DNA of 64,000 nt from Camellia lanceoleosa (taxonomy: Eukaryota; Streptophyta; Magnoliopsida; Ericales; Theaceae): the NCBI GenBank assembly GCA_025200525.1, contig CM045758.1, positions 63,982,598-64,046,597 on the forward strand, given 5' to 3'. The notes below the pieces were generated by a model. The model had not been told where the DNA came from and searched no databases. It worked only from the letters and a program-made list of their open reading frames with translations. The position numbers and the translations under genes are program-made. This document shows, in pieces, positions 1 to 64,000 of the stretch; within the stretch, counting starts at the first letter, position 1, and each line of letters begins with the position of its first letter.

Positions 1-105
1 GCAAGGTTGCCACTAAGAAGTGAGGGTACCCTTGTCCTAAGTCTATGCCTACTACCCTATCGGTCCTAGAAACCTGTCTACTGTACTCATGTCATCAATC
101 CTCCA

Positions 106-318
106 TCATAGTAGTTCTACTTCCATGGGGACTGCTTGTAGGTATACCGGTCTACCCATTGGTCGGTTCAGGGTTGGGTTTGCATGTATATCTATTTCCT
201 CAGAGTCCTTCATTCCTTCGAGCAGGTCTGGGACATAGCTATTATTCTCAACAATCATCTCGAACTCCAGTGGATCAGGTCTGTACGAAATAGAGTCACC
301 GAAATTGAGTTTCAACAT
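106..318 (-). CDS. Unrecognised ORF at the start of element Z's internal region
   Basis: This 70-codon frame begins about 170 nt downstream of the primer-binding site of element Z, where a gag leader or gag start is expected. The product is acidic and has no motif I recognise; there is no zinc knuckle or capsid signature in the short piece. The frame stops at 106, and the sequence to position 1 continues with further stops, so this is probably the broken N-terminal part of gag. It could also be a chance frame. Confidence 0.25.
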   Translation of the reverse strand: MLKLNFGDSISYRPDPLEFEMIVENNSYVPDLLEGMKDSEEIDIHANPTLNRPMGRPVYLQAVPMEVELL

Positions 319-485
319 TTCCTGTACAATAGGATGGCTAAACTCAATTATGGAACGAATAAGAAACTATACCCACAATGGCTAATGTATCCTAACAACT
401 TAAAATTTTCGTTATCCTATTTTCTAATAGTATGCATATCTTCTACCTCAATAGGGTTGTTTTTTATTATTATTATTTTATAACC

Positions 486-499
486 TGGCTCTGATACCA
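486..499 (-). other. Primer-binding site of element Z (initiator tRNA-Met type)
   Basis: Read on the minus strand the sequence is TGGTATCAGAGCCA. This is the standard plant LTR-retrotransposon primer site complementary to the 3' end of initiator tRNA-Met. It lies 4 nt inside the LTR edge at 504, which fixes the orientation of the element. Confidence 0.9.
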
Positions 500-503
500 G
501 TTT

Positions 504-1836
504 TGTCACGATCCACCCCCTGTGCCTAGGGTTGGATTCACAACTAGTTAAATTCTAAAATTTTTAAGAAGTAACTAAATTAAATATTGCAGTGGAATGA
601 AATAAAAGGTGTAAATAAATATCTGAAGCGTACATGAGAATCATTATTTATGTAACATAAGTCAGATAATAATTACAAATAAACACAAGAGAAAAAAAAA
701 GAAAAAAAAAAGAAAAAGAAAAAGAAAAACACGATGTCCATCTCAAGTCTGGATCCTGATTAATGGGGTAAAATCACTCTTTCTTAAATTTATTCACTTG
801 AAAGGGTTTTAACAGCTATAAGCATAAGGGTATACAAATCACCATGGATAATTATTTAGGCTAAATAATGAATAGTTTGGGTTGAATAAATTATTTTAAA
901 TAATAGACATATAATACAAAAATCGTATATGCAAAACAATCATAACTACGATACATAACAGAATGGAGGGTCAATGGAACCATGACAGATAGAGGGTCAC
1001 AAAGTGACTGATTAGAGGGTCAATGGTTATTTAAGTCCCCTAAGGCATAGGACCGTTAGAGGGTCACTAAACTGACAATTCAGAGGGCTAATGGTTATTT
1101 AAGTCCGCCAAGACATGGGACCTCTATGGTGGTACTTATAAAAATAAATGGTTATATACTCATTGTCAAATAAATTCTTAAATTTAAACAATCATATCCA
1201 TAAGTTTTAATTTTAAATAAGTAGGGCTTATAAAATGAATAACATAATTGAATGTTAATATAATTAAAAAAAAAAAAAACATGATTTGCATAAAATAATT
1301 TATAAAATAATAAAATAATTTATGACTGCTCAATGTATAATATAACTCACCTTAAAATTGACTTTTACTATTTTTTTCCAATCCCTCCGAGTTCTACCTT
1401 CTCTTGCTATTCATGTTTTTTTTTTTTTTTTTGGTTTTATGTTCATTTGCTACAGTCTCAGCTCTTTATATAATTGGCTACCCATTCTAATTCACTCAAG
1501 CTAAGGTATATAGGTACCATCTCTAGCCCCTTAGGTTTCCCACGTTGCTTGTCTCACCATTTGTCACATCTTTGTTTCAAGATGGGCTAATCTATTTGGC
1601 TTACAACTTATATCACGTTAATTCTACTTTGGCCCACATAGGTTGCTAAGTGCATGGTTATGTTTAGTTTGGCCCAAAAAATATATTAATCACATTATTA
1701 TGTTTTGGTAATAATAATGCCCCTAATTTACATTTTAGCACGTATAACTATAAAATTAAATATTTTAATTTTATTTATGTATTTATTTATTTATTTATTA
1801 TTTTTATTAAATTAATTATACAATTAGGGTGTCACA
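504..1836 (-). repeat. 5' LTR of element Z
   Basis: This 1.33-kb block runs TG...CA. On the minus strand it opens TGTGACACCC (ending at 1836) and closes next to the primer site. It is AT-rich, with an A/G-rich low-complexity tract at 690-729. It contains a tandem repeat of about 67 bp (991-1057 and 1058-1122) sharing the words agagggtcac and taatggttatttaagtcc. Confidence 0.8.
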
Positions 1837-2900
1837 GTTTCCATCAAAGTTTCTAACGGTTTACTAACAGAATTAGTTAAGTGTCACAAGTTATAACATC
1901 AAGGAGGTAAAGTGTTGACTTTTAAACTTTAGGGGGCAAAGTGCAACACCATCATAGTTTAGGGGGTTTATTGTAATTTACCCATATTACTATTATTGTT
2001 ATTATTGATAAAAAAGTACTTAATATTGAAAAAAATACAAGTCAAAGTGTTTTAATTACCTCATTCATAATCAAACTTGTGGAAATGTGGTTTGGAAATA
2101 CTCTTGGATCCTATAGGATGTTCCTGATCCTCTGATTGCCACCTGAAAAAGGATGAACGCTCCGGTTGGGGGTTCCGAAATTAGCACTCCGACGGACAAG
2201 TTAGTATACGCTCTCTAGTATGCTTCTATCTCAAGTTTATTTAATCTATTCTCACATACCTTCCTTCGGTTGATGTTCCTCTTATTTATACTAGTATTTG
2301 GTCACAGGGGTCGGGCCCACTCTCAATCCAACGCATGATCGCATATTTGGCCTTTCTGTCGTATGCCAATTCCTACTCGGCACCTTGTAAGACTGATTGC
2401 ATGGCCGATTTACTTATATATCTTCAGGACCCCCTTTGGTGAAAGCCGAATAGTCTTTGTCCTAATTTTCCTTCAAATAAATTTGGCTTTCCTTCTTACA
2501 AAATTATTTGGCCCCCACAATTGCCCCCCAAGCATCCAACTAATGCCATTTAGTCAGCATGTTTGGTTTAAACCTGGAAAGTCAAAAATACGGCGCTTGC
2601 ACTCCTTCTGATATTGAAGTGTCAGAACGTCCATGCTTTTAGAAATCATTATAATTTCCTGCCCCTTCGTACGCGTCACTCATTTAATGCGATTTGAAAC
2701 CGTGTTGTCCCTTCGAATGTGTTTTTTGAATGTGCAAGGCTTCTTGGTTGCCTCTGAACATCTCTCTTTCATTTCACGTCCTCTACAACTTCTGTCCATT
2801 CCCCATTGTCCACTCTGCTCCTTGTAAGTTCTCTTCTTCATTCCAATTTCCATTTCATTGTTTTTTTTTAGTTTAGAATACTTTTTTTACTCTGGCTCGG
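1837..2900. other. AT-rich repeat remnants upstream of a transposon gene
   Basis: No gene is visible. The part at 1840-1985 contains words such as agggggcaaagtgcaacacc and tttagggggtttattgtaat, which look like the decayed edge of a plant transposon. From about 2090 the text (aacgctccggttgggggttc, actccgacggacaagttagt) resembles LTR-like sequence that often precedes the gypsy-type transposon gene found next. I could not find a matching second LTR in the window. Confidence 0.35.
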
Positions 2901-5085
2901 ATGGCGAAACATTTGAAAGCCCTTCTCTCTGCGGATCGTATCTCCGCTTTTTGTCACCATTTTTCTATTCCTGACGACGTCCATCTGTCACTCGTAGCAG
3001 AGAGCGTAGTTGACATGGAGAGAATCGATAAGAGTACGATCATTTTTCCTCTCCTATCAATCACTGAGAGCGGAGTTTGTTTCCTCCTTCACCCATTTTT
3101 GAGGGCTGTCCTCCGCTATTGGGGTCTACTCCCTTCCCAACCTAACGTAAACTTTTACCGAATCATAATGGGAATAGTAGAATTAAACCGCTAACTTAGG
3201 CTTAACCTTGGAATTCCTGTTATTCAGCATTGTTATGCCTTGGCCAAATCCTCTGGTCAGTATGGATGTTACTTTCTTAGGACTAAGGACATCGACCACC
3301 ATTTGGTGACTATGTTTGCTAGCTCTGGCAAGCGTGGTGATGATGTCATGGTCATTGTCCGAGGCAATTGGAAATTCGGCGAGGGCGAAGATCACCTAGA
3401 TCGTATGCCTAGACAAAAAGGCCAACCAGGTGGCCGTGTATTCCCATTTTTCCACAAATTTCTTAGTTGCTCATTTGGCTTAAATCTTATATACTAATCA
3501 TTTCACTTCGTGCAGGTAACGATTTGAAGAAAGTGCTTGTTTCAGCCGCCGACGTTGTACTTCAACAAGTCAAAACCACGATAGAATTTTTTGGCTGTCC
3601 CAACCTTCAAAAACAAGGACGGGCCGCCCATATACTGTTGCGCTATGAACCTACATATGCTACTTTTTCGGCTGCGGATCACATTTCAATTCTGAAGGGC
3701 GAACAACAGTTCACGACACTTATTTTCCTGAACCACAGGAACTTTAGGGAAAATGGTGTTGGAGATTCGGATTTGGAGCAAGGTGAAGTCCGTGATCGGG
3801 TCGCCGAACCAACTGAGACCGACTTGGAGGAAGTTGACGCGACTCTCAACTTGGCTTTTGAAGAAGTCGGCCTTAATTCTCCACGCACTTTGGGCTAGGT
3901 CGAAATATCGTTAGAGGAAGATATTTTCACCAATTTAGGAGATCTTCCCAGCACGGATCTTGAAAACATAGCCGGGGAGTCGCTAGCACAGATGGCCAGA
4001 AGGAAGAACGCCGAGAAGATGGCGGATCGAAGGAGGGCCAGGCCTCCAGCTTTGAGCCCCAATCGCCTCTTCAGACTGATTCTGTTCCTTCGGCTCCGGT
4101 TGAGGCTGAAACTTCTACAACTCTTGTTGAGGAAACGGAGCAAGTTATTGTGGATGAGTCAGCCATCGAGCAATCGGACAATTGATTGGCCAAACAGAGG
4201 GGGAAAAAATGCCCTGCCGAGGTTGAAGTCGATTCCTTTGAAGGCTTAATCGATAAACGGCCACATGTCGAAGAATCGTAGGATATAATGGCTCCTTTTA
4301 TTATCTAACCCAAGATAAAGAACACGCTGGTTTCGACTGACGCATCGGCTTCAAGAGACCCTGCGTCGCCCTAAGTGTGGCCTCATCAATATCCTTGCCG
4401 GTTGACAAGGCTGCGTTCTGTGCAGAGCCGGATGTGATATTGATAGCACTAGCTGCTCAGTCGACGGTATTGGTACGTACTTTTATTTATTATTGTTGTT
4501 AAATAATACCGATTGTCTTACGTATACCTTGCTTCAGGTGGCAGGCAGGATCGCAGAAATCGATCGCCATCAATATGAAGCTGTTGAGAAAATCGGTTTC
4601 CTTCAAGCCGAAATTGAAGTTAAAAAGGGCAAGGTGAATGAGGCGCTGGCCGAACTGGTGGTGGCGTCTCTTAGGGCTGATTCTGAAGCCAAGAAGGCAG
4701 AGGAAGAACAAGTAAGGGCCGATGGAGAGGGAGAGAAGGCTAAACGCTTAGATCTCCTCAAGATAGGCATCGAGGATAGAGCGAGCGCCAGTGAAGAAGC
4801 ATTGAAGTTGGCCAAGGAAGCGATTGCAAAACTGGAGGTCGATTTGCAAGAATCGAAGAAAGTGAAAGAGATTGCCGACTCCGAGGTCTCCAAAGCATCT
4901 CCAAAGCGTTCAATGTCGGCAAGAACACTGCCTTGGAAAAATACGTGGATGAAGTACCGAAATTTGAGAATCGGGGATTCAAACACGGCTGGCTCAAAGC
5001 TCTAGTAGCCGCTAATGTGGTATTGGAGCAGCCAATTCCATATGAGCAGCTAGAGGTTGAGCCGCTGGAGTGTGACCCTAAGTAA
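2901..5085 (+). pseudogene. Broken intron-containing 'putative gypsy-type transposon' gene (PF04195-like)
   Basis: The start at 2901 opens a frame with the pattern of plant 'putative gypsy type transposon' proteins: an N-terminal block with FPLL-like and LHPFLRAVL motifs, then ELNR and a RYFL-like block. A TAA at 3192-3194 interrupts it, but the same frame continues (GIPVIQHCYALAKSSG, then MVIVRGNWKFGEGED) to about 3435. An intron follows, ending at the acceptor tcgtgcag near 3515. The middle exon is acidic (3520-3898) and is shifted or stopped several times up to 4250. The last exon (from about 4540) encodes a long coiled coil. After one frameshift near 4890 it ends in a conserved tail containing FKHGWLKALVAANVV, with stop at 5083-5085. 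These proteins are known only from transposable elements; their role is unknown. At least one nonsense and two frameshift changes make it a pseudogene. Confidence 0.65.
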
Positions 5086-5553
5086 TAAATAGTTGTGTAG
5101 TTTTGTGTTTTGATTAACATTTTCTTGTATGTAATTTTTGTAGATTTTTTTAAGGCAATTCTCATGCGTCAAATGATGATTACTTGCAGTCAATTTGTTA
5201 AATGAAAATCGTCTTTTTGCTTATTTTCTGTGTACTAATTTGAGAATGCAATAGTTATAACTAATTTGAGTCAAAATAAAACGTAGCTCAAATCGACTTT
5301 CACACTGTATGCATTTGCAACTCGATAAAAAAATATTCAGCTCAAGGCTAAACATCTGGCCAAATGGGGTAATGTATTATCATTCGGCTATTTCATCAGA
5401 TACCGATTATAGTGATGCCCTTGTCTTATTTTGGGCATATCATTATAACGTCGAATAACCTGCATCCCTTGTAGGTTGCAACTTGAGAACAAAATATTCA
5501 ACTTAAAGGCTAAACGATTGGCCAAATGAGGTAATGTATTATCATGTATTCAT
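5086..5553. other. 3' flank of the transposon gene with a duplicated segment
   Basis: No coding sequence is seen. A segment containing ggccaaatggggtaatgtat occurs at about 5311-5382 and again, with changes, at 5479-5548 (period ~168 bp). This is the downstream region of the preceding pseudogene. Confidence 0.5.
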
Positions 5554-5807
5554 GGACTGGTTGGGGCACAGTGCATTTTCGGTGCAACGCATTGCGATTG
5601 GACCGAATAGATTAATGAATTTGCCCTTACCCCAGCAGATTGACGAACAGAATCGCTGAATGTAGGTAATTCGTGAATTGGCTGGGGCATAGTGAGTTTT
5701 CGGCGCAATGCATTGCGATTGAGCCAAATAGAATAATGAATTTGCCCTTGCCCTAGTAGATTGATGAATAGAACTGCCGAATGTTGGTAATTTGTGGGTG
5801 GGCTAGG
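5554..5807. repeat. Tandem repeat, period 121 bp, about 2.1 copies
   Basis: Copy 1 begins near 5554, copy 2 near 5675, and a third is cut off at 5807 where the LTR of element A begins. Shared words are cgcaatgcattgcgattg and gaatttgcccttgccc. Element A inserted into this repeat. Confidence 0.75.
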
Positions 5808-6247
5808 TGTAGTCACCCCATTTTTGACCATCCTCAAGACTTGGCGGTGATCGTTTGAACACCCGATGATTGTGCTCACTCGTGTTCGTTTTGAGTCTCT
5901 GAAGGTCTCGGCTGAGTGCCTTGCCTTGGAGCCTCTAATCTTGTCTGTTTTGTGCTTAGTTATGGACCAAGAGCTTGTTGCTTTGAATCTGGAGGAGAGG
6001 GTGGCTTGTCGGCCATCCCCAATGTCCATCAGCCATGGCTTGTGCCTGCCGGCCATTAGTGGTGGCCGGTCGGCCACACTGATGGCCAGTCGGCTACATT
6101 GATGGCCAGTTGGCCACTTATGATGGTCGGCGGCCATTTTTCTCCTTTTTCATATATTTATTTGCCAGCTGTGCTAGCTGTTGATCACTGATGCTCATCT
6201 CCATACACGTGTATGGAGGGATGAAGGCAAGCCTTTAGCTTGTTTTT

Positions 6248-6258
6248 CCATATAATGG
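6248..6258 (+). promoter_or_regulatory. Possible TATA box of the element A LTR
   Basis: The word ccatataatgg is the best TATA-like site in the first half of the LTR. It precedes a CT-rich leader with tctctctctctctag at about 6310. Only the motif and its position support the call. Confidence 0.35.
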
Positions 6259-6827
6259 GGGGGTCTCTCCCCAATTTAAGGGTTAGAAAATTTTGTGAGC
6301 AAATTTTTCCTCTCTCTCTCTCTAGAATCCTCTCTCTCTTCCTATTTTGTGCTTGAAAGTGAGAATTCTCTACACATTTGCACTAAGACCCTTGACCAAA
6401 CACCTTCACCTTGGAGCTGAGGTTCTTGGAGGCCTAGTTTGAGTTTTTAAGGCTGGTTTTAGCTCAGAATTGCTGTTGTTTGTTGCTGTGCTTCAAAGGT
6501 ATAAGACTTTACCTTGTAAGCTTTGTTCTAGTTGCTTGCTTTGCCATCTTTTTACACTGTTTTTGGCCTGGTTTTCAACTACAAAAAACTCTGATTTTTA
6601 GGCCTTAACATGTTGGTTTGAGCCTATTTTGTGTTAGGGGATTATCTCTCCATTTTATTCCTTAGCTTGTGAGCTTCTTGCACCATCTTTTAACATATTA
6701 AAGTCAAACTTTTTGGCCCTATGAACCACTGAATTCCAGGGGAATTTCAGGGGTAAAAACTTGGTTTTGAGGTCCAAAAAAGGAGGGGGTGGCCTCCCCT
6801 CCTTGTGCCTTGTTTGCAAGTGTAGAT

Positions 6828-7435
6828 AGCCCAACATGTGAGTATATTTTTCTACCCTTTTGTGACTTGATCTCAGCATGTTTTAGGGTCTTATTTGGCA
6901 TGCTTTAACACTATTTTGAGCTGTCTTGGTCATATAAGGCTTGTCTTGCATGGTTGTAGTGCAAATGCCTTCACTAGCTTAGTGATTTAAGGCCTCTAAC
7001 ATGTTGTGCATGTGTTGATTGCATGTTGTAGCATCATTTAGCATGTAATTTTAGTGCATGTAGCTCTGTCACACTCTTACTTATTTCACTCTTTCATTGC
7101 TTTCGAGAGTTGTGCCTTGAGCCTTCTTTATAGCCTAACATGTGAGCATGTTTTTCTTGCCTTTTGTACCTAAATCTTAGTTTGTTTTAGCCACTGTTTT
7201 GGGATGCTTTAGCTTTGTTTTGAGCTAGTTTGGTTATTTGAGCTTGATATTGCATGCCTCTAGTGTAGTGCTCTTCACTAGTTTAAAGCTTTTGGCTTTT
7301 GAACGTGTTGTGCTTGGGTTGCTTGCATGTTGTAGCACAATTTTTCATGCCATTTCAGCACTCAAAATTCTACAACCTCCCACCATTCTTCACTTTTTAA
7401 TTTGTTTTGAAAGTGCTCTTGAGCCCCTTGTTGGC
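6828..7435 (+). repeat. Direct duplication inside the LTR of A, period 304 bp
   Basis: Copy 1 starts at 6828 (agcccaacatgtgag) and copy 2 at 7132 (agcctaacatgtgag). Both continue through related text including gttgattgcatgttgtagca and gttgcttgcatgttgtagca. The copies are strongly diverged, so the duplication is old. Confidence 0.7.
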
Positions 7436-9592
7436 TTGAGTGTGAACTTGAGGTTCTCATGCCTAATGGTTTCTCTTGAGGGTTCCTCTTAACCAACAGT
7501 ATGAGGCCTCTTTCATGCTCAAGGCACTTGTGGCTTAGGCCATCTTTCCCATTAGAGGACTTTCACATTGGACTTAATCGGTTAAAGGATTAATCAGTAA
7601 TGTAAAATGTATAAACAAAATGAGCAAAGTAAAACATGAACAAGATAAGAATTTGTGTTGCATTGTATGTGTTTGGATCGGACGTTAATCCAAACACAAG
7701 AAACGCGGGATGTTTCATACTCAAAGTGATGAAACGTGTCACATTTCTTGGTCGCCATCACTCTTGATCATGCATGATAAGGTGGTGGTCCTTTGAGTCT
7801 TATTTGTGCATTCATTGACTTTGTACAAATTTGACTCTTTGGCCGTCATGCATTGAAAATGCTTGGTTGGTGGCTTGAGAGCCAAGAATTACACTCCTTT
7901 GAGCTTGAGAAATGATAAGGAGGGTAATAGTACATATATTGTTTGAGAATACACAGCTTTGCCTCTGTTTGCTCTCCATTGCAGCAAAAATGAGAATTCC
8001 AGGAAAAGGGTGGCCGACCGGCCACCAGTGGTGGCTGACTGCCACAAACAGTGGCCAATCGGCTAGTAGTAGTGGCTGACAGCCACCTATGGTAGCCGAC
8101 CAGCCATCAGTGGAAAAGTTGTTCAAAGTGTTCCTGAGGTGGAGCAAAAGCAGTCTGGAATTTGGTGTAATGTTCAGAGATCAAAGCAAAGTGAAAACAG
8201 AGGCATCCAACGGCAAGGCGGTGGATTTTCGGAAGGAAGCCAACCAAGCATGCATACGTCCCTCACCCTTGAGGCCATTTAATTGTTTCAATTAGTTAGC
8301 GTAGCTAATTATTCAATTCAAGTTTTGTAATATTTTAATTAGCTTAGCATAACTAGTTATTCAATTGCGTTGTAATAATTAATTAGCTTAGAATAGTTAA
8401 TTAGTTTTGTTTTGTAATAATTAGCTTAGCTTAGCATAATTATTCGGACCCTCCCTTGAGAGGGCGCAATGTTGTAATAAGTGTGCGTGTGCGTGTGTGT
8501 ACATGTCTTCCAACCCCACTTTTCTCTCCCTTTTACTTAACCGCTTTCGATAGTTAGTTTAGGGCACGTTTTGTTTAGCATACCTTATGCTTGCATGTTT
8601 GCATCATTCATTCGTCTTGCATGCACCGAGGCTCAGCGCATCATACAAACTGCATCGTATTTCAATACTTATTTGAATACGTGTTTCAAAGCATGTTATG
8701 AAGTTGTATTCATATGCCATCTTAGATAGCCGAGCCTATTTAGTTGCATTATTGCATGTATTGCATTAGGCGTCTTATATAGTTAGGATCATGCATATTT
8801 CTAACTAGCTTTTGTTTTGGCTCGGAGTACATTGTAAGTTTTATGCTTTAGCATACTTGCATGAGTGTGAGTGTTGCCATGATAGCATGCGTGCCATGAG
8901 GCTATTTGCTTAAATGCTAAACTGCATGAATGCCTGTAGATGAAGGCTTTGTTGCTTGAATTGGAACATTTCGACGAATGAGAGTTTTAAGCCCACTTTG
9001 CGAAGTGGCAAATCATGTTTTAAGCCCACTTGAGGGTGGAAAATCTACGCTTTAGCCCACTTGTGAGTGGCATCTTCAAACTATTTTCGAAAACAAACAT
9101 AAGTCGAAATGTTTCAATTCTCGCAACTTAGTCTATACTTGCTTGTGTGCGTCATATAGTAAAGTTAGCTAATAACCGGAATAAGAACACGTGTTTATAA
9201 AACAACATATCATGTTAGTAGAGGCAGATCCTTTGATCAGGCAAGCGGGGGTGCTTATTTTAGGACCTTCCCCTCTCATACCCTAGTTCTCGAGCCGAAG
9301 GAACTTTGGTGATGACGAACACGTGGCCTTTGGCAAGAGTCAAGGTTTCCTAAATTTCCCAAAAACAAAATTTTTAGGTGGTGACTTTGTAATCTGGCAA
9401 AGCAGTCCAGTTTGGCATTATTTGATTTGAAATTTGATTTTCCAAAACGATTTGCCAGATTAGACTCTTTGGTGTTTATCAGTCTCACATTGCACTTTGT
9501 GAGATTAGATTCAGAACCGTGATAGAAGTCCGAACTGTAGGACCATTTCGCGCCTCTCCGAAAGGGGGCACGCGAAAAAAGTCGAGTCCACA

Positions 9593-10425
9593 GTTTCTGG
9601 TGACTCTGCTGGGGATTTAGAGAACTTGGCTCGAACTCATGATATATTGTTTTATCTACATTTGTGTGTTTCTTTGCATTGCATTTGCATAGGTGCGCCT
9701 AAGTCACAGTGTTTGCCATCTGCTATTCCTGAACGATTTTACCGAAGGCTCGCTTGGAAAAGCATGCCATAAGGCTAACCGCTTACGGGCTCTACCATGA
9801 TGGGAACATAAACCTCAGATCTGGACTACCGTTGTACTATTTGATCCTCCTTTCACTTCTCAGTGTTAGGAGCGAGAGGTGTATTAGGTGGTCTTGCTGA
9901 GGCACCCCTTTTGACCAATTGACCCAGTTGCATATTGGAAGTCTTAGAGACTGTTCCAAACTAGGACAGGTTGCTCACCCGAATGCAAGATGTTTGAAAC
10001 CGCATGCGTGCGTAATGAACCCCTAGTTCCTGACAAAAGTAGGACAGGGTAACCCTACCCCATCATAGGGTTGTTTTGGCTCTCAGTTGCTTGATATATG
10101 CTGTTAGGGTATGTCTCTACATGAATGTATGCATCAGTTGCAAGTTTGAGTATCAGTTTGAGGATATCGATTTTAAGGCAGAAAATTTGGGGGGCAAAAA
10201 TCAGTGTTTGAGTACAAATTGTGCAGCTTATGATTTCAACTGTGTGTTGTCTCTATCTAAGCCGAGATGCTGTGCATTTGCTTATTGTTGTTTCCTTTTT
10301 GCTTTATTTTTCTTTTTGTAAGGTAGTATTTCACAATTGTTTCTGACGAGGCAGATACCCCCTGAGCACTCTGGACCAGAGTTAGAAGGATTTACCGATT
10401 TGAGGATCTTATTGGAGAACAACTA
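9593..10425 (+). other. 5' leader of element A with primer-binding site (9598-9615)
   Basis: Directly after the LTR is TGGTGACTCTGCTGGGGA. It belongs to the TGGCGACTCTGCTGGGGA class of primer sites used by Tat/Ogre-type elements, reported as tRNA-Arg-primed; I could not check the tRNA here. The rest is an untranslated leader without a convincing ORF. Related leaders are present in elements B, C and D. Confidence 0.8.
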
Positions 10426-12179
10426 GTGTTTGCTTCACTACCCCTGGTTACGAGATGGAGGACAGTCAGGCACAGATCACTGGTTCAACAGTCGCCAATT
10501 CAGCGGTCACTATCTGCTTCACCTGTTTGCAGTCGGGCCCAGTTTTTTGTTTCCACCACAGAAAGAGAGTATACACTGATTCTAATAGATCAGCACCCCT
10601 CAGTCAGTGTGGAGGATATGATGTGTCAACTTCAACAGACTATCGAGGCCATCCAGCGAGATGCTGCTCGCTAAGCGAAAGTTACCGTTCGCCAAACAGA
10701 GGTTGTAGCCCAATAGGCTGAAGTGATTGCTAGGCTTCAACATAAACACCAACAACAACCACCAGAAGCAGTAGCTTCCGCTTCGCATCCACCCTCAGCT
10801 AGGGTTTTGATACTCGGGGATACAACTAATGTCCAGGAGAATACGGACATTCCAACACGGTCATTCCCACCTCAGACTTCGAAAGCCCCAGCCTACCCAA
10901 CGGACACACCATTCAAGTTTGAGGTCGATCCTACCATCTTGAAAGTGAGCAAGCTTGTGAAGCTTTTCAAACGAGCTCAAGGAGTCAACTCAATCCCAGA
11001 TATAGAGGATGGCTACACAGATTTGGTGGTGACATTGTCGGATAGATTTAAAATGCCTCACATAAACCGCTTCGACGGTTCGGGTGATCCCATGGTCCAC
11101 TTGAGGCTATTTTTAGATATTCTGCGGCCAATGGGCCTGACTAGATTGCAAAAGCTATCCCTCTTTGGCCGGACCCTATTGGGTATTGCGACTATTTGGT
11201 ATGATAAATTGGAGGATTCTGTGAAAATGAGCTGGGAGGAGATGGCCGAGGCCTTCATTGCCCAATATTCTTATAACACTCAAATCGAGGTCATAACTCG
11301 GGATCTCGAGGCAACTAGGCAAGAGCCGAAGGAGGGCTTCTCTGACTTCGTCACTCAATGGAGGGCCAAGGCTTCCATGATGACCACCAAGCCAACTGAG
11401 AAGGACCATATAAGAATGGCCGTTTGTAATCTATAACTGAAGCTGCTGCAGAAGATGATTGTCTTACCCCTACCTACATTTGCTAATCTTCATGAGATAG
11501 GGGTACAGATAATGGATGTGATGAAACAGGCTCTGATTGACCATGAAAAGGAGCAGCCCAAAAGGGCTTTTACACGCAGTTCGAATGCGGCTATGAGTAA
11601 CAACGCAGCTGCGAGGACCTTTGACATTGGTATGGTCACCACCACACCAAAAATAGCCACACCCTTTACCAGCACATTTGGAGCCACCTCACAACCTGCA
11701 AAGTACCCACCCGGGGCCAGAGGGTTTTCACCCCACTCTACATGTCTCTATCTAAAGCCTTGGGGGTGTTGATTAGAAAAAGGCTTCTGAAGCCCCTAGA
11801 ACCGCGCCCATTTCCAAATGCCCTCCCTCCTACACACAACCCGGCCAAGTATTGTGCCTTCCACCAGCAGCATGGTCATGATACCGACCTATGCTTTAGA
11901 CTCCGTCATGAGATTCAGGATCTCATTGGCAATAAAGTGATAGTGCCTCTTGAGAAGCCTAACATCACTACAAATCCTCTCCCACCACATAACCAACCCT
12001 CTCCACCCGGGCAAGTAAACGTGATCCAAACAATGGTCGTTCCATACCACCCCAGCATAAACATTACCCCCTCCCAACTGCCTAAGCCGACGCTGTTCAT
12101 CCCAGAAAGCATAGACTTGTGCATGATAAGAACGTCCATATCCCAACCCGAACTCATGGTGGTGGCTGTAGTAGAATAA
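10426..12179 (+). pseudogene. gag: gag of element A (broken)
   Basis: This encodes the structural Gag protein that forms the retrotransposon particle. The retrotransposon-gag core lies at 10900-11410 (VNSIPDIEDGY, MPHINRFDGSGDPMVHLRLF, LFGRTL, WYDKLEDS, TRQEP). A zinc-knuckle variant, CAFHQQHGHDTDLC (CX2HX4HX4C), follows at about 11850-11892. The reading frame is broken by stops at about 10672 (TAA), 10711 (TAG) and 11434 (TAA), each one C-to-T step from a Gln codon. A frameshift near 11720 moves the knuckle part into another frame. No single ORF covers the gene. Confidence 0.85.
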
Positions 12180-13027
12180 GGCATGCCTGAGGGCTCCATG
12201 AGCTTAATTGAGGAAGTATACAACCCTTGTCGCTACATTGTGCCACCTGATCAGGCCAAGCCAGGGATGGAATTACCGAAGGGACTGGAGGTTAATGTAG
12301 TCCGGGACGACGGGCCAAGCCAGGGATTTGATGACTTAGTTGAGCTTGAGGAGGACATTAGTAATCTGTAGTTCTTCGATGAACAGGATCTGGGGAATGT
12401 ACAGATTGACTAGTTTGATATGAACGAATCAACGGATAATACAAGGTGGCTCAGTGATGAACCAGATGTTGATGATGGGTCTCAACCGAAGTAAGAATAG
12501 TCGGAAATAGGGATTGCCACAACGGCCGGAACGGTCGACAACAAGGGGAAGTTGCCGGAGAGCATCGGTATGAAGAATTTTGCTCAAGAATTGGGTAGCT
12601 TGTGTACAGCTAATACAAAACAGGAGGCCGCGCTAAAGCGGTTCGAACAAGAAAGAACTGAGATTGATTAGAGGGCTAGAAAAGCCAAAGGCCCCTCGGG
12701 GACTGAATGTGTTGTGATCATGGGAACAATTCAGTGGAACTAGATAGCTATTTATCGGTTGCTAAAGGAATGTGGTGGAAAGACGATGATTTGCGTCTTG
12801 CCCATACCGATGAGGATTGGGGACAGAATTTGCCGGATGATATGTGGTATACCGAAGAGGTCGATCACATGACTCGGTGTGGGCAGTACTTTAAGCCCCC
12901 ACACCTGGACCAACTAGAGGCATAAGGGAAAGACAACGAAGCAGAGAAACAAAAAGATACACTGTTGGAGGATGAAGCTATACTGAAGTAGCCGAGAAAG
13001 ATTCAAGCAGACATCTCCATTTGGGGT
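12180..13027 (+). pseudogene. Gag-to-protease linker of element A
   Basis: Stop-interrupted coding remnants continue from gag. They include an acidic stretch at 12183-12371 and a fragment at 12707-12925 with no recognisable domain. In Tat elements a long, poorly conserved region separates the zinc knuckle from the protease, which fits this position. Confidence 0.55.
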
Positions 13028-13660
13028 TTGCTCACGGTCTCACGGGTGTATAGACAAGTCGTCCTATCAGCAATGGATAAGGCTAAGCTCTCTATTGACA
13101 TAACCCCCGATCAGTTAGTGAGACTGGTGTTCCTGGGTGGCGCTTCACCGACTTTGACGTTCACAGATAAAGAATTGCCGCCTGAGGGCTCAAAGGACAA
13201 CAAGCCACTGTATATCTCCAAGGAATGTAAAGAGAAGTGGATACCAGTTGTCTTGGTTGATACTGGATCTGTAATTAATGTGTATCCGTCGCATACGGCC
13301 TATGCTATCAGTTTGAAACCCGCAGACTTCGTACCAACGGCCCAGGTGATTCGGGCTTATGACAATACCAGTTGGGAAGTGATGGGGACAATGCGGATTA
13401 GAACTCAGGTTGGCTTGGCACAACAGGACATTGAATTCCATGTTCTGGACGTTCCAGCAACCATTAATTTACTCCTTGAAGGGTCGTGGCTGCACTAAGT
13501 AAGGGCTGTCTGTTCCACTCAACATCAGATGCTGAAGTACCCCCATGGGAAGGGGGTAGCTATTGTTTTTGGGAACTCTTCCATACATCTGCCGCCGGAG
13601 GTTACTACACCGGTCTTGGAAATTGTACATGGCGAGGAGGATGTCTTTTTTTTTTGTGTT
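13028..13660 (+). pseudogene. Aspartic protease of element A
   Basis: This is a retropepsin-like protease that would cleave the Gag-Pol polyprotein. The catalytic motif is DTGSVINVYP (codon for Asp at about 13258). It is preceded by RLVFLGGASPTLTF and followed by a flap-like region and the NLLLEGSWLH block. The frame stops at 13496 but continues in the same frame with recognisable downstream sequence to about 13660. The DTG triad is intact, but the gene cannot be translated through to RT. Confidence 0.8.
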
Positions 13661-14473
13661 CACCTTGGCTAAGGCCTGGGTAGTGCAAGATATTTTGGCT
13701 GTTGATGAGGAACTGTATGTCAGCGCGCAATCTGTCTACCTCAAGAATAAGTTGTAACATGTACCCGGAATGGGATTGGGAAGGAGTAGCCGGAAGGGTG
13801 TCGCTGCGTTGGCCAAAGTGCCACACAGCCCTCATACCTTTGGTCTAGGTTACATGCCTACCAAAGAGGATTAGGTAAGAAAGGGAAAGGAGATAGCAGG
13901 AAGGGCCAAGGCTAAACAAGCTAAGAAGCACTATGAGTTGGTGCATAGACCTATTCAAGGAACCCTGAACGGCCACTTTGTCCGGGAGGGGGAGGATTTC
14001 CCATTTTGTGGCTTCTCTAAACCATGGCTGAATTCAGAAAAGTGGCATTTGCCCGGCTTCAAGATGTTTTTCGACCTACAGTTGCAAGGAGATGAAGTTG
14101 CAGAAGAGCAGACTAACCTTCTAGCTGAGGCTGAACAGTGCAAAGAGGATGAGTCCGATGGCACAGAACTTGAGATAGGAGCAGTGCTGGCTTGTCTCCT
14201 CTCGGATCCTCAGATCACACCGGAGTGCTTGGGGGATGACTTCTCTATTTCCATGATTGGAGATCAATCGGCTGTGGGCCCTTCTTTTGGCATTCTGGAT
14301 GCATCTATCACACCTTCCCTCGTTTGGCAGTTCGAGGAGGGCTTTTTGTCCAAATAGCTCGAAGTCGTAGTGAACCGTAATCGATTCCATAAATCTGTGG
14401 AGTCGGAATTAGATTCTAGTTCTTCTGAGTCAGAGTCCGGTATTCCTGGGTTGATAACCCAGATGCCGTTGTT
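13661..14473 (+). pseudogene. Protease-to-RT spacer of element A
   Basis: Coding remnants lie in changing frames. The best piece is 13938-14357 (contains VREGEDFPFCGFSKPW and an acidic tail). The segment is the usual connector before RT in Tat elements, and its 3' part is the same sequence kept as a scrap in elements B and C. It has no catalytic domain of its own. Confidence 0.6.
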
Positions 14474-15733
14474 TTGTCCAGGTCGTCTTTTTCCTTTTCT
14501 TTTAAGTCGGTTGTAACCGAGGAATTGGACGAACTGGAAGTTGTGAATGGCAATGGTACCACCGTTGTTTCTGAGTACTTTACTATGCTGCTTGTGTATT
14601 GCATTAATCAGGACTTTCAAAACTTTGATAAAAATGACGAGGAAGAAATTCCTCCAATTTTGAAACATTTGATTGATCGAGAGGAAGAGAGGTTTGTAAA
14701 ACCTTTGGTTAATGAAATCATTTCAATTAATGTTGGTATTGAGAAGGATCCGCGTCTAGTCCAGATTGGGTCTACGTTGTCTTCGAAGGAACGCGAGTGC
14801 TTAGTCGCTTTATAAAAAGATTTCAAAGATGTTTTCGCGTGGTCCTACGAAGACATGCTTGGAATCGATCCTGAGATTGTACAGCACCGGATCCCTCTTG
14901 ACCCTGAGGCCCGACCCGTTAAGCAGAAGCTTCGGAGAATATGCCCGGATTGGGCTCTGGTTACCAAGCAGATAGATGCAAGGTTCCTATTAGTATCTGA
15001 GTATCCTACTTGGTTGGCCAACATTGTTTCGATGCTGAAGAAATATGGCAAAATTCGGGTGTGTGTGGATTTCAGAGATCTGAACAAAGCTAGTCTGAAG
15101 GATGACTTTTCTCTACCGTACATCGACGAATTGGTGGACTTCACCTCAGGGCATGCACTGCTTTCCTTTATGGATGGGTTTTCCGAGTACAACCAGATCT
15201 TAATGGCACCCGAGGATAGGGAGAAGACTGCCTTCACCACGCCCTGGGGAACCTACTACTATAGGGTGATGCCATTCGGTTTGAAGAATGCTAGGGCTAC
15301 TTATTAACGGGCTGCAACCATGATCTTTCATGATATGATCCACAAAGAGGTTGAGGTGTACATGGACGACATGATTGTCAAGTCTAAGGAAAGAGAAGGC
15401 CACTACACCGCCTTGAAATTTTTTTCACAACGGATCAGAGAGTATCGGTTGTGACTGAATCCTCATAAATATACTTTTGGTGTTACAGTAGGAAAAATGC
15501 TGGGGTTCTTGATTACACAAAGGGGCATTAAGATCGATCTTTCCAAGATCAAGGCCACCTTAGAAATGCCACCGCCAATGACTGAAAAGGAGGTGCGAAG
15601 CTTTCTTGGTAAAGTGCAATTCATAAGACGGTTAATTGCAAAATTAACCTTGACTTGTGAACCACTATTTGGTCTCCTGAAGAAAGGAAAGAAATTCCAA
15701 TGGGATGACCGATGCCAGGTTGCTTTCGAATAG
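14474..15733 (+). pseudogene. Reverse transcriptase of element A
   Basis: This would copy the element RNA into DNA. The pre-RT block (AWSYEDMLGIDPEIV, 14838-14880) leads to the RT core: VCVDFRDLNKAS, FMDGFSEYNQI, TAFTTPWGTYYYRVMPFGLKNA, the catalytic YMDDM (about 15359-15373), and the thumb with LGFLITQRGI and EVRSFLGKV. Stops occur at 14812, 15305-15307 (TAA), 15452-15454 (TGA) and 15731-15733 (TAG). Gly is replaced by Glu in the FMDG(F)SG-type motif. The catalytic aspartates survive, but the product cannot be complete. Confidence 0.9.
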
Positions 15734-16160
15734 ATCAAACAGTACCTATAGAGCCCACTCGTGTTGTCACCGACAGAGCTGAGGAAGCCGTTGATTTTGT
15801 ATCTATCAGTAACCGACACGACAATAGGCTGCATGCTTACACAGGAATCTGAGGATAAAGTGGAGAAGGCCATCTATTACTTAAGCAAGAAGATACTGGA
15901 ATATGAGACTTGTTACACTCCGCTAGAGTAGGCTTGCTTAGCCTTGGTATAAACTGCCAGGAAGTTGAGGCACTACCTGTTAGCTCACTCCGTAATTCTA
16001 GTTTCGAGATTGGATCCCATGAAATATCTTTTCGAGAAACCAGCACTTACGGGTAGGCTAGCTCGTTGGTTGGTTCTTCTCTCCGAATTCGATTTGAAGT
16101 ACATGGCTCACAACTCTGTGAAGGGGAAAGCAGTAGTGGAGTTCTTAGCCAATCACCCAG
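15734..16160 (+). pseudogene. Retroviral-type RNase H of element A
   Basis: It follows RT in frame with ILYLSVTDTTIGCML, AIYYLSKKILEYET, RKLRHYLLAHSV and RWLVLLSEFDLKYM, the RNase H-like domain that follows RT in plant Ty3/gypsy elements. Stops at about 15749, 15930 and 15950 interrupt it. Two of these fit Gln-to-stop changes; one replaces a conserved Trp. Confidence 0.8.
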
Positions 16161-16472
16161 TGGAGGGAGACGAAGCAGTAGAGTATCTGTTCCCAGATGA
16201 GGCTATTTTGCAGGTTGAAGAAGAGATTTGGACTATGTACTTTGACGAAGCGTCTAACTAGTACGGGTATGGGATAGGGGTATTGCTGATACTGCTCGAC
16301 AATTCCTACATACCTCTAGCTTTCAAACTCCAGTTCAAGGTATCAAACAACGAAGCAGAATACAAGGCATGTATCGTTGGCTTAGAAGCCGCCCTAGAAC
16401 TAAGGGCAAAACGGTTGGACGTCATTGGGGACTCGAACCTAGTTGTATCTCAAGCAAAAGGAGACTGTAAGG
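16161..16472 (+). pseudogene. Archaeal-type RNase H (aRNH) of element A, N-terminal part
   Basis: This is a second RNase H domain typical of the Tat group. Visible are YFDEASN (normally YFDGASN), the NNEAEYKACIVGLEAALEL helix at 16350-16405 and the IGDSNLVVSQ block at about 16425-16455. The D, E and D active residues are present. A TAG at 16258-16260 follows EASN. The domain is cut after QAKGDCK by element B and resumes at 57981. The helix-coding part (16318-16410) is the source of the minisatellite in elements B, C and D. Confidence 0.85.
16468..16472. other. Target-site duplication of element B, left copy (taagg)
   Basis: taagg stands before the left LTR of B, and caagg (57981-57985) stands after the right LTR. 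One transition separates the copies. Removing B and one copy restores the aRNH reading frame of A, which supports this placement. Confidence 0.75.
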
Positions 16473-18036
16473 TGTAACATGCCCGGGAGGTACCCGCGCG
16501 CGTTAAACAGTTCGGACCCCCGAGATCTCTTTGATCTAGCCTCACGAGTGCAATGTGAAACATAGATGAGAGTCTAGATTTGGCAATTTTTATTGAAAAT
16601 CCATTTTATTGCAATTTTGTCAAAAATGGACTGCGTCAGCAGATCTCAGAGTTGCCACCTAATATTTATTTTGGAAAAATTAGGAAACCCATGACTCGAT
16701 CCAAAGCCACTGTTCGTCGTAACCAATGATGCTTGGCTCGGAACCTTAGGTAAGAAGAGGGAAGGTCATTAATTGAGCACCCCCGCTCACCCGATTAGAA
16801 GATCGGCCTCTACTAAACCATGATATGAATTTTATTTTCTTTATATGTTCATGTTCTAATTATTTAATAAATCCTAAAATTTACTATGTGAAACATACAA
16901 GTATAGACTATGTCAGCCATTTTGGAACAGCTTGATTTCATATAGTTTTGAAAGAGTTTTAAAAATGTACAACCCAAATAAATTGAGTTTACAAACATGA
17001 AAATCAACATCATTCCAAATCAAGTGACACAATCTCCATCCACTGGCATTCATACAGTTATATCACATAAGCAAATAGCCACATGGTAGGATGCTTGAAC
17101 ATAGTAAGAAAAACATGCACAAATGGGATGCTAAAGTATAAAAACTTACATATTTACCGACGTCCCGCGAACAGCTACAAAACAAAGTTAGTAAAACATG
17201 CATGATCCTATATACAAAATCCTAATGCAATTCACTCATGAGATGCAACTAAAAAATCGGCTTCTAAGATATGACATGTGAATCATCTCAAGAACATGAT
17301 GTAGCGCACATAATCACATAGGAATTGATTAAATCCACAAATGCAAACTTAGCCGAATCAAGATGCATGAAACATGGATGCAAAGCATGAATATGATGAA
17401 AAATAAATATGATGTTTATGTACAAATAAAGAAAGCAAGTAAAAGAACGGGATAGAAAGAAGCGGGGCAGGGAATTATTACAACATTTTAAAAAATAATT
17501 ACAAACCAAATTAGAGAGGGATGAGGAGAATATTACAACAAAATAAAAACCTCACCATACACTCAAAATTAAAAAAAATAAATAAAATAAAAACTTCATG
17601 TTCTTTGGAACCGCCACCGAAAATTGGTCAACATTGGGAGATTACGTCATCTTGTATGGAAGAAGCTAACCTACCAGCCAAATAGGCCGGCCGACCAACT
17701 AGACCAAGCAAAACCTGTCTTGTTGCGAAACCAAGAACAGGCACAAACAAAAAATATGTAGGTGGCTCAACTAACCACTACCGGTTAGATTAAAAACACG
17801 AAAACAAATATAAAATAAAATAAAAGGTACAAACTTACAACATAAACCTAAAATAATAAAACAAATATAAGATACAACATGCAAGATTACAACAAAACTA
17901 ATATGAGACTAATACAAGAAAAAAATAAATAAATACGAGGTAGAACATGCAAGATTACAACAAAATTAATTTGAGACTAATACAATAAAAAATAATTATA
18001 AGGTAGAACATGCAAGATTACAATAAAACTAATATG

Positions 18037-18074
<38 letters not shown>

Positions 18075-19922
18075 TGCAAACTTACAACATAAACCTAAAA
18101 CAATAAAACAAATAAAACATAGAACATGCAAGATTACAACAAAACTAACATGAGACTAATACAAGAAAAAAATAAAATAAATATGAGGTAGAACATGCAA
18201 GATTACAACAAAACTAATTTGAGACTAATACAAGAAAAAATAATTATAAGGTAGAACATGCAAGATTACAATAAAACTAATTTGAGACTAATACAAGAAA
18301 AAATAATTATAAGGTAGAACATGCAAGATTACAATAAAACTAATATGAAATTAAAACATGCGAATAAAAAATAAATAAATAAATAATAAATAATTATGGG
18401 CTAAACAAACCACTACGATTATAACAACACACTATGAAATAAGAAGTAAGAAAATAAATATGAGATATAAAATATGAGAAAATGAAAGACTAAAAATTCA
18501 CATTCCAAAGAAAGATTGAACTTCTTGATTCCCAAACTCCCTCTTGATCACCCTCAAGTGTAGGAAGTGTGTTCTCAAATCCTCAATTCGAAATTATGGA
18601 GTTTATGGAGTTTATGGTGTGGAAAGTGGCTAACTCTCTAGTTTTTCACACTTTCAATCACTAAACACTCTTCTTTATGATCAAGGCAATTGATCTTTGG
18701 CTATATCAGAATTTTTGAAGTGGTTTTGGTGTATGGAAATGAGAAATTTCAGTAGCTATGGAAGGTATGGGATGTATATGGAAGATAGGAATATTTTTGG
18801 CTCAAAAACTCAATTTTTCTCTCTTTTTTCACTCTTTTCTCACCCCTTTTTCATCAATTTCGTGGTCTTTTTCTCTCTTACAATATGATCATTCTATATA
18901 GGCAATGAGGGAGAGTAAAGGTCAAAAACAAGGTGGGAGACAAGAATGTGATAGGAGGGAAAATTTTCAAGGTGGTTGCATGGGATACTCCTTTATGAAT
19001 GCAAACAAAACCTCTTTTTGACAATGGGGGATGATTAGATATAATGGAGGATGAGTGGATGCACTTGAATGGCTCAGAAAATAGGTAAATGGGTTGTCCC
19101 AACCGAACCAAAACCAACAAAAAATGGGCTATTGTTGTTTTGGGCCGAGTCAACAAAATCTGCTTTTAAGTCCAACTTTAAATGGGCATATCTCCCCCAT
19201 ATGGACTTGGTTTTAGGCGGTTCTTGGGTCCAAATTGAAGCCCCAGAAGTCTAATTTTCAATGGTGGTGGCCTCACATTTAAATTTCAAGTGTACAAAGA
19301 AATATGCCTAATTTAGTAAAGGCTGTCTCGGGCTGGGTCAACAAAATATGTTCTTAAGCCCAACTTCAAATGGGCATATCTCCCTTATTTGGACCTGGTC
19401 TGAGGTGGTTCTTGGGTCTAAATTTAAGCCCCAGAAGTCTACTTTCCAATGGTGGTGGCCTCACATTTAAATTCCAAGTGTACAAAGAAAAATGCCTAAT
19501 TTAGTAAAGACTGCTCATTTCCTTCTTAATGATTTGATACTCATCCTTTTCCTAAACCAGTTTTCTTTCATCCCCTCCTATTTCCTTCAACTCCAAACCT
19601 ATAAGAAGATGTTTTTAAATATTTTTCAAAATGTTTCACCTCCCTTCCATTTATTTCCACTTTGTCCTTACTCGGTGCAATATTTTAATCGAAATGGGAG
19701 CCTCGGGACATTGTAGAAACATTTTAAAAAAAAACATATTTTGAAAAGAGGGTTTTAAGGTCTAAAATAGTTTGGCCAAAAAAATGTGTAAAGGTTGGGA
19801 TTAAAGCTCAAATTCCATTTTTCTTGTTGAGGATTCTGTGAGAAACACATTTTAATTATCATCATCGGGTAATCAACAGAAAGCACCCAAGTCTTAGGAC
19901 TAGTCAAAATGGGGTGTCTACA
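16473..19922 (-). repeat. 3' LTR of element B (left copy, 3.45 kb)
   Basis: On the minus strand it runs TGTAGACACCCC...GGGCATGTTACA. It matches the right copy (54694-57980) closely; about 3 differences are visible in a 130-bp stretch near 18600/56720. It contains a tandem repeat of about 62-66 bp (about 17874-18360, word acatgcaagattacaacaaa) with more copies than the right LTR, and an A run at 18038-18070. A TATA-like word (ctatatag, 18894-18901) is a possible promoter on the minus strand. A GC-rich palindromic word, aggccggccgacc, lies at about 17686. Confidence 0.9.
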
Positions 19923-20124
19923 GTTGCCCCTCTTTGATAGAGCTCGAAGTCATTTCATGACGTGAGTGAATGTCAAAGCCCGAAGATAACCCTTTTGACA
20001 AGGCCGTAAGACTTGGGCAAACAAACAAGATGTAATGCAAGTGGTTGAACCAGAAGGTTGCCTACGTATGCTTTTGCAAGGAATCAAATCAGCGTAGTTC
20101 AAGGGCAAGATGTAAATGATATGC
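19923..20124 (-). other. Polypurine tract of B with upstream inverted repeat and hairpin motif
   Basis: Reading on the minus strand: the hairpin element CTACG...CGTAG (plus coordinates 20062-20097) comes first. Next is a segment (19985-20019) that is an inverted copy of the LTR start, and then the polypurine tract agaggggcaac (19923-19933) touching the LTR. The same order occurs in elements C and D. Confidence 0.75.
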
Positions 20125-20487
20125 AGGAAGATTTTGATAATTGGACTTATACGCTACGCGAAGCCGATTTGGGTGGTGTGAACAGACAGGCGCACCTGTT
20201 GTTGTTAACCGATTGGGTTTTCATAATTGGACTTACATGCTACGCGAAGCCAGTTTGATAATTGGACTTACACGCTACGCGAAGCCGATTTGGGTAATTG
20301 AACTTACGCGCTACGCGAAGCGGGTTTGATAATTGGACTTATACGCTACGCGAAGCCGGTTGGATAATTGGACTTACACGCTATGCGAAACCAATTTGGG
20401 TAATTGGACTTACACGCTACGCGAAGCCGGTTTGATAATTGGACTTATACGCTACGCGAAGCCGGTTGGATAATTGGACTTACACGC
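20125..20487 (-). repeat. CGCTACGCGAAG minisatellite of element B, left part
   Basis: Units of about 36-38 bp each contain acgctacgcgaagcc and ataattggacttacac. One unit (about 20174-20210) also contains a ggcgcacctgttgttgttaa block. The array continues at 35051-35575; element C inserted into it and duplicated cacgc. Confidence 0.85.
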
Positions 20488-23400
20488 TGTAGACACCTCA
20501 TTTTGACCGGCCCTAAGACCTGGCCATTTTATTTTGACCACCCTCACCAAGAAAATCAAATTGAAATTTCAAATTCCAAACCTCACCCATTTTGGCCATC
20601 ACTTATGTGTGTATTAAATTAGGTGTGTGCATATCTTTTAAGTGTGTTTTATAATTGATAACTATTTTTAAAACAAAAGAAAATAAAAACTAAAAAAATA
20701 GAAAAAAATAGAAAATAAAAAAAAAAGAGAAAAGAGAAAAAAATATGGGTGGAATCATAGTGTGTTTTGTTTTAAAAAAGAAAAGAAATGGGGTGGAGCA
20801 TAGTGTGTGTTTTTTAGTAGAATTGTGGAGAATATCATCATAAGAGATAAGGAGGCATGATAAGGGGGGGCAGGTTGGAAGATATAAGAAAAATGCACAC
20901 TCACAAAAAAGGGAGCTGACGGAGAGAAGAAACACACATGGGTGGAGGAGTAGGTGAGGTTTTTAAAATGTAAAAGACGAAAGAGAAGGGAGAAGACCCA
21001 CAAGACCCACGAGGCACAGAGGAACAACACATGCACATACATGCTCTCTCTCTCTAAACCGACAGGGCCACGGCACTCTCTCAGAGCAAGAAACACACAC
21101 CTCACACTACACACAGTCGGATAGAGACACCCACGGCCTGCACACACACACATGGAGGAGGAGAGGAGGACCAACCTCTCTCTCTCTCTTCTCTCTCACC
21201 TCACGGCAGACCCACTTCACTCTCCTTTCTCTCTTTAAGAGCCATGCACCATGATAACACACGGGGGGAGAGGTGAAAGACACCCACACGAGCTCCCTTC
21301 TCTCTCTAAACACACAGGTCCGATCTACACACAGGTCCGATCTACACACAGGTCCAATCTACACACACCATTCGCACCAACACTGTCATGCACCGATGAA
21401 CACAGCACCAACCCTGCGATGCACCGATGAACACAGCACCAACCCTGCACTCACCTCACCACTCCACCCTGCACTCACCGGACCACCTACACAGCACCAC
21501 ACCACCGGAGCTTCACCAGCCACACACCTAGCTCTCTTCTCTCTCTAGGATGAACCCACATGCACAACACACACCAAAATCCATACATCCAAAACAGAGG
21601 TTCTCTCTAGCATTTTCAGGTCTCTAACACACACAGGACCTCACAAAAAAAAAAAAGAGACCCAACACCATACTCATAGATTGGCATGAGAGCCAAAGAG
21701 ATAGAAGAGTACACGGATGCATGAGGAAGAGATACACAGGGTGAAGACACGGGTTAGAGGACTCACAAGAGGGGGACACATGCAAAGAGACCCAAACTCC
21801 CTCTCTTCTCTCTAAACCCTTCATACACAGACACACACGGTGCACATCACAGACCCATGCACACACTCACTCACAGCCCTCATTCACAGCAACACACCAC
21901 ACGGTTCTCTCTCTCTCCCTCACCTCTCTCTCTAACACCAAGCTCACCACACCCACGACCATCACTGCAGACACCCTCACACGGCACCTCTCTCTCTCTC
22001 TCTCTCTCTCTAACCGAGCAAACCCACACACCTTCACATGTCACCTCTCTCTCTCTACAAAGAGACCCACCACCTTTTCTCTCTCTAGAGGGATACCCAT
22101 CTCTCTTTCTCTCTCTCTACAAAGAGACCCACCACCTTTTCTCTCTCTAGAGCCGTGTGTGAGTATGTGATGAGAGAGAGGAAAATGTCCCTGTAAAGAA
22201 TGCTTGCATGATAAAAGTAGTGGATTGATTTTCATTGAAGAATAAATGATTCAAGGATCCATTTGAATTCAACATAGTCAGGGGTTGACATGAAGAGAGC
22301 TGGATCCTCATGGAAGCAGCTAGGGTTGAAATTTGCACATCATCCAATAGTGATTTCCCTGTAAGCCATGCTAGTCAGATTTCAAATCCGATCCTTGGTT
22401 TGCCGCTTGAATCTGGAAAATGTGAATCATGTGGTGTCGCGGAACCCAGGACATGCGAAAAGGAGTGGAATGTGCCAGTGACCAAGTTGTTTCTTTTATT
22501 TTTATTTTGAGTGTTGTGAGGTTTTATTTTATTTTATTTTTCTTCCCTCATCTCTCTCATCGGATCTGTAATATTCAAGTATTGTAATAATTCCCCCACC
22601 CCGCTTCTTTCTATCTCATTCTTTTATCGCTTTCCCTAACTGTGTGTATGTATATATCTGACATGTCATGCATATCCCTGCTTTACATCCATGATCCATG
22701 CATAAGATTTCGCTAAATTTGCATCTTTAAGCTTCAATTGATTATCCCATGATTCTGTGTGCTATCAGATGTTTTGAAATGATTCACATGCCATATTCTA
22801 GAAGCCAAATCTTTAGTGCATCTCATGAGTGAATTGCATTAGGATTCTGTATATAAGATCATGCATATTTTACTAACCTTTGTTTTGTAGCTGTTCGAGG
22901 GACGTCGGTCAATTTGTGAGCTTTTATGCTTTAGCATCTCATTTGTGTGTGTGTTTCTTATTATGTTTAGCATCCTACCATGTGGCTATTTGTTTAAGTG
23001 ATAAACTGTCTGAATGCCTGTGGATGAAGGCTTGTTGTTTGAATTGGAATAATTCAAAGATTGTACGTCTTAAGCCCACTTGATGGTGGCAAACTCAAAC
23101 CCTTTTTCATTTTGACAAACATACATGAAATTGAATTGTTCCAATTTGAGCAAACTAGTCTATACTTGTATGCTTCACATAGTAAATTTTAGGATTTACT
23201 AAAATAATCAGAACATAAACATATAAATAAAATAAAAGTCATATCATGGTTTAGTAGAGGCCGATCTTTCGATCGGGTGAGCGGGGGTGCTCATTATTGA
23301 CCTTCCCCTCTCATACCTAAGGTTCCGAGCCAAGCATCCTTGGTTACGCATTTAACAAAGGGCCTTGGCACCGAGTCATGGGTTTCCTAATTTCCCAAAA

Positions 23401-23587
23401 TATTAGGTGGCGACTCTGAGATCTGATGACGCAGTCCATTTTTGACAAAATTGCAATAAAATGGATTTTCAATAAAAGTTGCCAAATCTGGACTCTCGTC
23501 TACGTTTCACATTGCACTCGTGAAACTTGAGATCAAAGAGATCTCGAGTCCGAATCGCTTAACGCTGCTGGTACCCCCGCATGTTAG
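20488..23587 (+). repeat. 5' LTR of element C (about 3.1 kb)
   Basis: It begins TGTAGACACCTC and ends with a damaged ...gcatgttag before the primer site. It contains an A-rich tract (20680-20745) and a purine/CT-rich stretch with several tctctctc runs (21030-22150). Two short tandem repeats follow: an 18-bp unit, acacacaggtccgatcta, at about 21310-21365, and a 32-bp unit with caccgatgaacacagcacca at about 21390-21450. A captured NRPE1 fragment lies at 22325-22459. The U5 part (22500-23587) is shared with A, B and D. Confidence 0.92.
22325..22459 (+). pseudogene. NRPE1: Captured fragment of RNA polymerase V largest subunit, 5' LTR of C
   Basis: The frame starting at ATG 22310 encodes VEICTSSNSDFPVSHASQ followed by NPILGLPLESGKCESCG and VAEPRTCE. 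This is the N-terminal block of plant NRPE1. The known Arabidopsis protein has the pattern EIC...S..HPSQL.N..LGLPLEFGKCESCG..EP..CEGHFGYI at its start. The fragment includes the first CX2C zinc-binding pair. It breaks off before GHFGYI and joins LTR sequence (gaaaaggagtggaatg), so no polymerase subunit can be made. NRPE1 belongs to RNA-directed DNA methylation. The match to NRPE1 rather than NRPD1 is from memory and should be checked. Confidence 0.75.
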
Positions 23588-24450
23588 CTTTCTGGCGACT
23601 ACCGGGATTTATGAAACCTTGACTCGAACTCCATGATATGACTTTTATTTTCAATTATATGTTTATTGCATTGCATGCATTGGTGAACTTAAAGTTCCTG
23701 TGTTGCCTAGATACTGGTGGGAACACAGGTATACTTTTTGTGACACTGCACCTATCTCTACGTTACTTTAGAGGCCTTGTGTTGTAACCTTTTGAGATTT
23801 GTCAAAAGGGTAGCTTTGCTATTTAGCTCTGCTATCTAAGGTTCTCAGACTCCGAAGAGAGGCTATTTGACTCTTCTGATTTCCTGGGATCTTTATTGGT
23901 TATGACCCAAAGGACTTTTTGGTAACGTCACCTTGACTTCAACCCCTATGGTAAAGCTAACCTTGTACATATAGTGAGCTATAGTACCTTTCAAATTAGG
24001 ACATGATGCTTTCCCATTTCTAGGATGTGTGATACCACTTGTCTGAATAGTGAAACCCTAGATCATTTCAAGCTAGGACAGGATAACCCTACCCTCCATA
24101 GGGGTGTTTGTTCTCTTTCCTGCTATGTGTTATGTGCAATGTATTGGATCTATAGAGGGGTTCTCAAATTCGAATGAGTGGTTCAGGTTGTTCAATTTAG
24201 CACAATTACTTCAAAAACAAAAACAAAAAAAAAATAACAAAAACATAAAATCAAAAAAAACAAAAACAAAACAAAACTCTGAAATCCCATAAAGTCGACC
24301 ATCTCTGTGATTGGGGAGTGACCACCTGTTGATTGCACGAGCTTTATTTTTGAATGTTGTGGCTGGCCCACACGTTGACTGACAATTTGAGAATGGTTTT
24401 GTTTTGAGTTCTGAATTGAGTATTGAGTCTAAGTTTGATTCCACCAAGTT
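23588..24450 (+). other. Leader of element C with primer-binding site (23593-23610)
   Basis: The primer site reads TGGCGACTACCGGGATTT. Compared with element D (TGGCGACTCTGCTAGGGA) it has lost a few central bases, as has the site of B. The leader is non-coding; 24211-24275 is an A/C-rich low-complexity stretch. Confidence 0.75.
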
Positions 24451-24960
24451 TTGGAATCAGACCCGAGTCATTCTAGTGAGTCAGAGTCTGTTGATTTCGA
24501 GAGTGCTAACCTAGACATTTCTGTCTTGTCTAGGTCTTCTTTGTCATTTTCTTTTGAGTCTGTGTCATTGCTGAGTCATAGTCTCTTTTCAAAATACATA
24601 CAAAAAAAAAAATGCCATAGAGTCTGCCTACTTCTCTGTGCCTTTAAATCATTGCCTTGACCAAAGTTTTTCAAAACTTTTTCCAAAAACTCTGATAAAA
24701 ACAAAGAGGAAGAATTTCCTCGGGATTTGCAAATTTTGATCAACTGAGAGGAAGAGAGGTGTGCTAAGCCTTTGATAAATAAAATCATTTTTGTTAATGT
24801 GGGTACTGGGAATGATCCTAGCTTGGTCCAAATTGGTTCTATCTTATCTTCGTAAAAGATGTCAAAAACTGTTTTTTGCGTGGTCCTACGAAGACATGCC
24901 TGGAATTGATTATACAGCATAGGATCCCTCTTGACTCGTGATCCGACCTCTTCAGTTCTT
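24451..24960 (+). pseudogene. Pre-RT coding scrap in element C
   Basis: The sequence matches 14400-14930 of element A: the serine-rich stretch, the LIDREEER-like segment, and the FAWSYEDMPGID block at about 24875-24905. Many stops are present. It ends at about 24960, where the text jumps directly into aRNH sequence, so the whole of RT, RNase H and half of aRNH was deleted. Confidence 0.8.
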
Positions 24961-25345
24961 TAGCTTTCAAACCGTGATTTGAAGTCTCCCATGATCAATC
25001 AAAGTGTAAAGGCTTGCATAGCCGAATTGGAAATAGCCCTTGAACTAGGGGCAATGATGTGATTCAAATGAAGACAGCCCTTCAACTATGGGCAATAAAG
25101 GTCGAATATGATTCAAATGGAAATAGCCCTTTGAACTGGGGGCAATGATGTGAGCCAGATTGGAAATAGCCCTTGAACTAAGGGCCATGATATGATTCAA
25201 ATGAAGGCAGCCCTCCAACTACAGGCAATAAGAGAGAATGTGATTTCGATTTGAAACAGCCCTTGAACTAGGGGCAAAAGTGTGAGGCTTGCATAGTTAA
25301 AATGGAGTCAGCCCTTGAACTAGGGGCAAAAAGGTACCACCCTTG
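24961..25345 (+). repeat. aRNH-derived minisatellite of element C, main block
   Basis: The block opens with a single-copy aRNH remnant (24961-25053) that aligns with 16318-16410 of element A. A unit of about 40-55 bp around gcccttgaactaggggcaa is then repeated (25037, 25075, 25125, 25168, 25209, 25258, 25311). The core translates as LEIALELGA, the aRNH helix that is LEAALELRA in A. Further units stand at about 25585 and 25640. Confidence 0.8.
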
Positions 25346-26160
25346 AGAGGCTCGTTGGGCCGAAAATCCGGAAGGGCGACCCAGGCAAAAGTTAGAGCAC
25401 AAAACAAAAATAATAAAAAAAAATAAAAATAATACAAAAAAAAAAAAAAAAGAGAAATGAAAAGCTCGCAAGGTTGAAAACCCGAAAGGGCAGCTTTGGC
25501 AAAAGTTAGAGCGTAAAAGGAGAGTGTCAATACCCGAGTGAACCTTAGCCAAAACTATGTAGGACTTGTGATTCAGATTGGAAACAACCCTTGAACTAGG
25601 GGCAAGAAGGTCGGATGTGATTTAAGATTTGAAGCAGTCCTTGAACTAGGGGCAAAAGATTGGATGTGATCAAAGAGTTAAAACTGAATTGTTTCTCAAT
25701 GAAGACCGCCCAGAAAGGTAAAACCCAGAATGTGAGAGAATGAATTTTATTATTGAAGGACAGTCGAGTTCCTATCCACTACACTAGGGGCAACACTAGG
25801 GGCAAAATCAGACCCAAGTAACCTAGTCCCTACATCATCATATCTATCGGTCAAGTGTAGCAGTTGTTCTTATAGTTGGCGTAGAGATTCCCCAATCAAC
25901 ATGGACAAGTTAAAATGAAAGTAACCCTTGAGAGGCTCGTTGGGCGGAAAACCCGGAAGGACGACCCAGGCAAAAGTTAGAGCAGAAAAACAAAAAAAAT
26001 ATATAAAAAAAATGATGAACAAAATGAAAATAAAAAAAAATGATGATGAAAATGAAAAAATTAAAAATTAAAAACTCGCAAGGTTGAAAACCCCAAAGGG
26101 CAGCTTTGGCAAAAGTTAGAGCACAAAAGGAGAGTGTCAATACCCGAGTGAACCTTAACC
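25343..26160 (+). repeat. Integrase tail and post-integrase block of C, duplicated (period ~586 bp)
   Basis: The block with gagaggctcgttgggc, ggcaaaagttagagc, an A-rich insert, then gctcgcaaggttgaaaaccc occurs at 25343-25550 and at 25929-26160. Between them are two aRNH units and the C-terminal integrase remnant (about 25795-25910), which aligns with 59329-59455 of A. The GPYII-like and INMDKL-like segments are recognisable but out of frame. Confidence 0.75.
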
Positions 26161-26164
26161 GGAA

Positions 26165-26200
26165 CTACGATGGCCTGATTCCTATCCTGAGGATACGTAG
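26165..26200 (+). other. Conserved hairpin element, copy C1
   Basis: CTACG (26165-26169) pairs with CGTAG (26196-26200), with an inner TCC/GGA pairing between them. This is the post-integrase copy of an element present seven times in the window. Confidence 0.65.
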
Positions 26201-27260
26201 GTAGCTTCATCTTGAAGTTCGGCCCCAATAATTTTTTGTTAACTTATTCATTTCATCCATGTTTGATTGGTGTATCTTTAGTCGACTTGGTTGTCCTATC
26301 CGTGTTTGATTGGTGTATCTTCATTCTGCTCAGTCAACTTGGTTCGGTTCGGTTCGGCGGTTCAGTTCGGTCCGGTTTTGCTCGGTTTCATTCGATTTGG
26401 ATCGGCTCGGTTCGGTTATGGTTTGGGACTATGCACCCCGATGGTTGATTCCATGTTAGTTAAGTAGTGGCCATTTGTAAAAATAAGTTTTGATTAATTT
26501 GAATGAAGCTGACTACTTTTTCTCGAAAATTGTTTCATTTTTGCAAAACTTGGACCATTCTTTGGATTTGAAAAGGGAAAATTTTCAGTACTAACAGCTT
26601 AGCTTACGTGATTTGAAACAGAAAATGGAATGAGTAGGCTAATCTAACTCTCATGTTGATCAAAACATTTTTACCAAAAAAACAAAAAAAAACAAAAAAA
26701 AAAAAAACAAAAATATATAAAATAAAATAAAATAATCAAGGCAATGAATTAGGGGCATATGTGAGTTAGTGATTATATCTTCTTCCCCACCCGAGTCAAC
26801 TCGTCAGTATATATAAGTGTGTATTCATACCAGTTAGTGTATATCAGTGTGTCTTCATACCAGTCAAGGTATTCATACCAATCAGTGTATATAAGTGTGT
26901 TCCTTTCATACCAGTCAGTATATTTATACTAGTCAGTGTATTTATACCAATTAGTGTATCGAAGTGTGTATCCATACCAGTTAGTGTATTTATATCAATC
27001 AAGGTATTCATACCAATCCAGTCAGTGTGTATAAGTATGTTTCTTAACAGTCAGTGTATTTCATACCAGTCTGTGTGTTTGTTTTTCTTGAGTCAGTTTT
27101 ATTTTTATTCAGGTCAGTATGGATCAATGTCTAATTCAGAGTTCACAATTTAATCATTTTCAAATCACACAAATTGTTTTCAAGCTCAAAATGCCAGTCA
27201 CGCCATCGATGTACAAAACACTAAACTGATTTTATTGAAGTTAGGGGAGGACATCCCCGA
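26201..27260 (+). repeat. GGTTCGG-type and GTCAGTGTAT-type arrays of element C
   Basis: No gene is present. 26337-26420 is a degenerate array of ggttcgg and gctcggttc words. 26645-26740 is A-rich. 26800-27090 is an array of units such as ccagtcagtgtatttatacc and tatataagtgtgtattcata. A short hairpin, GGGG-AGGACAT-CCCC, stands at 27244-27258. Related arrays occur in B and D. Confidence 0.75.
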
Positions 27261-27480
27261 TTACAGAGACTCCAAAAAAAAAAAAAAAAACAAACAAACA
27301 AACAACAAAAACAAAAACAAAAAAATACAGAGACTACCAGTAAAAAAAAACAAAAAAAAAAAGAACATAAAATACAGAAAAAAAAAGAGAAGAAAAACAG
27401 AAAACACAAATAAAAGAAAACCAGAAAATACAAAAAAAAAAAAAAAAAAACAACAAAAAAAAAAAAAGGGGATCTTGTTA
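27261..27480. repeat. A-rich low-complexity tract in element C
   Basis: About 200 bp of A runs broken by C and G (27275-27468). The long translated frames here are low-complexity Lys/Asn or Phe strings and are not genes. It lies just downstream of the end of the antisense ORF. Confidence 0.8.
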
Positions 27481-27516
27481 TTCTTCTTCTTCGCCGGTAA
27501 CGGCAACTCGCGGACT

Positions 27517-28050
27517 TCACTTCTTCGGCTCTTCCGTCGCCGAGCTCTTCCTCTTTTTGTCGTCGATCTTCGAGGGCTCTGCTCCAGTACTTCCACCAAG
27601 AACGACCATAGTGTTTCCGCCGACAGGGTTAGCTCCCCGCCGACCATCAAAGGCGAGGTACGAAGATTGCCCAAATCGGGCCATAGAGGTGGAATGTCTT
27701 TTCAGCTCCTTGTTTTCGGCCTTCAGCTCTTTGTTTTCGGCCTTCAAGGCACAAATCTCTGCCCGTGCATCTCTGAACATGCACTGGAGTAGGGAGAATT
27801 AGGCATTGAGCTGGTATACCTCACACGCCTTGCTCTGCAGACGGTGAGATAGGTTGGTGACCGCCGCCACTGTCTCCATACAGGTCCTCAACGTGTAGTG
27901 GTTGGCCTCGATATCACTTTGAGTAGCCATCACTTGCTCAACTGTTAGTGTGGGAAGACTAGGTTGAGTCAGAGCAGGGGCACTTGGCCCAGAGGAGCTT
28001 GATGGACCAGTAAGATCTGGAAAGAGAGAGAAGGGGCGAGACGAAGCCAT
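27517..28050 (-). pseudogene. Antisense extra ORF of element C, coiled-coil protein
   Basis: From ATG at 28050 the product begins [13 protein letters not shown], has a Ser/Pro-rich part, then [19 protein letters not shown], a Leu-rich stretch, and a coiled coil with the repeated ALKAENKELKAENKELK word. One TAA (27799-27801) interrupts an otherwise open frame of 178 codons ending near a basic tail. The homologous ORF in element B (36879-37352) shares MASS..SLTLFPDL and VEQ.MA.QSDIEAN.YTLR.C. Antisense extra ORFs between integrase and 3' LTR are known for Tat elements. I do not recognise this protein family, and its role is unknown. Confidence 0.6.
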
Positions 28051-28398
28051 GTATAAGAGAAGACAGAAATGGCAGAAAATAGAAAGAGGAAAAGAAGAAG
28101 GAGGAGGAAGACGGAAAAGAAGGAGAAGGAGAAAGATGGAAGAGTGATGGAGAAGAAGCAGAAGAAGAGAATGGAGAAGAAGCAGAAGAAGAGAGTCGTT
28201 AAGAAGAAGAGAAAAGAGATACTGAAGAGAAGAAGAAGACGAGAGAGAAAGACAAAGAGAGGGAGAGGGTCGAGGTAAGCCCGCGTCGCTTTGTCGGCCA
28301 AACCGACACAAAAGCAAAGCTCATGCCAAACGCCAGAGGAGCGGGAGAGTTGTATATGTATATATGTATATATATTGTATAGCTATGTAATATATATA

Positions 28399-28830
28399 TT
28401 TGTTTGAACATTTGAGTCACAGGTGTGGCTTGGGTTCAGTGGTTTGGCCCAATGGTTAAGGATTGAGAGGCTGAGCCTGAAGTCAGGGGTTCGAACCCCA
28501 CATCGAGTGTTTCTTTTCTTTTGTTTTCGTTTTATGTATAAAATATGTAATATATATATATTTGTTTGAACATTTGAGTCACAAGTGTGGCTTGGGTTCA
28601 GTGATTAGGCCCAGTGGTTGAAGGCTGAAAGGCTGAGTCTGAGGTCAGGGGTTCGAACCCCGCATTGAGTGTTTCTTTTGGTTTGTTTTAGTTTTATGTA
28701 TATATGTCTTGTATAGTATATATATATTTGTTTGTATATTTTGTCATAAGAGTGGAGTGGCTCAGTGGTCAAGGACTCGAAGACCAGGCCTAAGGTCAGG
28801 AGTTCGACACCCCGCATCCCGTGTCCATCA
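28399..28830 (+). repeat. Three tandem tRNA-like units in element C
   Basis: The period is about 162 bp. Each unit has an A-box-like word and a B-box-like word about 43 nt apart, the spacing found in tRNA genes. Unit 1 has tggcccaatgg (28445) and ggttcgaaccc (28488). Unit 2 has taggcccagtgg (about 28606) and ggttcgaaccc (28650). Unit 3 has tggctcagtgg (28758) and ggagttcgacacc (28799). The acceptor stem does not pair, so these are not functional tRNAs. They look like tRNA-derived (SINE-head) sequence with RNA polymerase III promoter words. Confidence 0.6.
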
Positions 28831-28954
28831 ATTTTGTGGTTTTTCTTTCTTTTTTTGCGTGTTTATGTCGTGTCTTGGCGTCGACCAAGAAGCGGAATAT
28901 GCCTTCTCAGTAACGGCATCTTCCTACTGACGATAGCAAACAGAATATTCCCCA

Positions 28955-29232
28955 CCTATGTATATCTCTGTATATATATCTGTGTATATATCCGTAAATG
29001 TTTGTGTATAGGCTTGTATATACCTGTATATGTTATATGTCCGTGTCGTATATACCTGTATATATACTGTATATGTCTGTAGATAGGTCCGTATATGTCT
29101 GTGTCGTATATACCTATATCTGTATATTTCTATGTAAATACCATGTATCTCTGTCTGTGTATATATCCGTCTCTGTCTGTGTATACGTTTGTATATGAAT
29201 ATATGTATACTGTATGTACATATCTGCGCATC
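28955..29232. repeat. TATATG/TATCTG microsatellite-like array of element C
   Basis: Repeated words such as tatatctgtatatgt and gtatatacctgtatatg fill the segment. Open frames here on both strands (Tyr/Ile/Thr or Val/Tyr-rich) are translations of the repeat, not genes. Confidence 0.85.
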
Positions 29233-29302
29233 TATCACATAATAATCTCACTTCGTTCACCTACCACACAAATTTCAAATTCAATTCCATCGCACTAGTT
29301 TG

Positions 29303-30937
29303 CAAAATCCTCGGTCTAGGAGACCTCAAAATCCCCGGTCTAGGAGACCTCAAAATCCCTGGTCTAGGAGACCTTAAATCCCCGGTCTAGGAGACCTCAA
29401 AATCCCCGGTCTAGGAGACCTCAAAATCCCTGGTCTAGGAGACCTTAAATCCCCGGTCTAGGGGACCTCAAAATCCCTGGTCTAGGAGACCTCAAAATCC
29501 TCGGTCTAGGAGACCTCAAAATCCCCGGTCTAGGAGACCTCAAAATCCCTGGTCTAGGAGACCTTAAATCCCCGGTCTAGGAGACCTCAAAATCCCCGGT
29601 CTAGGAGACCTCAAAATCCCCGATGTAGGAGACCTTAAATCCCCGGTCTAGGAGACCTCAAAATCCCCGGTCTAGGAGACCTCAAAATCCCCGATTTAGG
29701 AGACCTTAAATCCCCGGTCTAGGAGACCTCAAAATCCCCGGTCTAGGAGACCTCAAAATCCCCGGTCTAGGAGACCTCAAAATCCTCGGTCTAGGAGACC
29801 TCAAAATCCCTGGTCTAGGAGACCTCAAAATCCCCGGTCTAGGAGACCTCAAAATCCCCGGTCTAGGAGACCTTAAATCCCCGGTCTAGGAGACCTCAAA
29901 ATCCCCGGTCTAGGAGACCTTAAATCCCCGGTCTAGGAGACCTCAAAATCCCTGGTCTAGGAGACCTCAAATCCCCGGTCTAGGAGACCTCAAAATCCGC
30001 GGTCTAGGAGACCTCAAAATCCTCGGTCTAGGAGACCTCAAAATCCATGGTCTAGGAGACCTTAAATCCCCGGTCTAGGAGACCTCAAAATCCTCGGTCT
30101 AGGAGCCCTCAAAATCCTTGGTCTAGGAGACCTTAAATCCTCGGTCTAGGAGACCTCAAAATCCCCGGTCTAGGAGACCTCAAAATCCTCGGTCTAGGAG
30201 ACCTTAAATCCCCGGTCTAGGAGACCTCAAAATCCTCGGTCTAGGAGACCTCAAAATCCCTGGTCTATGAGACCTTAAATCCCCGGTCTAGGAGACCTCA
30301 AAATCCATGGTCTAGGAGACCTTAAATCCCCGGTCTAGGAGACCTCAAAATCCTTGGTCTAGGAGACCTTAAATCCCCGGTCTAAGAGACCTCAAAATCC
30401 TCGTTCTAGGAGACCTCAAAATCCATGGTCTAGGAGACCTTAAATCCCCGGTCTAGGAGACCTCAAAATCCTCAAAATCCTCGGTCTAGGAGACCTCCAA
30501 ATCCTCGGTCTAGGAGACCTTAAATCCTTGGTCCAGGAGACCTTAAATCCTCGGTCTAGGAGACCTCAAAATCCTCGGTCTAGGAGACCTCAAAATCCCT
30601 GGTCTATGAGACCTTAAATCCCTGGTCTAGGAGACCTCAAAATCCTCGGTCTAGGAGACCTCAAAATCCTCAAAATCCTCGGTCTAGGAGACCTCCAAAT
30701 CCTCGGTCTAGGAGACCTTAAATCCTCGGTCCAGGAGACCTTAAATCCTCGGTCTAGGAGACCTCAAAATCCTCGGTCTAGGAGACCTTAAATCCCCGGT
30801 CTAGGAGACCTCAAAATCCTCGGTCTAGGAGACCTTAAATCTCCGGTCTAGGAGACCTCAAAATCCCCGGTCTAGGAGACCTTAAATCCCCGGTCTAAGA
30901 GACCTCAAAATTCTCGGTCTAGGAGACCTTAAATCCT
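29303..30937 (+). repeat. GGTCTAGGAGACC minisatellite of element C, about 70 copies
   Basis: It is a 1.6-kb array of 23-24-bp units, ggtctaggagacc plus tcaaaatcccc or ttaaatcccc. Each core is an inverted repeat, GGTCT-AGG-AGACC. Variation is concentrated in the linker (cccc, cctc, ccct, catg), while the core is nearly invariant. Element D has a related array (43925-44420). Element B lacks it at the corresponding place. Confidence 0.95.
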
Positions 30938-31283
30938 ATAAAGGTGCAAATCCTTTGGTGTTTGTCGTGCCCAAACGACTTTAGGTGGTCTGGTATAGTC
31001 ACCTGTCTGTGATTGCAATGAGTTCCTAAGAGACCAACTGCGACGGTGAAAACTAGAGTTCGAATGGTAATGCTTGGAACGCAAAATGTTCGGGATTTCC
31101 GAGATTCAAGTCTGGTTTAAATACCCAGGGGTGTATCCCCGGCTTGAAATCTGTATGGCAGCCCCATAGGTTGAGGTAGCTTGTATGCGCCTCAATTCTG
31201 GATACTGAATCAACCTAGTCTGTCACCCCGTTGGAGAATAGGGAAAATTGTAAATATGATCAGAAAAGCGGCATCCGTGGCCA
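30938..31283 (+). other. Conserved non-coding block of element C
   Basis: No gene is present. The block contains caactgcgacggtgaaaact, a ggggtgtatccccgg hairpin word (about 31128-31143) and ggcagccccataggttgagg. It is well conserved in D (44935-45270) and, inverted, in B (35700-35935), unlike the arrays around it. Confidence 0.65.
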
Positions 31284-31740
31284 CCCAAATCGGTTAACAA
31301 CAGCAGGTGCGCCTGTCTGTTCACACCACCCAAATCGGTTAACAACAGCAGGTGTGCCTGTCTGTTCACACCACCCTTCCTTCTCCCGCGTGAAACGCGT
31401 TTGGATTGCAACTCGGGTAACAACAGCAGGTGTGCCTGTCTGTTTACACCACCCCTTCTTCTTTCGCGTGAGACGCGTTAGGTCTTTGATTCACTCGGTT
31501 AAAAACATCAGGTGCGCCTGTTGTTTACACCATCTTTCCTCCTTTCGGGTGAGACGTGTTAGGATGTTGATATCTCTTGGTTAAGGTCTTTATTCTCTTG
31601 CATAAATCATGAATTTTTCAAACAAACCGGCTTCGCGAAGCGTGTAAGTCCAATTATCAAACCGGCTTCGCGTAAGCGTATAAGTCCAATTACAAATCGG
31701 CCTCGCGTAGCGTGTAAGTCCAATTATCAAAATCTTCTTG
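31284..31740 (+). repeat. Two minisatellites of element C before the polypurine tract
   Basis: The first (31284-31575) has about five units built on ggttaacaacagcaggtg and gcctgtctgttcacaccacc, some carrying CGCGT-GAG-ACGCG-type inverted repeats. The second (about 31620-31735) has three units of about 38 bp with ccggcttcgcg and gtaagtccaattatcaaa. It is the same sequence family as the array of B into which C inserted. Confidence 0.8.
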
Positions 31741-31766
31741 CATATCATTTGCATCTTGCCCCTGAA

Positions 31767-31941
31767 CTACGCTGGTTTGATTCCTTGCAAAGGGATACGT
31801 AGGCAACCTTCGGGTTCAACCACATGCATTTGATTTTGTGTGATTGCCCAAGTCTTACGGCCTTGTCAAATGGGTCGTCTTCTGGCTTTGACATTCACTC
31901 ACGTCATTTCATGACTTCGAGCTCTGTCAAAGAGGGGCAAC
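31767..31941 (+). other. Hairpin element C2, inverted LTR-start copy and polypurine tract of C
   Basis: The order is: hairpin CTACG...CGTAG (31767-31802); a 36-bp segment (31845-31880, starts tgcccaagtcttacggcc) that is an imperfect reverse complement of the first ~39 bp of the LTR; then the polypurine tract agaggggcaac (31931-31941). The tract touches the 3' LTR and primes second-strand synthesis. Confidence 0.75.
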
Positions 31942-34900
31942 TGTAGACACCTCATTTTGACCGGCCCTAAGACCTGGGCATTTTATTTTGACCACCCTCA
32001 CCAAGAAAATCAAATTGAAATTTCAAATTCCAAACCTCACCCATTTTGGCCATCACTTATGTGTGTATTAAATTAGGTGTGTGCATATCTTTTAAGTGTG
32101 TTTTATAATTGATAACTATTTTTAAAACAAAAGAAAATAAAAATTAAAAAAATAGAAAATAAATAGAAAATAAAAAAAAAAAAAGAGAAAAGAGAAAAAA
32201 ATATGGGTGGAATCATAGTGTGTTTTGTTTTAAAAAAGAAAAGAAATGGGGTGGAGCATAGTGTGTGTTTTTTAGTAGAATTGTGGAGAATATCATCATA
32301 AGAGATAAGGAGGCATGATAAGGGGGGCAGGTTGGAAGATATAAGAAAATGCACACTCACAAAAAAGGGAGCTGACGGAGAGAAGAAACACACATGGGTG
32401 GAGGAGTAGGTGAGGTTTTTAAAATGTAAAAGACGAAAGAGAAGGGAGAAGACCCATGAGACCCACGGGGCACAGAGGAACAACACATGCACATACATGC
32501 TCTCTCTCTCTAAACCGACAGGGCCACGGCACTCTCTCACAGCAAGAAACACACACCTCACACTACACACAGTCGGATAGAGACACCCACGGCCTGCACA
32601 CACACACATGGAGGAGGAGAGGAGGACCAACCTCTCTCTCTCTCTTCTCTCTCACCTCACGGCAGACCCACTTCACTCTCCTTTCTCTCTTTAAGAGCCA
32701 TGCACCATGATCACACACGGAGGGAGAGGTGAAAGACACCCACACGAGCTCCCTTCTCTCTCTAAACACACAGGTCCGATCTACACACAGGTCCAATCTA
32801 CACATACCATTCGCACCAACACTGCCATGCACCGATGAACACAGCACCAACCCTGCCATGCACCGATGAACATAGCACCAACCCTGCACTCACCTCACCA
32901 CTCCACCCTGCACTCACCGGACCACCTACACAGCACCACACCACCGGAGCTTCACCAGCCACACACCTAGCTCTCTTCTCTCTCTAGGATGAACCCACAT
33001 GCACAACACACACCAAAATCCATACATCCAAAACAGAGGTTCTCTCTAGCATTTTCAGGTCTCTAACACACACAGGACCTCACAAAAAAAAAAAAGAGAC
33101 CCAACACCATACTCATAGATTGGCATGAGAGCCAAAGAGATAGAAGAGTACACGGGTGCATGAGGGGGGTGGCATGTGCTCACGGAGGAAGAGATACACA
33201 GGGTGAAGACACGGGTTAGAGGACTCACAAAAGGGGGACACATTCAAAGAGACCCAAACTCCCTCTCTTCTCTCTAAACCCTTCATACACAGACACACAC
33301 GGTGCACATCACAGACCCATGCACACACTCACTCACAGCCCTCATTCACAGCAACACACCACACGGTTCTCTCTCTCTCCCTCACCTCTCTCTCTAACAC
33401 CAAGCTCACCACACCCACGACCATCACTGCAGACACCCTCACACGGCACCTCTCTCTCTCTCTCTCTCTAACCGAGCAAACCCACACACCTTCACATGTC
33501 ACCTCTCTCTCTCTACAAAGAGACCCACCACCTTTTCTCTCTCTAGAGGGATACCCATCTCTCTTTCTCTCTCTCTACAAAGAGACCCACCACCTTTTCT
33601 CTCTCTAGAGCCGTGTGTGAGTATGTGATGAGAGAGAGGAAAATGTCCCTGTAAAGAATGCTTGCATGATAAAAGTAGTGGATTGATTTTCATTGAAGAA
33701 TACATGATTCAAGGATCCATTTGAATTCAACATAGTCAGGGGTTGACATGAAGAGAGCTGGATCCTCATGGAAGCAGCTAGGGTTGAAATTTGCACATCA
33801 TCCAATAGTGATTTTCCTGTAAGCCATGCTAGTCAGATTTCAAATCCAATCCTTGGTTTGCCGCTTGAATCTAGAAAATGTGAATCATGTGGTGTCGCGG
33901 AACCCAGGACATGCGAAAAGGAGTGGAATGTGCCAGTGACCAAGTTGTTTCTTTTATTTTTATTTTGAGTGTTGTGAGGTTTTATTTTATTTTATTTTTC
34001 TTCCCTCATCTCTCTCATCGGATCTGTAATATTCAAGTATTGTAATAATTCCCCCACCCCGCTTCTTTCTATCCCATTCTTTTATCGCTTTCCGTAACTG
34101 TGTGTATGTATATATCTGACATGTCATGCATATCCCTGCTTTACATCCATGATCCATGCATAAGATTTGGCTAAATTTGCATCTTTAAGCTTCAATTGAT
34201 TATCCCATGATTTTGTGTGCTATCAGATGTTTTGAAATGATTCACATGCCATATTCTAGAAGCCAAATCTTTAGTGCATCTCATGAGTGAATTGCATTAG
34301 GATTCTGTATATAAGATCATGCATATTTTATTAACCTTTGTTTTGTAGCTGTTCGAGGGACGTCGGTCAATTTGTGAGCTTTTATGCTTTAGCATCTCAT
34401 TTGTGTGTGTGTTTCTTATTATGTTTAGCATCCTACCATGTGGCTATTTGTTTAAGTGATAAACTGTCTGAATGCTTGTGGATGAAGGCTTGTTGTTTGA
34501 ATTGGAATAATTCAAAGATTGTACGTCTTAAGCCCACTTGATGGTGGCAAACTCAAACCCTTTTTCATTTCGACAAACATACATGAAATTGAATTGTTCC
34601 AATTTGAGCAAACTAGTCTATACTTGTATGCTTCACATAGTAAATTTTAGGATTTACTAAAATAATCAGAACATAAACATATAAAGAAAATAAAAGTCAT
34701 ATCATGGTTTAGTAGAGGCCGATCTTTCGATCGGGTGAGCGGGGGTGCTCATTATTGACCTTTCCCTCTCATACCTAAGGTTCCGAGCCAAGCATCCTTG
34801 GTTACGACGAACAGTGGCCTTGGCACCGAGTCATGGGTTTCCTAATTTCCCAAAATATTAGGTGGCGACTCTGAGATCTGATGACGCAGTCCATTTTTGA

Positions 34901-35050
34901 CAAAATTGCAATAAAATGGATTTTCAATAAAAGTTGCCAAATCTGGACTCTCGTCTACGTTTCACATTGCACTCGTGAAACTTGAGATCAAAGAGATCTC
35001 GGGAGTCCGAACTGTTTAACGTGCGCGGGTACCCTCCTGGGCATGTTACA
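31942..35050 (+). repeat. 3' LTR of element C
   Basis: It matches the 5' LTR almost throughout, including the NRPE1 fragment, A tract and CT-rich stretches. It differs by a short extra piece near 33170-33190 and by patches around 34800 and at the very end, where this copy keeps the intact gggcatgttaca terminus. Confidence 0.92.
33783..33917 (+). pseudogene. NRPE1: Captured NRPE1 fragment, 3' LTR of C
   Basis: This is the second copy of the 22325-22459 fragment, carried by the other LTR. One visible coding change turns SGKCESCG into SRKCESCG. Otherwise the frame is the same and open from ATG 33768. Because it lies in the LTR it would be part of element transcripts. Confidence 0.75.
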
Positions 35051-35575
35051 CACGCTACGCGAAACCAATTTGGGTAATTGGACTTACACGCTACGCGAAG
35101 CCGGTTTGATAATTGGACTTATACGCTACGCGAAGCCGGTTGGATAATTGGACTTACACGCTACGCGAAGCCGATTTGATAATTGGACTTATACGCTACG
35201 CGAAGCCGGTTTGAGTGGTGTGAACAGACAGGCGCACCTGCTGTTGTTAACCGATTGGGTTTTGATAATTGGACTTACACGCTACGCGAAGCCGGTTTGA
35301 TAATTGGACTTACACGCTACGCGAAGCCGATTTGGGTAATTGGACTTACACGCTACGCGAAGCCAATTTGATAATTGGACTTATACGCTACGCGAAGCCG
35401 ATTTGAGTGGTGTGAACAGACAGGCGCACCTGCTGTTGTTAACCGATTGGGTTTTGATAATTGGACTTATACGCTACACGAAGCCGGTTGGATAATTGGA
35501 CTTACACGCTACGCGAAGCCAGTTTGATAATTGGACTTATACGCTACGCGAAGCCGGTTTGATAATTCATGATTT
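35051..35575 (-). repeat. CGCTACGCGAAG minisatellite of element B, right part
   Basis: This continues the array interrupted by element C. About a dozen 36-38-bp units contain acgctacgcgaagcc. Two ggtgtgaacagacaggcgca blocks (35214, 35404) interrupt it. Confidence 0.85.
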
Positions 35576-36140
35576 GTGCAATGCTATACAATGTCATGGA
35601 GTGATGATAAAGCTATGAAGATGGCAACATGGGTGGCAAGCTTTGTGTAAAACACACGAAGCAAGCCACATTTCTACTTGGCTATGTTTGTAACTTTCCC
35701 TATTCTCCAACAGGGTGATAGACTAGGTTGGTTCAGTTTCCAGAGTTGAGGCGCATACAAGCTATCTCAACCTATGGGGCTGCCATACAGATTTCAAGCC
35801 GGGGATATACCCCTGGGTATTTAAACCAGACTTTAGTCTCGGAAATTCCAAACCTTTTGTGTTCTAGGCCTTGGCCATTCGAACTCTAGTTTTCACCGTC
35901 GCAGTTGGTTTCCTAGGAACTCATTGCAAACACAACCAATATAATACACAAATATTTACATATCAATACACACATATATGTACATATGGTATACACATAT
36001 GCATATACAGACAACATACAGACAGATATATACAGATATATACACAGACATATACAGTATATATACAGGTATATACGATACAGACATATATGGACCTATA
36101 CACAAACATATATGGATATATACACAGATGGGGAATATTC
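35576..36140 (-). other. Conserved block and TATATG array of element B
   Basis: 35700-35935 is the inverted equivalent of the non-coding block of C (30938-31260), including the ccggggatataccccgg-type word. 35955-36130 is a short TATATG/acagaca array. No gene is present, and the GGTCTAGGAGACC array found between these parts in C and D is absent here. Confidence 0.65.
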
Positions 36141-36249
36141 CGTTTGCAATCGTCAGCGGGAAGATGCCGTTACTGAGAAGGCATATTCCGTTTGCTGATG
36201 TCAGCACACGTATGCAAAACACCCAAAAAGAAAAGAAAAACACAAAATG

Positions 36250-36515
36250 CATGGATGTAGGGATATGGGGTTTCGAACCCCTGACCTTAGGCCTGGTCTT
36301 CGAGTCCTCGACTATTGAACCACGCCACTCTTGTGACAAGATATGCAAACAAATATATATACATATACGAGACATATATACACAAAATCAAAGCAAAAAC
36401 AAAGAAACATTTGTTGTGGGTTCGAACCCCTGACCTCAGGCTTAGGCTCTCCGAATCCTCAACCTAGTAGGCCAAACCACTGAATCCAAGCCACACCTGT
36501 GACCTAAATATTCAA
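36250..36515 (-). repeat. Two tRNA-like units in element B
   Basis: Inverted relative to C, as expected for the minus-strand element. B-box-like words (ggttcgaa and tttcgaaccc, seen as gggtttcgaacccc and gggttcgaacccc on the plus strand) stand at about 36267 and 36417. A-box-like words lie about 45-60 nt further right. Confidence 0.55.
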
Positions 36516-36878
36516 ACAAATATATATATTACATAGCTATACAATATATATACATATATATATACAACTTTCCCGCCTCTCTTTTTGTTTTTGTCTTGCT
36601 CTCTCTTCCTATTTTTGTCTTATTCTCTCTTCCTTCATCTTCTTCGAGCGTCGTGTCTGGCGCGCGATTTCAACAATCGCGGCGTGTGATCGACAGGCTA
36701 TCCAATCTTACCCCGATTGTCAATGATCGTCTCGAGCCTTCCTCCCTCTTTGTCTTCTTCTTTGGCTTCATCCTCTTTTTAAGTTGAGGCCTGCGAAAGA
36801 GAGAGACAGAGCAAAAGCCTGCAAACTTTCTCTGTCACCACTTTGCAACCTCTTTCTTTTGCATTACTCTCCTTTGCC

Positions 36879-37352
36879 ATGGCTTCTTCACACGGTTCTC
36901 TTACTCTTTTTCCAGACCTGAACGAGTCCACGATAGAGATGACCAATTCTAACTCCCCTGAACCTCAACCACGGGCTCCTCCTCCTTCTCTTATTTTCAA
37001 CTTTCCAGCGATGTCAGTTGAACAAATTATGGCGGCACAGTCTGACATTGAAGCAAACTCGTATACACTGAGGTCATGTGTGGAGGCAGTGTGGCCAATG
37101 TCTCTAACTTGTCCCGTCATTGCGAAACGGGGCGTGTGAAGTACATCGATTGCATGCACAACTCTCCTTCTTCAACGTATGTACAAAGACGCTCGAGTAG
37201 AAATTAATCTGTCAAAAAGGAACAAAGAGTTAAACGACCGACGACCTCCGTGACTCGATTCGAGTTTCTTCGCAACCAATTTGATGGCCGCGAGAATAAT
37301 CTCCTTTGGAAGCTCGCCAAGGCCGAGGCGAGTCTTCAAAAGCTTCGAAGGT
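36879..37352 (+). pseudogene. Antisense extra ORF of element B
   Basis: It is antisense to B. From ATG 36879 it begins MASSHGSLTLFPDLNES, has a Pro-rich stretch, then MSVEQIMAAQSDIEANSYTL, matching the antisense ORF of C. A one-base frameshift near 37090 is followed by VSNLSRHC and then a region with KLAKAEASLQKLRR before the stop near 37352. The homologous C protein ends in a coiled coil. Conservation of the start and central motif between two elements argues that this was a real protein. No known domain is recognised. Confidence 0.6.
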
Positions 37353-37841
37353 AAAGATGAAGCGAGGTAGTGATGGAAAAGTTAAGCAATGAAGCGTGCA
37401 AATGAAGCCTTGTAATCTTAAATCGCCATTGCCGAAGAAAGAAGAAAGAAGAAAAAGATCCCTCTCTCTCTCTCTCTTTGTTTTTTGTTTTTTTGTTTTT
37501 TTTGTTTTTGTTTTTTTTTTGTTTTGTTTTATTTTTTTTTGTTGAGTCTCTGTAATCGGGGATGTCCTCCCCTGACTTCAATAAAATTAGTTTCTTTTTT
37601 TTGCTCATCACTGGCATGACTGGCATATCACTTTCAGCTTGAAAACAATTTGTTTGATTAAATTTGAGAATGATTGAATTTTTGAAGTCTGAATTAGACA
37701 TTGATTCCATACTGACCTGAATCAAAAAATGACTTAACGAAAGAAGAACGAAGCAAAACGATCCAAACACACTTATATACACTGACTAGTATAAATACAC
37801 CGACTGGTATAAATATACTGATTAGTATGAAAGGAACACAC
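37353..37841 (-). other. Element B between antisense ORF and the D insertion
   Basis: No gene is present. A T/G-rich low-complexity tract (37480-37545) is followed by the inverted GGGGAGGACATCCCC hairpin (37556-37571). From 37765 a GTCAGTGTAT-type array reads on the minus strand into which element D inserted. The interrupted array resumes at 48859. Confidence 0.7.
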
Positions 37842-38995
37842 TGTAGACACCCCATTTTGACCAGCCCTAAGACTTGGGCATTTTAGTTTGACCACCCTCA
37901 CCAAAAAAAACTCAAATTGAAATTTTAAATTCCGAAACTCACCCATTTTGGTCAAATTAAAATGTTTTCATGTAAATTTATCATTTTGTATAATTTTATA
38001 TAATTTTGTGTGTTTGTACAAATTTTTAGGTGTGTTTATATGACATGTGATATTTGACAAAAAATAATAAAAACAAAAAAAAAAGAAAAAGAAAAGAATA
38101 AAAGAATAAAAAAATAGAAAATAAAAAATGGGGCGGTGGCTTTATGGATGGTGGTGGAGGATGAATTGCAAAAGAGAGATATAAGAATGATGGAGGGAGT
38201 GCTCTAAAAAAAAATAGAGTGGGTAGCATTTTGATGATAAAAAGAGGACACCCACTCACCAAGAAGAGACACACACGGCACAACAGCTGAGTGGAGGGAG
38301 GGACATGCACCCACTGACACCCATGGAGAGATATACCAACCTCTCTCTCTCTCGGGTTTCTCTCTGAGGGGGCCACCATCACACCATACATTCACAACAC
38401 AGACCCACGGGAGAGACCCAGACTTCTCTCGGTGGTGTTCATATGAGTGATCATGAGTGATATTGTTTAGAGAGAAAATGGGTTGAGGAGGAGGAGAGAG
38501 TTCTTTTGATGTTTGGGTAGAAACGCACACATGGAGGGGGAGATACAGCACTGAGCACCCACGGGAACTTCTCTCCCTCTCTTCTCTCTCAAAACCCACG
38601 AGGCTACACACATACACATCACAAACCATGCAGACAGACGCACGGTTTTGAAGGAGGGGGATACGGAGGAGAGTCCATACACACTGCCATACACCCATCA
38701 CCTACACACTCTAACCCATCACACCCAGCACCCCATATACAGCAGCAACACACTCATCGGCATCTCCCTCTCTCTTCACCATGCGCCACCTCCATCTTCA
38801 TGCACAACACCACCACCTTCATCTTCATGCACCATCTTCACCAACCCTGCACTCACCTTACCACCCCACTTGACTCTCCTCTCTCTCTAAAAAAACAACC
38901 CATGACATGCATATTGATAGACACCCAGCGGCACCTCACCGAGAGACCCGGCACACACTCACTCAGATACACCCATGCACACACCCACGGCATCA

Positions 38996-39038
<43 letters not shown>

Positions 39039-40678
39039 CTTAGAGAGAGAAAAGGTGGTAGGTGGGATGAGTGTTTCTTTGGCAGGCCCAGATGGTCGTG
39101 TTTTTGGGGGAGCACTTGCTGGTCTATTAGTTGCTGCTGGCCCAGTTCAGGATGTTTCAATGAAGGTCATATCATTTTCTCAACAAGGATCTAGAGCGAT
39201 ATGCATTCTTTCAGCTAATGGAGCAATTTCAAATGTCACCCTTCACCAAGTTAATTCTTCCGGTAGTACTTTGACATATGAGGGTCGTTTTGAGATACTT
39301 TCCTTGACTGGAACATTTGTGATTACTGATAGTGGAGGAACAAAAAGCAGATCTGGTGGGATTCATGGTTACAATATAGATATTTTAAGAAATGGGCCCA
39401 TGGTTACATATGGACTATTTGTGTGTTTCTGGGTGTGTCTTAAGCCCACATTTTGTTTTAGTTTCATGTGCTGGATTGGAGATCTTTGCTAAATGACCAG
39501 GGGTTTAAAATGTTGGGCCCAATTTTTAGCGGAGAAAAGGAGTGGAATGCGCCAATGGGTTACTGAGTTGATATTCTTTCTTTTATTTTTATTTTGAGTG
39601 TTTGTGAGAATTTATTTTATTTTATTATTTCTCTCCTCCCTCCCTTATTCGGATCTGTAATAATTCAAGTATTGTAATAATTCCCCCACCCCGCTTCTTT
39701 CTATCCCATTCTTTTATCGCTTTCCCTAACTGTGTGTATGTATATATCTGACATGCCATGCATATCCATGCTTTACATTTATGTCTCATGCATTAAGATT
39801 CGGCTATATTTACATGTGTGGATTTAATCAATTCTTCTGTGATTCTATGCGTTACCCCATGTTTTTGAGATGATTCACATGCCATATTTTAGAAGCCGAA
39901 TCTTTAGTGCATCTCATGAGTGAATTGCATTAGGATTTTGTATATAAGATCATGCATATTTTACTAACTTTGTTTTGTAGTTGTTCGAGGGTCGTCGGTA
40001 AATCTGTGAGTTTTTATGCTTTAGCATCTTATTTATGTGTGATTTTCTTATTATGTTTAGCATCCTACCATGTGGCTATTTGCTTAAGTGATAAACTGTT
40101 TGAATGCCTGTGGATGAAGGCTTGTTGTTTGAATTGGAATAATTCAATAAATGTACGTCTTAAGCCCACTTTGTCAAGTGGCAAATTCAAACCTTTTTTC
40201 GGAAAACAAACATGAAGTTGAATTGTTCCAATTTGAGCAAACTAGTCTATACTTGTATGCTTCACATAGTAAATTTTAGGATTTACTAAAATAATCAGAA
40301 CATGAACATATAAAGAAAATAAAAGTCATATCATGGTTTAGTAGAGGCCGATCTTTTGATCGGGTGAGCGGGGGTGCTCATTATTGACCTTCCCCTCTCA
40401 TACCTAAGGTTCCGAGCCAAGCATCCTTGGTTCTGACGAGCGATGGCCTTTGGCACCGAGTCATGGGTTTCTAATTTCCCAAAATATTAGGTGGCGACTC
40501 GATATCTCGATGACCTTGATCCATTTTGACAAAATTGCAATAAAATGGATTTTCAATAAAAGTTGCCAAATCTGGACTCTCATCTATGTTTCACATTGCA
40601 CTCGTGAAACTTGAGATCAAAGAGATCTCGGGAGTCCGAACTGTTTAACGCGCGCGGGTACCCCCCGGGCATGTTACA
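37842..40678 (+). repeat. 5' LTR of element D (2.84 kb)
   Basis: It runs TGTAGACACCCC...GGGCATGTTACA. It contains an A-rich tract (38055-38130), several CT/GA-rich stretches, a (TC)n run at 39000-39036 that is 18 bp longer than in the other LTR, and the captured AHL domain (39061-39362). Next comes an unrecognised insert (39363-39533), then the U5 region shared with A, B and C. Confidence 0.92.
39061..39362 (+). pseudogene. Captured, circularly permuted PPC/DUF296 domain of an AHL protein, 5' LTR of D
   Basis: The ORF encodes MSVSLAGPDGRVFGG...LLVAAGPVQ (39067-39150) followed by DVSMKVISFSQQGSRAICIL, SANGAISNVTL, LTYEGRFEILSLTGTF and SGGTKSRSGG (39151-39360). These are the conserved words of the PPC domain of AT-hook motif nuclear-localised proteins, closest to the AHL1 type. 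In real AHL proteins the SFSQQ...SGG part comes first and MSVSLAG...GPVQ second; here they are swapped. The word ggtgggat, native at the SGG-MSV junction, stands at both ends (39061-39068, 39355-39362). No intron interrupts it. No AT-hook is present, so it is not a functional AHL. Confidence 0.88.
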
Positions 40679-41141
40679 GTTTTTGGCGACTCTGCTAGGG
40701 ATTTATGAAACCTTGACTCGAACTCCATGATATGACTTTTATTTTCAATTATATGTTTATTGCATTGCATGCATTGGTGCACTTAAAGTCCCTGTGTTAC
40801 CCAGATGCTGGTGGGAGCACAAGCACACTTTTTGTGACACTACACCTTTCTCTACGTTACTTTAGAGGCCTTGTGTTATAACCTTTGGAGATCTGTCAAA
40901 AGGGTAGCTTTGCTATGTAGCCCTGCTATCTAGCTTTGCTATCTAAGGTTCTCAGACTTCGAAGAGAGGCTATTTGACTCTTCTGATTTCCTGGGATCTT
41001 TATTGGTTATGACTCAAAGGACTCTTTGGTAACGTCACCTTGACTTTAACCCTTAGAGTATAGCTACCCTTGTACATATAGTGAGCTATAGTACCTTTCA
41101 AATTAGGACAGGATGCTTTCCCATTGCTAGGATGTATGATA
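40679..41141 (+). other. Leader of element D with primer-binding site (40684-40701)
   Basis: The primer site TGGCGACTCTGCTAGGGA is the best preserved of the four. The leader is non-coding and matches that of C up to about 41140, where a deletion joins it to aRNH sequence. Confidence 0.8.
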
Positions 41142-42379
41142 CCGTGATTTGAAGTCTCCCATGATCAATCAAAGTGTAAGGCTTGCATAGCCAAATTGGA
41201 AATAGCCCTTGAACTTGGGGCCATGATGTGATTCAAATAAAGACAGCCCTTAAAACTAGGGGCAATAAAGGTCGAATATGATTCAAATGGAAACAGCCCT
41301 TGAACTAGGGGCAATGACATGATTCAAAATGGAGGCAGCCCTTCAACTAGGGGCAATAAGGTCAAATATGATTTAGATTGGAAATAGCCCTTGAACTAGG
41401 GGCAATGATGTGATCCAGATTGAAAACAGACCTTGAACTCAGGGCAGTGAATGTGATATCGATTTGAAACAGCCCTTGAACTAGGGGCAAAAGTGTGAGG
41501 CTTGCATAGCTGAAATAGAGGTAGCCCTTGAACTAGGGACAATAAGGTACCACTCTTGAGAGGCTCGCTGGACCGAAAACCCGGAAGGGCGACCTAGGCA
41601 AAAGTTAGAGCGCAAAAAAAATTAAAAAAAAAAGAAAAAAAAAAGAAAGAAAAATAAAAAGAAAAATGAAAAGCTCGCAAGGTTGAAAACTCGAAAGGGC
41701 GGCTTTGGCAAAAGTTAGAGCATAAAAGGGGAGTGTCAATACTCGAGTGAACCTTAGCCAAAACTATGTAGGGTCTGTGATTCAGATTGGAAGCAACCCT
41801 TGAACTAGGGGCAAGAAGGTCGGATGTGATTTAGATTTGAAGCAGTCCTTGAACTAGGGGCAAAAGGTTGGATGTGATCAAAGAGTTAAAACTGAATCGT
41901 TTCCCAATGAAGACCGCCCAGAAAGGCAAAACCCGAAATTTGAGAGAATGAATTTTATTATTGAAGGACAGTCGAGTTCTTATCCACTACACTAGGGGCA
42001 ACATTAGAGGCAAAATCAGACCCAAGTAGCCTAGTCCCTACATCATCATATCCACCGGTCAAGTATAGCAGTTTCTTATAGTTGGCTTAGAGATTCCCCA
42101 ATCAACATGGACAAAGTTAAAATGAAAGTAAACCTTGAGAGGCTCGCTGGGTTGAAAAACCGGAAGGGCGACCTAGGCAAAAGTTAGAGCAGAAAAAAAA
42201 AAAACTCAAAAGAAATAAAAAAAAAAATGAAATGAACAAAATGAAAATCAAAATGAAAAAAAAAATAATAAAAATAGAAAAATGAAAAGCTCGCAAGGTT
42301 GAAAACCCGAGAGGGCGGCTTTGGCAAAAGTTAGAGCACAAAAGGAGAGTGTCAATACCCGAGTGAACCTTAGCCCGAA
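41142..42379 (+). repeat. aRNH minisatellite and duplicated integrase-tail block of D
   Basis: The aRNH remnant starts at 41142 (accgtgatttgaagtctccc). Units around gcccttgaactaggggcaat repeat to about 41550, with two more at 41790 and 41850. The gagaggctcgctgg and gctcgcaaggttgaaaac block occurs at 41559-41760 and again at 42133-42370. The integrase-tail remnant lies between them at 42005-42120. The layout is identical to that of C. Confidence 0.8.
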
Positions 42380-42415
42380 CTACGATGGCCTGATTCCTAT
42401 CTTTGGGATACGTAG
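42380..42415 (+). other. Conserved hairpin element, copy D1
   Basis: CTACG (42380-42384) pairs with CGTAG (42411-42415); inner TTCC and GGGA words can also pair. It lies just after the integrase-tail block. Confidence 0.65.
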
Positions 42416-43750
42416 GTAGCTTCATCTCAAAGTTCGGCCCTAATAATTTTTCAACTCATTCATCTTGTCCATGTTTGCTTGGTGTGTCTTTAGTCGACTT
42501 GGTTGTCCTATCCGTGTTTGATTGGTATATCTTCGTTCTGCTCAGTTCAATTGGTTTGATTTAACTTGGTTCAGTTTAGTTCGATTCGGTTTGGCGGTTC
42601 GGTTCGGTTCGGTCCGGTCCGATTTTTGCTCGACTTCATTCGGTTCGGTTTGGCTCGGTTCGGTTGGCTTGGTTCAGATATCACCTTTGATTATCTGGCT
42701 TGGGACTATGCACCCCAATAGTTGATTCCATGTTAGTTGAGTAGTGACCATTTGCAAAAATAGATTTTGATTAATTTGAATGAAACTGACTAATTTTTCT
42801 CGAAAATTGTTCCATTTTTGCAAAACTTGGACCATTCTTTGGATTTGAAAAGGAAAAATTTTCAGTGCTCACAGTTTAGCTTACATGATTTGAAACAGAA
42901 AATGGAATAAGTATGCTAATCTAACTCTTATGTTGATCAAAATATTTTTACAAAAAAAATCAAGAAAAAAAATCAAGGCAATAAATTAGGGGCATAGTCG
43001 AGTCAGTGATTCTATCTTCTCCCCCCGCTCGAGTCAACTCGTCAGTGTATATGAGTGTGTATTCATACCAGTTAGTGTATATGAGTGTGTCTTCATATGA
43101 GTGTGTATTCGTACCAGTCAGTGTATTTATACCAGTCAGGGTATTCATACCGATCAGTGTATGTCAGTGTGTATTCATACCAGTTAGTGTATTTTATACC
43201 AGTCAGCGTATAAAAGTGTGTTTGGATTATTTTGGCTTCATTTTTCTTACGTTGAGTCAGTTTTATTTTTATCCAGGTCAGTATGGACCAATGTCCAATT
43301 CAGAGTTCAAATTTCAAATCAATCTCAAAATTCAATCAAAACAAAATTATTTTCAAACTCAAAGTGATATGCCAGTCACGCCATTGATAAGCAAAAAAGA
43401 AATTGATTTTGTTACAGTCAGGGGATGATATCCCCGATTACAGAGACTCCAAAAACAAACGAAAAAAAAAAGAAAAAAACAGCCAGAAAAGATATATCCG
43501 TATATGTTTGTGTATAGATCCGTATATGTCTGTGTCGTATATACCTGTATATATACTGTATATGTTTGTGTATATATCTGTATATATCTGTCTATATGTT
43601 GTCTGTATATGTATATATGTATATTGTATGTATATATGTATGTATTTTTGTCTGTATATGAACATATGTATACCATATATGCATGTCTGTGTATATTGTC
43701 GTATTTGTATGTATTTTGTCTATACATGGTATATGTATATGGTATTTGGT
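42416..43750 (+). repeat. GGTTCGG, GTCAGTGTAT and TATATG arrays of element D
   Basis: 42541-42680 is a degenerate ggttcgg array, 43038-43215 a gtcagtgtat-type array, 43424-43438 a GGGGAT-GAT-ATCCCC hairpin, and 43490-43745 a TATATG-type array. The antisense ORF and tRNA-like units present between these parts in B and C have been deleted. Frames seen here only translate the repeats. Confidence 0.8.
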
Positions 43751-43924
43751 TCGAACATACAATTCATTCTTTCATTCTGTGCATCTATCGCACAATAATC
43801 TCACTTCGTTCACCTACCACACAAATTTCAATTTCAATTCCATCGCACTATCTTGTGCAAATTCAAATTCAAATACAAATCCAAATTCAATCGTGCTATC
43901 TTGCGCATTGCACTATCTTGTGCA

Positions 43925-44432
43925 CTCCCCGGTCTAGGAGACCTTAAATCCTACGGGTGTCTAGGAGACCTTAAATCCTACTGGTGTCTAGGAGACCTTA
44001 AATCCTATCTGGTGTCTAGGAGACCTTAAATCCTACTGGTGTCTAGGAGACCTTAAATCCTATCGGTGTCTAGGAGACCTAAAATCCTACTGGTGTCTAG
44101 GAGACCTTAAATCCTACTGGTGTCTAGGAGACCTTAAATCCTATCGGTCTGGGAGACCTTAAATCCTACTGGTGTCTAGGAGACCTGAAATCCTACTGGT
44201 GTCTAGGAGACCTAAAATCCTACTGGTGTCTAGGAGACCTTAAATCCTATCTGGTGTCTAGGAGACCTTAAATCCTATCTGGTGTCTAGGAGACCTTAAA
44301 TCCTATCTGGTGTCTAGGAGACCTTAAATCCTATCTGGTGTCTAGGAGACCTTAAATCCTATCTGGTGTCTAGGAGACCTAAAATCCTGTTGGTGTCTAG
44401 GAGACCTTAAATCCTACAGTGTCTAGAACCCC
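43925..44432 (+). repeat. GTCTAGGAGACC minisatellite of element D, about 18 copies
   Basis: Units of about 26-29 bp, ctggtgtctaggagacc plus ttaaatcctat, share the inverted core GTCT-AGG-AGAC with the array of C but have a longer, different linker. One further unit stands at 44899-44925, on the other side of the next array. Confidence 0.9.
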
Positions 44433-44898
44433 CTTTCAGTTGTGCGGTATGCACATCTGTATGCGATGCAACCCCTTTCATTTGTGCGGTATGCACATTT
44501 GTATGCGATGCAACCCTCTTTCAGTTGTGCGGTATGCACATCTCAGTATCTGATCTAACCTTCCTTTTCGGTATGCACATCTGTATATCGATCTAACCCT
44601 CTTTTCGATTTATGCGGTATGCACATCTGTATCGATGCAACCCCTTTCGGTTATGCGGTATGCATATCTCAGATCGATGCAACCCTCTTTCGGTTATGCG
44701 GTATGCACATCTCAGATGCGATCAACCCCTTTCGGTTATGCGGTATGCACATCTCAGTATCTTGATGCAACCCTCTTTCGGTTGTGCGGTATGCATGTGT
44801 ATCGCGATGCAACCCCTTTCACTTGTGCGGTATCTTGCAGTGTATGCGATACAACCCTTTCACTTGTGCGGTATGCATGTATCTTGATCTACCCCTTT
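44433..44898 (+). repeat. 42-bp minisatellite nested in the D array, about 11 copies
   Basis: Units contain tttcggttatgcggtatgca, catctcagatcgatgc and aacccc. The block sits inside the GTCTAGGAGACC array and has no counterpart in B or C. The open frames across it are repeat translations. Confidence 0.9.
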
Positions 44899-45864
44899 CA
44901 CGGTCTAGGAGACCTTAAATCCTATAAAGGTGCAATTCCTTTGGTATTTGTCGTACCCGAACGACTTTAGGTGGTCTGGTATAGTCAGTTGCCTGTGATT
45001 GCAATGAGTTCCTAGGAGACCAACTGCGACGGTGGAAACTAGAGTTCGAATGGCCGAGACCTAGAACGCAAAAGGTTCAGGATTTCCGAGACTAAAGTCT
45101 GGTTTAAATACCCAGGGGTGTATCCCCGGCTTGAAATCTGTATGGCAGCCCCATAGGTTGAGGTAGCTTTGTATGCGCCTCAACTCTGGAAACTGAACCA
45201 ACCTAGTCTGTCACCTCGTTGGAGAATAGGGAAAGTTGTAAATATGATCAGAAAAGCGGCATCCGTGGCCACCCAAATCGGTTAACAATGAGTGCTTTCT
45301 GCATTTCACACCATCCAAATCGGTTATCAACGAAAAGTGCTTTGTCGTTCAACACCACCCAAGTGGTTAACAACAGCAGGTGCGCCTGTCTGTTTACACC
45401 ACCCCTTCTCCTCTCGCGTGAGACGCGTTAGGATGTATATTCACTCGGTTAAAAACAGCAGGTGCGCCTGTCTGTTTATACCACCCTTTCTCCTCTCGCG
45501 TGAGACGTGTTAGGATGTTGATTTCTCTTGGTTGAGGTCTTCCATCTCTTGCATAATCATGAATTACCCAAATCGGCTTCGCGTAAGGCGTATAAGTCCA
45601 ACTTTCAAATCGGCTTCGCGTAAGGCGTATAAGTCCAACTTTCAAACCGGCTTCGCGTAAGGCGTATAAGTCCAACATTCAAACCGGCTTCGCGTAAGGC
45701 GTATAAGTCCAACTTTCAAACCGGCTTCGCGTAGCGTGTAAGTCCAACTTTCAAACCGGCATCACATGGTGTATAAGTCCAATTTTCAAGCTGGCTTCGC
45801 GAAGCGTGTAAGTCCAACTTTCAAACTGCATTGTGAGTATATCATTTGCATTCTTGCCCCTGAA
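44899..45864 (+). repeat. Conserved block and pre-polypurine arrays of element D
   Basis: 44935-45270 matches the conserved non-coding block of C. 45270-45520 holds about four degenerate ggttaacaacagcaggtgcg units with CGCGT-GAG-ACGCG inverted repeats. 45563-45830 holds seven units of about 38 bp with ccggcttcgcgtaaggcgta. No gene is present. Confidence 0.8.
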
Positions 45865-46039
45865 CTACGCTGGTTTGATTCCTTGCAAAGGGATACGTAG
45901 ACAACCTTCGGGTTCAATTACATGCATTGCATTTTGTGTGATTGCCCAAGTCTTACGGCCTTGTCAAAAGGGTCGTCTTCTGGCTTTGACATTCACTCAC
46001 GTCATTTCATGACTTCGAGCTCTGTCAAAGAGGGGCAAC
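45865..46039 (+). other. Hairpin element D2, inverted LTR-start copy and polypurine tract of D
   Basis: The hairpin is at 45865-45900. The inverted partner of the LTR start is at 45943-45978 (about 31 of 37 positions match by eye, allowing two gaps). The polypurine tract agaggggcaac is at 46029-46039. Confidence 0.75.
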
Positions 46040-48858
46040 TGTAGACACCCCATTTTGACCAGCCCTAAGACTTGGGCATTTTAGTTTGACCACCCTCACC
46101 AAAAAAAAACTCAAATTGAAATTTTAAATTCCGAAACTCACCCATTTTGGTCAAATTAAAATGTTTTTATGTAAATTTATCATTTTGTATAATTTTATAT
46201 AATTTTGTGTGTTTGTACAAATTTTTAGGTGTGTTTATATGACATGTGATATTTGACAAAAAATAATAAAAACAAAAAAAAAGAAAAAGAAAAGAATAAA
46301 AGAATAAAAAAATAGAAAATAAAAAATGGGGCGGTGGCTTTATGGATGGTGGTGGAGGATGAATTGCAAAAGAGAGATATAAGAATGATGGAGGGAGTGC
46401 TCTAAAAAAAATAGAGTGGGTAGCATTTTGATGATAAAAAGAGGACACCCACTCACCAAGAAGAGACACACACGGCACAACAGCTGAGTGGAGGGAGGGA
46501 CATGCACCCACTGACACCCATGGAGAGATATACCAACCTCTCTCTCTCTCGGGTTTCTCTCTGAGGGGGCCACCATCACACCATACATTCACAACACAGA
46601 CCCACGGGAGAGACCCAGACTTCTCTCGGTGGTGTTCATATGAGTGATCATGAGTGATATTGTTTAGAGAGAAAATGGGTTGAGGAGGAGGAGAGAGTTC
46701 TTTTGATGTTTGGGTAGAAACGCACACATGGAGGGGGAGATACAACACTGAGCACCCACGGGAACTTCTCTCCCTCTCTTCTCTCTCAAAACCCACGAGG
46801 CTACACACATACACATCACAAACCATGCAGACAGACGCACGGTTTTGAAGGAGGGGGATACGGAGGAGAGTCCATACACACTGCCATACACCCATCACCT
46901 ACACACTCTAACCCATCACACCCAGCACCCCATATACAGCAGCAACACACTCATCGGCATCTCCCTCTCTCTTCACCATGCGCCACCTCCATCTTCATGC
47001 ACAACACCACCACCTTCATCTTCATGCACCATCTTCACCAACCCTGCACTCACCTTACCACCCCACTTGACTCTCCTCTCTCTCTAAAAAAACAACCCAT
47101 GACATGCATATTGATAGACACCCAGCGGCACCTCACCGAGAGACCCGGCACACACTCACTCAGATACACCCATGCACACACCCACGGCATCAACCTCTCT
47201 CTCTCTCTCTCTCTCTCTCTCGGCTTAGAGAGAGAAAAGGTGGTAGGTGGGATGAGTGTTTCTTTGGCAGGCCCAGATGGTCGTGTTTTTGGGGGAGCAC
47301 TTGCTGGTCTATTAGTTGCTGCTGGCCCAGTTCAGGATGTTTCAATGAATGTCATATCATTTTCTCAACAAGGATCTAGAGCGATATGCATTCTTTCAGC
47401 TAATGGAGCAATTTCAAATGTCACCCTTCACCAAGTTAATTCTTCCGGTAGTACTTTGACATATGAGGGTCGTTTTGAGATACTTTCCTTGACTGGAACA
47501 TTTGTGATTACTGATAGTGGAGGAACAAAAAGCAGATCTGGTGGGATTCATGGTTACAATATAGATATTTTAAGAAATGGGCCCATGGTTACATATGGAC
47601 TATTTGTGTGTTTCTGGGTGTGTCTTAAGCCCACATTTTGTTTTAGTTTCATGGGCTGGATTGGAGATCTTTGCTAAATGACCAGGGGTTTAAAATGTTG
47701 GGCCCAATTTTTAGCGGAGAAAAGGAGTGGAATGCGCCAATGGGTTACTGAGTTGATATTCTTTCTTTTATTTTTATTTTGAGTGTTTGTGAGAATTTAT
47801 TTTATTTTATTATTTCTCTCCTCCCTCCCTTATTCGGATCTGTAATAATTCAAGTATTGTAATAATTCCCCCACCCCGCTTCTTTCTATCCCATTCTTTT
47901 ATCGCTTTCCCTAACTGTGTGTATGTATATATCTGACATGCCATGCATATCCATGCTTTACATTTATGTCTCATGCATTAAGATTCGGCTATATTTACAT
48001 GTGTGGATTTAATCAATTCTTCTGTGATTCTATGCGCTACCCCATGTTTTTGAGATGATTCACATGCCATATTTTAGAAGCCGAATCTTTAGTGCATCTC
48101 ATGAGTGAATTGCATTAGGATTTTGTATATAAGATCATGCATATTTTACTAACTTTGTTTTGTAGCTGTTCGAGGGTTGTCGGTAAATCTGTGAGTTTTT
48201 ATGCTTTAGCATCTCATTTATGTGTGATTTTCTTATTATGTTTAGCATCCTACCATGTGGCTATTTGCTTAAGTGATAAACTGTTTGAATGCCTGTGGAT
48301 GAAGGCTTGTTGTTTGAATTGGAATAATTCAATAAATGTACGTCTTAAGCCCACTTTGTCAAGTGGCAAATTCAAACCTTTTTTCGGAAAACAAACATGA
48401 AGTTGAATTGTTCCAATTTGAGCAAACTAGTCTATACTTGTATGCTTCACATAGTAAATTTTAGGATTTACTAAAATAATCAGAACATGAACATATAAAG
48501 AAAATAAAAGTCATATCATGGTTTAGTAGAGGCCGATCTTTTGATCGGGTGGCGAAGTGCTCATTATTGACCTTCCTCTCATACCTAAGGTTCCGAGCCA
48601 AGCATCCTTGGTTCTGACGACAAGGCCTTTGGCACCGAGTCATGGGTTTCCTAATTTCCCAAAATATTAGGTGGCGACTCTGAGATCTGATGACGCAGTC
48701 CATTTTTGACAAAATTGCAATAAAATGGATTTTCAATAAAAGTTGCCAAATCTGGACTCTCATCTATGTTTCACATTGCACTCGTGAAACTTGAGATCAA
48801 AGAGATCTCGGGAGTCCGAACTGTTTAACACGTGCGGGTACCCCCCGGGCATGTTACA
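46040..48858 (+). repeat. 3' LTR of element D
   Basis: It is 18 bp shorter than the 5' copy because of the (TC)n run. Otherwise it is nearly identical up to about 48540. A 170-bp patch (48545-48710) differs at many positions from 40370-40540 and here matches element C better. Confidence 0.92.
47246..47547 (+). pseudogene. Captured permuted AHL PPC domain, 3' LTR of D
   Basis: This copy has the same length (302 bp) and order as 39061-39362, with ggtgggat at both ends (47246-47253, 47540-47547). One visible coding change makes DVSMK into DVSMN. It shows that the capture was present in the element before this insertion. Confidence 0.88.
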
Positions 48859-49532
48859 CACACTTATATACACTGACTGGTATGAATACACACTTATATA
48901 CACTGAATAGTTGACTCGAGCGGCGGAGGAGACAGAATCTCTAACTCGACTATGCCCCTAGTTCATTGCCTTGACCCCTTTTTTTTGTCTCTTGATTTTT
49001 TGTAAACATGTTTTGATCAACATGAGAGTTAGATTAGCATACTTATTCCATTTTCTGTTTCAAATCATGTAAGCTAAACTGTGAGTACTGAAAATTTTCC
49101 CTTTTCAAATCCAAAGAATGGTCCAAGTTTTGCAAAAATGGAACAATTTTTGAGAAAAAATTAGTCAGCTTCATTCAAATTAATCAAAACCTATTTTTGC
49201 AAATGGCCACTACTCAACTAACATGGAATCAACCATTGGGGTGCATAGTCCCAAACCAAATAATCAAAGGTGATACCTGAACCAAGCTAACCGAACCAAG
49301 CCAATTCGAACCAAATAAAGTCGAGCAAAACTGGACCGGACCAAACCGAACAGCCAAACCGAATCGAACCAAATTGAACCAAGTTAAATCGAACCAATTG
49401 AACTGAGCAGAACGAAGATACACCAATCAATCACGGATAGGACAACCAAGTCGACTAAAGATACACCAATCAAGCATGGACGAGATGAATGAGTTGAAAA
49501 ATTATTAGGGCCGAACTTCAAGATGAAGCTAC
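48859..49532 (-). repeat. Element B: array remnant, AT-rich spacer and GGTTCGG array
   Basis: 48859-48915 completes the GTCAGTGTAT-type array cut by D. 49265-49410 is the inverted ggttcgg array, seen as gaaccgaacc-type words. No gene is present. Confidence 0.75.
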
Positions 49533-49568
49533 CTACGTATCCCAAAGATAGGAATCAGGCCATCGTAG
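49533..49568 (-). other. Conserved hairpin element, copy B1
   Basis: On the plus strand CTACG (49533-49537) and CGTAG (49564-49568) flank the inner ccc/gg words. This is the post-integrase copy of element B. Confidence 0.65.
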
Positions 49569-50705
49569 TTTCGGTTAAGGTTCACTCGGGTATTGACACT
49601 CTTCTTTTGTGCTCTAACTTTTGCCAAAGCCGCCCTTTCGGGTTTTCAACCTTGCGAGCTTTTGATTTTTTTTGATTTTTTCTATATATATATATTTTCA
49701 TTTTGTTTATTTCATTTTTTTTCTTTTGAGTTTCTATTTTTTTGTTTTTCTGCTCTAACTTTTGCCTAGGTTGCCCTTCCGGGTTTTCAGCCTAGCAAGC
49801 CTCTCAAGGGTTACTTTCAGTTTAACTTGTCCATGTTGATTGGGTGTGAAATCTCTAGGCCATCTATAAGAACAACTGCTACACTTGACCAGTAGATATG
49901 GTGATGTAGGGACTAGACCGAATTGGGTCCGAATTTGCCCCTAGTGTTGCCCCTAGTGTAGTGGATAAGAACTCGACTGTCCTTCAATAATAAAATTCAT
50001 TCTCTCAAATTCTGGGTTTTGCCTTTCTGGGTGGTCTTCATTGGGAAATGATTCAGTTTTAACTCTTTGATCACATCCAACCTTTTGCCCCTAGTTCAAG
50101 GACTGCTTCAAATCTTAATCACATCCGACCTTCTTGCACCTAGTTCAAGGGTTGTTTCCAATCTGAATCACATGCCCTACATAGTTTTGGCTAAGGTTCA
50201 CCCGGGTATTGACACTCTCCTTTTACGCTCTAACTTTTGCCAAAGCCGCCCTTTCGGGTTTTCAACCTTGCGAGCTTTTCATTTTTCTTTTTATTTTTCC
50301 TTTTTTTTTTCTTTTTTTTTTGTGCTCTAATTTTTGCTTGGGTCGCCCTTCCGGGTTTTCAACCCAGCGAGCCTCTCAAGGGTGGTACCTTATTGCCCCT
50401 AGCTCGAGGGCTGCCTCTATTTCAGCTATGCAAGCCTCATACTTTTGCCCCTAGTTCAAGGGCTGTTTCAAATCGAAATCACATTCTCTGCCATGAGTTC
50501 AAGGGTTGTTTCCAATCTGGATCACATTATTGCCCCTAGTTCAAGGGCTATTTCCAATCTAAATCATATTCGACCTTATTGCCCCTAGTTGAAAGGCTGC
50601 CTCCATTTGAATCACATCATGGCCCCTTGTTCAAAGGCTATTTTCAATTTGGCTACGCCAGCCTTACACTTTGATTGATCATGAAATACTTCAAATCACG
50701 GTTTG
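49569..50705 (-). repeat. Integrase-tail block and aRNH minisatellite of element B
   Basis: Read on the minus strand the order equals that of C and D. The aRNH-derived units (plus-strand word ttgcccctagttcaagggct, 50060-50700) come first. The gctcgcaaggttgaaaaccc block appears twice (about 50170-50390 and 49570-49805), with the integrase-tail remnant between them (about 49820-49965). Confidence 0.8.
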
Positions 50706-51335
50706 AAAGCTAAGGAGCTAAGAAGGTCGGACCTCGAGTCAAGAGGAATCCTATGTTGTATAATCAATTCCAGGCAAGTCTTCATAGAACCATGCAAAAA
50801 TAGTTTTTTGAAATCTTTTCACAAAGTGACTAATCACTCGTATTCTTACGATGACAAGATAGAACCAATTTGGACCAAGCACATTAACAGAAATGATTCT
50901 ATTCATCAAAGGCTTAGCACACCTCTCTCTCTCTCAGTTGATCAAACTTTGAAAATCTTGAGGAAATTCTTCCTCTTTGTTTTTATTAGAGTTTTGGAAA
51001 AATTTTTGAAAAACTTTGGTCAATGTAATGAATTAAAGGCACAAAGAAGTAGACAGAGTTTATGGCACTTTTATTGAAGGCACAGAGAAGTAGGCAGAAT
51101 CTACGACTCCGTGATGACAACAGACTCAAAAGAAAACGACAAAGAAGACCTAGACATGATAGAAACGTCTAAGTTAGCACTCCTGAAATCAACAGACTCT
51201 GACTTACTAAAATGACTCAACACTCAGTTCATAAAATACAACAAAAAGCATTTCCAATTTGCTCAATACGTGCCATCTACCATGTTTAGAGTAAAATGCG
51301 TGCCATCAGTAGGTGGTTCACCTCTAATCACAGGA
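50706..51335 (-). pseudogene. Pre-RT coding scrap of element B
   Basis: The inverted equivalent of 24451-24960 in C: the FAW-like AWF/EDMPGID region (about 50760-50810), the acidic EEE-type segment and the serine-rich stretch at 51110-51200. It is interrupted by stops and frame changes, and RT itself is deleted. Confidence 0.7.
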
Positions 51336-54028
51336 CTAGCTATCCCCCAAGTTCATTGACCCAGTGTTGTTAGACTTTGTAGAACCTGGTGGAGTGATGA
51401 TCTTGTTGTCAATCAGGTCTTGAATTTTATGGCGAAGGTAAAAACAACGATCAGTGTCATGGCCAAGTTGCTGATGGAAGTCACAATACTTGGTAGCATC
51501 ATACTTAGCTGGAAGGCGATCAGGGAGGGGTCGATAATCAAGGGGTTTGAGATGGCCTTTTCCTATGAGGATTTGGAGAGCTTTACACAAGGTCATGTAA
51601 AGGGGATTGAAGATGCGGTTACCAGTCCTGGAAGTATTGTGAAGAATTGGCGGTGTGTTGGGTTTGATAATCTCTTACGAGTGTAGGACTGGAGCTAGAA
51701 GGGGTGTTTCTGGTACAACATCCTTTTTTATGGCTTACCCCTTGGATCAAAATGCTCCCAACTTGAGCGACAAAAGTGTCATCCACAGTCTTTGTAACAA
51801 CTGCAAGCACTTGCTGTTTTTCAACCCTTTGACTTTTAAAGCCTTAATAGCCCATTGGAGATGTGCATAAGGATCAATACTTACCCTAGCTTCATTTTTG
51901 CCACTTGCTTCAGTTTTGCCAGGGGATTGGGTAGTTGTATCGGAGTGAGGTCCACTTATTGTTAACATGTCATCACCCGGACTTAAGATACCGTCGGGTT
52001 TGCCCTTTCCAATTGTAGCTCGCCCCAAGATTGAGGAGCTTTTTGACGTGAAATTTCTGGCACATGATGTGGTCGATGACGGAGCCAAGATCCCAAAGGC
52101 TAAATTTGCCACAGTGCTCTGAAGATCTTCAATCATGCTCAACAACTTAGAATTAGTGGGTTTGACTATTAGTGCCTGCGAGGTATTTGAACCAACTTGG
52201 TCCGAGTGAACTGGTTGGGCTGGGCTTTTTGGAGTGGGTTGGACTGGAATTAGACTATTAGGGAGTTCAAGTTTTGGGAGTTGAGACGATTGGGGTTCAG
52301 GTGCATCCATCATACACAAGTCCATGTTTTCTGGAATGAGCACCTCAGGCTTGGGTAAATGGATGGGTGTGATATAGATACTGGGGTTAAAGGTGGATGA
52401 AAGTGTATGGATGAGGTTAAGATGAGGAGGTGGTGGAATTCTGTCATGGGGCGGCAACGGGTTGGTAGTGACGTTGGGTTTTGGTGGTTGTGGGGGAGCT
52501 ATGACTTTATTGTCTATGAGATTTTGGATCTCCGGTCTGTGTCATGTCCGGGTTGTTGGTGAAAAGCACAGTGTTTGGTAGGGTCATGTTTGGCTGGGAG
52601 AGGTTCGGGAAGAGGTCGGGGGTCCAAAGGCTTCAAATACCCTCTTTTTGTCAAGATATTCATTGCCTTGGAAAGTGTCATATAGAGAGGGGTGAATGTT
52701 CTGCTTGGGGCTTGGGTTGTGTTCGTTGTTTGTGGGTTGGCATTGGCAAATGGGTTAGCTATTTTGGTGGTGGTGATGGTAGTGACCGAATTAACCTCAG
52801 AAGGTCTCACGACTGTACTACTATTAGTAGCATTGGGACTGCGACCAAAAGGCTTCCGAATAGGTTCCTTGTTGTTCATGATGACTCCCTGTTTGATGGC
52901 ATCCTCTATTTGGACCCCTATCTCCTTTAAGTCATTAAAACTGAAGAGCGGGAGGAATATCATTTTTTGTAACATCTTTCCATGCAGATTTCTGACTATC
53001 ATACGGATTTGCTCTTTTTCAGGTGGTCTGTTGGTCATCATTGTTGCTTTTGCCCTCTATCTGGTGATAAAGGCCACGGAACTTTCATTGGGCTCTTGAC
53101 GAGTAGTCTCCAATTCCTGAGTAGTCACTTCAATCTGGGTGTTATAAGCATACTGGGTGATAAAGGCCCCGGCCAACTCTTCCCAACATTGTTTTATCGA
53201 GTCTTCTAACTTGGCATACCAGATGGCAGCCACTCCTGACAAAGTTCGCCCGAATAAAGAGAGTTTTTGCGGACGAGTCAAACCCATAGGCTTTAAGACA
53301 TTAGAAAATAGGCGAATATGCACCATTGGGTCGCCAGAGCCATCAAACCTATCAATGTGTGGCATTTTGAACCATTCTGGCAATTTCACAGCTGTCTCAG
53401 TGTACCCGTCTTCGATATCCGGGATTGAATTAACTCCTTGTGCCTGTTTGAAAAGTTTTTCCAACTTGGCCAGCTTCAACATAGTTGAGTCAAACTCAGG
53501 TGCTTTAGAGGGAAGGAGCCCTCCCACTGGTTGTGGAAGAGGAAATGATCCTCCTGAAGTTTGTACGGGAACCCTTAGGTCTTCTGATGAGTTAAGTTCG
53601 GGAAACTCGTTAGCTGGTGGAGGTGGAGGTGGAACTTGATGAGTCACCGGAGGTGGTTGAGTAATGAACGCCCCAGATGAGCGTTGCAGTTCAGCAAGAG
53701 TATTGCCTTGAGCGGCAAGAGTAGTGCCTTGGGCAGCAACTATAGTGGCAACGATATCCATGCTCCGTTAAAGAGCCAATAGTATGTCTACTATATTTTT
53801 TGGAATTTGAGCCATCACTAATTCTGGTGAGTTGAGTGGTAATGATCTAGCAGGTGAAGAAGGGGTATTCTGGACAGTTGATGAAGCTTTTGCTTTTCTT
53901 CCTGTAGCTGGTGGTAAAGAAACTAACACTGGCTGACCCTGAACCAAATCTGCACTTTTACAAAGTCTACCAACGCGAGTCCACAGAACTTGGGGGACAT
54001 CAGACCTTTCGGAAGCTATAATGCCCAA
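51336..54028 (-). pseudogene. gag: gag of element B with a duplicated zinc-knuckle module
   Basis: The frame starts at ATG 54028 (Pro/Ala-rich N-terminus), passes a stop at about 53768 into MDIVATIVAAQG, and continues into the gag core (GVNSIPDIEDGY, MPHIDRFDGSGDPMVHIRLF, LFGRTLSGVAAIWY). One stop at 53057-53059 looks like a Trp-to-stop change. A first knuckle module (MTLSKAMNILTKRG at 52681, CAFHQQPGHDTDR) is damaged by a small deletion near 52515. About 1.09 kb on, a second module (MTLCKALQILIGKG at 51596, CDFHQQLGHDTDRC) is intact and shares the frame of the 52457-51747 segment. Compared with gag of A, B is less damaged but has this duplication. Confidence 0.85.
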
Positions 54029-54693
54029 TTACCTTACTGAAACAAAACGGGACCCCCAATCAAAATTTTATTAGCATTCGAGCTCAACTGATTATTGCTA
54101 ACTCATGTTAAAAAACTGAACTCAACCCCACAAAATGACTGAACCACTCATCTGAATCTGAGAATTCCCACACATTGCATATAACACATAGCAGGAAAGA
54201 GAACAAACACCACTATGGGGGGCTAGAGTTACCCTGTCCTTACTTTGAAATGATCTAGGGTTTCATTATTCAAACAAGCGGCATCATATATCCTAGAAAT
54301 GGGAGAGCATCCTGTCCTAATTTTGAAAGGTACTATAGCTCATTATATGTACAAGGTCGGCTTTACTCTAGGGGTTAAAGTCAAGGTGACATTACCAAAG
54401 AGTCCTTTGGGTCATAACCAATGAAGATCTTAGGAACTCAGAAGAGTCAATATTAGCCTCTCTTCAAAGTCTGAGAACTTTCAGATCTCAAAAGATTATA
54501 ACACAAGGCCTCCAAAGTAAGGTAGAGATATGTGTAGTGTCATAAAAAGTATGCCTATGCTCCCACCAGTATCTGGGCAACATAGGAACTTTAAGTGCAC
54601 CAATGCATGCAATGCAATAAATATATAATTGAAAATAAAAGTCATATCATGGAGTTCGAGTCAAGGTTTCATAAATCAGGTAGTCGCCAGAAT
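54029..54693 (-). other. Leader of element B with primer-binding site (54672-54689)
   Basis: The minus-strand primer site reads TGGCGACTACCTGATTTA and lacks a few central bases, like that of C. The leader is non-coding and related to those of C and D. Confidence 0.75.
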
Positions 54694-57600
54694 CGTAACA
54701 TGCGGGGGTACCAGCATTAAACAGTTCGGACCCCCGAGATCTCTTTGATCTAGCCTCACGAGTGCAATGTGAAACATAGATGAGAGTCCAGATTTGGCAA
54801 CTTTCATTGAAAATCCATTTTATTACAATTTTGTCAAAAATGGACTGCCTCATCAGATCTCAGAGTCGCCACTTAATATTTATTTTGGGAAAATTAGGAA
54901 ACCCATGACTCGTGCCAAGGCCACTGTTCGTCGTAACCAAGGATGCTTGGCTCGGAACCTTAGGTATGAAGGGGGAAGGTCATTAATTGAGCACCCCCAC
55001 TCACCCGATCAGAAGATCGGCCTCTACTAAACCATGATATGAATTTTATTTTCTTTATATGTTCATGTTCTGATTATTTAATAAATCCTAAAATTTACTA
55101 TGTGAAACATACAAGTATAGACTATGTCACCCATTTTGGAACAGCTTGATTTCATATAGTTTTGAAAGAGTTTTGAAAATATACAACCCAAATAAATTGA
55201 GTTTACAAACATGAAAATCAACATCATTCCAAATTAAGCGACACAACCTCCATCCATTGGCATTCATACAGTTATATCACATAAGCAAATAGCCACATGG
55301 TAGGATGCTTGAACATAGTAAGAAAAACACGCACCAACGGGATGCTAAATCATAAAAACTTACATATTTACCGACGTCCCGCGAACAGCTACAAAACAAA
55401 GTTAGTAAAACATGCATGATCTTATATACAAAATCATAATGTAATTCACTCATGAGATGCAACTAAAAATTCGGCTTCTAATATATGACATGTGAATCAT
55501 CTCAAGAACATGAGGTAGCACACATAATCACATAAGAATTAATTAAATCCACAAATGCAAACTTAACCGAATCAAGATGCATGAAACATGGATGCAAAGC
55601 ATGAATATGATGAAAAATAAATATGATGTTTATGTACAAATAAAGAAAGCAAGTAAAAGAACGGGATAGAAAGAAGCGGGGTGGGGAATTATTACAACAT
55701 TTTAAAAAATAATTACAAACCAAATTAGAGAGGGATGAGGAGAATATTACAACAAAATAAAAACCTCACAATACACTCAAAATTAAAAAATAAATAAATA
55801 AAATAAAAACTTCATATTCTTTGGAACTGCCACCGGAAATTGCTCAACATTGGGAGATTACGCCATCTTGTCTGGAAGAAGCTAACCGACCAGCCAAATA
55901 GGCCGGCCGGCCAACTAGGCCAAGCAAAACCTGTCTTGTTGCGAAGCCAAGAAAAGACACAAACAAAAAATATGTAGGTGGCTCAACTAACCACTACCGG
56001 TTAGATTAAAAACATGAAAACAAATATAAAATAAAATAAAAAGTACAAACTTACAACATAAACCTAAAACAATAAAACAAATATAAGATAGAACATGCAA
56101 GATTACAACAAAACTAATATGAGACTAATACAAGACAAAAATAAATAAATACGAGGTAGAACATGCAAGATTATAACGAAATTAATTTGAGACTAATACA
56201 ATAAAAAATAATTATAAGGTAGAACATGCAAGATTACAATAAAACTAATATGAAATTAAAAAAAAAGTGCAAACTTACAAGATAAACCTAAAACAATAAA
56301 ACAAATATAAGATAGAACATGCAAGATTACAACAAAACTAACATGAGACCAATACAAGAAAAAAAAATAAATATGAGGTAGAACATGCAAGATTACAACA
56401 ACACTAATTTGAGACTAATACAAGAAAAAATAATTATAAGGTAGAACATGCAAGATTACAATAAAACTAATATGAAATTAAAACATGCGAATAAAAAATA
56501 AATAAATAATAAATAATTATGGGCTAAACAAATCACTTGGATTATAACAACACACTATAAAATAAGAAGTAAGAAAATAAATATTAGATATAAAATATGA
56601 GAAAATGAAAGACTAAAAATTCACATTCCAAAGAAAGATTGAACTTCTTCATTCCCAAACTCCCTCTTGATCACCCTCAAGTGTAGGAAGTGTGTTCTCA
56701 AATCCTCAATTTGAAATTATGGAGTTTATGGAGTTTATGGTGTGGAAAGTGGCTAACTCTCTAGTTTTTCACACTTTCAATCACTAGACACTCTTCCTTA
56801 TGATCAAGGCAATTGATCTTTGGCTATATTAGAATTTTTGAAGTGGTTTTGGTGTATGGAAATGAGAAATTTCAGTAGCTATGGAAGGTATGGGATGTAT
56901 ATGGAAGATAGGAATATTTTTGGCTCAAAAACTCAATTTTTCTCTCTTTTTTCACTCTTTTCTCACCCCTTTTTCTTCAATTTCGTGGTCTTTTTCTCTC
57001 TGACAATATGATTATTCTATATAGGCAATGAGGGAGAGTAAAGGTCAAAAAGAAGGTGGGAGACAAGGTGGAAGACAAGAATGTGATAGGAGGGCAAATT
57101 TTCAAGGTGGTTGCATGAGATACTCCTTTATGAATGCAAACAAAACCTCTTTTTGACAATGGGGGATGATTATGTATAATAATGGCTCAGAAAATAGGTA
57201 AATGGGTTGTCCCAACCGAACCAAAACCAAGAAAAAATGGGCTATTGTTGTTTTGGGCCGAGCCAACAAAATCTGCTTTTAAGTCCAACTTCAAATGGGC
57301 ATATCTCCCCCATATGGACTTGGTTTTAGGCGGTTCTTGGGTCCAAATTGAAGCCCCAGAAGTCTACTTTTAGTAAAGACTGTCTCGGGCTGGGTCAACA
57401 AAATCTGCTCTTAAGCCCAACTTCAAATGGGCATATCTCCCTTATTTGGACTTGGTTTGAGGTGGTTCTTGGGTCTAAATTTAAGCCCCAGAAGTCTACT
57501 TTTCAATAGTGGTGGCCTCACATTTAAATTCCAAGTGTACAAAGAAAAATGCCTAATTTAGTAAAGATTGCTCATTTCCTTCTTAATGATTTGATACTCA

Positions 57601-57980
57601 TCCTTTTCCTAAACCAGTTTTCTTTCATCCCCTCCTATTTCCTTCAACTCCAAACCTATAAGAAGATGTTTTTTTAAATATTTTTCAAAACGTTTCACCT
57701 CCCTTCCATTTATTTCCACTTTGTCCTTACTCGGTGCAATATTTTAATCGAAATGGGAGCCTCGGGACATTGTAGAAACATTTAAAAAAAAACATATTTT
57801 GAAAAGAGGATTTTAAGGTCTAAAATAGTTTGGCCAAAAAAATGTGTAAAGGTTGGGATTAAAGCTCAAATTCCATTTTTCTTGTTGAGGATTCTGTGAG
57901 AAACACATTCTAATTATCATCATCGGGTAATCAACAGAAAGCGCCCAAGTCTTAGGGCTGGTCAAAATGGGGTGTCTACA
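54694..57980 (-). repeat. 5' LTR of element B (right copy, 3.29 kb)
   Basis: It pairs with 16473-19922. It is shorter mainly because the acatgcaagattacaa tandem repeat (about 56089-56482) has fewer units and one block near 57180 is missing. The terminus next to the primer site is mutated (...catgttacg). Confidence 0.9.
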
Positions 57981-57985
57981 CAAGG
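57981..57985. other. Target-site duplication of element B, right copy (caagg)
   Basis: It matches taagg at 16468-16472 with one transition. The aRNH reading frame of A resumes directly here. Confidence 0.75.
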
Positions 57986-59471
57986 TTAAAGAAGAAAGGA
58001 TGAAAATCTATCACCAAACCTTTGACATTCTGATTCCTAGGTTTGAGAAGCTAACATCACACATCTATTAAGAGAGAGCAACAGATTCATTGACGCCTTG
58101 TTAACTCTATCTTCGATGATAGACATCCCTTTGGAAATCCAGATGCGTCCGATCATTATTGAACAGAGGTCTTGGCTCGCCTATGAGTTAATCGCCACAA
58201 TAGATGAAGTACAAGATCAAAACCCCTGGTACTATGATGCTTGGAACTTGTTAGAAAAGGAGGTTTATCCACTAGGGGCAAATGCCAAAGATAAAAGAGC
58301 AATACGGCGAATAGTTGCTCAGTTTATCATCTGTGGAGGTAAATTGTATAAACAGGGCCATCTGGGAATGCATAAACTGTGTGTTGATGAAGAAGAGTCG
58401 AAGCGCTTAATGGAGGCCATCCACGTTGGAGAGTGTGGATTGCACATGAGCGGAGTGATGCTAGCTCGGAAGATTCTCAGACAGGGTTACTACTGGTCAA
58501 CCATGGAGGGGGATTGTATTGGTTTTGTTCGGCGATGCCACAAATGGCAGATCCATGCAAATCGCATGAACATCCCGCTATCGAAGCTGTACAACATGAC
58601 TTCACCGTGGCCATTTTCAGTCTGGGGAATTGATGTTATTGGGACAGTTACTTTGAAAGGGTTAAATGGGCATGAGTATATCCTGGTGGCGATAGACTGC
58701 TTTACAAAGTGGGTCAAGGCCCAATCCTACGCAGTACTGAAAGCATCGCACGTAGCCAAGTTCATTAGGAATAATATCATCTGTCGTTATGGAGTCCCGA
58801 ATAAGATCATCTCGGATAATGGTTCCCACTTCAAGAAGGAAGTGATCGACTTGTTGGAGAAATACCACGTGGCTTTTCATAAGTCATCCACATATCGGCC
58901 GCAAACCAACGGAGCTGTTAAGGCCACCAATAAGAATATCAAGCACATTCTACAGAAGATGGTGGAAACCTACATGGACTGGCCGGACAAACTGCCATTT
59001 GCTCTTTGGGGCTACAGAACGTCAATTTGAACATCTACTGGGGCAACTCCGTATTCTCTGGTTTATGGGATGGAGGTTGTTCTGCCAATTGAAGTTGAAG
59101 TTCTGTCGCTGCGGGTTATGGCTGAGTGCTAGATAGCGGAAGCAGATTGGCAGCGAAGCAAGTTTGAAGCACTTATGCTGTTCGACGAGAGCAGGTTGAA
59201 AGCACTATACCACGTCCAAGGTTATCAATGAAGGATTGCCAGGGCTTTCAAGAAGAAGTTTAAGTCTAGGAATCTGAAATAAGGGGATTTGGTGCTCAAA
59301 GACAACCGAGCTCCCATCCATGACCCTAGGGGCAAGTTCAGACCTAATTGGACTGGTCCTTACATCATCAAATCTATTTGGTCGAGTGGAGCTGTCATTC
59401 TTATGGATTTAGATGGCCTTGAATTCTCTCAACCGATCAACATGGACAAGTTGAAGACATATTACCCTTAA
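57986..59471 (+). pseudogene. aRNH end and integrase of element A
   Basis: After a short stop-interrupted aRNH tail, integrase starts near 58098. The zinc-binding region has the two histidines (HVGECGLH) and one cysteine pair position, but CHKC has become CHKW. The catalytic core has WGIDVIG (first Asp), SDNGSHF (second Asp) and TYRPQTNGAVKATNK, where the catalytic Glu before ATNK is Lys (codon AAG 58920-58922). Stops at 59028-59030 (TGA), near 59130 (TAG), 59229 (TGA) and 59280 (TAA) break the C-terminal half. The final block is RGKFRPNWTGPYIIKSIW ... INMDKLKTYYP, ending at 59471. The enzyme cannot be active. Confidence 0.9.
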
Positions 59472-60365
59472 GAGGCTCGCTAGGCCAAAAACCCGAAAGG
59501 TCGACCTTGGCAAAAGTTAGAGTGCAAAAGGAGAGTGTTAATACCTAAGTCAACCCGAACCGAACTACGTAAGGCTTGATTCCCATCTTTGGGATACGTA
59601 GGCAACTTCATTCTGAAGTCCAGCCATAGACACTTCCAAATTAACTATGTCCATGTGATTATTTTGGTCATCTTTGTCTTTTCTGCATTCAAGAGTTCGG
59701 TTGTGATCTTTGCTATCAAAGCTGTTTACAATATAGTGCAATGCTCTTCAGACAAGGGGCAACTTTCCAGTTATTGGATTCGGGTTTGTGCGTCTTAGCG
59801 ATAGATCTCGGGTGTGTTTAGTTGTGATCCTTATCGAAAATGGTTTTGAAAAGTTTTAATAAAAGTTGATTTTGTTCAAATTAATGTTTTTACAACTTAG
59901 ACCATTTTGGACCAAAAGGAAAATTTTCAGTACCCACAACCTTCAATTTCATTGATTTCAATACAGAGTTCTCCGACTCTTGATACAAATTGAAGTTGCT
60001 TTTTATTACATTCAAAACAAAACTTGAAAGTACAGATTAAAGCAATAACTTGGGACATAATTGAGTCAGGTGTTCCTGCGTCCCCTCCCAGAGCTTGTGG
60101 AAGCTTCAAACGCCAAAGTAGGCCCGGTTTGGGCCTCATCTTCAAGCCAAGCTATGCATTCACTAGAAAGGGTGCAACTGAAATTGGGAGCGGGGGCCAG
60201 AAGTTCTCTTGTCCTCCATGCAGTGGAATACCGAGCTAGCTATGAGCCTCGGATTGGAAATGAAGATGGGTACTCTACCCCATCTTCTGGGCAAGTCTGG
60301 TCATGTTCGAACTGACGCCAGAATCGGAAAGAAAAGTAGAAAACACAGTGTGTGAAGCCAATCAA
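59472..60365 (+). other. Post-integrase region of element A with hairpin and polypurine-like tract
   Basis: 59472-59530 matches the gaggctcg ... ggcaaaagttagag block of B, C and D. The conserved hairpin is at 59565-59601 with a 6-bp stem, CTACGT/ACGTAG. A polypurine-like word, acaaggggcaac, at about 59753-59764 resembles the tract agaggggcaac of the other elements, but no LTR follows. No sense gene is present. The region leads into the antisense genes. Confidence 0.7.
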
Positions 60366-61352
60366 CTAAATGCCAGGTTGTCGAGACATGTTATAGCCCA
60401 TCTCAGGCAGATCAAACCATAGGCAACACCAAGCAATGTCAATAGTGGACTTGTTGCACATCCATTGACACCACCATCCCTCGTTCAGGAAATCAACTAG
60501 CCGTGGGCGAAAGAAATAGCTGCGCGCTGAATATGCTAGGCAAGAGTCCACTACTTTCAACCGGTCCATGAGCCATACCTGGGGAGGGTTGAAAAATAAG
60601 AGAGATTAAAGAATAGAGAGGTGTACTTGGAGAGAAAAAGTGAGAAAGGGGTTTTGAGAAAAAAACAGAGCCTGAGGGCCGAGTGATGTGAGAAACACAT
60701 GTGAGAAGGGTGGGAAACATTACCTGCAAGAATAGTGGACTTCCTACAAACCTCGTCATCTCTCGGCGATGGAAAGCATCCAAACCCATTAAAGTTTCAG
60801 CTAGTGTCAAGCCAATGCAGCTCTTGCCCTCTTTCAAGCCTTGGGCAACTTCTATCAAGCGAAAGCCAGACCCTCTGAAGCCAGGGGCAAGAAGAAAATG
60901 AACCAACATACACAAGCAAAGGGCATGTTGCCGAAAACCTTGCCAAAGATGATCGCCACGGTTGCTGGCGTAAGAAAATCGGTGAATGAGAGTGGGAATG
61001 TCAAGTTCTCCATTATGAACTAAAGATCGAGCATCATGTAAAGTGAGCCCACACATCCGTCCTAAAGCTTGGATGTGGCCAAAACGGGACTGGGGCAAGA
61101 TTTTCTCGTCACGCCGGGATTCCATCAAAGCTTGGAATTCTTCGATTGTAGGGCATATCTCTTGTCCACCAAAGCTGAAAACATGAGTAATCAGATTCCA
61201 ACATCTAGCTGTAGCATAGAGGAATGGAAAACACAGTGGAGTACGACTCAGCAGGAAAGTGTATTTATCCCGAAACCTCAGAAATTTAACTTTTCCAAGC
61301 CATCTAAATTCGCAATCCAAGTCGAGAGTTTCTCGGCAAAGAACGGCTCCAT
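60366..61352 (-). pseudogene. Antisense extra gene Y of element A (DUF7745-like), one intron
   Basis: Exon 1 has WNLITHVFSFGGQEICPTIEEF, matching the W(D/N)..Y.CFTFG..DL.PTIEEY signature of plant DUF7745 proteins found in transposons. Further segments are ALGRMCGLTLHDARSL, LIHRF, LLAPGFRGSG, and CIGLTLAETLMGLDAFHRRE. Its donor is at 60723-60722 (CAG|GTAATG) and the acceptor at 60580-60579 (CCCCAG|GTATGG). The 145-nt intron is phase 0, and exon 2 (60578-60366) continues in frame with VWLMDRLK to the stop. The likely ATG at 61352-61350 is one frame off the main exon, so a frameshift lies near 61300. Antisense extra genes 3' of integrase are known from Tat elements; their function is not established. 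Confidence 0.7.
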
Positions 61353-62099
61353 TTAAAGCAAAAACAGAGCTAAAATGAAGAAACCACGAAGCTGGAGCTT
61401 TTGTAGAAGATAAGGTGCTGCGTGGAAAACAAGTGGCAACAATCTGGAGGTTCCTTACACTGGTAGCCGACCGGCCATTGTTGGTGGCCGATCGGCCACT
61501 TTTGTAGCCAACCAGCTAGTACTAGTGGCCGACAACCACTTTTGATTGCCGGTTGCATCTTTTTAGGGCCAGTTGCCTTATGTTTTGCCTTCTGGTCCTT
61601 CCATGTATTGAAAATGCCAAGAACCCGTGTTCTGTTCCACTTTTGGTGCATCTCTTCGGTCTCTCTTTAAGAATTTTGTCAAATTGCTTATCGGGTTGTC
61701 GTTTTACTTATCAAGTTGTCGTTTCGCTTATCGAGTTGTTGTTTTGTTTATCAAGTTGTATTTGTTTTGACTATTGAATCATTGTTTTGATATATGAGTT
61801 GTTTTACTCTATTTGTTTTGTGTTGGTTGGTTCACTACCTGATTAAGCAGTTGCCAATACGATTTTCAATTTCCATCAATCTCGTTTTTGTTTAAAATGG
61901 TGCGATGCGATGAATGCTCAAAATATAAAATGCAACACTTTTTAGACAAAAAGCTGTTTTCATTCCAATCATGGTTTCTTTTTACAGAGAGTACAAGTTT
62001 TAAAGAAAATAAAACTGCCTAAGGCTGTATAATGTGCTAAAACAACTAGTAAAAAGAAAAGAAGCAAAGCAAAAAGCATCTAAATCGGAGCCAGCCATC
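61353..62099 (-). other. Spacer upstream of antisense gene Y with GC-rich palindromic island
   Basis: No ORF of note is present. 61473-61560 holds repeats of tggccgatcggccac and tagccgaccggcca, the same palindromic family as in the LTR of A (about 6005-6135 and 8009-8108). Its place just upstream of gene Y, in its transcription direction, suggests a promoter region. 61690-61780 is a short array of gcttatc(g/a)(g/a)gttgt words. Confidence 0.55.
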
Positions 62100-63999
62100 T
62101 CAGGATTGAGAGGCCCTCTTCATCCTCTTCTTGGGCATGGACTCGGAGCTGTCGCCATCAACGCCACTATCTGAATCTGAGCCGGAGCCCTCCTCAGCAT
62201 CTCCGCTCCCCTCCTCGGTGCGACCCTTAGCATCGCCACCGCCCTCAGAACTCGAGCGAGTGCCGTTGCCTCCACCCTCTGATGACTCTAACTGCGGGCT
62301 CACTAGCTCCTCATCCTCATCTATCTCATCATCATCAGGGATAGGCTCTGGTGGACTGGTCTCGTCATGAGTACGCCTAGCTCTGCCTTAGCTATGCGTC
62401 AGAGTCCCTTATCTCTCTCTCCTTGCTGTTGAGGGAGGCACTGAAGGTCCTGCTACAGCTCCCGTTGGGGTGCCCGATGGGGCTAGCATCTGAAAAGGGA
62501 CCTGAAAAGAACAATTTGTCAAATGCATCAGTTATGGTATGCAAAGATGAGTATAGTGTTGAATGCAGTGTATGGGAGCAGTGTATCAATGCAATGTTGT
62601 CAATATAATGTATTCAGATCAGTATGGGGTAGATTGCAGTTGAAATGCTAATGTATCAGTAGAAAATTTCATGGCATGAAGTGCAAACTGAAGGAAACTT
62701 ACCGGAATCCTGTAAAGGCTGAGTAGGTTCAGGCTCGTCTGAACCATCCCCATCAGAGAGGCTACCAGCTCGAGAGCCTATCTGGTGTACTCTATGGATG
62801 CCTGAAAATGTGTTGAGATGATCAGTGATCTACAAAGCATAATTGAAATGAATTGAATATGCAAATGTAAAGTGTGGTACATACCAGAGTCAGGCCTCGA
62901 ACTCTGATAAGCTCGTGATCAACTGCTGCGGGCTCAATGGGAATCTGATAAGTCTCCCCTCTGGATCCCTAGCTGGTCAGTGTAGTGGGCAGCTCTGGCC
63001 ACCCCGCCCCATGCCTCGCCTGGAGGCCTCTTCTATCATGAGCTCAGGATGCCCCGGATCCTCCCACTGTCTCCCCTGCCACTAGAACTCTGGCTCTCTC
63101 ACCTCCACGGGCCCCAGTCAGAGGTGGCATGAGGTATGTTTGAATGAAGGCAGTATAATCGCCATCAAGCATTAAGAAGTCGGCGTCCCAACCTCTGGTG
63201 AAGTCGATCATCTCCTGCATGGTGTACCTTTCTATGACACTCATGTATGTGGGAGGCGGCATCAGAACTACCGACTCAGGCAAGCCAAGGCTCTGTCATA
63301 GGAATCGCTCCCCTAAGAACCATGCTCAACAAACTGGGCCCTCGAGTAAGATCCGAAATCGGGAAGCCTCTCGAGCATTGGCAAACTGATCTCTGACCTC
63401 AACAAGCATTACTACCCACGGCTGCCAGGTGATCTGCAACTAGTGAATATACAGACTGTTAGTTGCTATTGTATATGCAATATGAAGTAAAGCTAAAATG
63501 ACTGAAAGTGTTGAGTTACCTCTGCTGTGGTCACGGTGTCGAAGAATCAGCGAAAGAAAGAGAATGACTCTCAGGGCCTCCGCTAGCATCTCCCGTCATA
63601 TTTGTGTGAGTATGGAACCATGGGTGGTATCTTTACCTTTGGCTTTGGGGCGAGCCTCAAGAAATAGGCATACACCCATAGCTGCAGAAAGTGGAAAGAT
63701 AACAGCGAGTATATATCAGATGTGTGCAAAAAGCATAAAGTGTGTGCAGTGAACAGATAATGAAAAAGAGAAAGTAGATTGTGTGTAGTACAGTGTACAG
63801 TGTGTGCGGTGTACAGATAATGTAAAGGAAAAAGTAGATTGTGTGCAGTACAGTGTACAGTGTGTGTAGTATACAGGAAATGCAAAGTAGTAATGTAAAA
63901 CAGAAGGGTACGGTGTACCTCCCAAGCTCTCCAGTAGCCTCCTAGCAGATGCCCACTCCGGCAAGAAGTGGAGCTCATGTATCCATATAGTGTGGCCAA
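62100..63999 (-). pseudogene. Antisense extra gene X of element A, multi-exon (plant-mobile-domain-like), cut by window edge
   Basis: Exons inferred from AG and GT signals are: 63999-63919, 63681-63520, 63433-62885, 62801-62703 and 62489-62100, with donors such as CCG|GTAAGT at 62702. The central exon encodes ITWQPWVVM, LLEGPVC.AWFLGERFL, MPPPTYMSVIERYTMQEM, GWDADFLMLDGDYTAFIQ and TYLMPPLTGARGGE, a pattern I associate with plant transposon proteins of the plant-mobile-domain type. The last exon is acidic and Ser/Gly-rich, ending MPKKRMKRASQS. Stops in the second and third exons indicate a dead copy. The 5' end lies beyond the window, and the assignment to a family is tentative. Confidence 0.5.
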
Positions 64000-64000
64000 G

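Follow-up and report, generated by a model that had tools for sequence, protein, structure and literature searches.

Permuted exons of an AHL gene in the LTRs of a plant retrotransposon, probably copied from a circular RNA

In both LTRs of an LTR retrotransposon, here called element D, the last base of exon 4 of an AHL gene is joined directly to the first base of exon 3 of the same gene, with the intron between the two exons missing. We propose, with a rough probability of 0.84 on the sequence evidence given below, that this segment of exons 3 and 4 was reverse-transcribed from a back-spliced circular RNA of the AHL gene. ‘The window’ refers to the whole analysed stretch of 64,000 nt, which is C1:63982598-64046597 of its own 3.0 Gb genome, and the whole-genome searches were run in that genome.

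Captured AHL segment in both LTRs of element D

Element D spans 37842..48858 on the plus strand, with CACAC at either side (37837-37841 and 48859-48863). Its 5′ LTR (37842..40678, +) is 2,837 nt long and runs from TGTAGACACC to GGCATGTTACA, and its 3′ LTR (46040..48858, +) is 2,819 nt long. The LTR pair and the target-site duplication (CACAC) enclose the captured segment. The stretch after 40678 is presumably PBS-like. In the internal part (40679-46039), there is no open frame of at least 200 aa, and no reverse transcriptase was found in D. Much of this region consists of short tandem arrays (43932-44444 and about 41180-41540), with 27-28 bp units of the type ‘taggagaccttaaatcctac..’ and also repeated ‘gcccttgaactaggggcaa’.

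Aligned with each other, the two LTRs differ by 31 substitutions at 2,817 aligned sites and by 8 gap runs. Fifteen of the 31 substitutions fall within one 23-bp cluster (40501-40523 vs 48681-48703), which looks more like a small replacement or a misalignment than point mutations. Elsewhere in the window, frames of neighbouring retroelements lie at 10717-11433 (+), 53057-53767 (-) and 58047-59027 (+), and are gag-like (PF03732, twice) or integrase-like (PF00665, PF17921).

The captured segment has 302 nt, at 39061-39362 (+) in the 5′ LTR and at 47246..47547 (+) in the 3′ LTR, and the two copies differ at a single position (1/302; 39165 G/T). The word GGTGGGAT, which marks the start and the end of the copied stretch, is found four times in the window (39061-39068, 39355-39362, 47246 and 47540). 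Read along the plus strand of the 5′ LTR, the segment begins with the 3′ part of AHL exon 4 (39061..39150, GGMSV..GPVQ), 90 nt that are identical to C1:71589141-71589230 of the donor gene described below. At 39150..39151, the last base of exon 4 meets the first base of exon 3 in a joint of the back-splice type. Exon 3 follows as a whole (39151..39282, DVSMKV..TYE; 132 nt with 7 differences from C1:71583862-71583993 of the donor), and is continued by the 5′ part of exon 4 (39283..39354, GRFEIL..KSRS; 72 nt with 1 difference). The second GGTGGGAT (39355..39362) is the 3′ junction word, and capture-free relatives have GGTGGGGT in its place.

The captured frame is open, reading GGMSVSL..GPVQ and then DVSMKV..KSRSGG, within an open stretch of 323 aa in the 5′ LTR and 319 aa in the 3′ LTR. 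The Pfam profile PF03479 (PCC/DUF296) matches the captured 100 aa with an E value of 2.2e-17, as two stretches. When the protein is cut at the swap point, its first 30 aa match profile positions 82-109 (E 1.2e-4, with a score of 22.8 bits that misses the curated cut-off of 25), and its last 70 aa match positions 12-75 (E 4.3e-12). Because positions 82-109 precede positions 12-75 in D, the order of the domain is swapped. A PDB search with the captured protein gave weak matches only, with a best E value of 0.003.

The initial annotation had read the segment as an AHL domain with its two parts exchanged in both LTRs, as the frame and the profile order confirm, and had described a unit of 294 nt, or 98 codons, with an open frame, for which the coordinates, the length and the joint are all correct. 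It also placed GGTGGGAT at both ends, which holds, and took the word to span the native junction of the two parts, which does not hold since in the donor gene the word sits inside exon 4. In all likelihood, the segment is carried along as a passenger, and we ascribe no function to it.

Other gene pieces are seen in LTRs of this kind. Both LTRs of element C (22289-22508 and 33747-33966) have a host-gene-like frame, ..SQISNPILGLPLES(G/R)KCESCGVAEPRTCE, which we take to be NRPE1/NRPD1-like and which runs into GCGAAAAGGAG at about the point where the part shared with the LTR of D begins. In five partial relatives of the 5′ flank of D (L044, L045, L047, L049 and L050), the same NRPE1-like piece comes after an apparent intron end, ..TCTACA(T/C)TCTCAG|GAAATTTGC, unlike in element C. 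This apparent intron end suggests that uptake into the LTRs of D’s family may also involve gene pieces that are unspliced or genomic.

Donor gene and possible templates

The donor is an AHL gene at C1:71575267-71590.5k, on the same contig as the window and at a distance of about 7.5 Mb. According to tblastn, it has five exons in the normal order, each present once in 40.5 kb (C1:71562000-71602500); for exons 1, 2 and 5, the outer boundaries are approximate. Exon 3 is C1:71583862-71583993 (132 nt, TATCAG|GATGTT..TATGAG|GTGTGG), and exon 4 is C1:71589069-71589230 (162 nt, TTTGCAG|GGTCGT..GTTCAG|GTTAGA), and both exons are bounded by GT/AG splice sites on either side. Together, the two exons make 132 + 162 = 294 nt, exactly the captured unit, which includes no exon 2 or exon 5 sequence. 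The 5,075-bp intron 3 is gone in D without a scar at 39282|39283.

The initial annotation had raised the possibilities that 39150/39151 joins the end of one exon to the start of an upstream exon and that introns are precisely absent. With the splice sites of the donor read, exon 4 indeed ends and exon 3 begins at this joint, and intron 3 is missing to the base. Neither of the two contrary findings named in that annotation is seen, as the breakpoint at the joint retains no intron sequence and the exon order of the donor is normal.

The copies in D agree with the permuted donor exons at 286/294 sites in the 5′ LTR and 285/294 sites in the 3′ LTR. All 8 differences of the 5′ LTR copy from the donor are common to both LTRs and therefore predate the present insertion. 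The capture may thus have preceded D, and it and the present insertion of D may be separate events. At these 8 sites, a paralogue on C7 has the donor base six times, the element base once (39309) and neither once (39216), which indicates that most changes arose on the element’s side. The differences are unevenly distributed, with 7/132 in exon 3 and 1/162 in exon 4 (Fisher p 0.024), and this unevenness is unexplained.

The exon edges of the donor recur across plants. The window is read as plant DNA by its AHL sequence, since PMC4209074 describes the AHL family as land-plant-specific; according to the same paper, the GRFEIL motif always opens an exon in Type-B PPC domains. A protein search with the 98 aa in native order gave 233 matches, of which the best 120 were used; many are frames on raw plant DNA, which carry one exon with the intron read through. 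Among the matches listed for the native-order and permuted searches, 222 proteins were surveyed for their edges. The residue before GRFEIL was E, as in spliced sequence, in 107 of the 199 scored, Q from an intron CAG read through in 82, and another in 10. After PVQ (189 scored), the normal GSF type was found in 90, V with unrelated sequence, as expected from reading into a GT donor, in 85, and others in 14. The counts at these two boundaries point to the same exon edges across plants. Before the D of DVSMK (82 scored), GE was found in 67, Q in 7 and others in 8.

The back-spliced exonic RNA suggested by the initial annotation is supported by the exact exon edges and the absent intron, while the circle itself we infer. 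No long inverted repeats that pair introns 2 and 4 of the donor were found, the minus-strand matches being 10-23 nt. Inverted repeats are described as rare around plant circRNAs in the portions used here of a review (PMC11276256) and a tea-plant paper (PMC9861842).

The main rival to the circle is a linear RNA with the order E3-E4-E3-E4, generated by trans-splicing of two pre-mRNAs, from which the reverse transcriptase would have entered in the second exon 4 and exited in the first at the same word. Such an RNA would have the identical joint of exon 4 to exon 3 and the identical loss of the intron. However, the copy ends after exactly one period and includes no part of exon 2 or exon 5. A circle predicts this outcome, whereas a long linear repeat only allows it. 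Moreover, exon-repeat trans-splicing is far rarer than exonic circles. We consider this explanation improbable, though the best placed of the alternatives.

Less likely still is a jump of the enzyme within an ordinary linear mRNA, which it would have left at the start of exon 3 to land on the end of exon 4. The intron loss agrees with a spliced template, and the two linear junctions have 3 nt in common (AG|G), enough for a jump, but both landings would have to fall exactly on exon edges. In a 708-nt stretch of the donor mRNA, from the tail of exon 2 to exon 5, there are 176,941 distinct backward joins between points at least 20 nt apart, and in 3 of them an exon end meets exactly the start of that exon or of one before it. 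When at least 3 nt of microhomology is demanded, 3,132 joins are left, with the same 3 exact-edge joins among them. These figures are a count, with no model of enzyme behaviour. They replace a broader figure, 6 edge pairs among 390,617, which relied on approximate boundaries for exons 1, 2 and 5.

A rearrangement at the DNA level, either through an excised genomic circle or through a gene copy broken and rejoined inside the element, is very unlikely. The gene piece that seems intron-bearing in other LTRs of D’s family (L044, L045, L047, L049 and L050) would favour it, but the absence of intron 3 to the base excludes genomic DNA as the template. The excised circle that the initial annotation had allowed as a direct source is thereby ruled out, and a spliced retrocopy rearranged at a later time would need further breaks at exon edges.

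A host source already in this form, be it a gene with permuted order or a duplication of exons 3 and 4 in the donor, found no support and can hardly be credited, given that each donor exon is present once, that the full-length permuted order occurs in the genome only in D among the best candidates, and that the joint of exon 4 to exon 3 is in 0/222 proteins among the matches listed. In the whole genome, the permuted 100 aa gave 65 matches, and among the best candidates scored the full length was reached only in the two LTRs of D. Fourteen of the 65 (nine and five), which have matches past an exon edge or are doubtful, were read individually and turned out to be native exons beside an intron. 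No second permuted unit was present in the best 120 of 313 matches from the protein collection, where the top coverage was 67%, and the viral contig and genome contig collections had no AHL loci.

Junctions with the element and a possible route

The circular template that we favour has to be connected to the element at two junctions. Downstream of the captured segment, the 3′ flank (39363..39560, +) is 84-86% identical to seven capture-free LTRs (L017-L023; longer stretches L035-L041). A whole-genome DNA search with this flank gave 40 matches, consisting of the two of D, the seven LTRs and 31 that cover the far part only. The seven relatives align from the first base of the flank, and none has the capture. 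Directly before TCATGG, all seven have GTGGTGGGGT, where D has TCTGGTGGGAT. Their word at this site, GGTGGGGT (7/7), has one mismatch to the GGTGGGAT of donor exon 4. Since GGTGGGGT stands in the relatives where D has the second GGTGGGAT, the element family and the donor exon have almost the same word at the 3′ junction.

The earlier suggestion of a circle copied a little more than once is better worded as a single lap of 294 nt and an additional 8-nt word, which at the 3′ junction is present in the element family itself as GGTGGGGT (7/7 capture-free relatives).

Upstream, the CT-rich 5′ flank (38625..39057, +) is 64-65% identical over the whole stretch to the U3 of another LTR subtype (L045, L046), and shorter parts of it are 66-68% similar to four further LTRs (L044, L047, L049, L050). 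With a query of 38780-39060, the whole-genome search gave 70 matches, full-length only in the two LTRs of D. Under permissive scoring, the alignment reaches 39057 in L045 and L046, and 38990-39036 in L044/L048, L047, L049 and L050. Because the stretch is CT-rich and of low complexity, this likeness is weak evidence. No clear shared word is seen at the 5′ junction, where D has AAGGTGGTA|GGTGGGAT and the other subtype has AAGGTTGTG.

Judged from these alignments, the U3 of D resembles different subtypes on its upstream and downstream sides, and the capture is at or close to the point where they meet. Separate events could also have brought the two subtypes together; the U3s observed are generally mosaic. 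That the captured part of the LTR is U3 is itself inferred.

Capture during reverse transcription could have proceeded as follows. A 294-nt circle of exons 3 and 4 would have been available at the site of element reverse transcription. While extending the minus strand through U3, the enzyme would switch at GGTGGG(A/G)T onto the circle, make one lap, meet the same word again and return to element RNA. The RNA on which it landed would probably have belonged to a different U3 subtype. Once the LTRs were completed, the segment would be present at both ends of the element. The normal cycle gives both LTRs the same U3, so that a single event accounts for the two copies.

In its fullest form, this route makes a host exonic circRNA the bridge template in a three-template chimera, the enzyme leaving the element at GGTGGG(A/G)T, making one 294-nt lap and going onto the other U3 subtype, as a first plant case. 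We hold this fuller account to be slightly favoured over its negation. If it is true, it shows how circular RNAs can enter genomes.

Comparison with known systems

Circular RNA-derived pseudogenes are known in mouse and human (Dong et al. 2016, as cited in the parts used here of PMC5408686, PMC5345220 and PMC6965350). According to the same parts of these sources, mouse circRFWD2 retrocopies have a back-splice joint of exon 6 to exon 2, mammalian retrocopies of this origin are mostly without poly(A), one of the reviews mentions LTR sequence beside the mouse copies, and two describe the integration route as unknown. In D, by comparison, a route through template switching in LTR retrotransposition can be inferred, because the element, the donor gene, the exon edges, the capture-free sites and both LTRs are all readable.

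If the proposed origin is true, circular RNAs have access to the site of LTR element copying, and plant genomes can preserve fossils of circRNA content. The capture in D also places an exon-permuted coding sequence into the LTR of a mobile element. A simple scan of LTRs for an exon n end followed by an exon m start, with m not after n, could measure how frequent such events are.

A plant copy derived from a circRNA was not found among the titles and abstract openings listed in our literature search, which covered freely accessible journal papers. In the portions covered, a maize paper (PMC11810925) only cites Dong 2016, PMC5867839 has one passing mention, and neither these two nor PMC8628893 contains a plant case. 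The word pseudogene has 0 occurrences in the covered text of the plant circRNA review PMC11276256, as do AHL and AT-hook in the main text, as covered, of the tea-plant circRNA paper PMC9861842.

Gene capture by LTR elements through template switching is represented by maize Bs1 and by Tan et al. 2016 (both as described in PMC5408686), and template switching in plant LTR elements by BARE-2 and Veju (PMC13317346, in part). In these cases, as is proposed for D, host or foreign sequence joins the element cDNA during reverse transcription, and PMC5408686 describes short shared words as the means. In BARE-2, as in D, the change is within the LTR (PMC13317346, same part). Unlike the circle proposed for D, the templates in the covered parts of PMC5408686 and PMC13317346 are mRNA, the RNA of another element or unknown sequence; the latter source has 0 occurrences of circRNA and 0 of back-splic in its covered text.

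Retrozymes are, like D, plant LTR retroelements linked to circular RNA, but their circle is their own and ribozyme-made (PMC11722881 and PMC9695139, in the parts used), whereas for D we propose a host exonic circle from splicing.

With the mammalian circRNA-derived pseudogenes, the capture in D has in common a back-splice-type joint at exact exon edges, the lack of the inner intron, the lack of anything outside the circularised exons, and a linear parent gene. It differs from them in being in a plant and inside the U3 of an LTR element, hence in both LTRs, and in having one whole lap and a 3′ switch site that can be read from capture-free relatives. Thus, the capture in D belongs to a known class of fossil, and is new in being from a plant, in lying within an LTR and in having a readable route.
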